A stretch of DNA of 64,000 nt, taken from the NCBI RefSeq assembly GCF_036997485.1, contig NZ_JAWLPU010000001.1, forward strand, positions 62,001 to 126,000. Reading direction: 5' to 3'. This DNA comes from Brachyspira pilosicoli (GTDB taxonomy: Bacteria > Spirochaetota > Brachyspiria > Brachyspirales > Brachyspiraceae). Numbering within the stretch: the first letter of the stretch is position 1; the number at the start of each line of letters is the position of its first letter. The notes below the pieces were generated by a model. That model worked only from the letters and a program-made list of their open reading frames with translations. It was not told where the DNA came from and searched no databases. The position numbers and the translations under genes were made by a program. Shown piece after piece: positions 1-64,000 of this stretch.

Positions 1-2829
1 ATTACAAGGACAAATGAAAATGCATTAATGCAAATAAATCAATTCGATGCTAAAAGGAATCCTGTTTCTTTTATTAATATAGTTAATTTTACTCCATACT
101 ATGTATTAACTGAATATGCTAGAAATTATGGTATAGAAATTTATCCTTATGATACAGAGTCTACTTTAAGAGCGAGGATTATAAAAAGACAAGTTAATAT
201 AGATGTTATAAGAGTTAGTGGTGAAGATAATATAAAAAATGTAGCACGTACTAGTATTAATACAGGCGGCGGACAGATAGATTTTAAAAGTGCTGATTAT
301 GTTGAAAGATATAAAATAGATGAAGCAGGAGAAGAATTAATAGCCCTATATGGCAACGTACAGCTTAAAATATATAACAACATCATGAGTGCCGATAGGG
401 TTGTTTATAGTTTGAAAACAGGAGAAGTATTTGCTTCTGGTAATTTAAAGGTTGAATCTGGAGATAGTGTTCTAAATGGCGAATGGTTTATGCTTAATAA
501 AGATGATAAAAAGGGCATTTTATATAATGGCAACACTAAATTCCAGAGCTTTACAGTTCAAGGTAATATAATAAAATTCAACGACCCTGATTTTTTTGCT
601 AATGATAGTAGTGTAAGTTTTTCTAGGCTTACCCCTGTAGCGCATGACTTCTTAGCTTCAAGAGTTTATTTATGGGATACAAAAAAGGTACTTATTTTTA
701 ATAGCATATATAGAGTTGGAAGGCAGCCAGTATTTTATTTTCCGCTTTTTATTCAGAATAATGTCGGAACTGGTATTATAAGCACTTTTGGGCAGAGTTT
801 GAGAGAAGGTGTTTATATGCAAAATAGTAAGACTTTTAATTTGTATGGGGTTGATCATAGAATAAGGTTTGATGCTTATCAAAAATTAGGATTTCTTATT
901 GGAGATGAAATTCGATATACTAGTCAATACCATAATTTATCTTTAGATGCTATGTTTGCTTTAGGAAGACAATATTATTTGCTTGATTCTTACATATCTT
1001 CCAGTATTGGTTTTGGTACAAGATATGTTAACTATTTTACTGGTGGACAAGTAGGAAAATTTGTTCCTAGATATAAATTTCAATATGATCATACAATACA
1101 ATTATATAGCGGCGAAAATATTAATGCTTATCTTACTGGCAAATTAAATTTAAACAGCGATTTATATTTTAAATCAGACTTTTATAATCAAAGAGGAGCT
1201 TTAGATATATTATCATTATTTACTGCTATCACTGGTGATTTAAGTGATATAGGAGATTCATATCCAGAAAGCTATATAGAAAACTCTGTATATATTAATA
1301 GCACTATATATGGTGTTAGTTTAAGAGCTGGAGCTGAATGGAATCTCACTGCTGTAAGAAATTTATCTGTAAATTACAACACAAATTTTGATTATTATAT
1401 GCCTAAACCAAGCAGATTGGTTTTACCTTCATTATCGGCAAGCTATAGTTCCGTTTTTGGAGATGAAACTTCTTATTATTTTCCTGATGTTAATATTAAT
1501 TATAATATCAGCATGAATTATTCTCACACAATAGATTACAAAACTTCTGAAGGTATAGCATTTTATAATAACCCTAACCTCAATAACCAATTAAATGAAA
1601 AATTAGCCGAAAGAAATAATTTACAGTTAAATGGCGGATTATCAAGAAGTTTTACTAATTTATTTATGAGATTTACTCCTAATTTTAATATTAACTATGC
1701 TTATCAAAAAAGTATTAATCCTAAATCAGAAGATTTAATTTATGACAGAGATAATACATACTTAGGTTTGGCTAGTACTATGAACCTCTCTGTATTCTTA
1801 CCTAACTCAATATTGCCGTATAAACTTGATAACTATTTCTCTCCTTCCGTAAGTTGGGATACATCATATAGTATTGGTTATAGATTTAAACAAAAAGATG
1901 CTGCATATACTAATGAAAATCAAAGCGGAGATTTTAGCAGTCATAGCATAAATACAAGTTTAAACGTAGGAGGCACTGGATACAGTATATTTTTTATACC
2001 TAACTTAAATTGGGATATTAGAGGTACTATTAGAACAGGTTACGACCTTATACCAACATATAATGCACAAACTAAAAATTATGAGCTTATACATAACACC
2101 AATAGATTCTTAACAACAGAAGTAGGAGGTTCCACCAGATTATATTACGACTCTTCTTATATATCCTATGATTTATCTAAAAACCTACTCGGTACAAACT
2201 TTACTCAAAATGCTATAAACACTCTCATTCATGTACCTATTCCTATTAATAATCTAACCGATTGGATATTGGTAAGAAATGGTAAAAAGAAATTTTTTGA
2301 TGGTTATAAAAATGATTTTAGATTTTTCTTTGATATAACCTATAAACATGATTTTATTAATTATAAATATAATTCTGCAGCATTCTCACTTGGTTTTGAA
2401 TTAAAAATATTAGAACAATTTACTTTTAGTTTTTCTACAACAAGCAGAAATGACAGAGCTTATAGATATATAAAATCTTATGCTGAAAAAGAAAATGAAA
2501 CTTGGGTTAATCCTTTCTGGGATATTGTTGATTCTTTTAATTTTAGAGATTCTCAAAAGAGGATAGATAGTTTATTTAAATTAAGTTCTATAAATACCAG
2601 TGTATGGCATGAATTAGATGGTTGGCAATTGAGAGCTACTTTTTCTATATCTCCTTCAGCACTTCCTTCAGATATTGCAAGCGGCTCTGTTAAAGGTTCT
2701 TACTGGAATAAAGAGTTTTGGATTGAATTTACTCTTACTGATTTCCCTAATGCTGGACTCCCTAGAAGAGAATATGACCTCAATTCTACTATTACAGACT
2801 TGAGAGATAATCAAACTACTACTTATTAA
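1..2829 (+). CDS. lptD: LptD/OstA-like outer-membrane barrel protein, 5' end outside window
   Basis: The reading frame is open to the left edge (codons before the first ATG at 28 encode I-T-R-T-N-E-N-A-L), so the gene starts upstream. The first roughly 180 visible residues alternate short beta strands in the manner of the periplasmic OstA/LptA-like domain (for example MSADRVVYSLKTGEVFASGN). The rest is rich in Tyr, Asn, Ser and Phe with alternating hydrophobic residues typical of an outer-membrane beta barrel. LptD inserts lipopolysaccharide or lipooligosaccharide into the outer leaflet. About 940 residues visible is in the normal size range for the family. The family call rests on fold pattern and the OstA-type N-terminus, not on a full alignment; another large barrel remains possible. 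An ankyrin gene follows 16 bases after the stop. Confidence 0.65.
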   Translation: MTRTNENALMQINQFDAKRNPVSFINIVNFTPYYVLTEYARNYGIEIYPYDTESTLRARIIKRQVNIDVIRVSGEDNIKNVARTSINTGGGQIDFKSADYVERYKIDEAGEELIALYGNVQLKIYNNIMSADRVVYSLKTGEVFASGNLKVESGDSVLNGEWFMLNKDDKKGILYNGNTKFQSFTVQGNIIKFNDPDFFANDSSVSFSRLTPVAHDFLASRVYLWDTKKVLIFNSIYRVGRQPVFYFPLFIQNNVGTGIISTFGQSLREGVYMQNSKTFNLYGVDHRIRFDAYQKLGFLIGDEIRYTSQYHNLSLDAMFALGRQYYLLDSYISSSIGFGTRYVNYFTGGQVGKFVPRYKFQYDHTIQLYSGENINAYLTGKLNLNSDLYFKSDFYNQRGALDILSLFTAITGDLSDIGDSYPESYIENSVYINSTIYGVSLRAGAEWNLTAVRNLSVNYNTNFDYYMPKPSRLVLPSLSASYSSVFGDETSYYFPDVNINYNISMNYSHTIDYKTSEGIAFYNNPNLNNQLNEKLAERNNLQLNGGLSRSFTNLFMRFTPNFNINYAYQKSINPKSEDLIYDRDNTYLGLASTMNLSVFLPNSILPYKLDNYFSPSVSWDTSYSIGYRFKQKDAAYTNENQSGDFSSHSINTSLNVGGTGYSIFFIPNLNWDIRGTIRTGYDLIPTYNAQTKNYELIHNTNRFLTTEVGGSTRLYYDSSYISYDLSKNLLGTNFTQNAINTLIHVPIPINNLTDWILVRNGKKKFFDGYKNDFRFFFDITYKHDFINYKYNSAAFSLGFELKILEQFTFSFSTTSRNDRAYRYIKSYAEKENETWVNPFWDIVDSFNFRDSQKRIDSLFKLSSINTSVWHELDGWQLRATFSISPSALPSDIASGSVKGSYWNKEFWIEFTLTDFPNAGLPRREYDLNSTITDLRDNQTTTY

Positions 2830-2845
2830 TTTGCGGGTATACAAA

Positions 2846-4201
2846 ATGATTAAAAAAATATTTATTTTATTTATTATTATAATACTTTCTAATTTGCATG
2901 CTGATGACTCTTATATAAATAAGATATTTACAGCCATAGAAAATAATGATATTAACTATATAAAATACATAGTAGAAAATGATGAATCAAGCTTAAAATC
3001 AAGGCTTCCTAAAGATTATGAAAACAATTTGGAAGGTGCTACTCCTTTACTTTATGCTATTTATAATGATAAAAAAGATATTATTAAATTATTTATAGAT
3101 AATATAGATACATCATATTTAAAAGATAGAGATGATAAAAATTATAATAGCATTATGTATGCTGCTGCTTTTTCTGATATAGATACTTTAAAATTGATAG
3201 CAGAAAAAGCTCCAAGTTTAATTAATAGTGAAACAGAGTTTAGAGTTAATATACTTCATATAGCAAGCAGTCATAATAACTATGATGTTATAGAATATAT
3301 ATACACTAATTTTAATATTGATATTAATTCTCGAGACATTGACGGATGGACTCCCCTTTATCATGCTGCCAATTCTCAAAGCATTGAATCATATAGGCTT
3401 CTTATAAAATTGGGGGCTAATACTCAGATTACAGACAATAATGGTATGTATCCTTCAACGAGGCTTAGAGAGCTTGTGATGATGAAGTATAATGAATTAA
3501 GTGATATTGATAGGGAATTGTTCGAGGCTATAAGGGATAATGATATAAAAAAATTAAAAAATAGTATAGAAAATGGTGCTAATATTAATGCTGAAGACGG
3601 ATATGGGCTAAGTGCTTTACATTTTGCTATAAGAAATAAAAACATAAAAGCTGTTGATATTTTGCTTGACTGTGAGAATATTAATTTAGAAGCAACCCTT
3701 CCAAACGGATATTATACTGCATTGGATAATTTTAGCAGAGAGGCTGTTTATATAGGTGGGGCCACTCCTTTACTTTATGCAATATTTAAAAGCAATGGCG
3801 ACAGCAGAATAGTAAACAGGCTTATTAAAAAAAATGCTAATATTAACACTTCTGATGAAGAGGGGTGGAATAGTTTTTTGTATGCGGCTGCTTTTGGAAA
3901 TGTTCGTATATTGAGCAGTTTAGTTAATAAAAATAAAAGTTTAGTTAATAGTAAGACTAAAAAAAATGTAACTGCTTTACAGATGGCTGTAGTTTATGAT
4001 AATATTAAAGTAATTAGTTATTTAGTGAAAAGGCTTCATGTTGATATTAATGCTAAAGACAATGACGGATGGACTGCTCTTTATTATGCTGCTGCTAACA
4101 ACAAGGCAGAGGCGTATAATTTACTTATAGAGCTTGGTGCCGACAGAAACATTGCTAATAATGAAGGCTTAAAACCTGATGACATATTCTTTAATAATTA
4201 G
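2846..4201 (+). CDS. exported ankyrin-repeat protein
   Basis: A 451-residue protein with an N-terminal signal sequence (MIKKIFILFIIIILSNLHA, then DD) followed by ankyrin repeats throughout. Recognisable units include GATPLLYAI, GWTPLYHAA and GWTALYYAA, each followed by the usual LLI.LGA.... turn. An in-frame TTG at 2831 would add five residues before the signal peptide; the ATG at 2846 is preferred because it begins the lysine-containing signal n-region directly. The repeats group into two longer homologous blocks (about residues 30-210 and 215-445), the second with the VYIGGATPLLYAI motif that also occurs in the next gene. Ankyrin stacks bind proteins; the partner is unknown. Expected location is periplasmic or secreted. 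Likely co-transcribed with the following paralogue. Confidence 0.85.
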   Translation: MIKKIFILFIIIILSNLHADDSYINKIFTAIENNDINYIKYIVENDESSLKSRLPKDYENNLEGATPLLYAIYNDKKDIIKLFIDNIDTSYLKDRDDKNYNSIMYAAAFSDIDTLKLIAEKAPSLINSETEFRVNILHIASSHNNYDVIEYIYTNFNIDINSRDIDGWTPLYHAANSQSIESYRLLIKLGANTQITDNNGMYPSTRLRELVMMKYNELSDIDRELFEAIRDNDIKKLKNSIENGANINAEDGYGLSALHFAIRNKNIKAVDILLDCENINLEATLPNGYYTALDNFSREAVYIGGATPLLYAIFKSNGDSRIVNRLIKKNANINTSDEEGWNSFLYAAAFGNVRILSSLVNKNKSLVNSKTKKNVTALQMAVVYDNIKVISYLVKRLHVDINAKDNDGWTALYYAAANNKAEAYNLLIELGADRNIANNEGLKPDDIFFNN

Positions 4202-4288
4202 TTATCATAATATATTGTTATAATTATTTATTACTATATAATATTATAAATGTTTATAATATTAACTAATCTCGAGAGGTTTTATTTA

Positions 4289-6688
4289 ATGATTTGTTTA
4301 ATAAAAAGAAGTTTAATCATTGTATTAGCTATATTTTATATTTTTTCTTTAAATATATACGCTATAAATCAAAAAGAAAACGAATTATTTTTGGCTATAA
4401 AAGAAAAGAAAAATGAAAGAGATTTAAGAGAGATTTTAAAATATAGGGTAGATTTTTCTGCTACAAATGAAATGGGATTAACTCCGCTTTTATACGCTAT
4501 TGAATGCAATAATGAAAGAGCTTTGAGGGTGCTTCTTGAATATAGTGATGTTAATATTGAATATAGACTTCATGATGATTTTGCTGCTTATCCTGATATA
4601 AATAAATATGAAGGAGAGAGTGTTAATATAGGCGGGGCTACTCCTTTAATGTTTGCTATATTTAAAAACAATTCAAGGATAGTTAAACAGCTTATAGACA
4701 AGGGGGCTAATGTTAGAGCTAAAGATAATGAGGGGAACTCTGTATTTTTATATGCATGCGGTTTTGGAGACGGTAATATTATAAGAATGCTTCTTCAAAA
4801 AGATAAAACATTAGTTAATGACAAAACTCCTAACGGCAATCTTAATGGACTTCATTATGCTGCTGCTTTTAATAATTTAAATACTATTAATTTCTTAATT
4901 AAAAATGTTGATATGAATATTAATGACAGAGATTCAAATGGATGCACTGCTTTATATTATGCCGCTTACTATGCAAAAAAGGATGCATATAACCTTCTTA
5001 TTAAACTTGGTGCTAATAAAGATATAGGTGATAATTATGGAGTAACTCCAGAATATATATTATCAGGCGGAAGTTCTGCTATTGACTTAGAAAACAAAGA
5101 AGATAATAATACAAACACTTATAATGAAAATATGTTTATAGCAAGAGTTATTCAAACTTCAGATACTAATGCATTAAGAGATATAATGATGTATTCGAAC
5201 TTTAATATGAACTCTATCATTATGGCTTATGAAACTCCTCTCACTTATGCTATACATCTTGATAAACATGATATGGTTAATGAACTTTTAAGTTATAGAA
5301 AAAATAATACTAATATTATAAATATAGAAACTTCTTATATACCTGCTGATGAAGTTTATTTTGATGAAAATAGAGCAGAGTTTAGAGGCAATGTATATTT
5401 GGGTGATGTAAGTCCTTTACAGTATGCTATATTTAAAAATAACACTAATATAATAAACACTCTTTTAAGATATGGTGCTGATATAAGCAGAAAAGACAGT
5501 TTAGGAGACAATGCTTTAATGTATGCTGCAAGGTTTTCAAGTGCAGAAGTTATTGATACAATTTTAAATTATAGCAGTAATTCTTATAGAGTTGTAGATA
5601 TATATGGCAATACTCCTTTGCATAATGCATCATCAATTGGCAACACTAATGCTTTAATTGCTCTCATGAATAGAACACCTATTAATATAAACATACAAAA
5701 TATTAACGGAGATACCCCTTTGCATTTGGCTGTAAAAAATAACAACAGCAATACTTATAGATTTTTATTATTAAAGGGGGCTGATTATACTATAAAAAAT
5801 TATGACGGCAAAACTGCTTCAGATTTATTATATGGAGATAGTATAGAAAGCATAATGGGTAATTTTGGTGAAACTAATATTTATAACACAAATTCATTTA
5901 ATAATATAAATTCAATTCAAGCAAATAATGTTAACAATATCGTAGAAGATTTTTTATATGACAATATGCCAGATGATGATGCTTCTTACTATAAAAAAGA
6001 AGAAGAAAGGAATGAATATTCAACTCAATTAGAAAACAAAGTTCTTTTTGATGCTATTTATAAAGATGATGCAGCTCTAATACATAATGCTATATCTAAT
6101 ATAGTTGATCTTAATACAAGAAACTCCGAAGGCTTTACTCCGCTGCTTTATGCTATTCATTATGATAAAACTAATGCTCTTAATATACTTTTGAGCTACA
6201 CAAATAAAATTGATATAAATAAAACATTAGACAATTATACTAATTATTATTCTAAAAAAGGCATTAATTTTAGCGGAGAATTAGTCTTTGATAAAACAAC
6301 TCCTTTAGAATATGCTATATTTAAAGGAAATATCAATATAGTTTCTATGCTTATGGATAATAATGCTGATATATATCTTGAAGATTCAAAAGGATATAAT
6401 GGAATATTTTATGCTTCTGCTTTTGGAGATTATGCTCTTTTAAATAAAATACTTCAAAAATATCCTACTATATATAATTTTAAAAACTCTAATGGGGACG
6501 GTGTGCTTCATATTGCAGCAAGCTACGGTAATAATAACGCTATAAGTTTTTATTTATATAATACATTTTTAAGTATAAATACAAAAAATAATGAAGGAAA
6601 AACTCCATTAGATTTAGCAAACGAAAGAGGATATACTAACACGGTAGATTACTTAATAAAAGGCGGTGCTAAATACGGCAATCAATAA
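4289..6688 (+). CDS. large exported ankyrin-repeat protein
   Basis: A 799-residue paralogue of the preceding protein. The ATG at 4289 is chosen over an upstream in-frame ATG at 4250 because a GAGAGG ribosome-binding site lies at 4274-4279, 9 bases away, and translation from there starts a clean signal peptide (MICLIKRSLIIVLAIFYIFSLNIYA). Three long homologous ankyrin blocks follow, at about residues 30-270, 285-540 and 590-799, each with a [FY]xAI...TPLLYAI start, a second ...PLxYAIFKxN unit and an end like AYNLLIKLGA. A low-complexity Asn/Ser linker separates blocks two and three. It probably acts as a protein-binding scaffold at the cell surface or periplasm; no enzyme domain is visible. 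The 3' end overlaps the convergent lipoprotein gene by seven bases. Confidence 0.85.
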   Translation: MICLIKRSLIIVLAIFYIFSLNIYAINQKENELFLAIKEKKNERDLREILKYRVDFSATNEMGLTPLLYAIECNNERALRVLLEYSDVNIEYRLHDDFAAYPDINKYEGESVNIGGATPLMFAIFKNNSRIVKQLIDKGANVRAKDNEGNSVFLYACGFGDGNIIRMLLQKDKTLVNDKTPNGNLNGLHYAAAFNNLNTINFLIKNVDMNINDRDSNGCTALYYAAYYAKKDAYNLLIKLGANKDIGDNYGVTPEYILSGGSSAIDLENKEDNNTNTYNENMFIARVIQTSDTNALRDIMMYSNFNMNSIIMAYETPLTYAIHLDKHDMVNELLSYRKNNTNIINIETSYIPADEVYFDENRAEFRGNVYLGDVSPLQYAIFKNNTNIINTLLRYGADISRKDSLGDNALMYAARFSSAEVIDTILNYSSNSYRVVDIYGNTPLHNASSIGNTNALIALMNRTPININIQNINGDTPLHLAVKNNNSNTYRFLLLKGADYTIKNYDGKTASDLLYGDSIESIMGNFGETNIYNTNSFNNINSIQANNVNNIVEDFLYDNMPDDDASYYKKEEERNEYSTQLENKVLFDAIYKDDAALIHNAISNIVDLNTRNSEGFTPLLYAIHYDKTNALNILLSYTNKIDINKTLDNYTNYYSKKGINFSGELVFDKTTPLEYAIFKGNINIVSMLMDNNADIYLEDSKGYNGIFYASAFGDYALLNKILQKYPTIYNFKNSNGDGVLHIAASYGNNNAISFYLYNTFLSINTKNNEGKTPLDLANERGYTNTVDYLIKGGAKYGNQ

Positions 6689-7224
6689 TTATTTATTGCT
6701 TCAAACCCATCAAATGTGTAAGTGTATGAGCTATTATCTGGATATAGTGTTATAGTAACTAAAGCTGTATTTGTATGCTTTGTTTCATCAAATGTATTTA
6801 GAGGTATTTTTATAGCTATATTATTTCTAAAAAATAAATGTGAACTGTTGCCAATCCATATATATCCGTTTAATGTTTTTTGTGTATCACTTGAGTTATA
6901 ATCAAATTTTATCTCATTATCAAATATATATTTTTTAGTATCTATATAATTTCCTGTTGTATCTGTACAAAGATAATAACCATTATTAAAATCAGCAGTA
7001 TAACTATAAGTTTTATTATTTATACTAAAATCTATATCTTTAGCATACATATTACCATATTTTAAGAAAGCCTCGTTATTAGACTCTCCATTTACTCTCA
7101 CTTTTAGATACATGCTTTTAGTTGTGTTATTATTATTATTATTATTTGGTTTGTATGAATTGTTACAGCTTAATGCCAATATTAATACAATAATTAATGT
7201 TAAAGATTTAATTAAATTACTCAT
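6682..7224 (-). CDS. small lipoprotein of unknown function
   Basis: A 180-residue protein with a lysine-containing n-region, a hydrophobic stretch and a lipobox LALSC followed by NN (cleavage and lipidation expected at Cys19-20). An Asn-rich linker follows, then about 140 residues that look all-beta with many Tyr, Ser and Asn. I recognise no family. The style (signal, lipobox, Asn run, small beta domain) is shared with other lipoproteins in this window. It is convergent with the ankyrin gene, overlapping it by seven bases, and no strong ribosome-binding site is visible upstream of the ATG. Confidence 0.7.
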   Translation of the reverse strand: MSNLIKSLTLIIVLILALSCNNSYKPNNNNNNNTTKSMYLKVRVNGESNNEAFLKYGNMYAKDIDFSINNKTYSYTADFNNGYYLCTDTTGNYIDTKKYIFDNEIKFDYNSSDTQKTLNGYIWIGNSSHLFFRNNIAIKIPLNTFDETKHTNTALVTITLYPDNSSYTYTFDGFEAINNY

Positions 7225-7324
7225 ATAAATAATATAAGATATATATTTTTTTAGTCAATATACAGATATATTTTAATTATTAATATTTATTATGTACTGA
7301 AAATTTTAACTTTATTTATTTAAT

Positions 7325-7400
7325 TATTTGCAGGGCTTTGCCCCGCACCCCAGTTCTTTTGTTGGCACAAAGAACCAAAAAGACTGCAATTTTATACATT
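7325..7400 (+). repeat. intergenic modular repeat, copy R1 (partial)
   Basis: The 359-base gap between the lipoprotein and rnfG holds a GC-richer block with two hairpin-forming segments: GGGCTTTGCCC and a GTTCTTTTGT/ACAAAGAAC pair, then CCAAAAAGACTGCA. The same block recurs near 18.6, 19.0, 25.7 and 62.7 kb. The remaining bases to 7530 are AT-rich with no recognised feature. Confidence 0.85.
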
Positions 7401-7530
7401 GAAATTAATAATTACACAACATATAAAACATTATTTTATGCCTAAAATTATGCTGAAAATAAGTAACCAATTTTATTAAGTACTTTTGAAACAAGTCTAA
7501 TATATACTATATAATCATTTTAATATATAT

Positions 7531-7562
7531 AAAAAAGAGCCTCATAACAATGAAGCTCTTTT
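7531..7562 (-). terminator. intrinsic terminator of the rnf operon
   Basis: AAAAGAGC (7533-7540) pairs with GCTCTTTT (7555-7562) and the stem extends with one mismatch. Read on the minus strand the stem ends in a run of T. It lies 21 bases beyond the rnfG stop, so transcription from rnfC-D-G ends here. Confidence 0.85.
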
Positions 7563-7583
7563 AAATTTATTAAAAACTATATT

Positions 7584-8156
7584 TTATTGCAAGAATAGAT
7601 TAACAGCCTGTTCATTAGCACTATTAACAGCTGTTACAACAGAAGTGCTTGATATAGTAGCTCCGCTAATAGCTGCTATTTGAGCATCAAGTGCCTCTTC
7701 TGGTTTTATACCTTTTACAACAGTAAGAGGGACAATAGAACTTTTATTAGTAAATTGATTTCTAAAGTTAGGCTCTACAATTTTAGCACCAAGTCCAGGA
7801 GTTTCAGCCTGCTCAGTAACAACTATTCCAGTAATTATAGTAGCATCATCACTAAAACCAACTAATACTTTATTTTGACCATTATATCCGCCGGCAGAAG
7901 AAAGTATAGCATAACCTGCCACAGAACCATCCGCCTTTTTACCAATATAATATGGATATGTAGCATTCTCACTAATAGGACCTTCTATATTATCAGCATT
8001 AGGTATAACAGCCTTAACCCCATTTAATACAGTTTTTTCATTGTTAGCTAAAATATCTTTTTCAAAAGAAGAATAAACGAATGATAATAAAAATCCAGCA
8101 ATTAGAGCAGTTAATGTAACAGATATTACAGCTTTATAAGTAACTTCTTTTTTCAT
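7584..8156 (-). CDS. rnfG: Rnf electron-transport complex subunit G
   Basis: A 190-residue membrane-anchored flavoprotein subunit of the Rnf complex, which couples electron transfer between reduced ferredoxin and NAD+ to ion movement across the membrane. A single N-terminal membrane helix (VISVTLTALIAGFLLSFVYS) precedes the periplasmic FMN-binding domain. The covalent FMN attachment site is the threonine in SGATISS near residue 165, and the GLGAKI motif of the domain is present at about residue 123. The start overlaps the rnfD stop by four bases, indicating translational coupling. It is the last gene before the terminator; rnfE, rnfA and rnfB do not follow as they do in the common rnfCDGEAB order. 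Confidence 0.93.
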   Translation of the reverse strand: MKKEVTYKAVISVTLTALIAGFLLSFVYSSFEKDILANNEKTVLNGVKAVIPNADNIEGPISENATYPYYIGKKADGSVAGYAILSSAGGYNGQNKVLVGFSDDATIITGIVVTEQAETPGLGAKIVEPNFRNQFTNKSSIVPLTVVKGIKPEEALDAQIAAISGATISSTSVVTAVNSANEQAVNLFLQ

Positions 8157-9244
8157 TGCTTTGCTCCTTGTTGTTTTTCTATATTTATAGCCTCTTTCTT
8201 ACCAAAAGGTTTAGGACGAGTATACATAGCTATTAAAGGCATAAACATATTTCCTATTAATATAGAATACATAGTATATTCCGGAGAAGAACCAAAAGCT
8301 CTAAGTATTGCAAGTACAGCACCTATTAAAAGAGCATATATCCAAGCACCCAAATGACTAGAAGGGCAAGTAACCATATCAGTAGCCATAAAGAAAGCAC
8401 CTAAAACAAATCCGCCAGCAAATACTTGATATATAGGAGAAGCAAATTTTCCAGGCATAGCAAGACAAAGTACTAAACTTACTGTAAATAGAGAGATAAA
8501 CATTCCTAAAGGTATTCTCCAATCTATAGTTTTAGTAGCAATTAAGAATATTCCGCCTATTGTAAGAAGTATAACAGAAGTCTCACCTATAGCTCCGCCA
8601 GTGCTTCCTAAAAGCATTTGAATATAATAGTGAGCTTCAAATTGAATTTGTTCTATTAAAGAAGTACTAATACTATTATTATAAGTAAACTTCATAAAAG
8701 TTAAAGGAGTAGCCTGTGATAGAGCAGTCATCATATCAACTGACTGAGTACCGCCTGTAACGGCATTCATAGTTCTATGCCAATCTGTAATAAATAAATC
8801 TAAAAAAGGAACCCTAATAGGAGGAGTATAAGCACTCATTTGAGCAGGGAAAGCAACCTGTAAAAAAGCTCTTCCCACCAAAGCAGGGTTAAATATGTTA
8901 GAACCTAAACCTCCAAAAACTTCCTTAGCAAAAACAATAGCAACAACTCCTCCAATAACAACCATTGTAATAGTGGTACTAGGAGGTAAAGTCATTACTA
9001 AAAGCAAAGCCGTAACCACTGAAGCATAATCAGGAAGTACAGGCTGTTTTCTCATCTTTCTAACAATTATATTACATAAAACACAAGTAATAATAGAAGC
9101 AAGATATAATATAATTACTCTATTACCGAATAATACTACGCTATATATAATAGCAGGTAAAAGAGCAATAATTACTCTTAGCATAATTTTTTGTGTAGTA
9201 TCTCCATCTTTTATATGAGGAGAAGATTCAGTGTATAACTTCAT
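8153..9244 (-). CDS. rnfD: Rnf electron-transport complex subunit D
   Basis: A 363-residue polytopic membrane protein of the NqrB/RnfD family with about nine or ten hydrophobic segments. The flavin-attachment region is recognisable as SQATPLT near residue 177, the threonine being the FMN-linked residue in the family, and GGLGSNIFNPALVGRAF is a family signature. RnfD is the core membrane subunit that passes electrons toward RnfG and is thought to take part in ion translocation. It starts four bases after rnfC stops and overlaps rnfG by four. Length is normal. Confidence 0.94.
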   Translation of the reverse strand: MKLYTESSPHIKDGDTTQKIMLRVIIALLPAIIYSVVLFGNRVIILYLASIITCVLCNIIVRKMRKQPVLPDYASVVTALLLVMTLPPSTTITMVVIGGVVAIVFAKEVFGGLGSNIFNPALVGRAFLQVAFPAQMSAYTPPIRVPFLDLFITDWHRTMNAVTGGTQSVDMMTALSQATPLTFMKFTYNNSISTSLIEQIQFEAHYYIQMLLGSTGGAIGETSVILLTIGGIFLIATKTIDWRIPLGMFISLFTVSLVLCLAMPGKFASPIYQVFAGGFVLGAFFMATDMVTCPSSHLGAWIYALLIGAVLAILRAFGSSPEYTMYSILIGNMFMPLIAMYTRPKPFGKKEAINIEKQQGAKQ

Positions 9245-9248
9245 TATC

Positions 9249-10556
9249 TTATCTCCTTAACAAATCTTTACCATATCTAATCCATTGTACCAAAGGTATT
9301 TTGGAAGGACATATATAAGAACAACATCCGCATTCAAAACAAGTAGCTATATCCAAAGAATTTAATTTATCTTTAACTTTAGACTTAGCTGTATGAGCTA
9401 TCTCAGTAGGAGAAAGATGAAGAGGGCATGCATTAGCACATCTTCCGCATTTAATACAAGGATATTCAACTTCCTTAGGCAATTTATTTTTATCTAAGAA
9501 AAGTAAAGAGTTAGTACCTTTATTAACACATTGTTCCAAATTAGGCACACTCGCTCCCATCATAGGACCGCCTGCTATAACAAGTACATCTTCAGAAATA
9601 AGTCCGCCGCACTCATTAACTATATGTGAAATCGGAGTACCAAGCGGAACCCAAATGTTTTTATGTTCTTTAATAGCATCGCCAGATACAGTAACAATTC
9701 TCTCTATTAATGGTTTATCTTTAGCAACAGCTTCATATATAGCATATAAAGTAGCCACATTTACAACTAAAACATTAACGTCCATAGGAAGCTTACCCAC
9801 AGGTACAACTCTGCCAGTAGTAGCATCAATAAGCATTTTTTCAGCACCCTGAGGATAACGAAGTCTTAAAGGCATTACTTCAACATTGTAGTTTTTAGCG
9901 ACTTTTCCCATCTCTTCAATAGCCAAAGGTTTATTAGCCTCTATACCAATAACAGTTCTTTTTACAGAAGGAATGATTTTTCTTAAGATTTCTATACCTT
10001 TGAACAAATCTTCAGTATGTTCCATCATAAGTCTATAATCGCTAGTGATATAAGGTTCACATTCAACACCGTTAATAATTAAAGTATCACAATTACCCTT
10101 TGCAGCACCATCAACTTTAACATTAGTAGGGAAAGTAGCCCCTCCCATACCAACTATACCGGCATTTTGAATTTTCTTAGACATCTCTTCTGCAGATAAA
10201 GTCATATAATTATTATTTAGAGTAAAATCGATATTATTAGCTTCTGCATCTAAATTAATAAGAAAAGCATTGGCTCCCCTTCCCAAAGGCGGCGGAGCAA
10301 TTTCTATATTAGCAATAGTACCGCTAACAGAAGAAAACACATTTCCAGATACATATCCGCTAGCTTCGCCAATCATTTCTCCTCTTTGAACTTTATCCCC
10401 TTTATTTTTTAACATTTTAGCAGGTGCACCTATATGCTGTGCCATAGATATTAGAACTGATTTTGGAGCTTGGGTCATAGTAGAAGAAGCTATTTGAGCA
10501 GTATCTTTGCTATCATGAGGATGCACACCCCCAAAACGAAATTTACCTAACTTCAT
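9249..10556 (-). CDS. rnfC: Rnf electron-transport complex subunit C
   Basis: A 435-residue subunit carrying the NADH-binding and FMN-binding part of the Rnf complex. An N-terminal barrel-sandwich domain (residues 1-110) precedes the NuoF-like Rossmann region with GIVGMGGATFPT at about residue 133. At the C-terminus are two four-cysteine clusters, CIKCGRCANACP and CFECGCCSYICP, expected to bind two [4Fe-4S] centres. The length is close to that of clostridial RnfC and lacks a long repetitive tail as in Escherichia coli. It lies 47 bases after the fabH-like gene on the same strand with no terminator visible between, so it may be read with rpmF-plsX-fabH-like as well as from its own promoter. 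Confidence 0.95.
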   Translation of the reverse strand: MKLGKFRFGGVHPHDSKDTAQIASSTMTQAPKSVLISMAQHIGAPAKMLKNKGDKVQRGEMIGEASGYVSGNVFSSVSGTIANIEIAPPPLGRGANAFLINLDAEANNIDFTLNNNYMTLSAEEMSKKIQNAGIVGMGGATFPTNVKVDGAAKGNCDTLIINGVECEPYITSDYRLMMEHTEDLFKGIEILRKIIPSVKRTVIGIEANKPLAIEEMGKVAKNYNVEVMPLRLRYPQGAEKMLIDATTGRVVPVGKLPMDVNVLVVNVATLYAIYEAVAKDKPLIERIVTVSGDAIKEHKNIWVPLGTPISHIVNECGGLISEDVLVIAGGPMMGASVPNLEQCVNKGTNSLLFLDKNKLPKEVEYPCIKCGRCANACPLHLSPTEIAHTAKSKVKDKLNSLDIATCFECGCCSYICPSKIPLVQWIRYGKDLLRR

Positions 10557-10603
10557 AATATATGTCCTTAATTTTTAACATTTTATTTATAATAAATTGA
10601 TAT

Positions 10604-11458
10604 TTAATCAATATTTAATACAGCAACTGCTCTCGTGTAACCGCTTCCATAACTACATAAAGCCAACTTAGTGTTTTTCTTTATACTTCCGTCCTCTAAA
10701 GCCATAGAAAGAGCAACTCCAGATGAAGCACTTAATGAAGAGTTAGCATTCTCCATTTTTGAATAAACAATATCTTTAGAGACATTCAAAGTATTAACAA
10801 AAGCATCAAAAGCATTTTTGTTAGAATATGAAGGTATATAGTAAGTAGGTTCTATATTATTTTTAGATAAGATTTCTTTTATATAGAGCGCAGCTTTTTT
10901 TGCTTCTTCTTCAAATATAGTATTATTTTTTATAGATATAAAATGTTCTTTATTGTTGACACCTTCTTTGGTGTATGGTTTAGCAGTTCCGCCCATAGGG
11001 ATGTAACAATTTTCCAAAGCATTTCCATCTGTAACAGAATCTATAAAATTTATCTCAATATTAGATTTTTCATTGGAAACTATAGCAGCAACAGAAGCGT
11101 CATCAAATCTATTAGTATCATCACAAATATAAAAAGATTCAGTTGCTACTACTAATATGTTTTTATATCTATTGCTTTTTATAAAGGCATAGGCAAGTCT
11201 TAAAGCTGATATAAAACCAGTAAAATCACTTTCTATGTCAAAACAAAAAGCATTTTTTGCCTCAATTTTACCTGCTAATATACAAGCAGTAGAAGGATAA
11301 ACATAATCTTTAGTAACAGTTGCACAAATAATAGCATCTATAGATAATGGGTCTATATTTTTTATAGTATCTTTAATAGATTCCATAGCTAATTCAGATG
11401 CGGGCATAGATGTTTGTTTATTCTTATAAATAGCTTTACAAGATTTAATATATACCAT
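10604..11458 (-). CDS. FabH-like ketoacyl-ACP synthase homologue lacking catalytic Cys and His
   Basis: A 284-residue protein that aligns along its length with beta-ketoacyl-ACP synthase III. The nucleophile region reads FDIESDFTGFISAL where FabH has D-x-x-A-A-C-x-G-F, so the catalytic cysteine is Phe79. The histidine motif V/I-P-H-Q-A-N is IPSYSN, so histidine is Ser210. Only the asparagine of the triad remains (Asn239 in NANSS). The N-terminus is about 30 residues short and lacks the usual W-I-x-x-R-T-G-I substrate-binding motif. The C-terminal glycine-rich SYGSGYT segment is intact. It occupies the usual fabH place after rpmF and plsX, 14 bases from plsX. Condensing activity by the normal mechanism is not expected; a binding or regulatory role, or another reaction, is possible. 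The open frame and family-like sequence elsewhere argue against a recent pseudogene. Confidence 0.85.
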   Translation of the reverse strand: MVYIKSCKAIYKNKQTSMPASELAMESIKDTIKNIDPLSIDAIICATVTKDYVYPSTACILAGKIEAKNAFCFDIESDFTGFISALRLAYAFIKSNRYKNILVVATESFYICDDTNRFDDASVAAIVSNEKSNIEINFIDSVTDGNALENCYIPMGGTAKPYTKEGVNNKEHFISIKNNTIFEEEAKKAALYIKEILSKNNIEPTYYIPSYSNKNAFDAFVNTLNVSKDIVYSKMENANSSLSASSGVALSMALEDGSIKKNTKLALCSYGSGYTRAVAVLNID

Positions 11459-11472
11459 ATATAAAAATCCTT

Positions 11473-12492
11473 TTAAAAAATTCTTCTTTTCACACCAGAA
11501 TCTAAAAGTTCTTTAGATATTTTTTCATTGATTTTTGCATCTAAAAATTTATACATATTAAGCACAGCATTTTTAACACCGTCTTTACCAGTAGTGCCAT
11601 GCCCAACAAAAGCTCCGCCGTTTAATCCAAGCAATATAGCAGAACCATAAGAATCGGCACTCATTTGCGTCTTTAAATTTTTAAATACAGATTTCATCAT
11701 AACAGCACCCATCATATTAAGAGGGTTCTTTTTTATTTCTTTTTTTAAGAGATTTACTATTAAGCTAGCACTTCCTTCTATACTTTTTAATACTATATTA
11801 CCATCAAAGCCGTCAGCAAGTACAACATCAGCAATATCCGATTTAAGCATGCTGTTAGGTTCAACATTACCTACAAAATTTACTTTCTTCATTTTTTCTA
11901 ATCTTTCAAAATGTTTTTTTACAGCAGCATTTCCTTTACTATCTTCTTCACCTATATTTAAAAGAGCAACTCTTGGATTATTTATGTTCATGTATCTTTT
12001 AGCGAATACTCTTCCCATAACAGCGAATTGAGCCATATAATCTGGGCTGCAATCTACATTTGCCCCCATATCCATCATACAAAACTCACCGCCTATTTTA
12101 GGAAGTGTAGATACTAAAGGGGGACGCATTACACCTTTTAAACGGCCTATTTCTGTAAGTGCGGCAGCTAATGTGGCTCCAGTGTTACCTGGAGAAAAGA
12201 AACCTTCCGATTTTTTATCTGACACCAAACGTGCTGCTACTAATACAGAAGCATTTTTTTTATGTTTTACTGCAATAGCTGGAGTTTCTGTCATTTCTAT
12301 GATAGAATCACTATGTTGTATATCTACACGATTCTTATCATATTTTAATGATGATAAAGATTTAACGATATCTTTTTCATTACCAACTAATATCAAATTC
12401 ACATCTTTATTTAAAGACAATGCTTCAATTGCACCATTTACTAATTCGTCTAGAGGTTTTTCTCCGCTAGCAACATCTATGGATAAATTCAT
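11473..12492 (-). CDS. plsX: phosphate acyltransferase PlsX
   Basis: A 339-residue soluble enzyme that converts acyl-ACP to acyl-phosphate, the donor for PlsY in phosphatidic acid synthesis. Family motifs are clear: SPGNTGATLAAAL near residue 98, RPPLVSTLP, MDMGANVDC and LADGFDGNIVLKS. The N-terminal motif, usually D-x-M-G-G-D, is diverged here (IDVASGEKP). It lies 18 bases downstream of rpmF and 14 upstream of the fabH-like gene, the classical rpmF-plsX-fabH arrangement. PlsY is encoded separately at 14037-14684. Confidence 0.95.
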   Translation of the reverse strand: MNLSIDVASGEKPLDELVNGAIEALSLNKDVNLILVGNEKDIVKSLSSLKYDKNRVDIQHSDSIIEMTETPAIAVKHKKNASVLVAARLVSDKKSEGFFSPGNTGATLAAALTEIGRLKGVMRPPLVSTLPKIGGEFCMMDMGANVDCSPDYMAQFAVMGRVFAKRYMNINNPRVALLNIGEEDSKGNAAVKKHFERLEKMKKVNFVGNVEPNSMLKSDIADVVLADGFDGNIVLKSIEGSASLIVNLLKKEIKKNPLNMMGAVMMKSVFKNLKTQMSADSYGSAILLGLNGGAFVGHGTTGKDGVKNAVLNMYKFLDAKINEKISKELLDSGVKRRIF

Positions 12493-12510
12493 TGATAATC
12501 CTATTATTTA

Positions 12511-12705
12511 TTAACCAGCATTTTGATTTTTATTAGCTTTTACTACTCTATCTTTATAAAATCCGCATTCAGGACAAATTCTGTGCGGCATTCTTTCTGC
12601 TCCGCATTGAGGGCAGATTGATAAAGAACCTAAAAATCTTTTATCATTAGCAGCTTGTCTTGATCTTTTTTTCGATTTCGATTTTCTATGCTTAGGTACA
12701 GCCAT
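12511..12705 (-). CDS. rpmF: 50S ribosomal protein L32
   Basis: A 64-residue basic protein starting MAVPKHRKSKSKKRSR, typical of L32, with a zinc ribbon made by CPQC and CPEC. A good AAGGAG ribosome-binding site lies at 12713-12718. It is the first gene of the rpmF-plsX-fabH-like operon and has a well-formed promoter 55-83 bases upstream. Confidence 0.97.
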   Translation of the reverse strand: MAVPKHRKSKSKKRSRQAANDKRFLGSLSICPQCGAERMPHRICPECGFYKDRVVKANKNQNAG

Positions 12706-12759
12706 TTCTTTCTCCTTAAAAGTTATATATAATACTCAAATTTATAATAATTAAATCCT

Positions 12760-12788
12760 ATTTTACTATTATGTCTAATTTTTGTCAA
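12760..12788 (-). promoter_or_regulatory. sigma-70-type promoter of rpmF-plsX operon
   Basis: On the minus strand a perfect -35 TTGACA (12788-12783) is followed after 17 bases by a -10 TAAAAT (12765-12760). It is properly placed upstream of rpmF. Confidence 0.75.
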
Positions 12789-12907
12789 GTTTTATTTACT
12801 TACTTCTTATTATTATGTTTATATTTAAAATAATTGATTATTTTATCAGCTTGATTATATTTATAAAAATTATAGAATATATTTATATTATTTTTAGGAT
12901 ATGGTTT

Positions 12908-13342
12908 ATGAAAAAGTTTATTTTATTATTTACGCTCTTTTCGCTTATAGGATGCAATTTATATGTAAGCGATAAAGTAAGCATACTTATGTTTAATGAA
13001 GATGCTAATGGCAATGAAATTACTAATGAAACTTTAAATTTTATACTTGTAAAAAGAGATAACACAAACAGTTTTAATAATATTACATACATAAGCGGAA
13101 CTATAATAAACAAAAAAGGAAATCAGAAGATAACAAATATCACTGAAGCACAATATATAAAAGATATCAACAACACAAACTCTATCCAAAACCTAAATTT
13201 AGATAATTATAATATGAACATTAATTACTCAAAAAAAAGCATTATTTTTACAGATGATGACGGCACAAAATATACTCTTCCTTTAAATAATTCGGAAGAT
13301 ACTTGGTTTTATAAATTAATCAAAGGCGCCACTAATTCATAA
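12908..13342 (+). CDS. small lipoprotein of unknown function
   Basis: A 144-residue protein beginning MKKFILLFTLFSLIGC, a signal peptide with lipobox SLIGC. An AGGA site lies 8 bases before this ATG at 12896-12899. The longer in-frame reading from TTG at 12782 would put 42 hydrophobic residues in front and runs through the rpmF promoter, so it is rejected. The mature part is polar and Asn/Thr-rich with predicted beta strands. No family recognised. It is followed by greA, which has its own promoter. Confidence 0.7.
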   Translation: MKKFILLFTLFSLIGCNLYVSDKVSILMFNEDANGNEITNETLNFILVKRDNTNSFNNITYISGTIINKKGNQKITNITEAQYIKDINNTNSIQNLNLDNYNMNINYSKKSIIFTDDDGTKYTLPLNNSEDTWFYKLIKGATNS

Positions 13343-13360
13343 TAATTATTGTTTCTATAG

Positions 13361-13388
13361 TTGTAAATATTAAAAATTATTATATAAT
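13361..13388 (+). promoter_or_regulatory. probable greA promoter
   Basis: TTGTAA (13361-13366), a 16-base spacer and a perfect TATAAT (13383-13388). The greA start codon lies 41 bases further on. Confidence 0.6.
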
Positions 13389-13429
13389 AAACTTTTATAT
13401 ACAATAAGTCTGTGAGAGGATATATTAAT

Positions 13430-13894
13430 ATGGGAAAACCTATAACTAAAGAAGGATATGACAAAGTAAAAGAAAAGCTATCAGAATTAAAAGCAGAGTT
13501 TGATACTTTGCCTGCTATAATAGCTGAAGCAAGAGAAAAAGGAGACTTGAAAGAAAATGCAGAATATCATGCCGCAAGAGAAAAACAAGGTCTTCTTCAA
13601 GCACAAATCTCTAAATTAGAAAGCGATTTGGCAGTATGTGAAATAGTTGATCCTTCAAAGATGAATAAAGACATTGTAACTTTTGGAAAAAGAGTAAAAG
13701 TTAAAGATAAAAACTCTAATGCAGTTTTTGAGTATAGAATTGTAGGGGAATTAGAAGCAGATATGTCTAAAAATGAGATTACTATAGTTACACCTATTGC
13801 AAGAGGACTTCTTACAAAAAAAGTTGGGGATGTTGTTACTATAAAAGTGCCTGCTGGTGATAAGGTATTAGAAATATTAGAAATTAGTCTATAA
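13430..13894 (+). CDS. greA: transcription elongation factor GreA
   Basis: A 154-residue factor that rescues backtracked RNA polymerase by stimulating cleavage of the transcript in the enzyme's active site. The N-terminal antiparallel coiled coil includes the expected acidic tip and the signature AREKGDLKENAEYHAA (about residues 34-49). The C-terminal FKBP-like domain ends with TPIARGLLTKKVGD and VLEILEI. The ATG at 13430 has a GAGAGGA site 9 bases upstream; a GTG at 13412 overlaps that site and is rejected. Length matches the family. A terminator follows. Confidence 0.95.
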   Translation: MGKPITKEGYDKVKEKLSELKAEFDTLPAIIAEAREKGDLKENAEYHAAREKQGLLQAQISKLESDLAVCEIVDPSKMNKDIVTFGKRVKVKDKNSNAVFEYRIVGELEADMSKNEITIVTPIARGLLTKKVGDVVTIKVPAGDKVLEILEISL

Positions 13895-13918
13895 TAAATA
13901 ATTTTTGAATATTTTAAT

Positions 13919-13958
13919 AAAGGCTTGAATATAAATATTATTATACTCAAGCCTTTTT
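13919..13958 (+). terminator. terminator after greA
   Basis: AAAGGCTTGA (13919-13928) pairs with TCAAGCCTTT (13947-13956), followed by further T residues. It lies between the convergent greA and plsY genes and may serve both. Confidence 0.85.
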
Positions 13959-14036
13959 AATTATTTTTGTAATATAAAAACAATTATACTTTTTTAACTA
14001 AACAAATATTTTATATGTAAAAGTTTAAATATATAA

Positions 14037-14684
14037 TCATTTCTTCGAAAAACTATTTTCCTCACCTCTAAGCATTCTTTTATAGTTTGGTATATGTTTT
14101 ATTATAATAAATATTGCAAGAAGTATAGTTATTGGAAGTAAAGCCACATAGTTAACATTAAAAAATATTCTATATAAAAAATTAGCCTTAAAATATAAAA
14201 AGCTTAATACAATAGGAAAAGCTAAAGCACCAACAGTAGAGCCAATAGCAACAGTTTTTCTTGAAGCAAATAAACCTATAAAGAAAAATATCATAGTAAT
14301 AAGCAAACTAATAGGAGCAAGCATAAACATAGAACCAGCACTTGTAGCTACACCTTTACCGCCTTTAAAACCTAAAAATACAGAAAATACATGCCCAAGT
14401 ATAGAAGCTACAGCACAAAAAATTAAAATATAGCTATGAGTTAAAATTATATCAGAAAGAATGAAAGCAGGCACTATAACAGCAATCATTCCCTTGCCTA
14501 TATCGCAAATATAAGCAGCAATACCAGCCTTTTTACCGCATACTCTAAGCACATTGCTTGCCCCTGGGTTGCAGCTGCCCTCTTTTCTCACATCATGACC
14601 ATTAATCTTTCCTATTATAAATGAAAATGGTATAGCACCAATTATATATGACACAACTATACTTATTAAAACTTTAATTATCAT
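14037..14684 (-). CDS. plsY: acyl-phosphate:glycerol-3-phosphate acyltransferase PlsY
   Basis: A 215-residue integral membrane enzyme that transfers the acyl group from acyl-phosphate, made by PlsX, to glycerol-3-phosphate. Three family motifs are visible: GSCNPGASNVLR (about residues 36-47), GFKGGKGVATSAG (about 105-117) and a more diverged third region near HIPNYKRMLRGEE at the C-terminus. About six or seven hydrophobic segments are present. Its start overlaps the der stop by 11 bases, so the two are translationally coupled. Confidence 0.94.
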   Translation of the reverse strand: MIIKVLISIVVSYIIGAIPFSFIIGKINGHDVRKEGSCNPGASNVLRVCGKKAGIAAYICDIGKGMIAVIVPAFILSDIILTHSYILIFCAVASILGHVFSVFLGFKGGKGVATSAGSMFMLAPISLLITMIFFFIGLFASRKTVAIGSTVGALAFPIVLSFLYFKANFLYRIFFNVNYVALLPITILLAIFIIIKHIPNYKRMLRGEENSFSKK

Positions 14685-16137
14685 ATTTCTTTCCCCTCTT
14701 TCTAAAATTAAGCAGAATAGGCGTTCCTCTAAAATCGAACATCTCTCTAAATTTATTTTCTAAATATCTTTTATAATGAGAGTTTAATTTATGCGGATGA
14801 TTACAAAATACAGCAAAAGCAGGCGGATTAACTCCTGTTTGAGTAACATAGAAAATCTTAAATGGACTTCCTCCTGCTGATATAGAATATTCTCTTGTAG
14901 CTCTCACCATAGTTTCAGTAAGTGCATGTGTTTCAAATCTTTGAAGTCTTGTCTTTGCCACCCTGATGGCTAAAGATAAAAGCTTCTCAGCATCATTTTT
15001 TCTCGTAGCACAAACCCTCGCATAAAAAGCATAATTAAGCACAGGAAAAGCAGACTTCATATAAGCTTCATAATCATTCCAAGTGGTTCCTTTCTCTCTT
15101 ATATCCCATTTATTAGCTGCTATTATTATTCCCTTTCTTCTCTCTATTATGAGGTTTGCTATAGTTTTATCTTGGTCTGTTAAACCTTCAAAGACATCAA
15201 GCATTAGTATGCATACATCAGAAGCTTCTATTGCTTTTATAGCCCTATTTACACTATAATATTCAACATCTGTATTAACATTCTTCTTTTTTCTTATACC
15301 AGCAGTATCTACAAGACAAATATCATCACCCTTAAAGTTGAATGTTTCATCTATAGAATCTCTTGTTGTACCTGCAATATTTGAAACAATGCTTCTATCT
15401 TTCCCAATTAATGTATTTAATAAAGTAGATTTACCCGCATTAGGCTTTCCTACTATAGCTATATTTATAATTTTCTTTTTTGCTATATATTCATCGAGTC
15501 TGCGCTGTTTTTTGTTATCTTTATCTTCATCATACTCTTCATCATCTTCTTCAAACAATTCATCATCATCTAAAACATTATCTTCTTTTTTATTTTCTTC
15601 TTCTTTTTTACTATTCTCTCTCTCTGCTTCTAAATCAATACCTACCCTCTCAAAAACTTCAAGAATTTTTTCTCTCAAATCATCAATGCCATTATTATGC
15701 TCGGCACTTATAGCAATAATATCCTTTATGCCAAGAGAATAAAACTCATTAATTAGATTGTTATGAGAATCAGAATCTACTTTATTTACAACGAGAATAA
15801 TAGGTTTATTTAATTTTCTTATAGTATTAATAAAATGCCTGTCATCTGGGTGAGTTTGATGAGCATCTACAACAAACAAAAGCAAATGAGCCTCATCTGT
15901 AGCAGTTTTTAATGCCTTCTCTCGAACCTTTTCATTTAAACTATCTTCACTCGTGTCTAAAAGTCCGCCTGTGTCAAACACATTAAAAGCTATATCATCA
16001 ATATAAGTCTTTGCTATGCTAATATCTCTTGTAACTCCTGCTGTAGGATCAACTATTGATTTTCTTCTTCCTGCAAATCTGTTAAAAAGTGTGGACTTAC
16101 CAACATTTGGTCTGCCAAGTATAGCAATATTTTTCAT
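14674..16137 (-). CDS. der: ribosome-biogenesis GTPase Der (EngA)
   Basis: A 487-residue protein with two tandem GTPase domains that acts in 50S ribosomal subunit assembly. Domain one has GRPNVGKST near residue 8, DTGG and NKVD. Domain two has GKPNAGKST near residue 231, DTAG and NKWD. The C-terminal KH-like domain ends with RGTPILLNFRKRGK. The linker between the G domains is a highly acidic run of Asp/Glu/Lys (about residues 172-220), longer than usual. Otherwise standard. It overlaps plsY. Confidence 0.95.
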   Translation of the reverse strand: MKNIAILGRPNVGKSTLFNRFAGRRKSIVDPTAGVTRDISIAKTYIDDIAFNVFDTGGLLDTSEDSLNEKVREKALKTATDEAHLLLFVVDAHQTHPDDRHFINTIRKLNKPIILVVNKVDSDSHNNLINEFYSLGIKDIIAISAEHNNGIDDLREKILEVFERVGIDLEAERENSKKEEENKKEDNVLDDDELFEEDDEEYDEDKDNKKQRRLDEYIAKKKIINIAIVGKPNAGKSTLLNTLIGKDRSIVSNIAGTTRDSIDETFNFKGDDICLVDTAGIRKKKNVNTDVEYYSVNRAIKAIEASDVCILMLDVFEGLTDQDKTIANLIIERRKGIIIAANKWDIREKGTTWNDYEAYMKSAFPVLNYAFYARVCATRKNDAEKLLSLAIRVAKTRLQRFETHALTETMVRATREYSISAGGSPFKIFYVTQTGVNPPAFAVFCNHPHKLNSHYKRYLENKFREMFDFRGTPILLNFRKRGKKYDN

Positions 16138-16242
16138 TTATTTAACCTTAAACATTATGCTCTTTTTATAATAACATAAAATATAATATATTGCTATTAT
16201 ATTTTATTGACTTTATTATTTATCAAATATAAAATAAATAAA

Positions 16243-17583
16243 ATGATAAAATTAAATAAAAAATTAAATATTATTGCCATATTTATTATAATATTATCTA
16301 TTATAATAAATATAAATACATCATTGTCTATACTCCCATATAGATATACAGTAGATGATTTTCATCATTTTTATGATATGCATAGATGGTATGAAAAACA
16401 AATAATTCCATATACTGGTACAAGATTAAAACCAGGCGATGTATATAAAGATGAATTTACAATACCAAGAGTGCCCGGAGGAATATACTATATTACATAT
16501 ACTCTATTTTATAAAATAGCTAATGAAAATCTTTATTTCGCAAAAGTTATCAACTATATATTTAGCTTATCTATTATATTAATATTTTTATTTTGGTTCT
16601 TTAAAAGATTTGGCTTAATAATGACATCTTTCATGTCTGTACTTGTATTATGTAATGGATATATTATTAGAGCATTAACCAACTTTTGGAATCCTAATTT
16701 AACTCTTATATTTAGTTTTATATTTTTTATATTTTTATTTGAGTATATATGCGCTGATAATGAATTAAAAACAAAACTATCTGCTATATTTATATTTCCA
16801 GTTTTAGCAATAATGGCTCAGGCACATTTTTCTGTTTTCTTTTCTATTGTTCCTACAATAATTATATATTTGATAATAAAATATAAAAAAACATTTAAAT
16901 ATCTGCCATATTTAGCTATCGGAGTATTTGTATCATTTTTATTATATTTACCATATTTAATATACGAAATAAAAAATAATTTCTATAACACATACTCTAT
17001 ATTAATGGAAAAAAGTGCAATAAACTATATAGCTTTTCCTAAATATCAAGCATTCATATTATTCCCTACTAATGAAATGTCTGCTCTTTTTATAAAAAAA
17101 TTGGATAATATAATTGATTTTTGGTTTTCAAACCCTCCGCTTATTTTTGGATTTATATTTTTATTATTGAGTCTAATATTCTCAGCGATTTGTTTAATTG
17201 GAAGTTTTTATATTATATTCAAAAGCTTAAAGAAAAAACTTATATTAAATAATAAAGAATTAGCTCTAAAAGATATGTTTTTAATACTATTATTATCTAT
17301 GATAGTATCAACATTACTTTTTATGATAGCACCGCCTAGTTCTGGTTCATTTCATTATCTGTATGGAATATTTTCTATAAGCTATTCTTATATTCTGCTT
17401 TTTATAATAAAATATAAAGATATTATTATTAATAAAAAAAATATTTTATATACTTTGCTAATATTTTTTATATTAAATTCCCTTGCTATGTCTTTAACAA
17501 TAAAAAGATATATAGATAAATATGAAAAACCGTATAGCATAGAAATGAACAAACAAATAAATGATTATATAAATAAAAATTGA
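16243..17583 (+). CDS. polytopic membrane protein, GT-C glycosyltransferase-like
   Basis: A 446-residue protein with about ten membrane segments. The first extramembrane loop carries an acidic motif (VDDFHHFYDMHRW) and the conserved RVPGGIYYI, matching two tandem paralogues at 52830-54104 and 54121-55389 (YQFYxL, RVPGGYFxxxYM). The topology and the acidic first loop resemble GT-C lipid-linked sugar transferases (PMT/ArnT-like), but I cannot assign a substrate. The ATG at 16243 begins a positively charged start before the first helix; the upstream TTG at 16207 has no support. No ribosome-binding site is evident. Stands alone rather than in a glycan cluster. Confidence 0.7.
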   Translation: MIKLNKKLNIIAIFIIILSIIININTSLSILPYRYTVDDFHHFYDMHRWYEKQIIPYTGTRLKPGDVYKDEFTIPRVPGGIYYITYTLFYKIANENLYFAKVINYIFSLSIILIFLFWFFKRFGLIMTSFMSVLVLCNGYIIRALTNFWNPNLTLIFSFIFFIFLFEYICADNELKTKLSAIFIFPVLAIMAQAHFSVFFSIVPTIIIYLIIKYKKTFKYLPYLAIGVFVSFLLYLPYLIYEIKNNFYNTYSILMEKSAINYIAFPKYQAFILFPTNEMSALFIKKLDNIIDFWFSNPPLIFGFIFLLLSLIFSAICLIGSFYIIFKSLKKKLILNNKELALKDMFLILLLSMIVSTLLFMIAPPSSGSFHYLYGIFSISYSYILLFIIKYKDIIINKKNILYTLLIFFILNSLAMSLTIKRYIDKYEKPYSIEMNKQINDYINKN

Positions 17584-17675
17584 TTATACCGAATATAACT
17601 TTTTGTATATAACTAAGCTAAAATTTGTATTATATGTTATAATAAATAAAATGATGATTAAAAGGATGATATATA

Positions 17676-18011
17676 ATGGACAATAATAGTGTTAATAATG
17701 TAAATATAGAAAAAGCTGTTGAACTAATAAAAACAAATAAAGATTTAAAACTATTGGATATTAGAGGCCCTTATGAGGTAAAGGCTACAGGCTTTATAGA
17801 AGGAAGCATGCTTTTAGACCCTAATGACCGTCAAATTATAGAGACTATAGAAAACTTAGACAGAGACAAAGAATATTTATTATACTGTGCAAGCGGCGGA
17901 CGTTCTTCTGCGGTATCGCAATATATGCTAAAAAAAGGATTTAAGCATTTAAATAACCTTATAAATGCTGGATATATAGAGCTATCTATTGCTTTAGAAA
18001 ATAGTAAATAA
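17676..18011 (+). CDS. rhodanese-like domain protein
   Basis: A 111-residue single rhodanese domain. The active-site loop is CASGGRS (about residues 70-76), with the cysteine expected to carry a persulfide and the arginine closing the loop, as in thiosulfate or polysulfide sulfurtransferases. LLDIRGPYEV near residue 27 is the other family signature. It is cytoplasmic, with no signal peptide. An AAAGGATG-type site precedes the ATG. Its neighbours (rpmE, membrane protein) give no hint of the sulfur acceptor. Confidence 0.88.
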   Translation: MDNNSVNNVNIEKAVELIKTNKDLKLLDIRGPYEVKATGFIEGSMLLDPNDRQIIETIENLDRDKEYLLYCASGGRSSAVSQYMLKKGFKHLNNLINAGYIELSIALENSK

Positions 18012-18098
18012 TTTAATTTACACTATTGCAATAAACTTTAACTTATAATATAATAATTTAGATAGTTTAGAATAATTTAATTTTTTGGAGATAAATCA

Positions 18099-18302
18099 AT
18101 GAAAAAAAATATACATCCAGAATACTATGAAACTGATGTAAATTGTGCATGCGGTGCTAATTTCAAAATACATTCAGTTCAAAAAACTTTACACGTTGAC
18201 ATTTGTCATAATTGTCACCCTTTCTTTACTGGTAAACAAAAAATATTGGATACTGCTGGTAGAGTTGATAAATTCAAAAAACGTTATGGCTTAAAAAAAT
18301 AA
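18099..18302 (+). CDS. rpmE: 50S ribosomal protein L31
   Basis: A 67-residue protein starting [11 protein letters not shown], with CACGANF and [12 protein letters not shown]. The cysteines identify the zinc-binding (C+) form of L31 rather than the zinc-independent paralogue. A TTTGGAG site lies upstream. A strong hairpin follows 30 bases after the stop. Confidence 0.97.
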
Positions 18303-18331
18303 TATTTAATCAATAAATATAAAAAATATTT

Positions 18332-18383
18332 AAGTCTATAAAGTATTATATCTGCATTATATACTTTGTAGACTTTATTTATT
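18332..18383 (+). terminator. terminator after rpmE
   Basis: AAGTCTATAAAGTAT (18332-18346) pairs with ATACTTTGTAGACTT (18361-18375), 15 pairs including one G-U, then TATTTATT. Confidence 0.75.
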
Positions 18384-18397
18384 GATAAAGGCGGTTT

Positions 18398-18613
18398 ATG
18401 GACAGCGACGGCGTTTACAAAAGAGTAAATATCAATAAAGTAATATCTCAAATATTAAAAACCAACCCTAACATAACAGAAGCTAAAGCAAATGAATTAG
18501 CATACAAAATGATAAAAGAACTTAATAAGAAAGTTTCTTCTATGGTAGCTGATTTTGAAAACGGCGAAGGCGACTTCATGGCTTGTTATTTTGAATCTAT
18601 AGAAAAGCAATAA
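18398..18613 (+). CDS. small protein of unknown function
   Basis: A 71-residue, mostly helical, soluble protein with no cysteine ribbon or membrane segment. It has a strong AAAGGCGG site 5-6 bases before the ATG, which supports real translation. Many Lys and Asn residues in the first half (NINKVISQILKTNPNITEAKANELAYKM) are followed by an acidic FENGEGDF segment. I do not recognise a family. It follows the rpmE terminator closely, so it may have little or no promoter space of its own; read-through is possible. Confidence 0.6.
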   Translation: MDSDGVYKRVNINKVISQILKTNPNITEAKANELAYKMIKELNKKVSSMVADFENGEGDFMACYFESIEKQ

Positions 18614-18635
18614 ATCTATTAAAAAAGAAATTAAG

Positions 18636-19019
18636 TTATTTGCAGGGCTTTGCACCCTGTGAAGCGTGCCCTTAGGGTAGCACCCCACTTCTTTTGCGAC
18701 CGCAGGAAGTGCCTGTGGTATTACCACAAAGAAGCAAAAAGGCTGCATTTTTATGAAGTATAGCCAAAAACATATAGTATCATTATATATATTTTTTAGA
18801 TATAAAATTTGAATACTTGCATTTTTTGCAACTTTGACGAAGTCCGCACAGCGACCGAAGGGAGTCCTTCAGGACGACCGAAGGAAGTGCCTGCGACCGT
18901 AGGAAGTATCTTTAGGTATGGTGCGAAGGCGGGAAAAAGTTGAATAAAACAAAAACATAAATTGTAAAATATAGTTGTTTAAGTGTATACTAAAAATTTT
19001 TAAGTTTATTAAAAGTTTT
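18636..19019 (+). repeat. intergenic modular repeat, copy R2 (longest)
   Basis: Fills most of the space between two convergent genes. In order: GCAGGGCTTTGC; an extra block CCCTGTGAAGCGTGCCC...; GCACCCCACTTCTTTTG; a second extra block CGACCGCAGGAAGTGCC...; ACAAAGAAGCAAAAAGGCTGCA; an AT-rich middle; ACGAAGTCC with three tandem CGACCG-AGGAAGT units (18851-18916); GGCGGGAAAAAGTTGAA; and an AT-rich tail ATATAGTTGTTTAAGTGTAT. The same modules in the same order recur elsewhere in the window, so this looks like the most complete element (about 380 bases). Confidence 0.85.
18851..18916 (+). repeat. three tandem 19-24-base units inside R2
   Basis: Units begin GCGACCGAAGGGAGT (18851), CGACCGAAGGAAGTGCCTG (18875) and CGACCGTAGGAAGTATC (18894). 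Single copies of this unit occur at 18697-18719 and, inverted, at 25522-25544. Confidence 0.8.
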
Positions 19020-19165
19020 TTATTTGCGGGGACTAGCCCCCGCACCCCCAGTTCTTTTGTTGACACAAAGAACCAAAAAGACTGCATTTTATAAAATATA
19101 GCTAAAAACATATGGTATTACTTTATATTTTATTATATATAAAACTGAAATATTTGCACTTTAGC
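19020..19165 (+). repeat. intergenic modular repeat, copy R2c (5' part only)
   Basis: Directly follows R2 in the same orientation: GCGGGGACTAGCCCCCGCACCC, GTTCTTTTGTTGACACAAAGAAC, CAAAAAGACTGCA, then the AT-rich middle ending near TTTGCACTT. The later modules are missing. It ends beside the stop codon of the minus-strand lipoprotein gene. Confidence 0.8.
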
Positions 19166-19179
19166 TATTGGCAAGCCAT

Positions 19180-20916
19180 TTAATATTTAAACTCCACAGT
19201 ATAATGTGTAATAGCATCATCAGGCATAATATATTCTTTGTAATTTTTCATATAAGCCTCCACCATATCAGCTCTAGCATCATTATACATAGCATCAGGT
19301 ATACTAATAATAAAACCACCTTGGAAAGAATCATAATAACCTTCTCTGTACTTCTTTGCCCATTCTCTAAAATAATTAAGCAAAGGAGTATATGATTGAA
19401 TAGGAGGGCTTTTAAGCATAAGATATATTTGATAATAATCTACAAGCTGTATTACTTTATTATTAATATTAAGCAATACTTTCTCACCGCCGCTCTGCCA
19501 TACCATTAAATTATCTGTATAATCTATTGGAGTAATAAGCTTCCAGCTGTCAGCTTCATTAGGTTTTTCTCTTGCTGCAAAAAATTGATTCTTACCTGCT
19601 CCTTTCAAATGAGTTTCTGAAACAGTAAAATATTCTTCGCCTCTCTTATATGCTGCATCTATTTCTGCATAAGGTATTGTAGGATAATAATATTCTTTTC
19701 CGTCAATTTCCCAAGATGAATATGTATTATCTGATTTATAATATATACCATTATCTAGTTTTACCCAATTTGGTTCTTCAGGGGTTTCTACTCTGTTTTG
19801 TAAATATCTATCTAATCCTTTAAAAGGATTATTAAGAAGATCAATCTTTTCAGCATTTTTATAAGCATCTGAATTAGGCTCTAAAGTCCAATGTACTCCA
19901 TCTGTACTTGACCATATCCTTTTATCATCGATAAATCTTTCTTCTCTTGGAGTCCATTTATTAATAGAAGGATTATGTTCATAATAACATCTACATCCTC
20001 TTCCAAAATATATTTTATCCTTATCAATCGCAATGTCAAAATTATAGATATTATTATACTCACCGCTTCTAGCACCCCAAGGAGTATTATCTATTTTCTC
20101 CCAATTAGCTCCTACAGAAGTATCTTTGCTTTTATGTATTCTGTAATAATAATCTTTGCTTACTGTATACGAGCCTGCATTAACAGGTCTTGTTCCTGAA
20201 GGATTCTGCTCCAAAAAAGTTTCTCTTAATCCCATTAAATATATATAATCTTTAAATTGAAAAAAACGAGCTACATCCATTCCATATCCTCCCTGAAAAC
20301 TTTCATTTGGATTATTTGGGTTTGGTGTAGGCATTTTATAACGTATATTAGCAGCAGAACCGTTTGTCTGCCAATTAAGTAAATCTGATGATGTATAATA
20401 TCTGTTGTCATACACTATAGAATCAATAACATACTCATAATCCACAGAAATATCTGACATAGAGAAACTTCCGTATGTATAAGGTTCAGATATAATTTTA
20501 TCATTTTCTATTACTGATATATTATATTTTAGTCTGCTAAAAGTATCATAATTAACATCTTTAGCATAAATATTTATATTGCCATTATCATCTATTTGAA
20601 GAATTATATTTTTATCTATTTGATTTAATGTTTTGCTTTTAGGGTCATAGTTATACATATAGTCAGCTAATATATACCATTTGCCTTGATATTTAAACTT
20701 CTTACTAAAACTTCCGAATACTTCGCCGTCTTTAGCAGGCACTGGGGTTACATCAACATGACCAGGTATTGTCTCTTCTGGCAATCTAAAATCTGTTTCA
20801 GGCGGTATATAGGTTGGAGATAATATATTAATCTTTTTACAAGATACAATTAACATTATTACAACAATTAATAAAGCAACTATTAAACATAATCTTTTAT
20901 TAAATTTCTTTTTCAT
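19180..20916 (-). CDS. large lipoprotein, probable beta-propeller fold
   Basis: A 578-residue protein with a long hydrophobic signal and lipobox LIVSC followed by KK. The body is rich in Trp, Tyr and Asp and contains repeated segments such as WSSTDGVHWTLEP and SKDTSVGANWEKI, which resemble the strand-turn units of BNR or exo-alpha-sialidase-like propellers. No catalytic motif is clear, so no enzyme activity is assigned. Expected on the periplasmic face or cell surface. Single gene; the 343 bases upstream contain no obvious promoter. Confidence 0.7.
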   Translation of the reverse strand: MKKKFNKRLCLIVALLIVVIMLIVSCKKINILSPTYIPPETDFRLPEETIPGHVDVTPVPAKDGEVFGSFSKKFKYQGKWYILADYMYNYDPKSKTLNQIDKNIILQIDDNGNINIYAKDVNYDTFSRLKYNISVIENDKIISEPYTYGSFSMSDISVDYEYVIDSIVYDNRYYTSSDLLNWQTNGSAANIRYKMPTPNPNNPNESFQGGYGMDVARFFQFKDYIYLMGLRETFLEQNPSGTRPVNAGSYTVSKDYYYRIHKSKDTSVGANWEKIDNTPWGARSGEYNNIYNFDIAIDKDKIYFGRGCRCYYEHNPSINKWTPREERFIDDKRIWSSTDGVHWTLEPNSDAYKNAEKIDLLNNPFKGLDRYLQNRVETPEEPNWVKLDNGIYYKSDNTYSSWEIDGKEYYYPTIPYAEIDAAYKRGEEYFTVSETHLKGAGKNQFFAAREKPNEADSWKLITPIDYTDNLMVWQSGGEKVLLNINNKVIQLVDYYQIYLMLKSPPIQSYTPLLNYFREWAKKYREGYYDSFQGGFIISIPDAMYNDARADMVEAYMKNYKEYIMPDDAITHYTVEFKY

Positions 20917-21259
20917 AATAAAACAAACCGCAAATATATTTTTTATAATTTTTTTAACAGCAAAGCATTATTATTAAAACCATATAAAATTATCAGCAAC
21001 AAATCAAACATATTCTACATTACAAATATAATTTTTCAAGCTAATTTTATAATTTTCTTTGTTTAGAAGTAATATATATTCTTTTTAGTTTAGAAATGTA
21101 GACATCCATTATAATTTAAATAGATATCTTTAACTCCAATATACAAATAATAAAAGCATATAATTAGATATAATTTCTTTATGTTTATTACAATAAAAAT
21201 ATAAAAGGCTTAGTATAAATATTTATTAATTATCTTTCAAAATATACATAATAACTAAA
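20917..21259 (-). other. 343-base intergenic region, no feature recognised
   Basis: Very AT-rich spacer between the lipoprotein start and the mutL stop. I see no RNA gene, strong terminator or copy of the intergenic repeat. It should hold the lipoprotein promoter, but no convincing -35/-10 pair stands out. Confidence 0.5.
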
Positions 21260-23068
21260 TCATCTAAAGAATTTTTTATCGAGATAATCTTTTGAAAGTC
21301 TTAAAACAAATGGTCTTCCATGCGGGCAATTAGTTAATATATTTTCTTCTTCAAGCAAATCAAGTAAAGTTTGCATATCATTAATAGAAAGTTTATCTCC
21401 TGCCTTTGGTGAATATTTACAAGATATTGTGCTGCATGTATGTTTTATTAATTTCTCTAAACTATTGTTGCTCTCTTTAGAAATATATATATCCAAAATA
21501 TCTTTAATAATTTTTTCTATCTTTTGATTTTTGGGTATATATATTGGAACTTCATCTATTATAATGCTATTTTTTGAATTAGCTTCAAACTTTATACCTA
21601 TAGATTCTATTTGTTCTTTTGAAGAGTTTAATATATCTATTTCATAATCTCTATACTCTATTTCGCAAGGTATAAGCAGTTTCTCATATTCCAATTTACC
21701 GCTAATTAAAGTCTTATATATTCTTTCATAATTAAGTCTTTCGTATGCGGCGTGTTGGTCTATAATATACATTTCGCTTCCTCTTTCAGCTATGATGTAT
21801 GAAGAGAAAACCTGCCCTACTGCTTTTACATATTCTCCAAACTCCATATTATTTTTTTGCGGTTCTATATTATTATTTATATCATCTTTATTAAATACAT
21901 TATCATAGTGAACATTAGAAACTAACTCATTATTAAACTGAAAATTATTACTAGTTTTTGTTTCATTAAAATTATTAGCAGAATTATTCGTAGTTACATT
22001 ATTACTTTGTACTGGAAATGTCGGAGTAATATCTTTATCAACATCAACTTCAATATTAACAGAAGAAAAATTGTTCGCACTATTAATATTATTGTATATG
22101 GCATTATAAATTATACCTGAAATATCTCTTTCATTTTTTATTCTCACTTCCTTTTTACTTGGATGCACATTAACATCAACCTTATTTGTATCAACATTAA
22201 TATATAAAAAGAAAAATGGATATCTCTCTTTTGGTATTGAGTTAGAATAGGCATTTTTTATAGCATAAGCAATAACTCTATTTTCTATTGGTCTATTATT
22301 TAGAAATATAAAATTATTCTTTCTCATAGACTGACTTATTTTAGAATTAGAAAAAAGTCCGTATATATTTATATCATTTTTATCTATATTTAATTCTACT
22401 AAATTTGAAAAAACATTATTATCATTCAAATAATTCTCAATTCTATCTTTTAAATTATCAACTTTCAAATAACTATTTACAAGTTTTCCGTTATTATATA
22501 GCTTCATAGTGATATTAGGCTGAACCAAAGCTTCCATATCAAATACTTCTTTAACTAAATAAAACTCTCTTGATATATGCTTTAAAAATTTGTATCTTGC
22601 AGGTATATTAAAAAAAAGGTTTTTAGCAGTAATCTTAGTTCCATTAACAGAAGCATAAGGTTTGTGTTCTAATATTTTTCCAGCCTCAACAACAATCTTT
22701 CCGCCTGTTTTTTCATCAATACTTTTTGACACTATTTCTAAATTTGTAACATCCGCTATAGAAGCTAATGCCTCACCTCTAAAACCCAAAGTATATATAT
22801 TATCCAAATCTTCTATAGAATAAATTTTACTAGTGGCATGATGAGTAATTGCTAAAGGGAGCTCTTCAAAAACTATACCGCTTCCATTATCTTCTACTAT
22901 CATAGTTTTTATTCCAGCCTCTTCAACACTCACTTCTATATTATCAGCACCGCTATCAACAGCATTTTCAAGAAGCTCTTTAAGCATCGAAGCAGGTCGC
23001 TCTATTATCTCTCCAGCAGCTATTCGATTTGCTACAGATTTTGGAAGTTTCATTATGCTTTTTTTCAT
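21260..23068 (-). CDS. mutL: DNA mismatch repair protein MutL
   Basis: A 602-residue GHKL-ATPase that links MutS mismatch recognition to downstream repair. ATPase motifs are VANRIAAGEIIERPASMLKELLENAVDSGA, written here in parts: AAGEIIERPAS, ELLENAVDSGA (catalytic Glu and Asn), DNGSGI and FRGEALASI. A long Asn-rich linker (about residues 345-400) joins to the C-terminal dimerisation domain. That domain contains a DQHAAYERLNYE motif, the metal-binding signature of MutL proteins with endonuclease activity, and ends with CPHGRP. The start could be the ATG at 23068 or the one at 23053; neither has a strong ribosome-binding site. No mutS nearby. Confidence 0.95.
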   Translation of the reverse strand: MKKSIMKLPKSVANRIAAGEIIERPASMLKELLENAVDSGADNIEVSVEEAGIKTMIVEDNGSGIVFEELPLAITHHATSKIYSIEDLDNIYTLGFRGEALASIADVTNLEIVSKSIDEKTGGKIVVEAGKILEHKPYASVNGTKITAKNLFFNIPARYKFLKHISREFYLVKEVFDMEALVQPNITMKLYNNGKLVNSYLKVDNLKDRIENYLNDNNVFSNLVELNIDKNDINIYGLFSNSKISQSMRKNNFIFLNNRPIENRVIAYAIKNAYSNSIPKERYPFFFLYINVDTNKVDVNVHPSKKEVRIKNERDISGIIYNAIYNNINSANNFSSVNIEVDVDKDITPTFPVQSNNVTTNNSANNFNETKTSNNFQFNNELVSNVHYDNVFNKDDINNNIEPQKNNMEFGEYVKAVGQVFSSYIIAERGSEMYIIDQHAAYERLNYERIYKTLISGKLEYEKLLIPCEIEYRDYEIDILNSSKEQIESIGIKFEANSKNSIIIDEVPIYIPKNQKIEKIIKDILDIYISKESNNSLEKLIKHTCSTISCKYSPKAGDKLSINDMQTLLDLLEEENILTNCPHGRPFVLRLSKDYLDKKFFR

Positions 23069-23184
23069 CTTTGCATTATATGATATTTCTAATAAAAAAT
23101 AAAATTTTTTTAATTATTATAATATTAATAATTGAATATTTTTTTAATGTATATTATTATAAAAAAATATTATTAGTTTGTTTT

Positions 23185-23403
23185 ATGAAAAAGATTTTAT
23201 TTATTGCAATATTATCTGTTATACTTATTTTCTCTCAAGAAGAATGCAAAGGTCCAGATGGAGACTCTAAGCCTACCCCATTTAGACATGATAAGAAATT
23301 CATAAAATATAGTTATAATGTTACAACAGAAGATTTTATTTTTTGTTCGGCAATATTTTTCTCTATAGTTGTGCCGTCTTTTGTTTTAATAAACAAGAAA
23401 TAA
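23185..23403 (+). CDS. small membrane or secreted protein of unknown function
   Basis: A 72-residue product starting MKKILFIAILSVILIFS, a plausible signal sequence, followed by EECKGPDGDSKP and a second hydrophobic segment near the C-terminus (FIFCSAIFFSIVVPSFVL). The longer in-frame reading from 23029 overlaps the mutL start on the other strand and is not supported. No clear ribosome-binding site and no recognised family, so this is a tentative gene. Confidence 0.45.
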   Translation: MKKILFIAILSVILIFSQEECKGPDGDSKPTPFRHDKKFIKYSYNVTTEDFIFCSAIFFSIVVPSFVLINKK

Positions 23404-23507
23404 AATTTTTTAGTTTGTTTATTTACAAAATTAAAAAAAATATTAAGAATACTAATTTTTCAGAATAACTACAAATTATATTAGCATCTTCTTGCATAAA
23501 AAATAAT

Positions 23508-23536
23508 TTGCAAAAAGCCACTTGCTATATTATAAT
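23508..23536 (+). promoter_or_regulatory. probable lepA promoter
   Basis: TTGCAA (23508-23513), a 17-base spacer and a perfect TATAAT (23531-23536), 50 bases before the lepA start. Confidence 0.65.
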
Positions 23537-23585
23537 ACTTTATCAATCTTTAATTTTTAATTTTTAAAAGGATATATTTTAATAA

Positions 23586-25397
23586 ATGTCATACGCAGAG
23601 AAAATCAGGAATTTTTGTATTATAGCACATGTTGACCATGGAAAAAGCACATTAGCCGACAGAATTATAGAACATACTAAAGCTGTATCAAGCAGAGAGA
23701 TGAAAGCACAAATTTTGGACTCTATGGACATAGAAAGAGAGAGAGGAATAACAATAAAGAGTCAGGCTGTAAAACTTTCTTATCAGGCTAAAGACGGAGA
23801 GGTGTATACCCTTAATTTGATAGATACTCCAGGGCACGTTGACTTTAACTATGAGGTTTCTCGTTCACTTGCTGCTTGTGAGGGGGCTATACTTGTAGTG
23901 GATGCTGCTCAGGGGGTTGAGGCTCAAACTATTTCTAACTTTTATCTTGCTTTTGAAAATAATTTGGAGATTGTGCCTGTTATAAATAAAATAGATTTGC
24001 CTGCTGCTAATATTGAGCTATGCAAAGAACAAATGGAAAAAGAGTTTGGAGTTAATAAAGATGATATTGTTTTAGCGAGTGCAAAAAATGATATTGGAAT
24101 AGACGAAATACTTGAAGCAGTAGTTAAGATGATACCAGCTCCAAAGGATAATACTAATAAAAAAACAAGGGCTTTGATATTCGATTCTTATTATGACCCT
24201 TTTCGCGGTGCTGTTATGATAGTGAGAATATTTGACGGCTCTATTAAAAAAGATGATAAGCTTCTTTTGATGGAAACTAAAGCAGAGTATGAAGTTGAAG
24301 AATGCGGTACACTTTTGCTTGGACTCAAATCTGCTAATGAACTTAAAAGCGGTGAAGTAGGATACATTATTGCGGGTATTAAAAATATATCTGACATAAA
24401 AATAGGAGATACTATCACCCTTGAAGAAAACCCTTCCGATGAACCTTTGATTGGCTATAAAGAAGTTCTTCCTATGGTATTTGCAGGTATTTTCCCTGCT
24501 GAAGATGAAGATTATACAAACTTACAAAAGGCATTAGAAAAATTAAAACTTAATGATGCTTCTTTGGTTTATGAGCCGGAGCGTTCTATTGCTTTAGGGT
24601 TTGGATACAGATGCGGTTTCTTAGGACTCTTGCACTTAGAGATTGTTCAAGAACGTCTTGAGAGGGAGTTTAATCTTAATCTTGTAATAACTAGCCCTTC
24701 TGTAGAAGTAAAATTAAAACTCACAAACGGAGAAGAAAAACTCATTGATAACCCTGCAGATTTTCCTTCTGCACAATATATAGAAAAATGTTATGAGCCT
24801 TTTATTAATGCTCTTATAATAGTGCCTACCGATTATTTAGGAAACATTATATCTCTTTGTATAGACAGAAGAGGAACACAAACATCATTAACTTATTTAG
24901 ATGATAAAAGAGCAGAAATAAAATTCGATTTGCCTTTAATAGAAGTAGTGTATGACTTTTATGATAAATTAAAATCAATATCCAGAGGTTATGCTTCATT
25001 CGATTACGATTTTTCAGATTTTAGAGAAAGCCAAATAGAAAAAATAGACATACTTGTTCATGGTGAAGTAGTGGATGCATTGTCATTTATGGCTCATAGG
25101 AGCAATGCAGAAAGCAGAGGCAGACAAATTATAGAAAAATTAAAACATCTCATTCCAAAGCATATGTTTCAGATTCCTTTACAAGCGGCAATTGCAGGAC
25201 GCATAATAGCAAGAGAAAATATAAGTGCATTAAGAAAAAATGTTACAGCTAAATGTTACGGCGGAGACATCACAAGAAAAAGAAAGTTGTTAGAGAAGCA
25301 GAAAGAAGGTAAAAAGAGAATGAAAGCTATTGGAAGCGTAGAGATTCCGCAGGATGCATTTATAAGTGTACTTAAAACTGATGACAATACTAAATAA
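23586..25397 (+). CDS. lepA: elongation factor 4 (LepA), ribosome back-translocase GTPase
   Basis: A 603-residue translational GTPase. G motifs are [14 protein letters not shown] and NKID in the first 140 residues; the EF-G-like domains II, III and V follow, and the LepA-specific C-terminal domain contains [18 protein letters not shown] and ends with the conserved basic segment [14 protein letters not shown]. LepA acts on stalled or mistranslocated ribosomes. AAAAGGA precedes the ATG. Length is normal for the family. Confidence 0.97.
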
Positions 25398-25412
25398 TAA
25401 ATCAAATAAATG

Positions 25413-25430
25413 GGCATTAGAAATAATGCC
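25413..25430 (+). terminator. hairpin with GAAA tetraloop after lepA
   Basis: GGCATTA (25413-25419), loop GAAA, TAATGCC (25424-25430). The stem is stable and lies 15 bases after the stop, but it is followed by TATTATTAAG rather than a clean T run, so terminator function is likely rather than certain. Confidence 0.5.
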
Positions 25431-25460
25431 TATTATTAAGAATCTAAAATTATTATAAAT

Positions 25461-25725
25461 TGGTTTATACTAAAAAATTTTAAGTTTGTCAATTTTTTTG
25501 TTCTTTTTCCTGTCGCTACATACCACAGGCACTTCCTTCGGTCGCGGTGTGGACTTCGTCAAAGAACCAAAAAGTATGAGTGTTTTTGTATGTTGGTAAA
25601 TATATAAATAAATGTAAGATATTTTTATCTATGCATAAAAAGCTATACTTCATTAAATGCAGTCCTTTTGCTTCTTTGGGTCACCAAAAGAAGTGGGGTG
25701 CGGGGCAAAGCCCTGCAAATATCTT
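25461..25725 (-). repeat. intergenic modular repeat, copy R3 (inverted)
   Basis: Same module order as R2 but on the minus strand, in about 265 bases: the AT-rich tail (ACTAAAAAATTTTAAGTTTG), TTGTTCTTTTTCC, one ACCACAGGCACTTCC unit (25522-25544), GACTTCGTCAAAGAACC, the AT-rich middle, then TGCAGTCCTTTTGCTTCTTTG and GTGCGGGGCAAAGCCCTGCA. Confidence 0.85.
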
Positions 25726-25763
25726 AACATAAACAAATCATTTTTTATATTAGAATATGTTAA

Positions 25764-25828
25764 AAATTTATTGTTCTTTTTCCCGCAGCACACGGTGTGG
25801 ACTTCGTCAAAGAACAAAAAAATGCAAG
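25764..25828 (-). repeat. intergenic modular repeat, copy R3b (fragment)
   Basis: TTGTTCTTTTTCCCGCAGC, then GGTGTGGACTTCGTCAAAGAAC, the central module of the family, 40 bases after R3 and in the same orientation. The rest of the 594-base gap before the AraC gene is AT-rich. Confidence 0.75.
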
Positions 25829-25991
25829 GTAATAAAATAATACTAATTATATATTACATACTAAATATTAAACCAAAAACAATATAAATATTTTATTATC
25901 TTAGTTTTGAAATAAATCTATTATAAAAAGACAAGTAATGTCAAGATATAATATTTAATTGTTGTATAATTAAATAAAGAGGTATAAGACA

Positions 25992-26954
25992 ATGTATGAA
26001 TGGAATAAATTAATACAAATAATTATAGATGAAATTGATGAATGCATTAAAAAACATAAAAATGAAGAATTAACATTAAATAATATTTTTAATAGATTGG
26101 GCTATTCAGAATTTTATATTACAAAGAAGTTTAAAAAAATATCTGGAATAACATTTAAAGAATATACAAGACTAAGAAAATTATCTTTTGCTTTAAAAGA
26201 AGTAAGAGATACTAAAAGAAAACTATTAGATATTGCATTTGATTATGGATTTTCTTCACATGAATCATTTACAAGGTCTTTTAAAGAATTATATAATATT
26301 ACTCCAATAGAATATAGGAGAAATCCTAAACCTTTAATACTTCGTACAAAGATAACAGCATTTGACAGATACTTATTCGGATTAGGTGAAATAGGAATGT
26401 ATAAATCTAATGAAGAAGTAAAAGTATATTTTATAAAAATTCCATCACATAAGTTTCTTTATATTAAAAATTATGAAAGTAACGGTTATTGGGACTTTTG
26501 GCAAAAACAAAACCTTATAAAAGGTCAGGATTATAAAACAATATGCGGCATACTTGATAGTATTAAAGGGAAATTAGATGATAATGGAGGAAGTGAAATT
26601 AATTGCTCAAGCGGACAAATTATGGCTTATATTAATGATGAAAAAGGAAGGCTTTGTGATTGGGGAATAAAAAGAGTTGAATGTTGGGGAGTAAGGCTTC
26701 CTTTTAATTATTGCGAAGAGGTGCCTAAAAATATGCATCTGCTTGATGTATATGAATCTGATTATGTGGTCTTTGAACATGGTGCTTTTAATTATGCTCA
26801 AGAAAATAATACTGTAGAGAAAAAAATTGAAGAAGCAATGAAAAATTTTAATGATGAACATTATATTATAGATACTTCACCAAATAAAATAATGTATTTT
26901 TATTATAATCCTAATGAATATTTTAAATATATACGTCCAGTTTGTAGAATATAA
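25992..26954 (+). CDS. AraC-family transcriptional regulator with effector-binding domain
   Basis: A 320-residue protein with an unusual but known order: the AraC helix-turn-helix pair is N-terminal (residues 5-110, with LDIAFDYGFSSHESFTRSFKELYNITPIEYR) and a GyrI-like/AraC effector-binding domain follows (about 125-320). Such proteins resemble Rob or SoxS-type regulators fused to a small-molecule binding domain. AAAGAGG lies 10 bases before the ATG, with TATAAT at 25965-25970. It stands alone; the target genes cannot be read from the context, although the convergent metal-uptake operon is the nearest neighbour. Confidence 0.85.
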   Translation: MYEWNKLIQIIIDEIDECIKKHKNEELTLNNIFNRLGYSEFYITKKFKKISGITFKEYTRLRKLSFALKEVRDTKRKLLDIAFDYGFSSHESFTRSFKELYNITPIEYRRNPKPLILRTKITAFDRYLFGLGEIGMYKSNEEVKVYFIKIPSHKFLYIKNYESNGYWDFWQKQNLIKGQDYKTICGILDSIKGKLDDNGGSEINCSSGQIMAYINDEKGRLCDWGIKRVECWGVRLPFNYCEEVPKNMHLLDVYESDYVVFEHGAFNYAQENNTVEKKIEEAMKNFNDEHYIIDTSPNKIMYFYYNPNEYFKYIRPVCRI

Positions 26955-27035
26955 AAAATATTTTTAAAACTAATTCTATGAATAATAAAAAATTATACAT
27001 TAGTTTAAGTATTTAAAAACATATACAAATAATTT

Positions 27036-27839
27036 TTATTTTTTATTTAAGAAAAATTTTATTATCGCAATTAATACAAAACTTATTACGCTTATTAAAA
27101 CTATAGTAGAGCCCGGTTTTAATCCCTCATAATATGAAAGAAATATTCCTAAAACAGTAAAAACTAAATTAAATAATACAGCATAAATAATAGTTTTTTT
27201 ATAACTATTAGCCAACTGCATAGAACAAGCAACAGGAACTACCATCATAGATGATACAATCAAAGCACCAACAGCCCTCGCAGATATAGAAACTACTATC
27301 GCTGTAAGTATTGTAAAAATAAAGTTTATTCTGTTTACAGGCACACCAGAAAGTTTTGCAAGCCTTTCATTGAATGTTATATAAAAAATCTCTTTGTATA
27401 AAAATATAAATATTAACATAGAAATAATACTTATAATTACAACTAACTTTAATTCAAAATCACTAATAGCTACAATGCTTCCAAATAAAAAACTATTAAA
27501 ATTAGCATTATTAGAAACAAAACCAGACAACAACCCCGCAAGCCCAATAGCAAAAGACATAATTATCGCTATAGACATCTCCCCATATCTTGCAATTTTT
27601 TTTCTTATAAACTCTATAGATAAAGCAGATAAAACACAAAATATCATAGAAGCAAGTATTGGATTAATATTAAATACAAGCCCAAAAGTTACACCCGCAA
27701 GAGAAGTATGAGATATAGCATCTCCTATCATAGAAAGCCTTTTTAATACAACTACAACCCCAATAGAAGGTATTATAATAGCTAAAAGTATACCAACCAA
27801 AAAAGCCCTACGCATAAACTCATATTGAAATATTTCCAT
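27036..27839 (-). CDS. znuB: metal ABC transporter permease (ZnuB-like)
   Basis: A roughly 267-residue membrane permease of the ABC-3 family with about eight hydrophobic segments. Signatures include GDAISHTSLAGVTFG and the conserved SARAVGALIVSSMMVVPVACSMQLA. It forms the channel for zinc or manganese delivered by the binding lipoprotein. An in-frame ATG at 27887 lies inside znuC and would extend the protein by 16 residues; the ATG at 27839 has an AAAGGG about 12 bases upstream and is preferred. Last gene of znuA-znuC-znuB. Confidence 0.88.
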   Translation of the reverse strand: MEIFQYEFMRRAFLVGILLAIIIPSIGVVVVLKRLSMIGDAISHTSLAGVTFGLVFNINPILASMIFCVLSALSIEFIRKKIARYGEMSIAIIMSFAIGLAGLLSGFVSNNANFNSFLFGSIVAISDFELKLVVIISIISMLIFIFLYKEIFYITFNERLAKLSGVPVNRINFIFTILTAIVVSISARAVGALIVSSMMVVPVACSMQLANSYKKTIIYAVLFNLVFTVLGIFLSYYEGLKPGSTIVLISVISFVLIAIIKFFLNKK

Positions 27840-27864
27840 TTTTATAAACAACCCTTTATATATA

Positions 27865-28602
27865 TTAACAAGAACAACTGCTTCCATCTGGATGCTTGTG
27901 CTTATGTGATAATTCCATGTTTATTTGATTTTTATCAAGTTCTACTAATGTACCATTTTCAAAACAAAAAACTCTATTTGAAATTTTTGACATTCTCTCA
28001 ATATCATGTGTAACCATTACAATAGTTATTTTTTTATCTTTATTTAGAGCTTTAAGCAAATCATATAAAAAATTAATAGTTTCAATATCAACACCATTTG
28101 TAGGCTCATCTAATATTAATAAATTAGGGTTTTGCACCAAAGTTCTTGCTAAAAAAACTCTCTGTATCTGTCCGCCTGAAAGTTTTGATATTAATCTGTC
28201 TTTATAATCATACATACCTAAAAGTTTTAATGCTTCAAATACTTTTTCTTTATGATTTTTATTTGGAAACTTAAATAAACCAATATCCGAAAACATATTA
28301 GACATTACTATCTCATAAACAGTTGCAGGGAAGTTTAATATTTTGTAGTATGCATTCTGCTCTAAATATCCAATGTGCTGCCAATTTTTAAATCTCTTAA
28401 TGTCTTCGCCGTATAGTTTTATTTCGCCTCTATACTGATTAACTTCACCTAAAATAAGTTTTAATATAGTGCTTTTGCCAGCTCCATTAGACCCTATAAT
28501 AGAAACAAAGTCTCCTCTATTTATATCAAAGCTTATGCATTTTAGTATATCTTCTTGAGTGTATCCAAAATGCACATTTTTAAAACTTATTATATTTTCC
28601 AT
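27865..28602 (-). CDS. znuC: metal ABC transporter ATP-binding protein (ZnuC-like)
   Basis: A 245-residue ATPase that powers the metal importer. Walker A is GSNGAGKST (residues 36-44), the ABC signature is LSGGQIQR, Walker B is LLILDEPT and the switch histidine is in VMVTHD. The C-terminus carries an added tail with alternating His and Lys, HKHKHPDGSSCSC, a likely metal-binding or sensing segment. It lies between the binding lipoprotein gene (33 bases) and the permease gene. Confidence 0.93.
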   Translation of the reverse strand: MENIISFKNVHFGYTQEDILKCISFDINRGDFVSIIGSNGAGKSTILKLILGEVNQYRGEIKLYGEDIKRFKNWQHIGYLEQNAYYKILNFPATVYEIVMSNMFSDIGLFKFPNKNHKEKVFEALKLLGMYDYKDRLISKLSGGQIQRVFLARTLVQNPNLLILDEPTNGVDIETINFLYDLLKALNKDKKITIVMVTHDIERMSKISNRVFCFENGTLVELDKNQINMELSHKHKHPDGSSCSC

Positions 28603-28635
28603 TAAAAAACCTTAATTAATTATTTTATTATTTTA

Positions 28636-29496
28636 TTAATTATTAAGACCATTTGTTATAGCTTCGAGATTTTTTTGCATTATAGAAAAATAATCCTCTC
28701 CAGATTTTATATATTCTTCACTTAAAGATTCTATAGGGTTTAATGCACTCACTTTTACACCTGTTTCTTTTGCAATAGAATCTACAAGCTTAGAACTTGA
28801 GAAGTCTTCATAAAATATAGTTTTAATATTGTTGTTTTTTATAAAATTAATTGTTTGAGCCATAGTCTTAGCATCTGCTTCATCTCTTGCTATTGCAACT
28901 TGATTAAGATTATATTCTTTACAGAAATGTCCAAATGCAGGGTGAGTTACAACCAAATTAGTATTTTTTATATTTTGTAAATTATCTCTAAAGCTCTTAT
29001 CAAGTTCATCTAATTTATTAGCATATAAATTGTAATTAGAATTATAATAATCAGCATTTTTACTGTCTAATTCTATTAACACATTCTTTATATTTTCCAT
29101 TTGAATTTTTGCTTTTTTAGGTGAAAGCCAAAAATGAGGGTCTAATTCTTCATTGTTTATATTTGAAGAAGCCTCTAAATATTTTAAATCTTTTATTGTA
29201 TCTTTAACAGTGTCTGCCCAATGCTCCATTGAAGCCCCATTATATATAAATAGATTAGCCTTACTTAAATTAGCCATATCTTTTGATGTAAGCTCAAAAT
29301 CATGAGGCTCAGAACCTGCTGAAGTTATATTATAAATATCTATTTTCTCTCCGCCGATTTTTTTAGCGAAATCATAAATAGGATATATACTTGCATATAC
29401 TTGAAGTTTGTCGGTTGCGTTTTGATTATTGTTATTATTGTTGTTACAAGAAACGAAAGAAACTAATATTAGTAATAAATAAAAAATATACCTCAT
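28636..29496 (-). CDS. znuA: metal-binding lipoprotein of ABC transporter (ZnuA/TroA-like)
   Basis: A 286-residue solute-binding protein of cluster A-I. The signal ends in lipobox FVSC followed by an Asn run. Metal ligands of the family are visible: the histidines in EPHDFE, DPHFW and THPAFGHF, and the acidic residue in FYEDFSSSKLVD. No long His-rich loop typical of E. coli ZnuA is present, so zinc and manganese are both possible. It heads the operon, with AGGA at 29506-29509 and an operator-like palindrome over the promoter. Confidence 0.9.
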   Translation of the reverse strand: MRYIFYLLLILVSFVSCNNNNNNNQNATDKLQVYASIYPIYDFAKKIGGEKIDIYNITSAGSEPHDFELTSKDMANLSKANLFIYNGASMEHWADTVKDTIKDLKYLEASSNINNEELDPHFWLSPKKAKIQMENIKNVLIELDSKNADYYNSNYNLYANKLDELDKSFRDNLQNIKNTNLVVTHPAFGHFCKEYNLNQVAIARDEADAKTMAQTINFIKNNNIKTIFYEDFSSSKLVDSIAKETGVKVSALNPIESLSEEYIKSGEDYFSIMQKNLEAITNGLNN

Positions 29497-29509
29497 CTGC
29501 GTTTATCCT

Positions 29510-29545
29510 TATAGTATTATAACATCGAAACATTATAATACTATA
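29510..29545 (-). promoter_or_regulatory. inverted-repeat operator over znuA promoter
   Basis: A perfect 13-base inverted repeat, TATAGTATTATAA (29510-29522) and TTATAATACTATA (29533-29545), with a 10-base spacer. It covers the -10 and the expected start point and ends at the ribosome-binding site. There is no T run on either strand, so it is not a normal terminator. Its half-sites contain TTATAAT, as in Fur/PerR/Zur-type boxes. Most likely bound by a metal-sensing repressor. Confidence 0.6.
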
Positions 29546-29559
29546 AAAATAAATTTCAA
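29532..29559 (-). promoter_or_regulatory. znuA promoter
   Basis: Minus strand: TTGAAA (29559-29554), 16-base spacer, TATAAT (29537-29532). The -10 lies inside the upstream arm of the inverted repeat. Confidence 0.65.
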
Positions 29560-29578
29560 TGTTTTAATGCTATAACAA

Positions 29579-30247
29579 TTATTCTACTTTCTCAAAATTG
29601 CTCTTAGGCTCTCCGCATAATGGGCATTTCCAATCATTAGGAAGCTCTTCAAATGGAACACTTCCTTTATATTCAAATCCGCAAGTTTTACATCTATAAA
29701 CTGCTTTAGGTTTTTCTGCTTCTTCTTTTTTTTCTGCTTTGTTTTCATAAGCATTTGCAGTAGAAGCATTAGGAGGAGTTTTTCCTTTTATTACTGTATG
29801 ATAATAAGAATAAGTCATAGAGTTAGTGTTATTATCAAATATATCAGCATCTACTAACTCACCTATAAATAAAGTATGAGTAAATACATCAAAACTATTT
29901 ACAACTTTACATACAAAATAAGCATTAGCGTCTTTTATAACAGGAAGACCTTCTTTCATCTCATAATTAACATTTTCAAATTTATTGGCATCTCTTGAAC
30001 TTCTAAAACCAAAACCTCCTATCAAAGCAGGGTCGCTTTTTTCTGAAAGAACTGATAATGCAAATTTACCGCTTTTTTTGATGCATTCATTGGTATAATT
30101 ATTTTTGTTTACACTAATCATAATTGTAGTTGGAGTTGATGTTATTTGTGTGGAGGTGTTTATAGTACAGCCTACTGGTTTATCATCGTCCATTGTAGTT
30201 AAAATATACATTCCATAAGATAATTTTGTTAATGCAAATGTATTCAT
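29579..30247 (-). CDS. flavin reductase-rubredoxin fusion (high-molecular-weight rubredoxin type)
   Basis: A 222-residue fusion. Residues 1-155 are a flavin-reductase-like FMN-binding domain (split-barrel; [27 protein letters not shown]). After a Lys/Glu-rich linker, residues 183-222 are a rubredoxin domain with iron ligands CKTC and CPLC. The loop between the two cysteine pairs is only 18 residues against about 29 in classical rubredoxin. Related fusions carry electrons from NAD(P)H to oxygen- or NO-reducing flavodiiron proteins, or to rubrerythrin-type peroxidases; this role is inferred. AAGGAG precedes the ATG. Confidence 0.9.
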
Positions 30248-30438
30248 GATTTTTACTCCTTATTAGTAATAATTATTATTAATTATAGTAAATTTTTTTC
30301 GTTTTGTCAAAATTGTTTTTTAAATTTTAATTTAAACTACTTATGTATTTAGTTAAACGATTTGAATGATAAAAATTTTGAAGAAGTATCTACAAAAAAT
30401 CATAACGCATTTATAAAAATATAGTTATTTAAGCAATA

Positions 30439-31437
30439 TTAAATATTGTCATTTTTGTATAATTTATATCTGTTTTCTCTGTATCTAATTGAAACATTTT
30501 GCTTGAAAATTGTGAATCTTATATAATTGTATTTGTATTTTACAATAGAGTAGTATTCTTTAATTGTATTTGATTCTATTAAACATATAAATTCTTTAGA
30601 AAAATATTGATAATCATCTTTATTAAGATTAATCATTATTTTTTTTAATATGTTTTTCATCATATCAAAAACTTTTCTCTCATCATCTTGAGTAAAGTTT
30701 TTTGTTCTAAAAGCTAAGAAAGCCTCTTGTTCTACAAACTTAGCAAAAGATAATGATTTAGTTTGCCAAAAATTATATTCTGTATAAAACTCATCTAAAA
30801 TATCAAACCATTTTTGTATTTGTTTAACTAAAGTAGAAGCATTTTTTATAGCATTTTGAGTAACTTGTCCTTCTCTTTTTATATAATGATAATGTGTATT
30901 ATATTCATAGCTTACATTTTTAGTATACATTAAAAGTTTATGAGAGAATATAGCATCTTCTCCAGGTTGAACATTTAGAGGAAATCTCAAATGCTTATTT
31001 TCTTTTAAAATGCTCGTCTTTATAAACATAGACCAAGAAATTAAAGCAGAATGAAATTCTTTTGTAACTCTTTTATCAAGCCCCCAAAAATTACTTAATA
31101 TAACTAAATCACTGTTATTTTTTTTAGCATTATTATAAAATACTTCAGCAAAATCTTTATCTATATAATCATCACTATCTACACAAAATAGGTATTCTCC
31201 AGTGGCATTTTCTATACCATCGTTTCTACCAGCAGAAACCCCAGCATTTTTCTTGTTTATTATTTTTATTCTTTTGTCTTTTGCAGCATATTCTTCAAGT
31301 ATAGAAAGTGAATTATCTGTAGAGCCGTCATTTATGCATATTATTTCTAAATCTTTATATGTTTGATTGACAACACTATCTAAACAATTTCTTAAATATT
31401 TTTCAACATTATAAACTAATATCATTACACTAATCAT
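30439..31437 (-). CDS. family 2 glycosyltransferase
   Basis: A 332-residue GT2 enzyme. MISVMILVYNVEKYLRNCLDSVVNQTY at the N-terminus is the nucleotide-sugar fold start, NDGSTDNS binds UDP, and FCVDSDD provides the metal-binding DxD. The C-terminal 120 residues are helical and not recognised. It is cytoplasmic, with no membrane anchor, and probably adds a sugar to a lipooligosaccharide, glycolipid or glycoprotein; the substrate cannot be read. It stands apart from other glycan genes. A short fragment resembling the intergenic repeat tail (ATATAGTTATTTAAGC) lies at its 3' end. Confidence 0.85.
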   Translation of the reverse strand: MISVMILVYNVEKYLRNCLDSVVNQTYKDLEIICINDGSTDNSLSILEEYAAKDKRIKIINKKNAGVSAGRNDGIENATGEYLFCVDSDDYIDKDFAEVFYNNAKKNNSDLVILSNFWGLDKRVTKEFHSALISWSMFIKTSILKENKHLRFPLNVQPGEDAIFSHKLLMYTKNVSYEYNTHYHYIKREGQVTQNAIKNASTLVKQIQKWFDILDEFYTEYNFWQTKSLSFAKFVEQEAFLAFRTKNFTQDDERKVFDMMKNILKKIMINLNKDDYQYFSKEFICLIESNTIKEYYSIVKYKYNYIRFTIFKQNVSIRYRENRYKLYKNDNI

Positions 31438-31563
31438 AATTATATATTAACAAAATAATTAAAAAAACTCAAGGTATACTATATTAATTATTCTATTTAT
31501 AGTATTGTTTTTTTTGAAATTAATTTATAAAATAGAATAAAATTATACTACTATGGATAATTT

Positions 31564-32346
31564 ATGAAAAGAATTGGTATTTATATAGATTTAGAAAATA
31601 TTGCTCATTTAAAGTTTAATGTCAATTTTAAATTGATTCTTGAAGATATAATAAAGTTTTATAGAAGTAATTTAAAAGATAAAGATATTTACTATTCAAT
31701 AAAAAAAGCCTATGGAGATAATAAATCAATAAAGCTATACGAAAAAGAGCTTAGAGATTTGCATATAGATATAATTCATTCTGTGCATATAAATAAAGCC
31801 AAAAACATGTCGGATATGATTTCTTCTATAGATGCTTTTGAAGATTTTGTTTTTAATAAAAATATAGATATAATAGTATTTGTAAGCAGAGATGTTGATT
31901 ATACTATTGTGATGGAGAGATTAAAAAGGCATGGAGCTATAACTGCTATAGTTACAACTATCACTAATGCTAATAGAGATATTTTTCAAAATGTTTCTAA
32001 TAAGATTTTTAAGATAGAAAAATATAAATCAAAAGAAAATGATAAAACTAATCAATTAGATGAATATAGTTTAGAGTATTTAAAGTTTTTTTATAATAGG
32101 GTTATTGAAGTTTATAATAATAATACAGAAAGTAAGAAGTTTTCTATATCTGATATATGCAATAAAGTAAATATGGATTTTAAATTAGAGCAAGGTGAGA
32201 GTGCTATAGAAAAGACTTATTTTAAAAAGATAAAAAGGCTATTTAAATATTTAATAGAAAATGATATAGATATAAAAGTAGATAGAGATTATTTTAGTAT
32301 AGATGATATTGAAAAGCTTCACTATTTTTTTAGAAGTTTAGATTGA
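31564..32346 (+). CDS. NYN-domain (PIN-like) putative RNase
   Basis: A 260-residue protein. Residues 1-150 form an NYN/LabA-like domain with the expected acidic residues: YIDLENIAH (Asp and Asn), KNMSDMISSID and VSRDVDYTIVMERL. These match the metal-binding nuclease site of the PIN superfamily. The C-terminal 90 residues (after about 170) look like a winged-helix or OST-HTH/LOTUS-type RNA-binding domain, as often seen in this family. A role in RNA processing or decay is inferred. It ends 36 bases before tyrA. Confidence 0.8.
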   Translation: MKRIGIYIDLENIAHLKFNVNFKLILEDIIKFYRSNLKDKDIYYSIKKAYGDNKSIKLYEKELRDLHIDIIHSVHINKAKNMSDMISSIDAFEDFVFNKNIDIIVFVSRDVDYTIVMERLKRHGAITAIVTTITNANRDIFQNVSNKIFKIEKYKSKENDKTNQLDEYSLEYLKFFYNRVIEVYNNNTESKKFSISDICNKVNMDFKLEQGESAIEKTYFKKIKRLFKYLIENDIDIKVDRDYFSIDDIEKLHYFFRSLD

Positions 32347-32382
32347 ATAATTAATTAAAAAATATATTTGGAGATTGCTTTT

Positions 32383-33219
32383 ATGATTAATATTGCTGTT
32401 ATTGGTTTGGGTTTAATGGGGGGCTCTTTAGTTAAGGCTTTAAATGGTTATAATATATGGGCTTTGGATACTAATAAAGATGCAGTAGATAATGCTTTAA
32501 AAGATAAATACATACAAAAAGGAAGTTATGATTATTCAAATATAGAAGATATGTTTTCTTGGGCTCATATTATTATGATATGCACTTTGCCTTCTATAGC
32601 TCTGGATGTTATAAATAGATATTCATCACTTATAACAGATGATAAGATACTCTCCGATTTTTGTGGAGTTAAGACTGATATATTTAATGCAGCAAAAAAC
32701 AAAAAATATGTATCGCTTCACACTATGGCGGGTAAAGAAAAGGGAGGCTATAATAACTCAAGCGAATCATTATTCAAAAACTCTAATGCCATAATAATAG
32801 CTAATGATAATGCTAATAAAGAAGACATAAAAAAAATAGAAGATTTGGCTTTAAATATAGGCTGTAAAAATATAATTGTATCAACAGAAAAAGAACATGA
32901 TAAAATGATAGCATTCACTAGTCAGCTTATGCATATAATAGCCTGCTCTATAGTCAATCACAAAGATTTTTTAGCTTCACTTGGTTTTGAAGGAAATAGT
33001 TTGGGAGACCATACAAGAGTAGGCACAATAGATGCCAATATGTGGAGTGAACTTTTTGCAAGAAATTCTGAATATTTATCTTTATCTTTAGGGGAATATA
33101 TACAAAGGTTAGAAGATTTTCAAAAAGCATTGCAAAGTAAAGACAGAGAAAAACTTAGAGAATTAATGTTAAGTTCTAATAGTATAAAAGAGAAATGGAA
33201 CAATTCTAAAAATAAGTAA
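32383..33219 (+). CDS. tyrA: prephenate/arogenate dehydrogenase
   Basis: A 278-residue NAD(P)-dependent enzyme for tyrosine synthesis. The dinucleotide-binding motif GLGLMGGSL begins at residue 7, the HTMAGKEKGGY segment carries the catalytic histidine region, and the helical C-terminal domain contains HDKMIAFTSQLMHIIA. GGAG lies 9 bases before the ATG at 32383; the upstream TTG at 32368 is rejected. No chorismate mutase domain is fused. There are no other aromatic-pathway genes next to it. Confidence 0.9.
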   Translation: MINIAVIGLGLMGGSLVKALNGYNIWALDTNKDAVDNALKDKYIQKGSYDYSNIEDMFSWAHIIMICTLPSIALDVINRYSSLITDDKILSDFCGVKTDIFNAAKNKKYVSLHTMAGKEKGGYNNSSESLFKNSNAIIIANDNANKEDIKKIEDLALNIGCKNIIVSTEKEHDKMIAFTSQLMHIIACSIVNHKDFLASLGFEGNSLGDHTRVGTIDANMWSELFARNSEYLSLSLGEYIQRLEDFQKALQSKDREKLRELMLSSNSIKEKWNNSKNK

Positions 33220-33248
33220 TTTTTAATATTATATTTTTAAGTAATTAT

Positions 33249-33474
33249 AATTTTTTATTGTTCTTTTTCCCCTTACATAGTACAGACTTCGTCAAAGTTT
33301 TTGGCTTTTAATAAAGTTTTGCTAATTTTTAATTAAAATATATGGTGTTATCCTATATTTTTTCAAAATGAGCATGATTTTTTGTATTCTTTATTTGCAC
33401 TTTTTGGTTCTTTTTGCGGCGGGAAAAAGAACAATAAAAAAAATTGACAAACTTAAAAATTGCTAGTATTTATA
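33249..33474. repeat. intergenic modular repeat, copy R4 with inverted ends
   Basis: Between the convergent tyrA and pyrG genes. The arms AATTTTTTATTGTTCTTTTT (from 33249) and its inverted partner ending at 33445 (AAAAAGAACAATAAAAAAAATT) match with one 2-base gap. Between them are the CAGACTTCGTCAAAG and TTTGCACTTTTTGGTTC modules seen in other copies; beyond the right arm is TTGACAAACTTAAAAATTG, also found in R3. Confidence 0.75.
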
Positions 33475-33487
33475 ATTCAAATAAAAA

Positions 33488-35107
33488 TTATTTGTTTTTG
33501 AATTTTTTAGCAGCTTCAATAAAACCAACAAATATAGGATGAGGGTTTGTTATTCTTGATTTCAATTCTGGATGAAACTGAACTCCTATCATAAATGGAT
33601 GGTCTTTTATTTCTGATATTTCAACCAAATCAGCATCTTTTGTTTTTCCTGTAATTATAAATCCTGCTTTTTCCATTTTATCAATATATTTATTATTAAA
33701 CTCATATCTATGTCTATGTCTTTCGCTTATTACAGTAGAGTTATATAATTTATGAGCTAAAGAACCCTCTTTTATATTGCATTCAAAAGCACCAAGTCTC
33801 ATAGTGCCGCCTTTAAGCATGATTTTCTTTTGTTCTTCCATCATAGTAATAATTGGGTTTTTACAATTTTCATTTATCTCTATTGTGTTTGCATCTTCAA
33901 GTTTTAATACATTTCTTGCAAACTCTATACTCATAAGCTGCATACCTAAACATATTCCCAAATAAGGAATTTTATTCTCTCTGGCATATTTAATGGCTTT
34001 TATCTTTCCTTCTATTCCTCTCTCTCCAAATCCTCCAGGTATAATAAGTCCATTAATATCCTCAAAATATTTTGACATATCATCTTTACCTTCTAATTCT
34101 TCTGCATTTATCCATTTTATATCAACGTTAATGTCATTGTATATTCCGCCATGATTTAACGCCTCTATTAATGATATATAAGCATCTTTCATAGATATAT
34201 ATTTTCCAACAACAGCAATAGTAACTTTTTCATTTTGTATAGCTATATTTTTTTGTTTAGCTACCAATTCTGTCCAATGAGATAAATCTATCTTAGCCGT
34301 TTCTAATTTAAAATGTTTACATACCACATCAGAAAGCCCCTGAGCTTCAAGCATTAGTGGTACAGAATATATATTAGGTTCATCAAAGTTCTCAAATACA
34401 TTTTGTTTTGGCAAATTACAGAATAATGCTATTTTAGATTTATGAGATTCTTCTAAATGTTTATTTGTTCTGCATACTAATATATCAGGTATAATACCGC
34501 TTTGCATAAGTTCTTTTACACTATGCTGAGTTGGTTTTGTTTTAATCTCTTCAGATGAACTTATAAAAGGTATTAATGTAACATGTATATATAAAACATT
34601 ATCCTGTCCTAATTCTGTTTTTACCTGTCTTATAGCTTCAATATATGGCAATGATTCTATGTCCCCAATAGTTCCGCCTATTTCTGTGATTACTATATCA
34701 GTTTTTTTAGTATCATTTTCTCTGTATATTCTTCTTTTTATTTCATTTGTAATATGAGGTATAACCTGAACAGTTTGTCCAAGATATTTACCTTCTCTTT
34801 CCATATTTATAACATGCTGATATATTTTACCAGTAGTAACATTGCTGTATTTATTTAAATTTTCATCAATAAATCTTTCATAATGCCCAATATCCAAATC
34901 TGTTTCAGCTCCATCATCAGTAACAAAAACTTCACCATGCTGAAAAGGACTCATAGTACCCGGGTCAAGATTGATGTAAGGGTCTAATTTTTGTATAGTT
35001 ACACTTAAACCGCGAGCCTTTAATAGCCTTCCAAGTGAAGCAGCTGTTATACCTTTACCAAGTCCAGATACAACTCCGCCTGTTACAAATATGTATTTAG
35101 TATCCAT
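33488..35107 (-). CDS. pyrG: CTP synthase
   Basis: A 539-residue enzyme that makes CTP from UTP, ATP and glutamine. The N-terminal synthase domain begins [23 protein letters not shown] with the P-loop-like [10 protein letters not shown]. The glutamine amidotransferase domain has the nucleophile in [12 protein letters not shown] and the HPEL histidine-glutamate pair near the C-terminus. AGAGGA lies just before the ATG at 35107; the 22-residue upstream extension from 35173 is not supported. Length is normal. Confidence 0.97.
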
Positions 35108-35256
35108 AGTTTCCTCTGTTATTCCTTTAATATTTTGATTATAAACAATATCATTAAAAAAATATAAAATCAAGGTAAATTTTTTATTAATTGTAATATT
35201 TTTTGTTATATATTAGAAATAAAAAATTAAAAATAATTTTTTTAGAGGTGTTAGTT

Positions 35257-35760
35257 ATGATGAGATTGTTTATTAGTTTGGTTATAGTTTTGTTTTTAGC
35301 TTCTTGTACAGCTTCAAACAATAAAGAAGAAAATAATGCCCCTTCAGAAGTGGTTGTTGATTATGTTCAAGTGGATTCTCCAAATTCTTTTATTCCTTTA
35401 GGTATAGGAATTACAGTAGCCCCTCCAGAACATGGCCAAAATGCTAAATATTTTATAGCTAACAAAGATGTTGCTGAAGTTAATTTTGATTATATGAACA
35501 ATAATTATACTTATAGAGCTTCAAAAAATACTAATAATTTGCTTTCATTTTATGGGGACTATGTTAATAGCGGGAAAAACTTTACAGAAGAAGAAAATAA
35601 TATTGTTGTAGAATATAATATCGCTTCAAATAATGAAAAGTTTACATTATGGAGAGTAGATGATGTTTATTATATTTTATCAACACAGGCAGAAAATGAT
35701 AAAGATTTAACTAATCTTTCGTCGCTTTATATAAAATCAATACATTGGCATAAGCAATAA
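35257..35760 (+). CDS. small lipoprotein of unknown function
   Basis: A 167-residue protein, MMRLFISLVIVLFLASC, with lipobox FLASC. AGAGGTG lies 6 bases before the first of two adjacent ATG codons. The mature part is polar, with aromatic residues spaced as in small beta domains (NFDYMNNNYTYRASKN, FTLWRVDDVYYIL). No family recognised; similar in build to the lipoprotein at 6682-7224. Divergent from pyrG. Confidence 0.75.
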   Translation: MMRLFISLVIVLFLASCTASNNKEENNAPSEVVVDYVQVDSPNSFIPLGIGITVAPPEHGQNAKYFIANKDVAEVNFDYMNNNYTYRASKNTNNLLSFYGDYVNSGKNFTEEENNIVVEYNIASNNEKFTLWRVDDVYYILSTQAENDKDLTNLSSLYIKSIHWHKQ

Positions 35761-35931
35761 TATTTTTCTGTTATTGATAAATTTGCTTAAAAATAAATAG
35801 TTATTTCTTTTGTAAACTATTACATATACTCTATAGATAGATTGAAAACTAATAATATTAACAAATTATTTTTAATTTTTATTAATAATAATTAAAAACA
35901 GCTATTAATATTAGCGAATAATTGACAATTA

Positions 35932-35959
35932 TTATTAGTAAAATATACTATATTATATA
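35932..35959 (+). promoter_or_regulatory. probable promoter of the 5'-nucleotidase gene
   Basis: Perfect TTGACA (35932-35937), 16-base spacer, TATATA (35954-35959). TTGGAG follows as ribosome-binding site. Confidence 0.6.
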
Positions 35960-35981
35960 CAAAATATTGGAGTTTATATAG

Positions 35982-37526
35982 ATGAAAAAAATTAGCATTA
36001 TTTTACTAATGATTTTTTTTGCTTTATCATCATGCAATAATACTGCAGCAAAAAAATCTACAAACAGCGGTGAGTTAACTATCATACACATGAATGATAC
36101 GCATGGAAAAGATGAAGAAGAAATGATAGTAAATAAAGAAATAACCCCTCCGGAAACTAATTATATGTATGGGGCAGCAAGAAGGGCGACATATATAAAA
36201 GATGTGAGAGCAACTAATAATAATGTTTTAGTTCTTCATGCTGGGGATACTATTACAGGAAGCGTTTATTCTACAGTATTTATGGGAAGAGATGAAGTTG
36301 ATATTATGAATATGATAGGAGTTGATGCTGCTGCTGTTGGAAACCATTTTGTAGATTATGGACTTGACAATTTTACTGAGATAATGAAAGAGAGAAAATT
36401 CCCTACTCTATCTATAAACATAAAAAATAAAAATGATAATAGCTATTATGCTTTACCATATATAGTAACAAATGTAAATGGTCTTAATGTAGCTATAATA
36501 GGCATTACAACCACAGATTCTGTTTATAATCCTAAATATGTTCAAGGGTTAGTATTTGAAAAAGAGATAGACTCATTAAAAAGTTTCTTAAAATCTACAC
36601 CTCTTAATACAACCAATGATGTTACAATACTTTTGAGCCATGTAGGCTATGAGGGTGATAAAAAAATAGCCGAAGCTTTCCCTAAAACTTTTGATATAAT
36701 AGTTGGAGGACACAGCCACACTGTATTAGAAGAAGCAGACATTGTAAACGGCACACCTATAGTACAGGCTGGATATTATGGAAGATATTTAGGACAAATA
36801 GATTTATCTGTAAATAATGGCAAAATAGAAAAATTTAATTATAAACTCATACCTATGGACGGTAATATCAAACAAGATACTGATATGCTATCATTTATTG
36901 ATGAGATGAAAGGAACTGTAGATAAAGAGTTTAATGTTAGAATAGGTACTTTACCTGTAGAACTCGTTCATGATGGCATAAGGTCTAATTCTATGGCAAT
37001 AGGCAATTTTGCTTGTGATTTGGTGTTAGATTCTTATGACAATTTGGATATGGTATTAATGAACTCTGGCGGGCTTAGAACTCCATTAAAAAAAGGCGAT
37101 ATAACATTGGGTAATATACAAAATGAGTTTTTCCCATTTGATAATGAAGTTGTATTGGTTACATTAACAGGAAAAGATATTTTAGATATGCTTAAAATAT
37201 CCGGACAAAAGAGAGGTGCTGGTGCTTTTCTGCAGTTATCTAGAGGAATGGAAGTAAAATATAATGCTAATGGAGAATTATTATCTGCTACTTTAAATGG
37301 TGAAAATATTGATGAGACAAAAGATTATACTGTTGCTTTATCAAGTTTTGTATTTTTGGGAGGAGATGGTTATCAGGATGCCAATGGAAAAGCTATAGGA
37401 GAAAAGGGCAAAAACATAGTTATGACTGGTAATGATATGCGTGATGCCATGATAGCAAAAATTAAAGAGCTTAATAATATACCAGAAAGCTATATAGATA
37501 ATAAACAAAGAGTAATATTTGAATAA
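35982..37526 (+). CDS. 5'-nucleotidase/UshA-like metallophosphoesterase lipoprotein
   Basis: A 514-residue lipoprotein (lipobox LSSC at residues 16-19). The metallophosphoesterase domain has the dinuclear-metal motifs MNDTHG, HAGDTITGS, GNHFVDYG and GGHSHT in order. The C-terminal 5'-nucleotidase domain holds NSGGLRTPLKKGDIT and SSFVFLGGDGYQ for nucleoside binding. It should hydrolyse nucleotides or UDP-sugars outside the inner membrane for salvage. Single gene with a promoter and a strong terminator. Confidence 0.92.
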   Translation: MKKISIILLMIFFALSSCNNTAAKKSTNSGELTIIHMNDTHGKDEEEMIVNKEITPPETNYMYGAARRATYIKDVRATNNNVLVLHAGDTITGSVYSTVFMGRDEVDIMNMIGVDAAAVGNHFVDYGLDNFTEIMKERKFPTLSINIKNKNDNSYYALPYIVTNVNGLNVAIIGITTTDSVYNPKYVQGLVFEKEIDSLKSFLKSTPLNTTNDVTILLSHVGYEGDKKIAEAFPKTFDIIVGGHSHTVLEEADIVNGTPIVQAGYYGRYLGQIDLSVNNGKIEKFNYKLIPMDGNIKQDTDMLSFIDEMKGTVDKEFNVRIGTLPVELVHDGIRSNSMAIGNFACDLVLDSYDNLDMVLMNSGGLRTPLKKGDITLGNIQNEFFPFDNEVVLVTLTGKDILDMLKISGQKRGAGAFLQLSRGMEVKYNANGELLSATLNGENIDETKDYTVALSSFVFLGGDGYQDANGKAIGEKGKNIVMTGNDMRDAMIAKIKELNNIPESYIDNKQRVIFE

Positions 37527-37551
37527 AATAATTTAATATTCAATTTTAAAA

Positions 37552-37590
37552 AAAGAGCCTGTTTTTTATAAAGCAGGCTCTTTATTTTTT
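37552..37590 (+). terminator. terminator after the 5'-nucleotidase gene
   Basis: AAAGAGCCTG (37552-37561) pairs with CAGGCTCTTT (37574-37583), then ATTTTTT. Confidence 0.92.
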
Positions 37591-37693
37591 ATAAAATGCC
37601 TTTTAAAATATTCTTGTAAAAAATCAGTATATATGTTAATTTTTATGCATATAATTTTATATATTTTATATAATTTTTATTGGAGTTTAAAAA

Positions 37694-38029
37694 ATGGAGA
37701 TAAGTATTGAAGAATTAGAAAATAATACTTCTGTAATAAAATTAGTAGGAGATATTGATGTTTATAGTTCTACTGATGTAAAAGATGCTATAAACTCGCA
37801 AATAGACTTCGGTGCAAAAAGAATAATTATAGATATGGAAGATGTATATTATATAGACAGCAGCGGAATAGGAGTTTTCGTATATGAAATGGGCTATTTT
37901 AAAAAAGTCAATGGTAAAATAGGAATAGTAAAAATTACAGAAAATGTGAGAAAAGTTTTTGAATTAACTAAAATTATTAGCTTCTTTCCTATATTTATGA
38001 CAGTGTCAGAGGCTTTAGAAAAGTTGTAA
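37694..38029 (+). CDS. STAS-domain anti-sigma-factor antagonist
   Basis: A 111-residue single STAS domain like SpoIIAA/RsbV. The phosphorylatable serine lies in YYIDSSGIGVFV (Ser56 or Ser57), followed by the expected helix. Such proteins are switched by a serine kinase and phosphatase and release a sigma factor or act in other partner-switch systems. No kinase, phosphatase or sigma gene is nearby. TTGGAG precedes the ATG. It ends 67 bases before atpB. Confidence 0.9.
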   Translation: MEISIEELENNTSVIKLVGDIDVYSSTDVKDAINSQIDFGAKRIIIDMEDVYYIDSSGIGVFVYEMGYFKKVNGKIGIVKITENVRKVFELTKIISFFPIFMTVSEALEKL

Positions 38030-38037
38030 AATAATTC

Positions 38038-38065
38038 TTGATTTTTTATTTAATAGTTATACAAT
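38038..38065 (+). promoter_or_regulatory. possible atp operon promoter
   Basis: TTGATT (38038-38043), 16-base spacer, TACAAT (38060-38065), 32 bases before atpB. It is weaker than the other promoters listed, and read-through from the STAS gene is also possible. Confidence 0.4.
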
Positions 38066-38096
38066 TAATATCAAATTATATTAAAGAAAAGAACTT

Positions 38097-39005
38097 ATGA
38101 ATAGATTAATTTTTATTAGAAATGTTTTTATAATGTTTTTAATTTGTTTTAGTGTTTTTTCAAATACCCAACTATTTGCAGCTGAGAGTATTAATGATTA
38201 TATTATGGAAGAGATAGGAGATAACACAGAACATCCTTTCTTCACAATACCTATAAAATTAGGACATTATATAGATTTTGATTTTAAAATAACAAAACAT
38301 ATTATTTTGGTAACAGTAGCAGGTATTTTATCTATACTTAGTATGAAATATTTAGCTCATAAATTAAAAAGGCCATTTAATAAGCCAACATATTTACAAA
38401 ATTTATTAGAAATTATAATAGATTATATGAATAAAGATGTTATAGGGGCGGCTTTGGGTGAAGAAGGCAAAAAATATGTACCTTTCTGCTTAACTGTATT
38501 TTTATTCGTATTATTTTCTAATCTTTTGGGGCTTTTACCTGCTTTAATAAAATTACCCACAGAAGATGGGCATTACGCTTATTTGGCAGGCGGTTTAGGA
38601 GCTAATATTGGTTTTACTGGGGCTGTAGCTTTATTAGTGTTTATTGTCTACATATTCGCAGGAATAAGAAAGAAAGGAATAATAAAATACTGGGTAAAAT
38701 TAGTACCAAAAGGGCTTCCAATACCTTTAATACCTATAATATGGGTTTTAGAGTTTATCACTTTATTTAATAGAGCATTTGCTTTAACTATTCGTTTGTT
38801 TGCCAACATCACAGGCGGGCATATAATGATGATAGTAATACCTTATCTTATCATCATGTCTGGAAGTTTATTAGTTTCGCCTTTTGCGGTATTATTTTTA
38901 AGTTTTATATATGTACTTGAGATGTTTGTTGCTGTTTTACAAGCTTATATATTCTCATTGTTATCGGCGGTTTATATACAGATTGCCATTAGCGATGAGC
39001 ATTAA
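38097..39005 (+). CDS. atpB: ATP synthase F0 subunit a
   Basis: A 302-residue membrane subunit forming the ion half-channels against the c-ring. It has an N-terminal signal-like helix, several membrane segments and the essential arginine in FALTIRLFANITGGHIM (about residue 235). C-terminal segments (LEMFVAVLQAYIFSLLSAVYI) are characteristic. First gene of atpB-E-F-H-H2-A-G. Confidence 0.95.
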   Translation: MNRLIFIRNVFIMFLICFSVFSNTQLFAAESINDYIMEEIGDNTEHPFFTIPIKLGHYIDFDFKITKHIILVTVAGILSILSMKYLAHKLKRPFNKPTYLQNLLEIIIDYMNKDVIGAALGEEGKKYVPFCLTVFLFVLFSNLLGLLPALIKLPTEDGHYAYLAGGLGANIGFTGAVALLVFIVYIFAGIRKKGIIKYWVKLVPKGLPIPLIPIIWVLEFITLFNRAFALTIRLFANITGGHIMMIVIPYLIIMSGSLLVSPFAVLFLSFIYVLEMFVAVLQAYIFSLLSAVYIQIAISDEH

Positions 39006-39016
39006 TTATAAATTAA

Positions 39017-39268
<252 letters not shown>

Positions 39269-39309
39269 TATTTAAGAGTATTGATTATAATAAATGGGGG
39301 TAAATACCT

Positions 39310-39810
39310 ATGGCACTTTTAAAAATAGATCCGGGTATTATTATATGGACTTGGATTACATTTTTATTAGTTCTTGCTGTACTTGGAGCTTCTACTTGGA
39401 AGATTATTCTTAAAGGTTTAAATGCACGTGCAGATAAGATACAAGAAGACTTGGAAGAGGCAGAAAAGACTAGGGAAAATGCTAAGAAATCCTTGGCTGC
39501 ATATAGGGAACAAATAGATAATGCTAAAACAGAAGCTAGTTCTATAATAGAAAATGCTAGGATTGAGGCTAATAGGGTTAGAGATAAAATTATTGGCAAT
39601 GCTCGTGAAGAGGCTGAGTCCCATAAAAATAAAATACTCTCTGAAATTGATAGAGCTAAAGATGAAGCTATGGGAAATGTAAGAAAACAGGCAGTAGATA
39701 TTGCTGTTGTTATGGCTGAAACTATATTAAAAAGAAATATAGATAAAAATGATAATCAAGCTTTGATAAATGAGTTTGTAAATAATTTTGAAAAAGATAA
39801 TAATAAATAA
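39310..39810 (+). CDS. atpF: ATP synthase F0 subunit b
   Basis: A 166-residue peripheral-stalk subunit: one N-terminal membrane helix (IIIWTWITFLLVLAVLGAST) followed by a long charged coiled coil (about residues 35-140). It links the membrane a subunit to the delta subunit on F1. Only one b gene is present, with two delta genes following. Confidence 0.94.
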   Translation: MALLKIDPGIIIWTWITFLLVLAVLGASTWKIILKGLNARADKIQEDLEEAEKTRENAKKSLAAYREQIDNAKTEASSIIENARIEANRVRDKIIGNAREEAESHKNKILSEIDRAKDEAMGNVRKQAVDIAVVMAETILKRNIDKNDNQALINEFVNNFEKDNNK

Positions 39811-39845
39811 ATATGTATCTCTATAAAAAATAGGGCTTTATTAAA

Positions 39846-40379
39846 ATGAATAATGATGAAAAATTATTGACACCAGCTGCTAATGCTATATTTAATATAG
39901 CTAAAGATGCTAGTTTAATAAATGAAACATATAATGAGCTTAAAGAATGCTGTAAATTATTTGAAGATGAAGAAATAAGAAAATATTTCGCTGATAAAAC
40001 AATAGATAAAAGAGAAAAAACTGAACTTATAAAAAAAAAGTTAAAACCTATATTTTCTAAGGAAGTTTTTTCTTTTATCAATTTACTTATAGAAAATGAT
40101 ATTATCAATGAATTATCGAATATAGTTGATATTTACGGCAAAATGCTTGATGAACATAATAATACTGTGAGAGTAAAAATTGTTTGTGCTTACAGTATAA
40201 ACGAAGAAGCTGTAAAAAAAATAATAGATACTATAAAATCATTTTCTGATAAAAAAATAGATTATGTTATAGAAATAGATGATACTTTAATAGGCGGTAT
40301 AATAGTTAATATTGGCGATACAGTTTATGATTATAGTATAAAGAATCAGATAAATATGATGAAAAATAGATTTGTTTAA
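39846..40379 (+). CDS. atpH: ATP synthase F1 subunit delta, first copy
   Basis: A 177-residue delta/OSCP subunit at the top of the peripheral stalk. The N-terminal helical domain (AANAIFNIAKDASLINETYNEL) and the C-terminal signature IDDTLIGGIIVNIGDTVYDYSIKNQI are both present. No ribosome-binding site is strong here (TAGGGC). A second delta homologue follows 25 bases later. Length is normal. Confidence 0.9.
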   Translation: MNNDEKLLTPAANAIFNIAKDASLINETYNELKECCKLFEDEEIRKYFADKTIDKREKTELIKKKLKPIFSKEVFSFINLLIENDIINELSNIVDIYGKMLDEHNNTVRVKIVCAYSINEEAVKKIIDTIKSFSDKKIDYVIEIDDTLIGGIIVNIGDTVYDYSIKNQINMMKNRFV

Positions 40380-40404
40380 TAATTATTAGTTTATAGAGGA
40401 AAAT

Positions 40405-41031
40405 ATGGATCCTATAACTGCTGAAATTTTTACAAATTTAAAAACTGAAATATTCAATGAAGTTCAGAAAGAAAAAACTGCTAGATTTAAGCGTATAGTA
40501 AAAAATGAGGCAAGTGCTAAAAACTATGCTAAGGCTATGTTTGATGCAGCTAATGAATTAAAAAAGATAGATATTATTAAAAAAGATTTTGACATTATTT
40601 ATTCATCTTTATTTGAGGATAAGGATACTTTTTCTTTTTTCACTTCAAATTTTATAGATGGAAATGTGAGAGTTGATGTTATTAGAAGAGTATATGATAA
40701 TAAAATATCTCATGAAGCTCTTAATCTATTATCTATATTAGTAGAGAAGGATTTATTTAATATTTTGCCTGCTATAATAGTGGAATATGAAAACTTATGT
40801 AATGAGTTTTATGATATACTCTCTGTAAGGATTACTATTGCCAAAGAATTGGAAGGCATTGAAGAATTAAAAAGAGATATTATAAAGATGGTTAATAAGA
40901 ATGTTCATTTTTATATTGATATTAACGAATCTATCATAGGCGGTATTATAGTAGAGATAGAAGATATTATATATGATTATAGTATGAAGAGGCTTTTAAA
41001 TAATGTAAAAGATTCTCTTCTTGCAGAATAA
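40405..41031 (+). CDS. ATP synthase F1 subunit delta, second copy
   Basis: A 208-residue delta homologue directly after the first. It has an extra N-terminal helix of about 35 charged residues, then NYAKAMFDAANELKKID matching the family start, and the same C-terminal signature, INESIIGGIIVEIEDIIYDYSMKRLL. Both copies therefore keep both conserved regions; the two proteins are clearly diverged. It may replace or accompany the first copy on the stalk, or serve a different assembly state. AGAGG lies 7 bases upstream of its ATG, so it is probably translated. Confidence 0.88.
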   Translation: MDPITAEIFTNLKTEIFNEVQKEKTARFKRIVKNEASAKNYAKAMFDAANELKKIDIIKKDFDIIYSSLFEDKDTFSFFTSNFIDGNVRVDVIRRVYDNKISHEALNLLSILVEKDLFNILPAIIVEYENLCNEFYDILSVRITIAKELEGIEELKRDIIKMVNKNVHFYIDINESIIGGIIVEIEDIIYDYSMKRLLNNVKDSLLAE

Positions 41032-41049
41032 TTTTTAAGGAAATGTTTT

Positions 41050-42549
41050 ATGAATATAAAAGCTAATGAAATTGCTGCTTTACTTAAAGAGGAGATAAAA
41101 AATTACAAAGCAGATTTTGCTCCTAATGAAGTGGGTGTTGTAGTTGAGGTTGGTGATGGTATAGCAAGGATAGTTGGACTTCCGCATATTATGGCTAACG
41201 AGATGATTAAATTTGAATGCGGTGCTATAGGAATAGCTTTTAACTTGGAAGAAGAAACTATTGGTGCTATTGTTTTAGGTGATTATGTCGGCATCAAAGA
41301 AGGAAGTAAGGTTAGCAGATTAAAAAGAATATTAGAAGTTCCTGTTGGAGAAGAGCTTTTAGGAAGAGTTGTCAATCCTTTGGGTGTACCTTTAGATGGT
41401 AAAGGTGATATTAATACAAGTAAAAGAAGAGTAATAGAATACCCTGCTCCAGGAATTGCAGATAGGCAGGCTGTAAAACAACCTCTTCAAACTGGTATAA
41501 AGGCAATAGATTCTATGACTCCTATAGGAAGAGGACAAAGACAGCTTATTATTGGGGACAGAAGCACTGGTAAAACTTCAATTGCTCTTGATACAATTAT
41601 CAATCAAAAAGATACTGGGGTTATATGTGTATATGTAGCTATAGGTCAAAAGGCTTCTACTGTTGCGGGTGTTGTTGAAACTTTGAGACAGCATAGTGCT
41701 TTAGATTATACTATAGTGGTTGCGGCTACTGCTTCAGATTCTGCTCCGCTTTTATATATAGCTCCTTATGCTGGTTGTGCGATGGCAGAATATTTTATGT
41801 ATGAAGAGAAAAAAGACACTCTCATAATATATGACGACTTATCTAAACAGGCTAATGCATACAGACAAATATCGCTTCTTCTTAGAAGACCTCCTGGAAG
41901 AGAGGCTTTTCCTGGTGACGTATTTTATTTGCATTCAAGATTATTGGAAAGAGCTTCAAAACTTAGCGATGAATTAGGCGGAGGCTCTCTAACTGCTTTG
42001 CCTATCATTGAAACTCAAGACAATGAAGTATCTGCATATATTCCTACAAACGTAATATCAATTACAGACGGACAGATATATTTGCTCCCAAGTTTGTTTA
42101 TGAGCGGTGTTCGTCCTGCTATTGATGTTGGTATATCGGTTTCTCGTGTAGGCGGTAATGCTCAAACTAAGGCTATGAAAAAAGTTGCCGGTACTTTGAG
42201 GCTTGATTTGGCATCATATAGGTCTCTTGAGGCTTTCTCTCAGCTTGGTATAGGTCTTGATAAGGCTACTTTGGCTCAATTAGACAGAGGTGCTAAAATG
42301 GTTGAGCTTCTTAAACAAAAACAATACAGCCCAATACCTGTAGAAGAACAAGTTGTTATATTATTTGCTGCTACAAAGGGATTTTTGGATAATGTGGAAT
42401 TGGAAAGAGTACCTGAGTTTGAGTGGCGACTTCTTCAATATATGAAAGCTGATAAACAGTATATATTAGATAGCATAAAAGAAAAAAAAGATATTGAAAA
42501 TATTGAAGAACTCAGCAGCGTAATAGAAGAGTTTAAGGCTAAATTCTAA
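41050..42549 (+). CDS. atpA: ATP synthase F1 subunit alpha
   Basis: A 499-residue subunit with Walker A GDRSTGKT (about residues 169-176), the [10 protein letters not shown] Walker B region and [24 protein letters not shown]. The catalytic-interface arginine region [13 protein letters not shown] is intact. It would form the F1 hexamer with beta, which is not encoded here. AAGGAAATG precedes its start closely after the second delta gene. Confidence 0.97.
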
Positions 42550-42580
42550 TAGACAATAAAAGTTGTTTTTTAATATAACT

Positions 42581-42650
42581 GTACATAAAAATCAAAATCA
42601 ATTAATGAGATTAATGAATCATCTTAAAAATGATTTTGATTTGTATGTGC
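42581..42650 (+). other. long imperfect hairpin between atpA and atpG
   Basis: Left arm 42581-42603 (core AATCAAAATCA) and right arm 42628-42650 (core TGATTTTGATT) match at 20 of 23 positions, with a 24-base loop. There is no T run, so it is not a standard terminator. It sits in a 192-base gap, by far the largest in the atp operon. Confidence 0.6.
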
Positions 42651-42741
42651 ATTATATAGATAAAAAATATATTTAGCCGCAAAATTGATGAAAATATTAA
42701 TATATAAATAAGCTATGTAAAAGATTTAGAGGTGAAATAAT

Positions 42742-43623
42742 ATGGCAGAAAAACTTAATGTATTAAAAGCAAGAATTAAAGCCGTAACAAGCACACATAA
42801 AATCACTAAAACTATGGATATGATAGCCCGTTCTAAGACTGCTAAAATACTCGCAGTAGAGCAAGGTATGAGGCCTTATACACAAAAATTAAATAGAATA
42901 GTAGAAGAGCTTTCACATTCAGATATGGACCATTTACATCCCCTACTCTCTCCAAAAAAGACAATAAAAAATATTATATTATTTGTAATAACATCAAGCA
43001 GAGGGTTATGCGGTTCTTATAATACAAAAATATTAGATGAGGCAATGGAAAGAATTAGACACCATTATAGACATGGAAGAACTGTTGAGCTTCACGTATT
43101 GGGTAAAAAAGGAGAAGTATACTTTGAAAAGCAAAACATACCTATATCACGTAAATATCCCCGTATAGATGAAGAATCCACTTTTGATGATTGCGCTACT
43201 GTTGTACAGCGTTTCATGCATGATTATGCTATAGACAGTGCCTCTCGAGTAGAAGTTATATATACAAGATATTATACAAGAGTGGTTCATATACCTAAAA
43301 TTAAAAGCTTAATACCTATGATTCCAGATGAAGAAGATATAGAAGGAAGAAAAATAAAAAAACAGCTTGATTATTTAATAGAGCCAAATAGAGAAGATGT
43401 ATTAAAAGAGATTGTACCTTTAGCTATAACAACTTACTTTTACTTTATGATTACAAGTTCTTTTTTATCAGAAAATGCTGAGAGGGCTATCGCTATGAGA
43501 AATGCCACTGATAATGCAGAAAGACTACTTGAAGACTTAAAAAATAAAGCTAACAGAGCTAGACAAGAACATATTACTAATGAACTTCTTGATATTATAG
43601 GCGGTTCTGAAGCTATTAATTAA
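42742..43623 (+). CDS. atpG: ATP synthase F1 subunit gamma
   Basis: A 293-residue central-stalk subunit: N-terminal helix LKARIKAVTSTHKITKTMDMIA, the conserved SSRGLCGSYN segment and a C-terminal helix with AMRNATDNAERLLEDL. It rotates within the alpha-beta ring. AGAGGTG precedes the ATG. The usual atpD and atpC do not follow; the next gene is convergent and overlaps by four bases. Confidence 0.96.
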   Translation: MAEKLNVLKARIKAVTSTHKITKTMDMIARSKTAKILAVEQGMRPYTQKLNRIVEELSHSDMDHLHPLLSPKKTIKNIILFVITSSRGLCGSYNTKILDEAMERIRHHYRHGRTVELHVLGKKGEVYFEKQNIPISRKYPRIDEESTFDDCATVVQRFMHDYAIDSASRVEVIYTRYYTRVVHIPKIKSLIPMIPDEEDIEGRKIKKQLDYLIEPNREDVLKEIVPLAITTYFYFMITSSFLSENAERAIAMRNATDNAERLLEDLKNKANRARQEHITNELLDIIGGSEAIN

Positions 43624-44606
43624 TTAATTATATTATATAAAACTTTTAGTAATATATTATTTGTTTTACTATCTGATATTGTAACTCTTAAAAAATCTTT
43701 TAAGACATTACTCTCTTCATAGTTTTTTACATAAATATTGTTCTTTTTAAGTTCATCATATATATATTGAGAGTTTTTATTTGGGTGTTTTATAAGAAGA
43801 AAATTTGCTTTAGAAGGTAAAACCAAAAAACCTTCCTTACTTAATAAAATCTCCATTTTATCTCTTTCTAATATTATAGAACTTATATTTTTTATAGAAG
43901 TTTCTTTATCATTAATTGAAGCTATTGCTATTTTTTCTGATAATTTATTTATGCCGTATTTTTGTCTTATACAAGAAAACTTTTCTATATTAGTTTTATT
44001 TGATATCAAAAAGTTTATATTAAGTCCTGATAATGAATGAGAATGTGCTATAGAAGAGATTATAACTATATTATTATATTTCTCTATTAACCTCACAGCA
44101 CTATCCCAAGCAAAACTTATATATGACTCATCTAATACATATATATTATTATTGTTTATATATTTTTCTATATTTTCTATATAAAGACCTGTTTCTGCAT
44201 TTGGGTTGCTTGTTATTATTATGCTTTTTTTTATTTTTACTAAGGCATCTAAATCTATATTATAATCTTCTTTCACTTTAATAGTATCATAACTAATTTT
44301 TGAATACTCTAAAATATTTTTATATAAATCCCTATAAGGCTCTTGTAATAATATTTTTTTATTTTCAAATGAATTTAATATACAGTAAAAAGCCTCATAC
44401 ATTCCATTAACAGATATAATATTATCCTTATCAATATTAAGATTACTCGCCATAGCCAAATCCAATTCTTTGGCACTATAATCCGGGAAAAGCCTAAAAG
44501 ATTCTATATCAAAACTTTCAAGCTCTTTTATAATATTTTTTGAAGGTTTATATGGATTTTCATTTTTATCTAATCTAATTTCTTTTATTTCTTTTTTCAT
44601 AACCAT
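43620..44606 (-). CDS. HisC-like class I aminotransferase homologue without PLP lysine
   Basis: A 328-residue protein aligning with histidinol-phosphate aminotransferase: NENPYKP at the start, SNPNAETG (N134-G140), VLDESYISF (D159, Y162) and FLRVTIS near the C-terminus are all kept. The Schiff-base region, normally T-x-S-K-x-x-x-L-A-G-L-R, reads SSIAHSHSLSGLN, placing His188 at the lysine and Asn196 at the substrate/phosphate arginine. The GxDE motif is GMYE. Normal transamination is not expected. Fold-type I enzymes with His at this place are known (ColD, a sugar dehydratase), so a changed reaction is one option; a non-catalytic PLP or ligand binder is another. No other histidine-pathway gene is adjacent. 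Confidence 0.85.
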   Translation of the reverse strand: MVMKKEIKEIRLDKNENPYKPSKNIIKELESFDIESFRLFPDYSAKELDLAMASNLNIDKDNIISVNGMYEAFYCILNSFENKKILLQEPYRDLYKNILEYSKISYDTIKVKEDYNIDLDALVKIKKSIIITSNPNAETGLYIENIEKYINNNNIYVLDESYISFAWDSAVRLIEKYNNIVIISSIAHSHSLSGLNINFLISNKTNIEKFSCIRQKYGINKLSEKIAIASINDKETSIKNISSIILERDKMEILLSKEGFLVLPSKANFLLIKHPNKNSQYIYDELKKNNIYVKNYEESNVLKDFLRVTISDSKTNNILLKVLYNIIN

Positions 44607-44720
44607 TATTATATACTAAAAAGCATATAAAAACAAATTAGTGTAATAAATATTGTATTTGTTTCAAAATATTAATAAATGTTTGAAGCATCTTTATTTA
44701 TAGTATTTTTAAATTTAATA

Positions 44721-44862
44721 ATGCGGCTTTGCACCTATGAAACTTACCAGAAGGATAAAAACTTTAATGAAGTAGACAAAGCATAAACGGCAGAAAAAAG
44801 TTGAAAAAAAAAAAAATAACTTCTATCACACAATATAGTTGTTTAGGTATATATTAAAAAAT
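44721..44862 (+). repeat. intergenic modular repeat, copy R5 (degenerate)
   Basis: GCGGCTTTGCACCTATGAAAC, then GGCAGAAAAAAGTTGAAAAA and CAATATAGTTGTTTAGGTATAT match the first, central and tail modules of R2, with many changes. It lies in the 305-base gap between the HisC-like and floA genes; the rest of the gap is AT-rich apart from the floA terminator. Confidence 0.6.
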
Positions 44863-44864
44863 AT

Positions 44865-44890
44865 AAAAAAGGCAGACTAAATAGCCTGCC
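44865..44890 (-). terminator. terminator of the pyrH-floA transcript
   Basis: GGCAGACT (44871-44878) pairs with AGCCTGCC (44883-44890) with one mismatch; on the minus strand it is followed by TTTTTT. It lies 21 bases beyond the floA stop. Confidence 0.85.
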
Positions 44891-44911
44891 AATTATTTAT
44901 ATATTATTATT

Positions 44912-45925
44912 TTATTTATTAGAAGAATTATTTTTGCTTGTTGTATCCATTCCAGATATACTGTAGCGCATTTCAGTATCAGCCATAATGTTTTTCATAT
45001 TATAATAGTCTAATACTCCAATATTTCCATTTTTTAAAGCCTCAGCAATAGCAAGCGGTAACTGACTTTCTGCCTCAACAACTTTAGCCTTCATCTCTTC
45101 AACTTGAGCTTTCATCTCTTGTTCACGAGCAATAGCCATAACGCGTCTCTCTTCAGCCTTAGCCTGAGCAATTTTCTTATCTGCCTCAGCTTGGTCAATT
45201 TGAAGAACAGCACCAATATTGCTTCCAACATCCACATCAGCAATATCTATAGAAAGTATCTCAAAAGCAGTGCCCGAATCAAGCCCCTTAGCAGAAACGA
45301 CCTGTGATATTCTATCAGGATTTTCTAACACCTCTTTATGTGTAGCAGCACTGCCTATAGTAGTAACAATACCCTCGCCTACTCTCGCAATAATAGTCTC
45401 TTCTCCAGCACCTCCAACAAGTCTGTTAATGTTTGTTCTAACAGTAACCCTCGCAGTAGCTTTTACCTGTATACCGTCTTTAGCAACAGCAGCAATTAAT
45501 GGCGTAGCAATAACTCTTGGAGAAACTGATGTTCTTATAGCATCAACTAAATCTCTTCCAGCTAAGTCTATAGCAGCAGCTCTCTCAAAACTTAAATCTA
45601 ATGAAGCTTTATCAGCAGCAATCAAAGCATCAGCAACAGCAGTAGGATTACCCCCAGCTAAATAATGTGCCTCAAGTTCATTGCTGTTTATTTTTAATCC
45701 TGCCTTCCATAACTTAATTTGATTTAACACTATCAAAGAAGGATTAACTCTCCTCAAACGCATAGTAAGCAAAGTAATGATGCTAATTCTCACCCCAGAA
45801 AATAAAGCAGTAATCCATAAACCTAATGGGAAAAATCTAAAGAAAATAATTAAAAATATTACTATAATTATTATTCCAACAAACATAGGTGCTATTCCAG
45901 CCCCCCAAAATAAATCAAACATCAT
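44912..45925 (-). CDS. floA: flotillin-like protein FloA
   Basis: A 337-residue membrane-associated scaffold of the FloA (YqfA/UPF0365) family. An N-terminal hydrophobic hairpin ([22 protein letters not shown]) anchors it, the SPFH-like region follows ([32 protein letters not shown]) and a long Ala/Glu/Lys coiled coil covers about residues 235-290. FloA organises membrane microdomains. AAGGAG lies just upstream of two adjacent ATG codons (45925 and 45922). Last gene of a six-gene minus-strand run. Confidence 0.93.
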
Positions 45926-45957
45926 AATCTCCTTAATTTTATTTTGAATTTTATTTT

Positions 45958-46662
45958 TTAATTATGAACATAAGTTCCTATATTTTCGCCTTTAATAGCC
46001 TTTGTAATATTGCCCATCTTATTCATATTAAACACCCTAATAGGCATATTATTATCATTAGCCATAGCAAAAGCAGTCATATCCATAACGCGTAAGTTTT
46101 GATTAATAGCCTCTTTGAAAGTAATATCATCATACATAACAGCATCTTTATTGGTTTTAGGGTCTTTATTATAAACCCCATCAACATTAGTACCCTTTAA
46201 TACAATAGAAGCACCAATCTCTAAAGCTCTCAATATAGAAGTGCTGTCTGTAGTAAAGTAAGGGTTAGATGTACCTCCTGCTATTATAAGCACATTGCCC
46301 CTTTCTAATATACGAATAGCCTTATCTCTTTCAAACCCCTCTATCATTCCTTCAATATTGAAAGCAGAAAGTATCTGTGTAGGAGTACCAGCAGCCATAA
46401 ATCTGTCTTTCAAAGCAATGGCATTCATTATAGTAGCAAGCATACCCATAGAATCTGCAGTAGCTCTCACCATGCCTGTTTTGTTAGAAAGCTGCATCCC
46501 TCTAAATATGTTGCCTCCTCCCACAACAACAGCTATTTGAGTATTGTTTCCAGCCTCTTTCATCTCCATAGCTATTCTGTCTACAACATTATTATCTATA
46601 CCATAGTCCTTTTCGCCAAGCAAAGCTTCACCTGATATTTTAAGAAGCACAGTTTGTTTCAT
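45958..46662 (-). CDS. pyrH: UMP kinase
   Basis: A 234-residue enzyme converting UMP to UDP. Motifs are [11 protein letters not shown] at the N-terminus, [10 protein letters not shown] (about residues 52-61), [12 protein letters not shown] and [19 protein letters not shown]. The ATG at 46662 has AGAGGA about 10 bases upstream; an in-frame extension from 46731 is not supported. It shares a transcript with floA and the small zinc-ligand proteins rather than with tsf/frr, the more common partners. Confidence 0.96.
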
Positions 46663-46739
46663 AATACAATTTCCTCTTTTTGTATTTAAATTTATATGAT
46701 TATACTTTATTTTTTTTCTATTATCAAGCAAAAAAGTTA

Positions 46740-47060
46740 TTATAATTCAGGAGCATGATCGCCCTTATATTCTCCATCTGGGTGTTTGGTGCATTTTAAT
46801 GAAGTGAGAAGCCTTATCGTTTTATACTGATAGCCGCAATATTTACAAGTATACATCTCTTTTTCTGCGCCTTCATAAAGCTTATGCCTATTTAAATAAG
46901 GTCCTTCCAAAGCTTTTTCGCATCTTTGAGACAATAGTTCATTTAAATTTTTAAAAGTTAAACCGCATCTCTCACAGTAGAGAGTCTGCCTGTTTTTAGA
47001 CATAGATAAAATAAAAAAAACTGATAATATAAAAATAAATAATAATAATTTTGCTCTCAT
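46740..47060 (-). CDS. small exported protein with two C-x2-C-x14-C-x11-H units
   Basis: A 106-residue protein with an N-terminal hydrophobic segment (LLLFIFILSVFFILS) acting as signal or anchor. The remainder is two units with the same spacing: Cys29, Cys32, Cys47, His59 and Cys72, Cys75, Cys90, His102. Each unit has CxxCG, an aromatic two residues on, a hydrophobic L-x-S or L-L-S before the third Cys and a G-x-Y before the His. Each is a plausible zinc site on the outer side of the membrane. I do not recognise the family. It starts 3 bases after the previous gene's stop and lies directly upstream of pyrH. Confidence 0.8.
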   Translation of the reverse strand: MRAKLLLFIFILSVFFILSMSKNRQTLYCERCGLTFKNLNELLSQRCEKALEGPYLNRHKLYEGAEKEMYTCKYCGYQYKTIRLLTSLKCTKHPDGEYKGDHAPEL

Positions 47061-47063
47061 AAA

Positions 47064-47345
47064 TTATTCTGATAAAATATCTTTATATTTAGAATCCTTA
47101 AACTCAATATAAGGCTTTGAGCTTAGCATATGTATAGCCGTGATGAGAGAATAACTAACCCAAGCCTTTTTTTCATCTGCCTTTGAGGAAGATGATTCAT
47201 TTTTTTTAAGAAGTTCATTTAATGAGTTTGCTATATCATCAATATGCTCTTCAAAAAAATCCTCACACTCATCACAAGTATCCATTGTAGCCTGCCCAGC
47301 AACATCATCTATTTTCTTTCCGCACCATACACAATTAACTGCCAT
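47064..47345 (-). CDS. small cytoplasmic zinc-ribbon-like protein
   Basis: A 93-residue protein beginning MAVNCVWCGKKI with CVWC and CDEC pairs 20 residues apart, a likely zinc ribbon, then an acidic helix and a Ser/Lys linker. AGGAG lies 10 bases before this ATG; an upstream ATG at 47354 would be only one base from it. No family recognised. It lies 16 bases after the propeller gene and 3 before the tandem-zinc protein gene, so it belongs to the same operon. Confidence 0.75.
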   Translation of the reverse strand: MAVNCVWCGKKIDDVAGQATMDTCDECEDFFEEHIDDIANSLNELLKKNESSSSKADEKKAWVSYSLITAIHMLSSKPYIEFKDSKYKDILSE

Positions 47346-47361
47346 TATATACATACTCCTA

Positions 47362-49413
47362 TTATATTAAGAAAGAATAATACTTAACATTACCCTCAAC
47401 ATCCATAGCCTCTATAGTGATAGATGATATATTTTCATCCTCTATAATGATAGTAAAACTTTCACTCATAGAATCCAATATACCATCATCCGGAACTATG
47501 TATAACCACTCATTACTAATAGCAGAATATCTTACTGTTTTCAAGAATGATAATTTGTCAGATAATTTAAATGTAATTTTTCTTACCTTTCCTTCAGAAA
47601 CAGATTTAAAATCGAACAATTCAGGAGCTTCATTATCATATTTTATATTAAATATCTCAAGAGATTTTGTTTTAATATCTCCAGCCGGATTATCATATTT
47701 ATCGCTCGCAGTTATTCTAAAGTCATAAATTCCAGAAGGAAGCAAATAAGACTTAAACTTATAATATTGATTTTCTATATTATCAGCAATAAGCTTATAA
47801 TTTTTTTCACCTTTTAATCTATATTCTAAAGTATATGTCAATTTGTCTCCATTAGGGTCAGTCCCCTTCCAATATATCATAGCCTCATTTTCTTCTAATT
47901 GAGGAGTTTTAATTTCATCAGAATCATTTTGCTGTCTATAATATGTAGCCAAACCTCCATTAATAACATCAGGAGCTAAATTGTTCTCTACATAAGTAAA
48001 ATCCATAGAGCTTAATATTGGGCTTATCTCTGGATTTGTAGTTTTCATTGTAACTTTGTATTGTACAAATCTTCCGTTAGGAGCTTCTATTTTGCCATTA
48101 TCTTTTATAGGCTTAAACTCGCTCCAAGTCTCATCAACTCTTGCAACATTTCCGCTTCTCATCTCTATAGTAATGCTAGAACCGTCTGGAATAGTAGTTA
48201 CAGCATTTAAACTTCCAAATCTGCTAAGTACTCTCAAATCTAAAGTATCGCTTGTAAAAGTGCCTTCTGTTGGATATTTATTGTCCATTTTGTATATTTC
48301 ACCAGTCTTTGATATAGCAAAATAAAGTCCATTATCTGTAGCAGCAAAAGTTGATAATATTTTATTTCTTAAACCGCCTATATATGATAATAGACCGTCA
48401 TTTCCATTTATTCTATAAACATCAGCAGAATCGCCTGTAACAAAATATATATTATTGTTATTGTCGCTGCTTAGAGCAAATACTAATGTTTGATTTAAGA
48501 AGAAAAGTCTCTGAACTGTGCCGTTTGTATCTGCTTTATATAGAGAATTTCTAAACTCTTTATCGCTGTCTTCTACTGTTTTTCCGCTGTCTATTATAGA
48601 AGGAAGTATTAAATATGACGGCTCTCTTGTAGCTGTACCAAAATATAAATTGCCTATATTATCCATAGTGATGGCATATACTTCATTTTGTGCTGTATCA
48701 TAAAGCACATTATATGAAGGGTTTTCAACATTTGTAGATAAATCAATATATAATACAAGTCCCCTTCCAGCAGTTCCTACATATAATTTATTTTGATTTT
48801 TATCATAATATAATGACATAGCATGCTGTTCTTCTGTTTTTAATATTTCAGTAATCTTTCCATCATTAACAGATACTTTTAACACTCTTGCATTGTTTCC
48901 GCCTGCTGCTAAATATAAATTGCCGTTAGCATCAAATTTCATGTCCCATATATAAGTATCATCAACATCTTTAGCCCAAATCTCTTTTCCGTTACTGTCG
49001 TATTTCATAATTTTTGCATAAGGTCCAACTGCCGCATAAACATTACCAGCATCATCACTAATTACAGCAGTAAAAGCATTGTCATTATCAGATTTTACAA
49101 AAAGGCTGAAATTAGTTTCATTAGCATTTTTTTTATATAGTTCAGCACCACTTCCGCTTATAGCAGCATACATACTGCCGTCTTTAGCAGGATAGATTTT
49201 CCATATATATTTGCCGTCTATAGAACTTTCTTTTTCTATTAGAGGAGCTAAACTCAAAGAACCCTGCTCTGTAAGCATTATTCCATTATAAAGTCCATTA
49301 TCATAAAACCCCTTTTTTGTGCTGGCATAATTTCTTGTTACAACAGCAAAAACATTAGAAGATGATAATATTAGTATAGTTTGCAGTATAAAAATTATCT
49401 TAGCGATTTTCAT
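47362..49413 (-). CDS. secreted beta-propeller protein with C-terminal Ig-like region
   Basis: A 683-residue protein with a signal peptide (MKIAKIIFILQTILILSSSNVFA). Residues 40-380 hold repeated strands such as DGSMYAAISGSGAELYK, DDAGNVYAAVGPYAKIMKYD and ANGNLYLAAGGNNARVLKV, typical of seven-bladed propellers of the SMP-30/PQQ type. The later part (about 450-683) contains LTYTLEYRLKG and SGIYDFRITASD, like fibronectin or Ig-type domains. No catalytic site is evident. Its start overlaps the upstream peptidase-like gene by 14 bases, suggesting coupled synthesis and perhaps a joint role in the envelope. Confidence 0.75.
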   Translation of the reverse strand: MKIAKIIFILQTILILSSSNVFAVVTRNYASTKKGFYDNGLYNGIMLTEQGSLSLAPLIEKESSIDGKYIWKIYPAKDGSMYAAISGSGAELYKKNANETNFSLFVKSDNDNAFTAVISDDAGNVYAAVGPYAKIMKYDSNGKEIWAKDVDDTYIWDMKFDANGNLYLAAGGNNARVLKVSVNDGKITEILKTEEQHAMSLYYDKNQNKLYVGTAGRGLVLYIDLSTNVENPSYNVLYDTAQNEVYAITMDNIGNLYFGTATREPSYLILPSIIDSGKTVEDSDKEFRNSLYKADTNGTVQRLFFLNQTLVFALSSDNNNNIYFVTGDSADVYRINGNDGLLSYIGGLRNKILSTFAATDNGLYFAISKTGEIYKMDNKYPTEGTFTSDTLDLRVLSRFGSLNAVTTIPDGSSITIEMRSGNVARVDETWSEFKPIKDNGKIEAPNGRFVQYKVTMKTTNPEISPILSSMDFTYVENNLAPDVINGGLATYYRQQNDSDEIKTPQLEENEAMIYWKGTDPNGDKLTYTLEYRLKGEKNYKLIADNIENQYYKFKSYLLPSGIYDFRITASDKYDNPAGDIKTKSLEIFNIKYDNEAPELFDFKSVSEGKVRKITFKLSDKLSFLKTVRYSAISNEWLYIVPDDGILDSMSESFTIIIEDENISSITIEAMDVEGNVKYYSFLI

Positions 49414-51130
49414 ATTTTTTAGCCCCTTCAATTATTATATCTATTTTCATTAAACCAAGTATAGAATATGGCATATTATAATTTCCATTTATATCAGTAA
49501 TAACAGCCGCCTTGTCTGACGTAGCGTCTTTTGCCATTACACCATATTTAGACATAGGAAGAGTTGGATAAGAATATTCCCCTATCTGAACTCCCCTCGA
49601 TGATGAATACAGCCAAACCTTTAATGCCTTATCATCATAAGACTTGCTATAATATTTCATCACATCATCTAAACTTCTAATTTTATATTTATTAGGCATA
49701 AACAATTTTTGTGCATAAGCATATATATATTCATTGGCAGCATATATAGAATAAACATCTGTATTAAGATTAACAGGCAATTTTACAGGTATATCTACAT
49801 AAGTTTTTTCTTTGCCGTAAGGAGTAACACCAACTCTTAAATGTATAGTCTCCCCTGCAACAGCTCTAGGCTCTAATAATGTAATATCATTAATAAAACC
49901 ATATTCCAAATTGCTTCTTTTTACAGATAATTTGATAGATTTTATAGCTACCCTATTAAAGTTATTGTATATAAAGAAATCTATAGGAGCTACAAGCTGA
50001 TTAATAGCCTCTCTAAAAGCATCTTTTGAAGAATAAGAAAGTATTCTCTCTTCTATTTTATAAGGCTCATCAAAATAATCAGTTTCAATCTCATAGCTTA
50101 TGCTAAACACCCCTTCCTCTTCGCTTCCTGCAGTAGAACTAATAGCCTCATATATAGCCATAGAAAGAAGGTCTGAGAAATATGTAGGGTCATTTAATAC
50201 TCTTAAATTAAAATCTCTGTTTAAGAAATTCTGGTCTTCAACTTTAAGACTAACAGGTATCATAGTATCTTCAGGCACCTCACCATATACTCCAGACACC
50301 CCAAAAGTGCCGTCATAAACAGTATAACCCAAATAATTAGAATAAGCAGCACCTATCTTAAAAGAAGAAGCAACAGAAGCCACTATATGATTAATATAAG
50401 CCCTTGAAACAGGAGCTCTCAAATGCCCTTTGCCCCACATAGAGTGCCCAAAAAGCAAAAACTTCTCATCATCAGTATGCGAAACAGTACCAACTCCAGC
50501 TATAGATAAATCCCCATCAACCAAAACTATAGCAACAGAATCCCCAAACAAAAACTTACTGCTTTGATTAGTGTCAGATACAGTTCCTCCAGCTTGCATA
50601 GGGTAAAAACCCATCTCTTTAAACTTTGAAGAATATTCATTAAAAGAATTAGCATTAAACCCAGAAAACATTAAAGGAGTCTGTAAAGCATTTCCAGCCT
50701 TTAATCCTGTAGGTCTCATATTAGTGTCATTATATAATTTATACATCTCTTCTATAGGAGTAACACCCGCAATAGGGTCTTTAGAATAATTCCAACCAAA
50801 AGCCAAAGCACCTGCTATTTTACCGTCAAAATATATAGGAGAACCGCTCATTCCTGCAACAGTTCCGGAATGCTCTAAATTAAGCCCCTCTAACTGTATA
50901 AGTATAGCGTCGCTTCCATTCCACATTTTTCTTAATACAGATATTACTTTTACTTTAAATGGCTCCACATTTGTACCATGTATTACAGTATAGCCCACTC
51001 CTTCCATACCCTCTTTTATTTCACTCATAGGTATCACCTCTGGATTATCCGGAGGCATAGGTGGGAGCTCTTCTTGTGCGAATAATAAATTAACTGATAG
51101 TATAAAAATTATAAATGCTATTTTTCTCAT
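49400..51130 (-). CDS. secreted S55 (SpoIVB)-like peptidase homologue
   Basis: A 576-residue protein with a signal peptide (MRKIAFIIFILSVNLLFA). Residues 33-129 hold IPMSEIKEGMEGVGYTVIHG and VAGMSGSPIYFDGKIAGALAFG, with Ser95 in the GMSGSP motif of family S55. A second block, SIAGVGTVSHTDDEKFLLFGHSMWG with His229, matches the GHxI region of SpoIVB. In Bacillus SpoIVB the His block comes before the Ser block; here the order is reversed. The remaining C-terminal part is unrecognised. Serine protease activity is inferred. Start: ATG at 51130 (possible alternative 51139). It overlaps the propeller gene. Confidence 0.75.
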   Translation of the reverse strand: MRKIAFIIFILSVNLLFAQEELPPMPPDNPEVIPMSEIKEGMEGVGYTVIHGTNVEPFKVKVISVLRKMWNGSDAILIQLEGLNLEHSGTVAGMSGSPIYFDGKIAGALAFGWNYSKDPIAGVTPIEEMYKLYNDTNMRPTGLKAGNALQTPLMFSGFNANSFNEYSSKFKEMGFYPMQAGGTVSDTNQSSKFLFGDSVAIVLVDGDLSIAGVGTVSHTDDEKFLLFGHSMWGKGHLRAPVSRAYINHIVASVASSFKIGAAYSNYLGYTVYDGTFGVSGVYGEVPEDTMIPVSLKVEDQNFLNRDFNLRVLNDPTYFSDLLSMAIYEAISSTAGSEEEGVFSISYEIETDYFDEPYKIEERILSYSSKDAFREAINQLVAPIDFFIYNNFNRVAIKSIKLSVKRSNLEYGFINDITLLEPRAVAGETIHLRVGVTPYGKEKTYVDIPVKLPVNLNTDVYSIYAANEYIYAYAQKLFMPNKYKIRSLDDVMKYYSKSYDDKALKVWLYSSSRGVQIGEYSYPTLPMSKYGVMAKDATSDKAAVITDINGNYNMPYSILGLMKIDIIIEGAKKYENR

Positions 51131-51248
51131 AATGCCCATATCTAATTTGAATTTTATAAATAATAATAACCTATATTTTACATAATAATAAAAAATTATA
51201 TAATAGTTTTTTATTTTATACAAACACTTTTAAACATAATAAAACTGC

Positions 51249-51277
51249 TTGACTTAGTTATAAATGTTGTTTATCAT
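51249..51277 (+). promoter_or_regulatory. promoter of the AhpD-like gene
   Basis: TTGACT (51249-51254), 17-base spacer, TATCAT (51272-51277). The start codon is 68 bases further on. Confidence 0.6.
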
Positions 51278-51344
51278 TATAGCATTAAAAAATTATATTA
51301 TATATAGTAAATAATTTTTTACTTTATATATTAGGAGTAAAATT

Positions 51345-51902
51345 ATGGCAAGAGTAAAATTTGTAGAATATGAAGAAGCACAAGGCAAAGTAAAAGAAGC
51401 TTTTGATTATCATATTAAAAAAAGCGGAAGCATTACAAATATGAAAAAAGCACTTCTTAATGATTATGTTACTTATGATACTATGATGGGTTGGTATACT
51501 TCTTATGACAGACTTGTTGAAGTTGTAGGAGAGAGAGCTGCTATGATATTATCACATTCAGTTTCTACTACTAATGGATGTATATTATGTTCATTATTTT
51601 TTATAAGAGATTTGAAAGCTATAGGAGACGACCCTAAAAATCTTAAACTTACTGAAAAAGAAGAGTTATTATCAGAATTAGGAAAGCAAATGGTAAAAGA
51701 CCCTAATGGTGTTACTGATGAGTTTATGGCTAAATTAAAAAAATATTTCAACGACCAAGAAATAGTTGTTATAGTTGGATTTGTTGCTTGGATGATAGCT
51801 TATAATATTTTTAACTCTACACTTGAAATAGATTTAGATGAATCTTTAATACCTATAAAAGGCGAGTTTGAAAAAGAAACTTGGAGAGCTAAGAATAATT
51901 AA
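51345..51902 (+). CDS. AhpD/carboxymuconolactone decarboxylase-like protein
   Basis: A 185-residue helical protein. The AhpD-type motif is in STTNGCILCSLFFIRDL, with the C-x-x-C pair; the histidine that usually follows three residues later is absent. Such proteins act as alkylhydroperoxidase partners or disulfide reductants. AGGAG precedes the ATG, and a strong terminator closes the single-gene unit. Redox function is inferred from the CxxC only. Confidence 0.8.
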   Translation: MARVKFVEYEEAQGKVKEAFDYHIKKSGSITNMKKALLNDYVTYDTMMGWYTSYDRLVEVVGERAAMILSHSVSTTNGCILCSLFFIRDLKAIGDDPKNLKLTEKEELLSELGKQMVKDPNGVTDEFMAKLKKYFNDQEIVVIVGFVAWMIAYNIFNSTLEIDLDESLIPIKGEFEKETWRAKNN

Positions 51903-51921
51903 TTTTATTTTTTTGAAATTA

Positions 51922-51961
51922 AATAACAAGAGATTTTATTAATAACTCTTGTTATTTTTTT
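51922..51961 (+). terminator. terminator after the AhpD-like gene
   Basis: AATAACAAGAG (51922-51932) pairs perfectly with CTCTTGTTATT (51946-51956), followed by TTTTT. It ends only 36 bases before the next gene's start. Confidence 0.92.
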
Positions 51962-51996
51962 GTATACAATTAAAAAAATATTTTCTGGAAATACAA

Positions 51997-52836
51997 ATGG
52001 TAAGCATAATCATCACAACAAGAAACTCTGAAAACTTTATTGCAGATTGCATAAATGCTGTAAAGAACTCTAATTATAAAGACACAGAAATAATATTAGT
52101 AGACAATAATTCAACCGACAAAACAGTAGAAATAGCAAAAGGATTAGGAGCAAAAACTTTTATTAAAGGTCCTGAACGCTCTGCTCAAAGAAACTATGGG
52201 GCTGAAATGTCGTCTGGAGAAATAATAGGCTTTTTAGATGTTGATATGACTTTGTCAGAAAATGTTATATCAGAATGCTTAGAAGTTTTTAATAGCAACA
52301 AAAATATTCAAGCTTTGTATATACCAGAAAAAATATATGGAAGCAGTTTTTTTAATAGAGTAAGAAGTTTTGAACGCTCTTTTTATGATGCCACTGTAAT
52401 AGATGCTGTTCGTTTTTTTAGAAGAGAGGCTTTTATAAAAATAGGAGGCTTCGATTCAAATTTAAACGGTACTGAAGATTGGGATATTGACAGGCGTATA
52501 AAACAAATAGGAGATGTTGATATAATAAAATCTCCGCTATATCATCATGAAACTAATACTCTTAAACAATATATAGTAAAAAAAAGCTACTATGCCTCAA
52601 ATTTTAACAATTACTTTAATAAATGGGGACATGATGAAACAACCAAAAAACAGTTTGGATTATTTTATCGTTATATAGGAGTATACATAGAAAAAGGCAA
52701 ATGGAAAAAATTGCTGCTTCACCCTATTTATACAATATCTATGTATTTTTTGAGATTTCTAATTGGAATAGTTTATATATTATCAAAATTCAATATATCA
52801 AAAAAAGAAAATGTTTATAAGGATAAAAGATGTTAA
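51997..52836 (+). CDS. family 2 glycosyltransferase
   Basis: A 279-residue GT2 enzyme: MVSIIITTRNSENFIADCINAV, DNNSTDKT for UDP binding, FLDVDMT as the DxD metal site and GGFDSNLNGTEDWDIDRRI as the acceptor/base region. The C-terminus carries a membrane-associated segment (YTISMYFLRFLIGIVYIL). The ATG at 51997 is preferred to an in-frame start at 51949, which lies inside the terminator. It overlaps the first GT-C-like gene by seven bases, so the three genes form an operon probably acting on one glycan. Confidence 0.87.
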   Translation: MVSIIITTRNSENFIADCINAVKNSNYKDTEIILVDNNSTDKTVEIAKGLGAKTFIKGPERSAQRNYGAEMSSGEIIGFLDVDMTLSENVISECLEVFNSNKNIQALYIPEKIYGSSFFNRVRSFERSFYDATVIDAVRFFRREAFIKIGGFDSNLNGTEDWDIDRRIKQIGDVDIIKSPLYHHETNTLKQYIVKKSYYASNFNNYFNKWGHDETTKKQFGLFYRYIGVYIEKGKWKKLLLHPIYTISMYFLRFLIGIVYILSKFNISKKENVYKDKRC

Positions 52837-54104
52837 ACGTAAATAATAAAAAATTATTAATAATACTCTCTGTAATAGCAATCATCATTGGAATATTTTT
52901 AAGATTATATATATATAATAAATCTATAATTGGATATCCGCCTAGTTTAGATTATGAATATCAATTTTACCATTTACAAAAATATATTAATGAAAAACAG
53001 TTTCCTATAGAGGGAGCATTTTTAATTAGTCCGCCAAATGCAAATTATTATTCAGAAGAAGTTTCAAGAGTACCGGGAGGATATTTCCATATAGCATATA
53101 TGGTTAAATATTTTTTAGGGGGAAGTAGTTATGAGGGAGCAAGGTTTGTTAATTTAATCACTTCTATGTTAGTAAGTGTTATATTTTTTATTTGGCTTTA
53201 TAAGAGATTCTCATTTCAAACATTTGCTGTAATGATAGCTCTAATGTCAGTGAATGTATATTTTTTGTATACAGGAAATGAAGTATATAACCCTAATAAT
53301 CCTCTTATATTATCATTTATATTTTTGCCGGTACTCTATGAGTATTTATATAATGATAAAAAATTCATATATGCTGTTTTATTATTTCCTATATTAGCAT
53401 TATCAGCACAATGCCACTTTTCTAATTTCTTTTCTATAATACCATCTCTAATAGTATTTTTAATCATTAGATGGAATAAAGAAACTAAAAAAAATATAGT
53501 ACCATTATCAATTGGAGTATTTATATCTTTTCTAACATATCTGCCATATTTAATATATCAATTCCAAAATGAATTCATAAGTATAAAAAAAATATTAAAT
53601 ACTAAATCATATTTAGATAATATATACTCTATACAGCCCCCACAAATTTATTCTATACTTCTATTCACAACTAATGAATCTGGAGGTAAATATACTAATG
53701 GAATAAAAGATATAATAAATGCATATTTTGGAAGCAATCCTTTATATGTTTTTACTTTTATATTTTACATATTATCATTCGTATTTGCATTAACTGCTTT
53801 GATTTATGCTTATAAACATTTCTTTACTAAAAAAATGGTTACAGATGATAATAAAAAAACAAATGCATTAAAAGATTTATTATTTTTCTATATTGTATAT
53901 ATATTATCTACTATAGTATTTTATATGATAGCTAGTATTGCCGGAGGAGGAAGACCTCATTATTTTTATTCATCATTTACTTTGGGATTCGTACCTATAC
54001 TATACTTTATAGAAAATATAAATTATATCAAATCAAAATACATTAATTATATAACGCTATATGCTTTTTTAAATATAATAGCTATAGTTATATACAAAAT
54101 ATAA
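52830..54104 (+). CDS. polytopic membrane protein, GT-C glycosyltransferase-like, tandem copy 1
   Basis: A 424-residue protein with about ten membrane helices. The first loop has YEYQFYHLQKYI and RVPGGYFHIAYM, as in the paralogues. GT-C topology suggests transfer of a sugar from a lipid-linked donor outside the membrane; this is inference. AAGGATAAAAG precedes the ATG. It contains a 228-base tract (53343-53570) almost identical to the next gene. Confidence 0.72.
   Translation: MLNVNNKKLLIILSVIAIIIGIFLRLYIYNKSIIGYPPSLDYEYQFYHLQKYINEKQFPIEGAFLISPPNANYYSEEVSRVPGGYFHIAYMVKYFLGGSSYEGARFVNLITSMLVSVIFFIWLYKRFSFQTFAVMIALMSVNVYFLYTGNEVYNPNNPLILSFIFLPVLYEYLYNDKKFIYAVLLFPILALSAQCHFSNFFSIIPSLIVFLIIRWNKETKKNIVPLSIGVFISFLTYLPYLIYQFQNEFISIKKILNTKSYLDNIYSIQPPQIYSILLFTTNESGGKYTNGIKDIINAYFGSNPLYVFTFIFYILSFVFALTALIYAYKHFFTKKMVTDDNKKTNALKDLLFFYIVYILSTIVFYMIASIAGGGRPHYFYSSFTLGFVPILYFIENINYIKSKYINYITLYAFLNIIAIVIYKI
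53343..53570 (+). repeat. near-identical tract, copy in GT-C gene 1
   Basis: 228 bases matching 54628-54855 at all but three positions, offset 1285. Sequence on both sides is clearly diverged. A second short similar stretch lies near 53865-53935. Confidence 0.92.
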
Positions 54105-54120
54105 ATTTATGGATAAAAAA

Positions 54121-55389
54121 ATGTTAAACTTAAACAATAAAAAATTATTAATAATTCTTTCTGCAGTAGTAATTATAACAGGAATATTTTTAAGATTTCA
54201 TATATATAATAACACTATTTTAGGAGAGCCTCCAAGATTAGATGAACAATATCAATTTTATCAGCTAAAAAAACATATTGCAGAAAAAAGATTTCCTATA
54301 GAAGGTGTTTTTCTTAACACTCCTGATACCTATGATAGTGAAGATGAAGCAAGAGTTCCGGGAGGATATTTTTATTTAACATATATGCTTAAATATTTAA
54401 TCGGAGGACAAACTTATGAAGGAGCAAGACTTGTTAATTTAATTACTTCAATACTCGTAAGCATTATATTTTTTGTCTGGCTTTATAGAAGATTTAATAT
54501 CACAACTTCTTTTATAATATTAGCATTAATGTCTGTTAATGTGTATTTTTTACAAGCAGGAAATAATATATATAATCCGCATAATCCTTTAATACTATCT
54601 TTTATTTTTATACCTATACTTTATGAATATTTATATAACGATAAAAAATTCATATATGCTGTTTTATTATTTCCTATATTGGCATTATCAGCACAATGCC
54701 ACTTTTCTAATTTCTTTTCTATAATACCATCTCTAATAGTATTTTTAATCATTAGATGGAATAAAGAAACTAAAAAAAATATAGTACCATTATCAATTGG
54801 AGTATTTATATCTTTTCTAACATATTTGCCATATTTAATATATCAATTCCAAAATAATTTTGAAAGTTTATCAAAAATACTATATAGAAAAGCTGAACTT
54901 GATACTCATTATGTAATACAGCCCCCTCAAATATATTCTGTATTTCTATTTACTACAAATGAAGCTGGATATAAATATGTAAATGGAATAAAAGACATTA
55001 TAAATTCTTATTTTGGAACTAATCCATTATATATTTTTACATTTATATTCTATATATTATCTATTTTAATAGCATTATTTATATTAATTTATAGCTATAA
55101 ACATTTTTTCACTAAAAAAATGATAACAAATGATATAAAAGAAACTAATGCATTAAAAGATTTATTATTTTTCTATATTGTATATATATTATCTACGATA
55201 GTATTTTATATGATTGGAGGCATAGCTGGAGGCGGAAGACCTCATTATTTCTATTCATCTTTCACATTAGGTTTTATTCCTTTTATTTATTTTATAGAAA
55301 ATATTACATATACAAAACCTAAATATGTTAATTATTTTTGCTTATATGCAATATTAAACATTATAGCAATAGTTATATATAATTATTAA
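54121..55389 (+). CDS. polytopic membrane protein, GT-C glycosyltransferase-like, tandem copy 2
   Basis: A 422-residue paralogue of the preceding gene. The ATG at 54121 is chosen rather than 54109 because it aligns with the first copy's start (MLNLNNKK against MLNVNNKK) and has the same GGATAAAA leader. The loop motifs are LDEQYQFYQLKKHI and RVPGGYFYLTYM. It ends the operon; two terminator-like hairpins follow. Confidence 0.72.
   Translation: MLNLNNKKLLIILSAVVIITGIFLRFHIYNNTILGEPPRLDEQYQFYQLKKHIAEKRFPIEGVFLNTPDTYDSEDEARVPGGYFYLTYMLKYLIGGQTYEGARLVNLITSILVSIIFFVWLYRRFNITTSFIILALMSVNVYFLQAGNNIYNPHNPLILSFIFIPILYEYLYNDKKFIYAVLLFPILALSAQCHFSNFFSIIPSLIVFLIIRWNKETKKNIVPLSIGVFISFLTYLPYLIYQFQNNFESLSKILYRKAELDTHYVIQPPQIYSVFLFTTNEAGYKYVNGIKDIINSYFGTNPLYIFTFIFYILSILIALFILIYSYKHFFTKKMITNDIKETNALKDLLFFYIVYILSTIVFYMIGGIAGGGRPHYFYSSFTLGFIPFIYFIENITYTKPKYVNYFCLYAILNIIAIVIYNY
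54628..54855 (+). repeat. near-identical tract, copy in GT-C gene 2
   Basis: Partner of 53343-53570; the three differences are single T/C or A/G changes. Confidence 0.92.
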
Positions 55390-55518
55390 TAGTATATATT
55401 ATTATAAAAATACTAATAACACATAACTTTTTACCTAAAGCAAATTGTTGGGTTATATAAGTATAACTAAAAGATAAGTAATTATTCATTATTATCAGAC
55501 TCCTAACACTATTATGAA

Positions 55519-55552
55519 GGGCTTGTGAAAAATCGCAAGCCCCAATTTTTTA
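55519..55552 (+). terminator. terminator after the glycosyltransferase operon
   Basis: GGGCTTG (55519-55525) pairs with CAAGCCC (55536-55542); CAATTTTTTTAT-like T-rich sequence follows. Confidence 0.8.
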
Positions 55553-55659
55553 TAGGATTTTTTTATAATATTTTACTATTTTTATTATAATATGTTTATA
55601 TTAATAGCACAAAAGTCATTTGTTGCACTCTTAAGATATATATACAAACCCATTACTTT

Positions 55660-55691
55660 CACTCTATAGGTTCTCTATAGAGTGTTTTTTT
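55660..55691 (+). terminator. second plus-strand terminator, 118 bases on
   Basis: CACTCTATAG (55660-55669), 5-base loop, CTATAGAGTG (55675-55684), then seven T. No gene lies between this and the first terminator; the remaining bases of the 334-base gap are AT-rich. Confidence 0.88.
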
Positions 55692-55723
55692 ATTTAAAAT
55701 AAGAACTTTTTTATATAACAAAT

Positions 55724-57421
55724 TTATTTTGAAAAAGTAAGCTCTTCAAAAGAAGCCATATCCAAAAGTTCATAATGATACCCCTGCTCTGTAAGAAATA
55801 ATTGTCTCTTATGAGAAAAATCTTCTTCTTTTGTGTCGCTTGTGATAACCGAAAAGAAATAGCTTTTATTTTCACCTTTTTTCGGACGAAGAACACGTCC
55901 TAACCTTTGAGCTTCTTCTTGCCTTGAGCCAAAAGTACCAGATATTTGTATTAACACATTGGCATCAGGCAAATCAACTGCCAAATTAGCCACTTTACTC
56001 ACTATAAGTATTTTTATCTCACCTGATTTAAACTTCTTATAAATTTCATCTCTTTCAGCCTGAGGGGTCTTACCTGTAATAATAGTATATCCAGTTTGTC
56101 TTTTCATCTCATTAAGTTGGTCTAAATATTGTCCTATAATAAGTATATTTTTTCCTTCAAGTTTTTTAATGATTTTTTTTACTATTTCATATTTAAGTAT
56201 ATTTTCGCTTGCAATCCTAAACTTTACTTTATCGCTTGACACAACATAATCTGCCCTTTGAGTATTATCAAGAGGTATTCGCAAATCATAACAATAAGCC
56301 TCAGCAATAAACTTCTTCTCTTCAAGTTCTCTCCAAGGCATATCAAATTTCTTTGGTCCAATTAAACAAAATACATCTTTTTCAAGACCATCTTCACGCA
56401 CCAATGTAGCAGTAAGTCCAAGCCTTCTCATACTCTGAATCTCACTAGTAAGCTTTATTATAGGAGCAGGAAGCAAATGAACCTCATCATATATTATAAG
56501 CCCCCAATTATGCTTGAAAAATAATTCAAAATGCACAAAAGGAGATTCTTTGTCTTTTCTATATGTAAGTATTTTGTATGTAGCTATTGTTATAGGTTTT
56601 ATTTCTTTGTTAAGTCCATTATATTCGCCTATATCTTCTTTTGGTATATCTGTTTTATCTAATATCTCATCTCTCCACTGTCTGCAAGCTGTAACTCCTG
56701 TAACTATTATAAGAGTTTTTGTCTGCATCTTACTCATAGCAGCTATTCCGACAACAGTCTTACCAGTACCGCAAGGCAAAGCTATAACACCAGCTCCGCC
56801 CTCAGGCCTTCCATTTGCATAAAAAGCTTCTATCGCATTTAATTGATACTCTCTCAAAGAAAAATCTTCGCCATTAGATAAAAGCTTATTACGTAAATTA
56901 AAATGATACTCTTCACCTGTTTTATAACCCGCTAAATCTTCTACAGGATAGCCTATATTTATAAGAGCTAATTTTATATGACCTCTGTAAATTGGGTCTA
57001 TCTCTATTTTATTGTCATTAACTTCTCTTTTAATATATTTTACCATTGCTTTATAATGCAGTACTTCTTCTATAATGCTTTCATCATCGCTTACAAGATA
57101 ATATTTATCATCATCTTCTTTAATAATCTTTATTCTTCCATATTTTGATATGCTACTTTCTATTTGTTTTACAATGTTTTTTGGTATATCATAAGAAGAA
57201 TATTTCTTTAAAAAATCTATTATAGACTCGGCAGTGTAATTCAAACTAGCAGCATTCCATAATGATACTAATGTAATTCTATATGTATGAATATATTCAG
57301 GACTCTTTACAAGCTCTGCAAATACAAGCAAAAAATTTCTTATTTCTTCAAAATGCTCTGTACTTACATCTAATAAAATAGTACCATCGCCCTGAACTAT
57401 GATAGGAGCATTATTATTCAA
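55724..57421 (-). CDS. XPB/Ssl2-like DNA helicase
   Basis: A 565-residue superfamily 2 helicase of the XPB type found in bacteria. An N-terminal damage-recognition-like region precedes Walker A LPCGTGKT (about residue 217), the DEVH box, a TATLVRED motif (III) and motif VI QEEAQRLGRVLRPK. It should unwind or remodel DNA in repair or transcription. Length is normal. It lies 28 bases downstream of the TPR gene and may share its promoter. Confidence 0.92.
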   Translation of the reverse strand: MNNNAPIIVQGDGTILLDVSTEHFEEIRNFLLVFAELVKSPEYIHTYRITLVSLWNAASLNYTAESIIDFLKKYSSYDIPKNIVKQIESSISKYGRIKIIKEDDDKYYLVSDDESIIEEVLHYKAMVKYIKREVNDNKIEIDPIYRGHIKLALINIGYPVEDLAGYKTGEEYHFNLRNKLLSNGEDFSLREYQLNAIEAFYANGRPEGGAGVIALPCGTGKTVVGIAAMSKMQTKTLIIVTGVTACRQWRDEILDKTDIPKEDIGEYNGLNKEIKPITIATYKILTYRKDKESPFVHFELFFKHNWGLIIYDEVHLLPAPIIKLTSEIQSMRRLGLTATLVREDGLEKDVFCLIGPKKFDMPWRELEEKKFIAEAYCYDLRIPLDNTQRADYVVSSDKVKFRIASENILKYEIVKKIIKKLEGKNILIIGQYLDQLNEMKRQTGYTIITGKTPQAERDEIYKKFKSGEIKILIVSKVANLAVDLPDANVLIQISGTFGSRQEEAQRLGRVLRPKKGENKSYFFSVITSDTKEEDFSHKRQLFLTEQGYHYELLDMASFEELTFSK

Positions 57422-57449
57422 TGTTTTTTCCTTAAAAATTAATAAAAAA

Positions 57450-58148
57450 TTAATATATATTATTTTCTATAAGAGTGATAGTTTCATTAAATATATTAAA
57501 ATATTCTGTATTATTAGTATTGTTGTTTACCCAAGTTCTTAATACATTAATAGCTTTAGTTTTATCATTTTGTTTTCTATATACATCAGATAATGTTAAA
57601 GTTGCTTGAGGAGTTAAATAATTTTTAGGATATGCTTTAGTAAAGTTTTCTAAAACAGTTGCAGCCTCTGCATAATTAGTTTGCTCTATTAATACATTAG
57701 CTAAATTGTATGAAGCTGCCGGCTGCAAGTAAAAACCTCTATGGTTTGCTACTTCCTGATAATATTTTTTAGCTTCGTTATAATTAGCAACATCAAAATA
57801 AAGCCCACCCAAAGTGAAAGCTGCTCTAAGTTTTAGAGTCTTACCTTTAGCATCGTTATAAGTTTTTTGAACTCTTGTAGTAATATCTACTATTAAAGCG
57901 GGGTTATTTAATTGTTCTTGAGGAATATTTGCTGTTTGATACATGCCGTATAATGCCAAAGCCTCTTCAAAATTTGCTGCTGTTTCTTTATCTGCATTTT
58001 CTATATTCATATTATAAATTAAAATACCAGCTATAATTGCTATTATCAATATAAAACCAGATATGAATATTATTTTATTGTTATACACATAAGTAAATAT
58101 TAATTCCGCATTTTTTTGAAGTTTATTAGTAGTAGTATTTTCAGACAT
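57450..58148 (-). CDS. TPR-repeat membrane protein (YfgM-like)
   Basis: A 232-residue protein with one N-terminal membrane helix (IIFISGFILIIAIIAGILIY) and tetratricopeptide repeats after it, such as GGLYFDVANYNEAKKYYQEVANH and ATLTLSDVYRKQNDKTKAINVLR. Topology and size match YfgM-type ancillary chaperones of the Sec translocon, but the partner is not certain. It is divergent from the PTS gene. Confidence 0.75.
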   Translation of the reverse strand: MSENTTTNKLQKNAELIFTYVYNNKIIFISGFILIIAIIAGILIYNMNIENADKETAANFEEALALYGMYQTANIPQEQLNNPALIVDITTRVQKTYNDAKGKTLKLRAAFTLGGLYFDVANYNEAKKYYQEVANHRGFYLQPAASYNLANVLIEQTNYAEAATVLENFTKAYPKNYLTPQATLTLSDVYRKQNDKTKAINVLRTWVNNNTNNTEYFNIFNETITLIENNIY

Positions 58149-58309
58149 AATATCCTCTTAATTAGTTTAATTATTTTTAGTATTTAATTATAATAGTAAA
58201 AGCGAAAAAATCAAGCATTTATTTTCAATATTTATTATAGTTATTAGAATGTATTTTAGTGATATTTGACCTTTTTTGTGATAATAGTATCGTTAAAACA
58301 AAATAGCAT

Positions 58310-58337
58310 TTGACATATAAAAAAATATTGATAATAT
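58310..58337 (+). promoter_or_regulatory. PTS gene promoter
   Basis: Perfect TTGACA (58310-58315), 16-base spacer, TAATAT (58332-58337). ATTGGAG follows before the ATG at 58370. Confidence 0.55.
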
Positions 58338-58369
58338 TATATTATATCAAAAAAATTGGAGTTTTATAT

Positions 58370-60538
58370 ATGAAGGATAAACTTTTTGGAGTATTGCAAA
58401 GAGTAGGAAGGTCATTTATGCTTCCTATAGCTGTGCTTCCTGTGGCAGGGCTCTTTTTGGGTATAGGTAGTTCTCTTACAAACACTACTATGCTTGAAAC
58501 CTATAATCTCATGGGAATTTTAGGACCGGGTACTATTGCTTATGATATATTATCAGTATTAAGCGAGGCTGGTAATATTATATTTGGAAACTTGCCTATT
58601 ATATTTGCTATGAGTGTAGCTATTGGTATGGCAAAGAAAGAAAAAGAGGTTGCTGCTTTATCTGGAGCCATAGCATTTTTTGTAATGCATGCTTCTATTG
58701 GTAAGATGATAACAGTTATGGGCGGAGCTGATAAATTATTGGCTGGTTCTACTACTAATGTTGTTGGTATATTATCACTTCAAATGGGTGTATTCGGCGG
58801 TATAATAGTGGGACTTGGAGTAGCTGCTTTGCATAACAAATTCTATACTATAGAGCTTCCTCAAGTATTATCATTCTTCGGCGGTACAAGATTTGTGCCT
58901 ATAATATCTGCTATTACTTTTTTGGTAGTAGGTATATTAATGTATTTTGTATGGCCTCCTATACAGGTTGTAATGAATAAACTCGGCGATTTAATAGCTG
59001 GTTCTGGTTATATTGGTACTTTATTCTATGGTATCATAGAAAGAGCATTAATACCTTTCGGTCTTCACCATGTATTCTATACACCTTTATGGCAAACTTC
59101 ACTCGGCGGAACTATGGTAATAGACGGCAATTTAGTAGAAGGCGCGCAAAACATATTCTTTGCTCAATTAGGCTCTCCTACTACAACTGCATTCAGTGTT
59201 GAAGCTACTCGTTTTATGACTGGTAAATTCCCATTCATGATATTTGGTTTACCAGGTGCAGCTTTAGCAATGTATAAAACTTCAAGAGTTGAAAAGAAAC
59301 AAGTTGTAGGTGCTTTGCTTTTCTCTGCTGCTTTAACTGCTATGATTACAGGTATTACTGAACCTATAGAGTTTACATTCCTTTTTGTAGCTCCAATATT
59401 CTATGCTATACACTGTGTACTTGCTGGTATATCTTTTATGCTTATGCATATACTTCATGTTACAGTTGGTATGACATTCTCAGGCGGTTTAATTGACTTG
59501 CTTTTATTTGGTGTAATACAAGGTAATGCTAAAACTAATTGGGTTTGGATTGTAGTAGTTGGTGCTGTTTATTTCTTTATTTATTATTTCTTATTCTCTG
59601 CTTTGATTAAGAAATTTGACTGGAAAACACCTGGAAGAGAGCCAGACAGTGAAGAGCCTAAACTTTATAGAAGAGCAGATGTTGTTGCTGCTAAGGCTGC
59701 TGCAAGCGGAGAGAAAGTTGATACCAACCCTCTATTCCAATACGAAGAAGCTCCTTTAATAACTGCTGGACTTGGCGGTAAGAAAAACATTAGCGATGTT
59801 GATTGCTGTGCTACAAGACTTCGTGTAACAGTGTTTGACCCTTCAAAAGTTGTTGATGCTACATTAAAAGCTAGCGGTGCTGCTGGAATCATTAAAAAAG
59901 GTAATGGTATACAAGTTATATACGGACCTAAAGTTACAGTAATAAAATCAAGACTTGAAGAATATTTGAATGACCCTATAAGCGACAATGAGAATAACGA
60001 AAATAATGCTGCTGTATCTTCTAATAAAAACAATGCAGATGAACCTCAAAAGCAAGAATCTGCAGCTTCTAACAGTAATGAACTTGTTGATACTGTTTAT
60101 GCTCCTATTAAAGGAAGTATTGTTAAACTTGAAGATGTTAAAGATGAAGCATTTTCTTCTGGTGCTATGGGCAAAGGTATTGCTATTGACCCAGCTGAAG
60201 GCAAAGTATATGCTCCTTTTGACGGAATAATAGAAACTGCTTTCCCTACAAAACATGCTATTGGTCTTACTTCTGATAAAGGCGTTGAGTTGTTAATCCA
60301 CATAGGTATGGATACTGTTAAACTCAATGGTGAGCATTTTACTTCACATATTGAAGATGGTCAGAAGATTAAAAAAGGCGATTTATTATTAGAGTTTAAC
60401 ATTGAGGGAATAAAATCTGCAGGATACCCTACAGTTACTCCTGTAATTATTACTAACTCTGATGATTATGCTAATATAGAGCCAACATCAAGTGGTAGTG
60501 TAAATGCTTTAGACAAACTCATTGATGTTAATAAATAA
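58370..60538 (+). CDS. PTS glucose/N-acetylglucosamine-type transporter, IICBA
   Basis: A 722-residue fused sugar phosphotransferase permease. The IIC membrane domain is at about residues 1-400 (GRSFMLPIAVLPVAGLFLGIG, FGLHHVFYTPLW, GITEPIEF). The IIB domain (about 450-535) has the phosphocysteine in DCCATRLRVTV. The IIA domain (about 575-715) has the phosphohistidine in LLIHIGMDTVKL and the partner His in KHAIGLTS. It imports and phosphorylates a hexose, glucose or GlcNAc being most likely. The ATG at 58370 with TTGGAG upstream is preferred to an extension from 58310, which overlaps the promoter. Confidence 0.93.
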   Translation: MKDKLFGVLQRVGRSFMLPIAVLPVAGLFLGIGSSLTNTTMLETYNLMGILGPGTIAYDILSVLSEAGNIIFGNLPIIFAMSVAIGMAKKEKEVAALSGAIAFFVMHASIGKMITVMGGADKLLAGSTTNVVGILSLQMGVFGGIIVGLGVAALHNKFYTIELPQVLSFFGGTRFVPIISAITFLVVGILMYFVWPPIQVVMNKLGDLIAGSGYIGTLFYGIIERALIPFGLHHVFYTPLWQTSLGGTMVIDGNLVEGAQNIFFAQLGSPTTTAFSVEATRFMTGKFPFMIFGLPGAALAMYKTSRVEKKQVVGALLFSAALTAMITGITEPIEFTFLFVAPIFYAIHCVLAGISFMLMHILHVTVGMTFSGGLIDLLLFGVIQGNAKTNWVWIVVVGAVYFFIYYFLFSALIKKFDWKTPGREPDSEEPKLYRRADVVAAKAAASGEKVDTNPLFQYEEAPLITAGLGGKKNISDVDCCATRLRVTVFDPSKVVDATLKASGAAGIIKKGNGIQVIYGPKVTVIKSRLEEYLNDPISDNENNENNAAVSSNKNNADEPQKQESAASNSNELVDTVYAPIKGSIVKLEDVKDEAFSSGAMGKGIAIDPAEGKVYAPFDGIIETAFPTKHAIGLTSDKGVELLIHIGMDTVKLNGEHFTSHIEDGQKIKKGDLLLEFNIEGIKSAGYPTVTPVIITNSDDYANIEPTSSGSVNALDKLIDVNK

Positions 60539-60564
60539 TAGATAACTAATAAAAAATAATTATA

Positions 60565-60594
60565 AAGGGGCTTAATTTTTTAAGCTCCTTTTTT
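60565..60594 (+). terminator. terminator after the PTS gene
   Basis: AGGGGCTTAA pairs with TTAAGCTCCT (one G-U) and is followed by T5. Confidence 0.85.
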
Positions 60595-60736
60595 AAAATT
60601 ACTCTTGCCAAAAAATTAAATTAGTCATTTAACTAAATAAACATATTTTTTAAAATAGAAAACTTTTTCAAAAACAAAGCATCATCTAATATTTATAAGC
60701 AAAACAAAAAATAGTTATTGATTATTTATATATATT

Positions 60737-60764
60737 ATGTTAATATAATTATGTTAATATAATT
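60737..60764 (+). repeat. two perfect 14-base direct repeats at the methyltransferase start
   Basis: ATGTTAATATAATT at 60737-60750 and again at 60751-60764, directly abutting the ATG at 60765. Each unit contains TATAAT. A TTGATT lies at 60718-60723, 17 bases before TAATAT of the first unit. There is no ribosome-binding site between the repeats and the ATG. Confidence 0.9.
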
Positions 60765-62459
60765 ATGATAACTAAAGATAACTACCTTAAAAATAACCTG
60801 ATAGCCTATATCGGTAATAAAAGAAGACTTCTGCCCTTTATAGAAAATGCATTTTTAAATATTTTAGAAGAAGATAAAAATATAAAAACTGCATTAGATT
60901 TGTTTGCTGGAAGCGGAAGCGTGTCAAGACTTTTAAAAACTCTTAATCTTAAAGTATATTCAAATGATTGGGAGTATTATTCATATATATTAAACTACGC
61001 ACATATATGCATAAACGAAAAAGATGTAAATAATATGTTTAAGCATACAGGAGGCGTTGAAAATACTATTAACATAATAAATAACATAGAAACTATTAAC
61101 AATAAAGACAGATACATTTCAAAATATTATGCTCCTTTAGATGACAATAATCCAGATTTAAAAAACGAAAGATTATTCTACACTCAATACAATGCCACAA
61201 GAATAGATATAATAAGACATAACATAGAAGAACTTTACAAAAACAAAGCAATAAATAAAAAAGAATATTATTATCTATTAGCCTCTATAATATATGAAGG
61301 AGCAACACACACAAACACATCAGGCGTATTCAAAGCTTTTCACTGCGGTTTTGGAGGAAGAAACAAAGATGCTTTACAAAGAATACTTTCACCAATATCA
61401 TTAAAAGAGCTTTCTCTATACGACGGAATTAAAGGCGAAGTAAGTATGCTTGATGCAAATGAATATGTATTAAAAAATAAAGATAAGCATTTTGATTTAG
61501 TTTATTTAGACCCGCCTTACAATCAGCATCAATATGGAAGTAATTATCATTTATTAAACACAATAGCATTATGGGACAAACCTGCAATAAATAGAGAAAT
61601 ATATATAAACGGCAAAAAAACAGATAAAGGCGGTATAAGAAAAGATTGGGTTAAAACAAAATCTGATTACTGCTATAAAAAAACAGCAAAAGATGCATTT
61701 AAAAATCTAATAGATAATATAAATGCAAGTCATATAGTATTGAGTTATTCTACAGACGGTATAATAGACTATGATGATTTAATTTCAATATTAGAAAGCA
61801 AGGGAAAATTAAAAATAGTAACTTCAGAATATACAAAATATAGAGGAGCAAAACGTTCTGTAATAAATAAAACTAAAAATGTAGAATATTTATTTATAGT
61901 TAACACTAAAAAAAATAATGTAAACACTAAAAATAATAATAATATCAAATACATTGAAAATATAAGATTAAAATTAAATAACCCTGTAGATACCATAAAA
62001 GATAATTTAGTGTTTGAAAATAAAAAAGAAGGAAATATTATATTAAAATTAGAATATACAACACATATAATAAATCAAGAAGAAATATGCCAAACATTAA
62101 AAAATAAATCACTTGAATATATAAAATTGTTTTCAGAGTTTTTAAATAAGCATATAAAAGAAAATAATATAGAAGCTTTAAAAATATATTTATCACACTT
62201 AAAAAATGCAATACTAATAAACGATAAAAAACTAATAAAATATTTTTCAAACCATATACTAACAATATATACAAGGCTATGTTCAAAAAGGTCTAATGAA
62301 TATATAGTTGATATTACAAATGAAATATTAAACATCATATCCTACTATAAACTTGATGATATAATATATATAGACAAAATAAAAAAGAGAATAGTTTATA
62401 ATATATCACATTCAGAGATATCAGAAGAAAATAAAAATAATATATTAGTAAAACTATAG
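60765..62459 (+). CDS. orphan N6-adenine DNA methyltransferase (D12/Dam class)
   Basis: A 564-residue protein whose first 385 residues form a D12-class methyltransferase: YIGNKRRLLPFIENAF (motif X), DLFAGSGSVSRLL (motif I, AdoMet) and FDLVYLDPPYNQHQYGS with the DPPY catalytic motif. It should methylate adenine in a short DNA site. The last 170 or so residues (from about 395) are a helical Lys/Asn/Ile-rich extension not found in Dam and not recognised. No restriction endonuclease or specificity gene is adjacent, so it is an orphan here. Confidence 0.88.
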   Translation: MITKDNYLKNNLIAYIGNKRRLLPFIENAFLNILEEDKNIKTALDLFAGSGSVSRLLKTLNLKVYSNDWEYYSYILNYAHICINEKDVNNMFKHTGGVENTINIINNIETINNKDRYISKYYAPLDDNNPDLKNERLFYTQYNATRIDIIRHNIEELYKNKAINKKEYYYLLASIIYEGATHTNTSGVFKAFHCGFGGRNKDALQRILSPISLKELSLYDGIKGEVSMLDANEYVLKNKDKHFDLVYLDPPYNQHQYGSNYHLLNTIALWDKPAINREIYINGKKTDKGGIRKDWVKTKSDYCYKKTAKDAFKNLIDNINASHIVLSYSTDGIIDYDDLISILESKGKLKIVTSEYTKYRGAKRSVINKTKNVEYLFIVNTKKNNVNTKNNNNIKYIENIRLKLNNPVDTIKDNLVFENKKEGNIILKLEYTTHIINQEEICQTLKNKSLEYIKLFSEFLNKHIKENNIEALKIYLSHLKNAILINDKKLIKYFSNHILTIYTRLCSKRSNEYIVDITNEILNIISYYKLDDIIYIDKIKKRIVYNISHSEISEENKNNILVKL

Positions 62460-62505
62460 TAAATATTATGGTTCTTTTGATTATTTTATATCAATACTAT
62501 ATATA

Positions 62506-62725
62506 AACAACTATATTTTTTATAGAAGTTTTTTCAACTTTTTCCCGTAGCAAAAAGTTGCAAAAAATACAAGTGCTTTTTTATATGTTTGGAATATGAA
62601 TAAAATATAAGGCAATACCTCTTTTTAAGCTAGAAATGCAGTTCTTTTGGTTCTTTTATACCAATAAAAGAACTGGGGGTGTGTACCCTATGGGCACGCT
62701 TCGCAGGGGGCAAAGCCACCACAAT
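62506..62725 (-). repeat. intergenic modular repeat, copy R6 (inverted)
   Basis: In the 333-base gap between convergent genes: AACAACTATATTTTTTATAG tail, TTTTTCAACTTTTTCCCG, the AT-rich middle, TGCAGTTCTTTTGGTTC, then GGGTACACAC-type and GGGCACGCTTCGCAGGGGGC blocks and AAAGCC. The inserted block CCCTGCGAAGCGTGCCCATA (minus strand) matches the insert in R2. The rest of the gap is AT-rich. Confidence 0.8.
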
Positions 62726-62792
62726 TAAAATACTTTTATAAATAATTTTCTCAAATAGTTATAAAAAGAATACTATTAATAAAACTATAGTT

Positions 62793-63335
62793 TTAATTCC
62801 TTATGCTAAACTCGCATCCGCAGTAATGCTGTCTATAAAGTCCTGCCTCATTAGCTATTATATTAGTCTTTTTAAAGCCGTCTTTTTTCTTGAAATCTAT
62901 ATGCAAATATTCTATATTATCATATTTAGAAGCAATGCTGTTTCCTATCATCTCTATAGCCTTGCTGTCTTTATGAGGGCTCACACTCATAACAGTAGTA
63001 ACATATTTTGCATTAATACTATCGGCATATTCAAAAGCCTTAGCTATTCTATGCTTAAAACAAATATTGCATCTCGCACCCTTTTCAGGTTCATTCTCAA
63101 AACCCTTTATATCATTATACCAATCTTTTACATACTTCTCATTTTCTTCTATATGTATCTCTATATTATTATCCTTAGTAAATTTTATAAACTCATCTCT
63201 TCGTCTGTTATACTCTTCTATAGGATAAATATTAGGGTTATAAAAATAAAAAACCGTATCATAATCTTCAAGTAAAGTCCTAGGATAACACATACAAACA
63301 GCACAGCATGTATGAACAACTAATTTATCTTTCAT
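62793..63335 (-). CDS. queH: epoxyqueuosine reductase QueH
   Basis: A 180-residue enzyme of the QueH (DUF208) family, which reduces epoxyqueuosine to queuosine in tRNA and is unrelated to QueG. Cysteine ligands for the iron-sulfur and metal sites are HTCCAVC near the start, ARCNICFKHR mid-protein and YRQHYCGCEFS near the end. YFYNPNIYP is also a family signature. Length is normal. No other queuosine gene is next to it. Confidence 0.95.
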   Translation of the reverse strand: MKDKLVVHTCCAVCMCYPRTLLEDYDTVFYFYNPNIYPIEEYNRRRDEFIKFTKDNNIEIHIEENEKYVKDWYNDIKGFENEPEKGARCNICFKHRIAKAFEYADSINAKYVTTVMSVSPHKDSKAIEMIGNSIASKYDNIEYLHIDFKKKDGFKKTNIIANEAGLYRQHYCGCEFSIRN

Positions 63336-63380
63336 TTTTTAATTGCACCAATTATTTATTACTATCTCTCTATAACACTT

Positions 63381-64000
63381 TTATCTCTTGTTGGCTTTTA
63401 AATTAATGGTCTTGTCATCAAAACTGTTTATAATTATTTGATAGCCCATATTCTTTGCCTTAGCATTAATATCAACGGCTAAATCTCTGCTGCTTCCAAC
63501 ATACTGCACAACATATCTTGATGAATCTCCGCTTATTCCTCTATTATAAACACTTTTAAGATTTTCTATATTTTTCTTAAGAGCTTCTTCAAAACCTATA
63601 GAATCATTAAAATCAAGCCCTGTAACATATATAGTATATTCAGTACCATTTTGAACTTCACTCTGCCACTTATTTACTATTTGATTAATAAAATCTTCAG
63701 AAATAGAATCAGCTGATTTTACCAAAGCAATAGAATGAGCATCTTTTTCGCTTCCGCCTACCCCTCCAGCCTGATGAGTAGCACGAGCTATAGTACTATA
63801 ATCAGATACATTCACAGCAGTAATGGCAACATCACTTCTATAGCTTTTTAAAGCAGTCCCCTGTATAGTGGTAAAATATGCAGCATCAGCCTTGCCAAGT
63901 ATAGCAATTTGAGCACCTGTAGCTTCTGCTATTTTTTTTACAGTAGAAGATGAATTGTCAGAATAGCTAATATTCTCACTTCTTACAACATTTCTTAAAG
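63381..64000 (-). CDS. exported protein of unknown function, 5' end outside window
   Basis: The frame is open to the right edge, so only the C-terminal 206 residues are seen; the in-frame GTG at 63815 is not the start. Visible sequence includes VKKIAEATGAQIAILGKADA, SDVAITAVNVSDYSTIARATHQAGGVGG and a C-terminal region with ALKKNIENLKSVYNRG. The alternation of strands and helices resembles TolB-N or FlgT-type periplasmic domains (GAQIAILG), but the family is not certain. It lies 45 bases upstream of queH. Confidence 0.6.
   Translation of the reverse strand, partial: LRNVVRSENISYSDNSSSTVKKIAEATGAQIAILGKADAAYFTTIQGTALKSYRSDVAITAVNVSDYSTIARATHQAGGVGGSEKDAHSIALVKSADSISEDFINQIVNKWQSEVQNGTEYTIYVTGLDFNDSIGFEEALKKNIENLKSVYNRGISGDSSRYVVQYVGSSRDLAVDINAKAKNMGYQIIINSFDDKTINLKANKR

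Follow-up and report, generated by a model that had tools for sequence, protein, structure and literature searches.

A predicted FabH pseudoenzyme conserved beside plsX in Brachyspiraceae

In the stretch of Brachyspira pilosicoli DNA analysed here (64,000 nucleotides, hereafter the window), the gene that follows rpmF and plsX encodes a homologue of the ketoacyl-ACP synthase FabH (KASIII), named X below, in which the catalytic residues appeared to be missing. Such a gene opens a question that is both general and testable: what holds a dead synthase fold under strong selection? We argue below that X is a pseudoenzyme of the whole Brachyspiraceae lineage, real rather than an artefact, and we are highly confident that it is functional while being unable to condense. 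The genes concerned are arranged as follows.

12760..12788, minus strand: promoter-like site (TTGACA-17-TAAAAT) upstream of rpmF, a consensus match only
12511..12705, minus strand: rpmF (ribosomal protein L32), 18 nt upstream of plsX
11473..12492, minus strand: plsX (phosphate acyltransferase), 14 nt upstream of X; 305.5 bits with TIGR00182, above the cut-off of 243.4
10604..11458, minus strand: X, KASIII (FabH) homologue predicted to be catalytically dead, 284 aa, from Pfam and NCBIfam matches and predicted fold
9249..10556, minus strand: rnfC, 47 nt downstream of X, followed by rnfD and rnfG

The genes follow each other in the order rpmF-plsX-X-rnfC-rnfD-rnfG, with gaps of 18, 14, 47, 4 and -4 nt. 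No terminator-like site was found between 10400 and 12900, the ATG of X is preceded by an AAAAGGA ribosome-binding sequence, and plsX and X are probably co-transcribed. The Rnf genes fall into two groups: rnfC, rnfD and rnfG stand in the window (7584-10556), downstream of X, and a second cluster on a different contig (G000:C3:326618-328486) consists of rnfA, an rnfA-like neighbour that is probably rnfE, and rnfB. Beyond the rnf genes, on the opposite strand (4250-6688), is a gene whose 812-aa product resembles ankyrin-repeat proteins and has a signal-like N-terminus; in another genome, G021, the gene after X is itself ankyrin-like in appearance.

X matches both Pfam domains of the family, ACP_syn_III and ACP_syn_III_C, above their gathering scores. 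With the curated FabH models of NCBIfam it gives E-values of about 1e-39 and fails both cut-offs, scoring 134.7 bits for fabH (TIGR00747, cut-off 292.1) and 138.2 bits for PRK09352 (NF006829, cut-off 249). An AlphaFold2 model of high confidence (pLDDT 91.3, pTM 0.90) has FabH enzymes as its best PDB matches in Foldseek (2ebd, TM 0.84). The model thus indicates that X keeps the KASIII (thiolase) fold, and the open frame and preserved fold of the original prediction are both borne out. The missing WIxxRTGI motif and the short N-terminus, also part of that prediction, are real as well: the N-terminal loop is gone. A late start hiding the WIxxRTG segment was considered and rejected, since the frame extends just 18 codons upstream, into plsX, and holds no such segment.

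To describe the active site, orthologues of X were aligned with 36 intact FabHs and with E. coli FabH. The triad numbering of the latter, Cys112/His244/Asn274, agrees with the literature (PMC8024396). Four codons of X are of importance here.

11222..11224, minus strand: codon of Phe79, which stands in for catalytic Cys112 in all 28 orthologues
10829..10831, minus strand: codon of Ser210, which stands in for catalytic His244 in all 28 orthologues
10739..10741, minus strand: codon of Ser240, at the place of catalytic Asn274; S in 27 and P in 1 of the 28 orthologues
10742..10744, minus strand: codon of Asn239, aligned with Gly273; N 10, H 15, K 2, I 1 in the orthologues

The replacement of the catalytic Cys by Phe79 and of the His by Ser210 had been read from this one sequence, and both are fixed in every complete orthologue, none of which has an intact Cys-His-Asn set. 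Asn239 had been taken for the sole surviving residue of the triad. This assignment was off by one: the ungapped alignment of HGNTSAAS with ANSSLSAS puts Ser240 at Asn274, and Asn239 falls on Gly273, at a position that varies between N, H, K and I. As judged from the alignment, the whole triad is therefore lost. Cys72 was also examined as a replacement nucleophile and discarded, as had been anticipated, because the position varies across the 28 orthologues (C 25, A 2, S 1).

Losses extend to the substrate determinants. Trp32, Arg36, Thr37, Thr28, Met207, Gly209, Ala246, Asn247, Arg249 and Lys214, which bind CoA or ACP in FabH, are replaced or deleted in X, and the K256 position, the basic patch and the N-terminal loop are lost too. 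In particular, relative to the 36 intact FabHs, X has neither the CoA-binding Trp32/Arg36 pair nor the ACP-docking Arg249 with its basic patch. The acyl pocket has Phe79 in place of the Cys and Asp78 in place of an Ala. Other positions are kept, namely R117, F118 and F182 (E. coli R151, F157 and F213), the Gly305/Gly307 turn and Pro88. From these replacements the former CoA and ACP routes look closed.

A true FabH was expected elsewhere in the genome, and two were found (C1:998112 and C1:1021162), with Cys, HQAN and GN(T/C)S motifs and scores of 378.4 and 364.4 bits against the PRK09352 cut-off of 249; both also pass the TIGR00747 cut-off. The genome encodes fabF and fabD as well. A copy of one of these FabHs, FabH2, is present in each of the eleven Brachyspiraceae genomes compared. 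The gene of this active FabH2 (G000:C1:1021162, L003) is not part of a fab operon; the next gene encodes an acetyl-CoA acetyltransferase-like thiolase. The B. pilosicoli genome paper lists just fabZ, fabD, fabF, acpP and fabG for fatty acid synthesis (PMC2897892), and the 'fabH' and 'plsX' of its grd locus correspond to GrdC and GrdD. Since B. pilosicoli strains (L074, L075; G001, G025) have KASIII matches outside the plsX slot, one and two respectively, FabH was probably overlooked in that paper.

We then asked how far X extends and how it evolves. When 296 genomes of the phylum were searched with a profile, complete X proteins of Brachyspiraceae scored at least 416 bits and other FabHs at most 178 bits; those checked below this gap (in G029, G035, G047 and G061) carry the Cys and HQAN. 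The scan of the genome collection found no X beyond Brachyspira/Spirochaetia, every other match being an intact FabH. X was found in 26 genomes of the genus, its own included, and in 3 further genomes of the family, always without internal stop. One of these 29 copies is cut by a contig end, leaving 28 complete orthologues from three genera, the nearest named relatives being B. pilosicoli strains (93-94% identity). In all 28 complete cases plsX directly precedes X, including two genomes (G021 and G027) where rnfC is not adjacent. In a single-contig genome, G007 (L006), plsX is in two overlapping frames (454-1483), X and rnfC being intact; this split is a frameshift or sequencing error.

Among close relatives dN/dS was 0.07-0.11 for X, 0.03-0.13 for PlsX and 0.03-0.06 for RnfC, so that X is similar to plsX and somewhat higher than rnfC; medians among more distant Brachyspira were 0.081, 0.076 and 0.097, respectively. 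Values this close to those of plsX and rnfC imply that X is not decaying. Together with the fixed substitutions and the lack of any loss in 29 genomes, they uphold the earlier proposal of selection for a non-condensing role.

Where does X come from? In the sister family (G029, G030) the genes stand in the order rpmF-plsX-fabH and the FabH of this slot is intact; the same holds for several further families of spirochaetes and for other phyla. This is thus an old gene order, and the neighbourhood of X was inherited. In the tree, all copies of X group in a single clade with a long stem. Joining it to the slot FabH of the sister family gave an lnL 1.5 lower (p-AU 0.417), joining it to the other FabH of that family an lnL 11.4 lower (p 0.09), and joining it to the whole FabH1/FabH2 clade an lnL 6.1 lower (p 0.25). 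Neither the first nor the third of these placements is rejected, and the second fits worse. Both active Brachyspira FabHs group with the second FabH of the sister family (100/98). From synteny and these test values, we favour descent of X from the slot FabH by conversion: once a second FabH encoded elsewhere could supply initiation, the slot FabH of the rpmF-plsX-fabH operon would have lost its capacity to condense, in the ancestor of Brachyspiraceae.

Conservation along X was compared with that of FabH2 from the same species group, over 284 conservation windows. Residues 210-243, which span the loops of the His and the Asn together with the intervening helix, are variable in X, and their change relative to FabH2 is the lowest of all 284. 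Residues 49-95 are conserved in both proteins alike. Residues 144-170 are conserved in X and drifting in the active FabH2; only 4 of the 284 windows are as high.

10949..11029, minus strand: codons of loop 144-170 (DGNALENCYIPMGGTAKPYTKEGVNNK), far better conserved in X than in FabH2

This loop corresponds to the FabH region lying over the substrate tunnel, and its conservation makes it a candidate interaction or ligand surface. The pattern indicates that function has moved off the catalytic C-terminal half of X, onto the N-terminal half and loop 144-170.

This shift of constraint, combined with the pattern of the lost triad, fits a non-catalytic subunit. We give a probability of about 0.5 to the reading that X is a non-catalytic scaffold or regulatory subunit. 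X would keep its fold and bind a partner through the conserved N-terminal half and loop 144-170, in the way that PqsB supports PqsC, and the partner would be either PlsX or an active FabH paralogue in a mixed dimer; a further candidate is a second copy of X itself. Dimerisation, partner binding and regulation by X are all things that we infer. We lean slightly towards PlsX, bearing in mind that its adjacency, being inherited, is weak evidence for a partnership. Covariation of rates with X did not tell the two candidates apart (partial r of 0.30 for PlsX and 0.37 for FabH2, overlapping under jackknife, eleven Brachyspiraceae genomes). The original prediction of a role next to PlsX stands in part: a subunit or scaffold is the best fit, and acyl-ACP sensing is less supported, the CoA and ACP residues being lost. 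A more specific proposal, in which X is a dedicated subunit that tunes phospholipid synthesis across the family by binding to PlsX or to an active FabH, can be put forward only tentatively. Our literature search found no paper that deals with X or with pseudoenzymes of the FabH kind, no earlier description of a pseudoenzyme that regulates acyl flux in fatty acid metabolism, and nothing on X among Brachyspira essentiality data.

The main alternative is a ligand sensor: X would still bind an acyl- or CoA-like molecule in a reshaped pocket and pass the signal on to PlsX or to the synthesis of fatty acids. The strong conservation of loop 144-170, at the place of the FabH region over the tunnel, and the retention of R117, F118 and F182 would suit such a role; the CoA and ACP determinants listed above, from W32 to the K256 position, are however replaced or deleted, and the bulky Phe79 together with Asp78 fills the Cys and Ala places of the acyl pocket. 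We consider a sensor unlikely, and a subunit is more probable than the detection of acyl-ACP by way of the former tunnel. Still more doubtful is a new, Cys-independent activity, for instance acyl transfer or hydrolysis, carried by residues fixed in X. Asp78, Tyr162, Ser210 and Lys177 are invariant polar residues that are X-specific or newly fixed, but no nucleophile-base set is evident among them, His172 is common to many active FabHs, and few parts of X vary more than the HQAN and GNTSAAS loops, which in FabH2 are invariant or well conserved. A malonyl-ACP decarboxylase resembling the Cys-less KSQ-type ketosynthases would agree with the replaced Cys and the kept fold. Decarboxylation by KAS enzymes requires a His/Asn (or His/His) pair, and KSQ-type enzymes keep their His and Asn/His when the Cys is replaced; both places are lost in X (Ser210, Ser240), which makes this activity most improbable. 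Finally, a decaying gene or sequencing error, suggested by the short N-terminus and by domain scores below the family cut-offs, is ruled out by 28 open orthologues with identical fixed substitutions and a dN/dS of about 0.08.

The non-catalytic subunit remains our preferred reading. Automatic annotation would label X as fabH, so that metabolic models of Brachyspira and lists of drug targets may name the wrong gene. Brachyspiraceae, in which X is fixed, include pathogens of pigs, poultry and people. Should X prove to regulate PlsX or FabH, core lipid synthesis would contain a rare case of a pseudoenzyme.

How does X compare with known systems? With FabH/KASIII itself (TIGR00747, PRK09352) it shares the fold, the rpmF-plsX-fabH slot and about 25-37% identity; unlike these enzymes, it is without the Cys-His-Asn triad, the WIxxRTG motif and the ACP-docking Arg249, and stays below the curated cut-offs. 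In type II polyketide synthases, KS-beta, or chain length factor, is a Cys-less subunit of ketosynthase fold which supports an active partner. It belongs, however, to the KAS I/II branch and is encoded beside that partner. Component C of glycine reductase, GrdC-GrdD, pairs a KASIII-related subunit with a PlsX-family subunit, and both are encoded in the same genome as X. GrdC differs from X in its length (528 aa), in having a Cys at the nucleophile place (RGFCAAPSH) and in its family (NF040746). By analogy, this precedent makes a pairing of FabH-like and PlsX-like proteins plausible, and is no evidence for X itself.

The closest worked example for X, again by analogy, is PqsB of the PqsBC complex of Pseudomonas aeruginosa. 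PqsB lacks the whole triad, pairs with PqsC in an arrangement like that of the FabH dimer and has a C-terminal subdomain that is reduced; a scaffold role is ascribed to it (PMC4807248). The two proteins differ in context: PqsB is paired with PqsC in alkylquinolone synthesis, whereas X sits with plsX in a housekeeping operon. PqsB itself is hard to align (PMC4807248), and when the X profile was matched against the PDB, no PqsB chain stood among the best 60 of 69 hits; among these, PqsC matched with an E-value of only 3e-6, over part of the protein. X combines, as PqsB does, an absent triad with a kept KASIII-like fold, its N-terminal subdomain is also better kept than the C-terminal one, and the two residue ranges are of similar length (1-279 for PqsB, in a figure legend of PMC4807248).

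Follow-up and report, generated by a model that had tools for sequence, protein, structure and literature searches.

A HisC-derived protein without the Schiff-base lysine in Brachyspira: a probable pseudoenzyme kept under selection

What is a HisC-like protein kept for when the place of its Schiff-base lysine is taken by histidine? The question is raised by a gene in the window, the whole 64,000-nucleotide stretch of Brachyspira pilosicoli DNA analyzed here (G000:C1:62001-126000; host genome of 2.72 Mb). An earlier note had described the product as HisC-like with His188 at the PLP-lysine place, and this description holds: a Pfam search of the 328-aa protein matches Aminotran_1_2 (PF00155; E 4.3e-26, residues 9-321), codon 188 is CAT, and the motifs named in the note are present (NENP, NPNAETG, DESY and, within FLRVT, the C-terminal LR). 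In the phmmer alignment to the solved HisC 3hdo, the query segment iAHSHSLSGLNI lies opposite LSKSYSLAGMRI, so that His188 occupies the Schiff-base lysine column and Asn196 that of the arginine eight residues on. The claimed alterations of the nearby arginine (Asn196) and of the aspartate of GxDE (Tyr70) are likewise real. At E values up to 1, PF00155 is the only Pfam family matched; no DegT-type family and no fused DNA-binding or other domain was found. Residues were compared, in the numbering of the window protein, between 23 Lys-less rows and 55 usable canonical rows from spirochaete genomes; statements that all canonical rows carry lysine refer to these 55 rather than to the phylum, the rows being part of the spirochaete matches listed and the 149 genomes having been drawn from a larger group. 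The features concerned are as follows.

43620..44606, minus strand: Lys-less HisC-derived protein, 328 aa, ATG start codon at 44606-44604
44871..44890, minus strand: terminator-like hairpin following floA and preceding the Lys-less gene
44565..44567, minus strand: codon of Lys14, canonical Thr/Ser/Ala/Gln; Lys in 23/23 Lys-less and 0/55 canonical rows
44397..44399, minus strand: codon of Tyr70, canonical Asp of GSDE; Tyr in 23/23 Lys-less rows, the window reading NGMYE
44130..44132, minus strand: codon of Asp159, kept; Asp in 55/55 canonical and 23/23 Lys-less rows
44121..44123, minus strand: codon of Tyr162, kept in 23/23 Lys-less rows
44046..44048, minus strand: codon of Ala187, canonical Ser (55/55 canonical rows)
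44043..44045, minus strand: codon of His188 (CAT), Schiff-base Lys place; Lys in 55/55 canonical rows
44019..44021, minus strand: codon of Asn196, canonical PLP-phosphate Arg (Lys+8); Arg in 55/55 canonical rows
43686..43688, minus strand: codon of Arg307, kept in 23/23 Lys-less rows

The window protein is modelled with a HisC fold. An AF2 model from 44 sequences (mean pLDDT 94.1, pTM 0.91) has HisC 3hdo as its best match (Z 39.9, rmsd 2.2 over 323 residues, 24% identity, TM 0.93), and leans towards the canonical fold because its alignment is mostly canonical HisC: besides the window protein and L042, the rows are HisC-like relatives from viral contigs, with lysine near-invariant in that column. 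A first model, from two sequences, reached a mean pLDDT of 45 and was discarded. By analogy, the protein is probably a homodimer. It shares with HisC (TIGR01141; 3hdo, 1h1c, 1gew, 4r8d) fold type I of subfamily I-beta over its full length and keeps NENP, NPNAxTG, DExY, N268-F269 and R307, but it lacks the Schiff-base lysine, the PLP-phosphate arginine and the N-terminal lid.

The losses go beyond those noticed earlier. At columns where the canonical rows are uniform or nearly so, the Brachyspira proteins have exchanged Asp70 for Tyr, Lys188 for His and Arg196 for Asn and, in addition to these changes of the earlier note, Tyr40 for Phe, the stacking aromatic Tyr92 for Arg, Ser187 for Ala, Gly198 for Asn and Arg294 for Lys; the whole N-terminal lid has also gone. 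The lid motif YxxGEQP occurs in 15/15 canonical versus 0/16 Lys-less rows examined, and likely starts lie 6-12 codons before NENP in 15 Brachyspira Lys-less rows, whereas in canonical rows the distance is usually at least 28 codons. In Mycobacterium tuberculosis HisC, the arginine at Lys+8 (Arg240 = Lys232+8) salt-bridges the PLP phosphate, one tyrosine stacks on the ring while another comes from the other subunit, two arginines grip the substrate phosphate and the N-terminal lid bears a substrate-binding tyrosine; the equivalent of Arg307 is the substrate-anion arginine in canonical enzymes (PMC4703992). These roles would carry over to the present family by spacing for Lys+8 and Lys+10 and by motif for the others. 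With lysine, phosphate contacts and lid all missing, it is very unlikely, on sequence grounds, that the protein forms an internal aldimine at the usual position or carries out ordinary transamination. Other parts of the site are retained, including Asp159, the partner of the pyridine nitrogen in canonical enzymes, Glu71 (23/23 Lys-less rows) and Asn136 (22/23). Lys14 is the sole column that passes the test of being new, common to all 23 Lys-less rows and present in <5% of canonical ones; Tyr70 follows the same pattern of gain in 23/23, though listed under another label.

The Lys-less gene is widespread in the genus. Orthologues were found in 23/26 Brachyspira genomes and in one genome of the sister genus (G026), with histidine at the lysine place in 22 genomes, threonine in G019 and isoleucine in G026. 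The string A-H-S-H-S recurs in 22 Brachyspira genomes, at identities of 60-100% (21 rows, L012-L015 and L017-L033, together with the divided copy L016), and His188 is thus neither a sequencing error nor chance. The gene of G013 is divided between two contigs (L016, L038) and was counted as histidine outside the residue table, which has histidine in 21/23 Lys-less rows; the wrongly extracted L134 (G134) was left out of all counts. Conservation of His188 and Asn196, the check proposed in the earlier note, is therefore borne out for the histidine in 22 genomes and for the altered residues generally, but fails at position 188 in G019 and G026. No clade member has lysine there, and the nearest lysine-bearing relative (G028) is an ordinary HisC outside the clade. 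The loss of lysine is thus fixed and old, but histidine is no common requirement. The gene is absent from G027 and from three of the 26 Brachyspira genomes (G001, G003 and G020), which have canonical HisC only, at 34-38% identity to the window protein. In G020, atpG occurs three times, each time on a different contig, and contamination is 7%, indicating a mixed genome bin; the missing Lys-less gene there is therefore weak evidence.

Phylogeny indicates where this protein came from. In a tree of 72 rows, 17 of them Lys-less (six near-duplicate Lys-less rows being left out), the Lys-less rows form one clade (support 100/100), sister to the lysine-bearing HisC from a third genus in the family, G028 (100/99); the next sisters are G029 and G030 of the same order (100/98). 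Elsewhere in the tree, among other spirochaete enzymes, lies the his-operon HisC of Brachyspira. This placement argues that the Lys-less gene is the order's own HisC put to another use and that the his-operon HisC is a separate lineage. Family scores fall stepwise across the group: against the TIGR01141 cut-off of 276.55 bits, G028 (314.9) and the his-operon HisC L035 (297.1) pass, whereas G026 (221.3), L027 (187.9), the window protein (168.3) and G019 (115) do not. The G026 orthologue has exchanged lysine for isoleucine and Asn136 for serine but still carries the serine, arginine and inter-subunit tyrosine, which suggests that lysine and lid were lost first and the phosphate contacts later. 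An AtpG tree was tried as a guide to species order and was not used, its deep forks being unresolved and G028 falling inside Brachyspira, an evident artefact.

The protein is constrained, though less so than its neighbours. Values of dN/dS (NG86) are 0.10-0.20 for six pairs within the pilosicoli group and 0.05-0.16 for 21 pairs of other Brachyspira, and no frame breaks occur among the 23 rows; such values indicate that the protein is in use. Between G000 and G011, the Lys-less gene has a dN/dS of about 0.20, versus 0.02-0.08 for five neighbouring genes.

That use is unlinked to an intact histidine pathway. HisD and HisB were each found in 22/31 genomes of the order, and both are missing from G000, G011, G012, G013, G016, G019, G026 and G027; the Lys-less gene is kept in seven of these eight, G000 included, whose genome is 99.91% complete and gave no match to HisD or HisB. 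One genome study likewise describes B. pilosicoli as being without the histidine gene set present in B. hyodysenteriae and B. murdochii (PMC2897892). A search for PdxS (SOR_SNZ) in G000 also gave no match, and nothing decisive emerged on PLP supply. A separate intact hisC, which the earlier note had suggested looking for, exists in other Brachyspira: a lysine-bearing his-operon HisC lies beside hisD and hisB in G001 and beside hisB in G003. It is missing from this genome, in which a protein search gave the Lys-less gene alone; a heterodimer with canonical HisC in the manner of LCB1/LCB2 was rejected for G000 on this ground. In the assembly of G015, the his-operon HisC (G015:C8:2080222-2081210) is broken by an in-frame TGA and the Lys-less paralogue is intact.

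Gene neighbours give no pointer to a ligand or partner. The Lys-less gene (43620-44606, minus strand) is convergent with atpG, which ends at 43623, and the terminator-like hairpin between it and floA suggests that it is transcribed separately. Promoter-like sites around it are fewer than in shuffled sequence, so no promoter is claimed, and no RNA families were found there. The gene adjoins atpG in G000, G011, G019 and G026 and follows a xerC-like gene in three further species examined (G018, G009 and G010); no conserved operon partner was found in these seven neighbourhoods, nor any sugar-pathway genes in the stretches read. In the atp operon itself, two genes for ATP synthase delta (OSCP, PF00213) lie next to each other on the plus strand, at 39846-40379 and 40405-41031, the second encoding 208 aa with an N-terminal extension. 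Other Brachyspira atp loci (L170/G019, L153/G018, L163/G004 and L169/G001) have an extra gene of about 250-290 aa between atpA and atpG, presumably glycosyltransferase-like from the look of its sequence; the atpA-atpG gap in the window is only about 190 bases.

The reading preferred here, at a rough probability of 0.7, is that of a selected pseudoenzyme on a HisC scaffold, derived from a vertically inherited HisC and no longer a transaminase. In an ancestor shared by Brachyspira and the sister genus, the HisC native to the family would have shed its N-terminal lid along with the Schiff-base lysine and acquired Lys14 and Tyr70; later, within Brachyspira, the PLP-phosphate contacts would have been lost too. 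Selection now keeps the protein, for a job that would need the HisC fold and probably a remodelled cavity, as in ligand or partner binding, without transamination or His188 chemistry. Lys14, Tyr70 and Asn196, all newly fixed, would line such a cavity alongside the retained contacts for ring and carboxylate (Asp159, Tyr162 and Arg307), and the protein may work through the binding of a small molecule or of a partner.

Some observations speak against a pseudoenzyme, and they are shared with competing explanations. Retention of Asp159 and Tyr162 in 23/23 Lys-less rows, and of Asn136 in all but one, would suit a bound pyridine ring, as in a non-covalent sensor or carrier of PLP or a related vitamer in which Asp159 and Tyr162 hold the ring and the protein acts by contact with another. 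Such a role is unlikely: the phosphate-binding and stacking residues are gone, from which PLP itself should bind weakly (judging from PMC4703992), and there is no DNA-binding or other fused domain by Pfam. Lys14, gained on or near the branch on which Lys188 was lost, raises the prospect that a lysine placed at the active-site rim, within the NENP segment, takes the role of Lys188, as Schiff base or general base, in a PLP or PMP enzyme of altered specificity. Its presence in every Lys-less and no canonical row favours this proposal, as does the retention of Asp159, Tyr162 and Arg307, but the lid has been lost and, in Brachyspira, so have the PLP-phosphate arginine, the serine, the inter-subunit tyrosine and the stacking aromatic, leaving relocation of the lysine decidedly improbable. 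Strong doubt also attaches to the wider version, that Lys14, gained with Tyr70 upon the loss of Lys188, either does what the old lysine did or binds some new cofactor or ligand, in a reshaped pocket that has lost its grip on the PLP phosphate.

Two further explanations fare worse. His188 is fixed in 22/23 Lys-less Brachyspira genomes, which exceeds what neutral drift would be expected to leave at a dead site, and with the ring contacts kept it might serve as the base in PMP-dependent, lysine-independent chemistry in the manner of a ColD-type dehydratase, the reaction raised in the earlier note. Relatives with threonine (G019) or isoleucine (G026) at this place make such chemistry unlikely; Aminotran_1_2 as the only Pfam match, the phosphate contacts lost in Brachyspira and the lack of sugar-pathway neighbours in the stretches read also count against it, and it is now barely credible. 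That the gene is decaying without present function would fit its faster evolution than its neighbours between G000 and G011 and its absence from 3/26 Brachyspira and G027. However, the frame is open in all 23 rows, dN/dS is 0.05-0.20 throughout, many residues are fixed specifically in the clade and the gene has been kept after a move to another place in the genome; decay is accordingly held to be highly improbable.

ColD and related sugar 3-dehydratases, which have histidine for lysine, belong to the DegT/DnrJ/EryC1 family; the window protein resembles them in its histidine but matches PF00155 only, and the histidine is not kept in G019 and G026. LCB1 of serine palmitoyltransferase, likewise of fold type I, kept in use and lacking the PLP lysine, is of alpha-oxoamine synthase origin and works beside a catalytic partner, whereas no close HisC partner was found in G000. 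The his-operon HisC of other Brachyspira (L035, L036 and others) belongs to the same superfamily (34-38% identity in six matches with loci) but, unlike the window protein, has the lysine and falls in another part of the tree. Rv3778c of M. tuberculosis, a non-catalytic relative of PLP enzymes, resembles the window protein in having fold type I, lacking the PLP lysine and being kept as an expressed or used gene, but it derives from a cysteine desulfurase relative rather than from HisC (PMC12910592). Lys-less relatives of PLP enzymes are thus already known as a kind; in the literature searched on Brachyspira histidine biosynthesis or histidinol-phosphate aminotransferase and on Lys-less or pseudoenzyme aminotransferases, no account was found of a clade derived from HisC in which three different residues stand in for the lysine.

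Databases are likely to label such genes hisC, and metabolic models may therefore credit species of the B. pilosicoli type with a missing histidine step. The clade also displays, in order, the steps by which the cofactor site of a PLP enzyme is lost, from G028, which is intact, through G026, in which the lysine is lost and serine, arginine and tyrosine are kept, to Brachyspira, in which the phosphate contacts are lost as well. As these stages lie under continued selection, they offer a clean test of how a pseudoenzyme originates and of what its fold is kept for.
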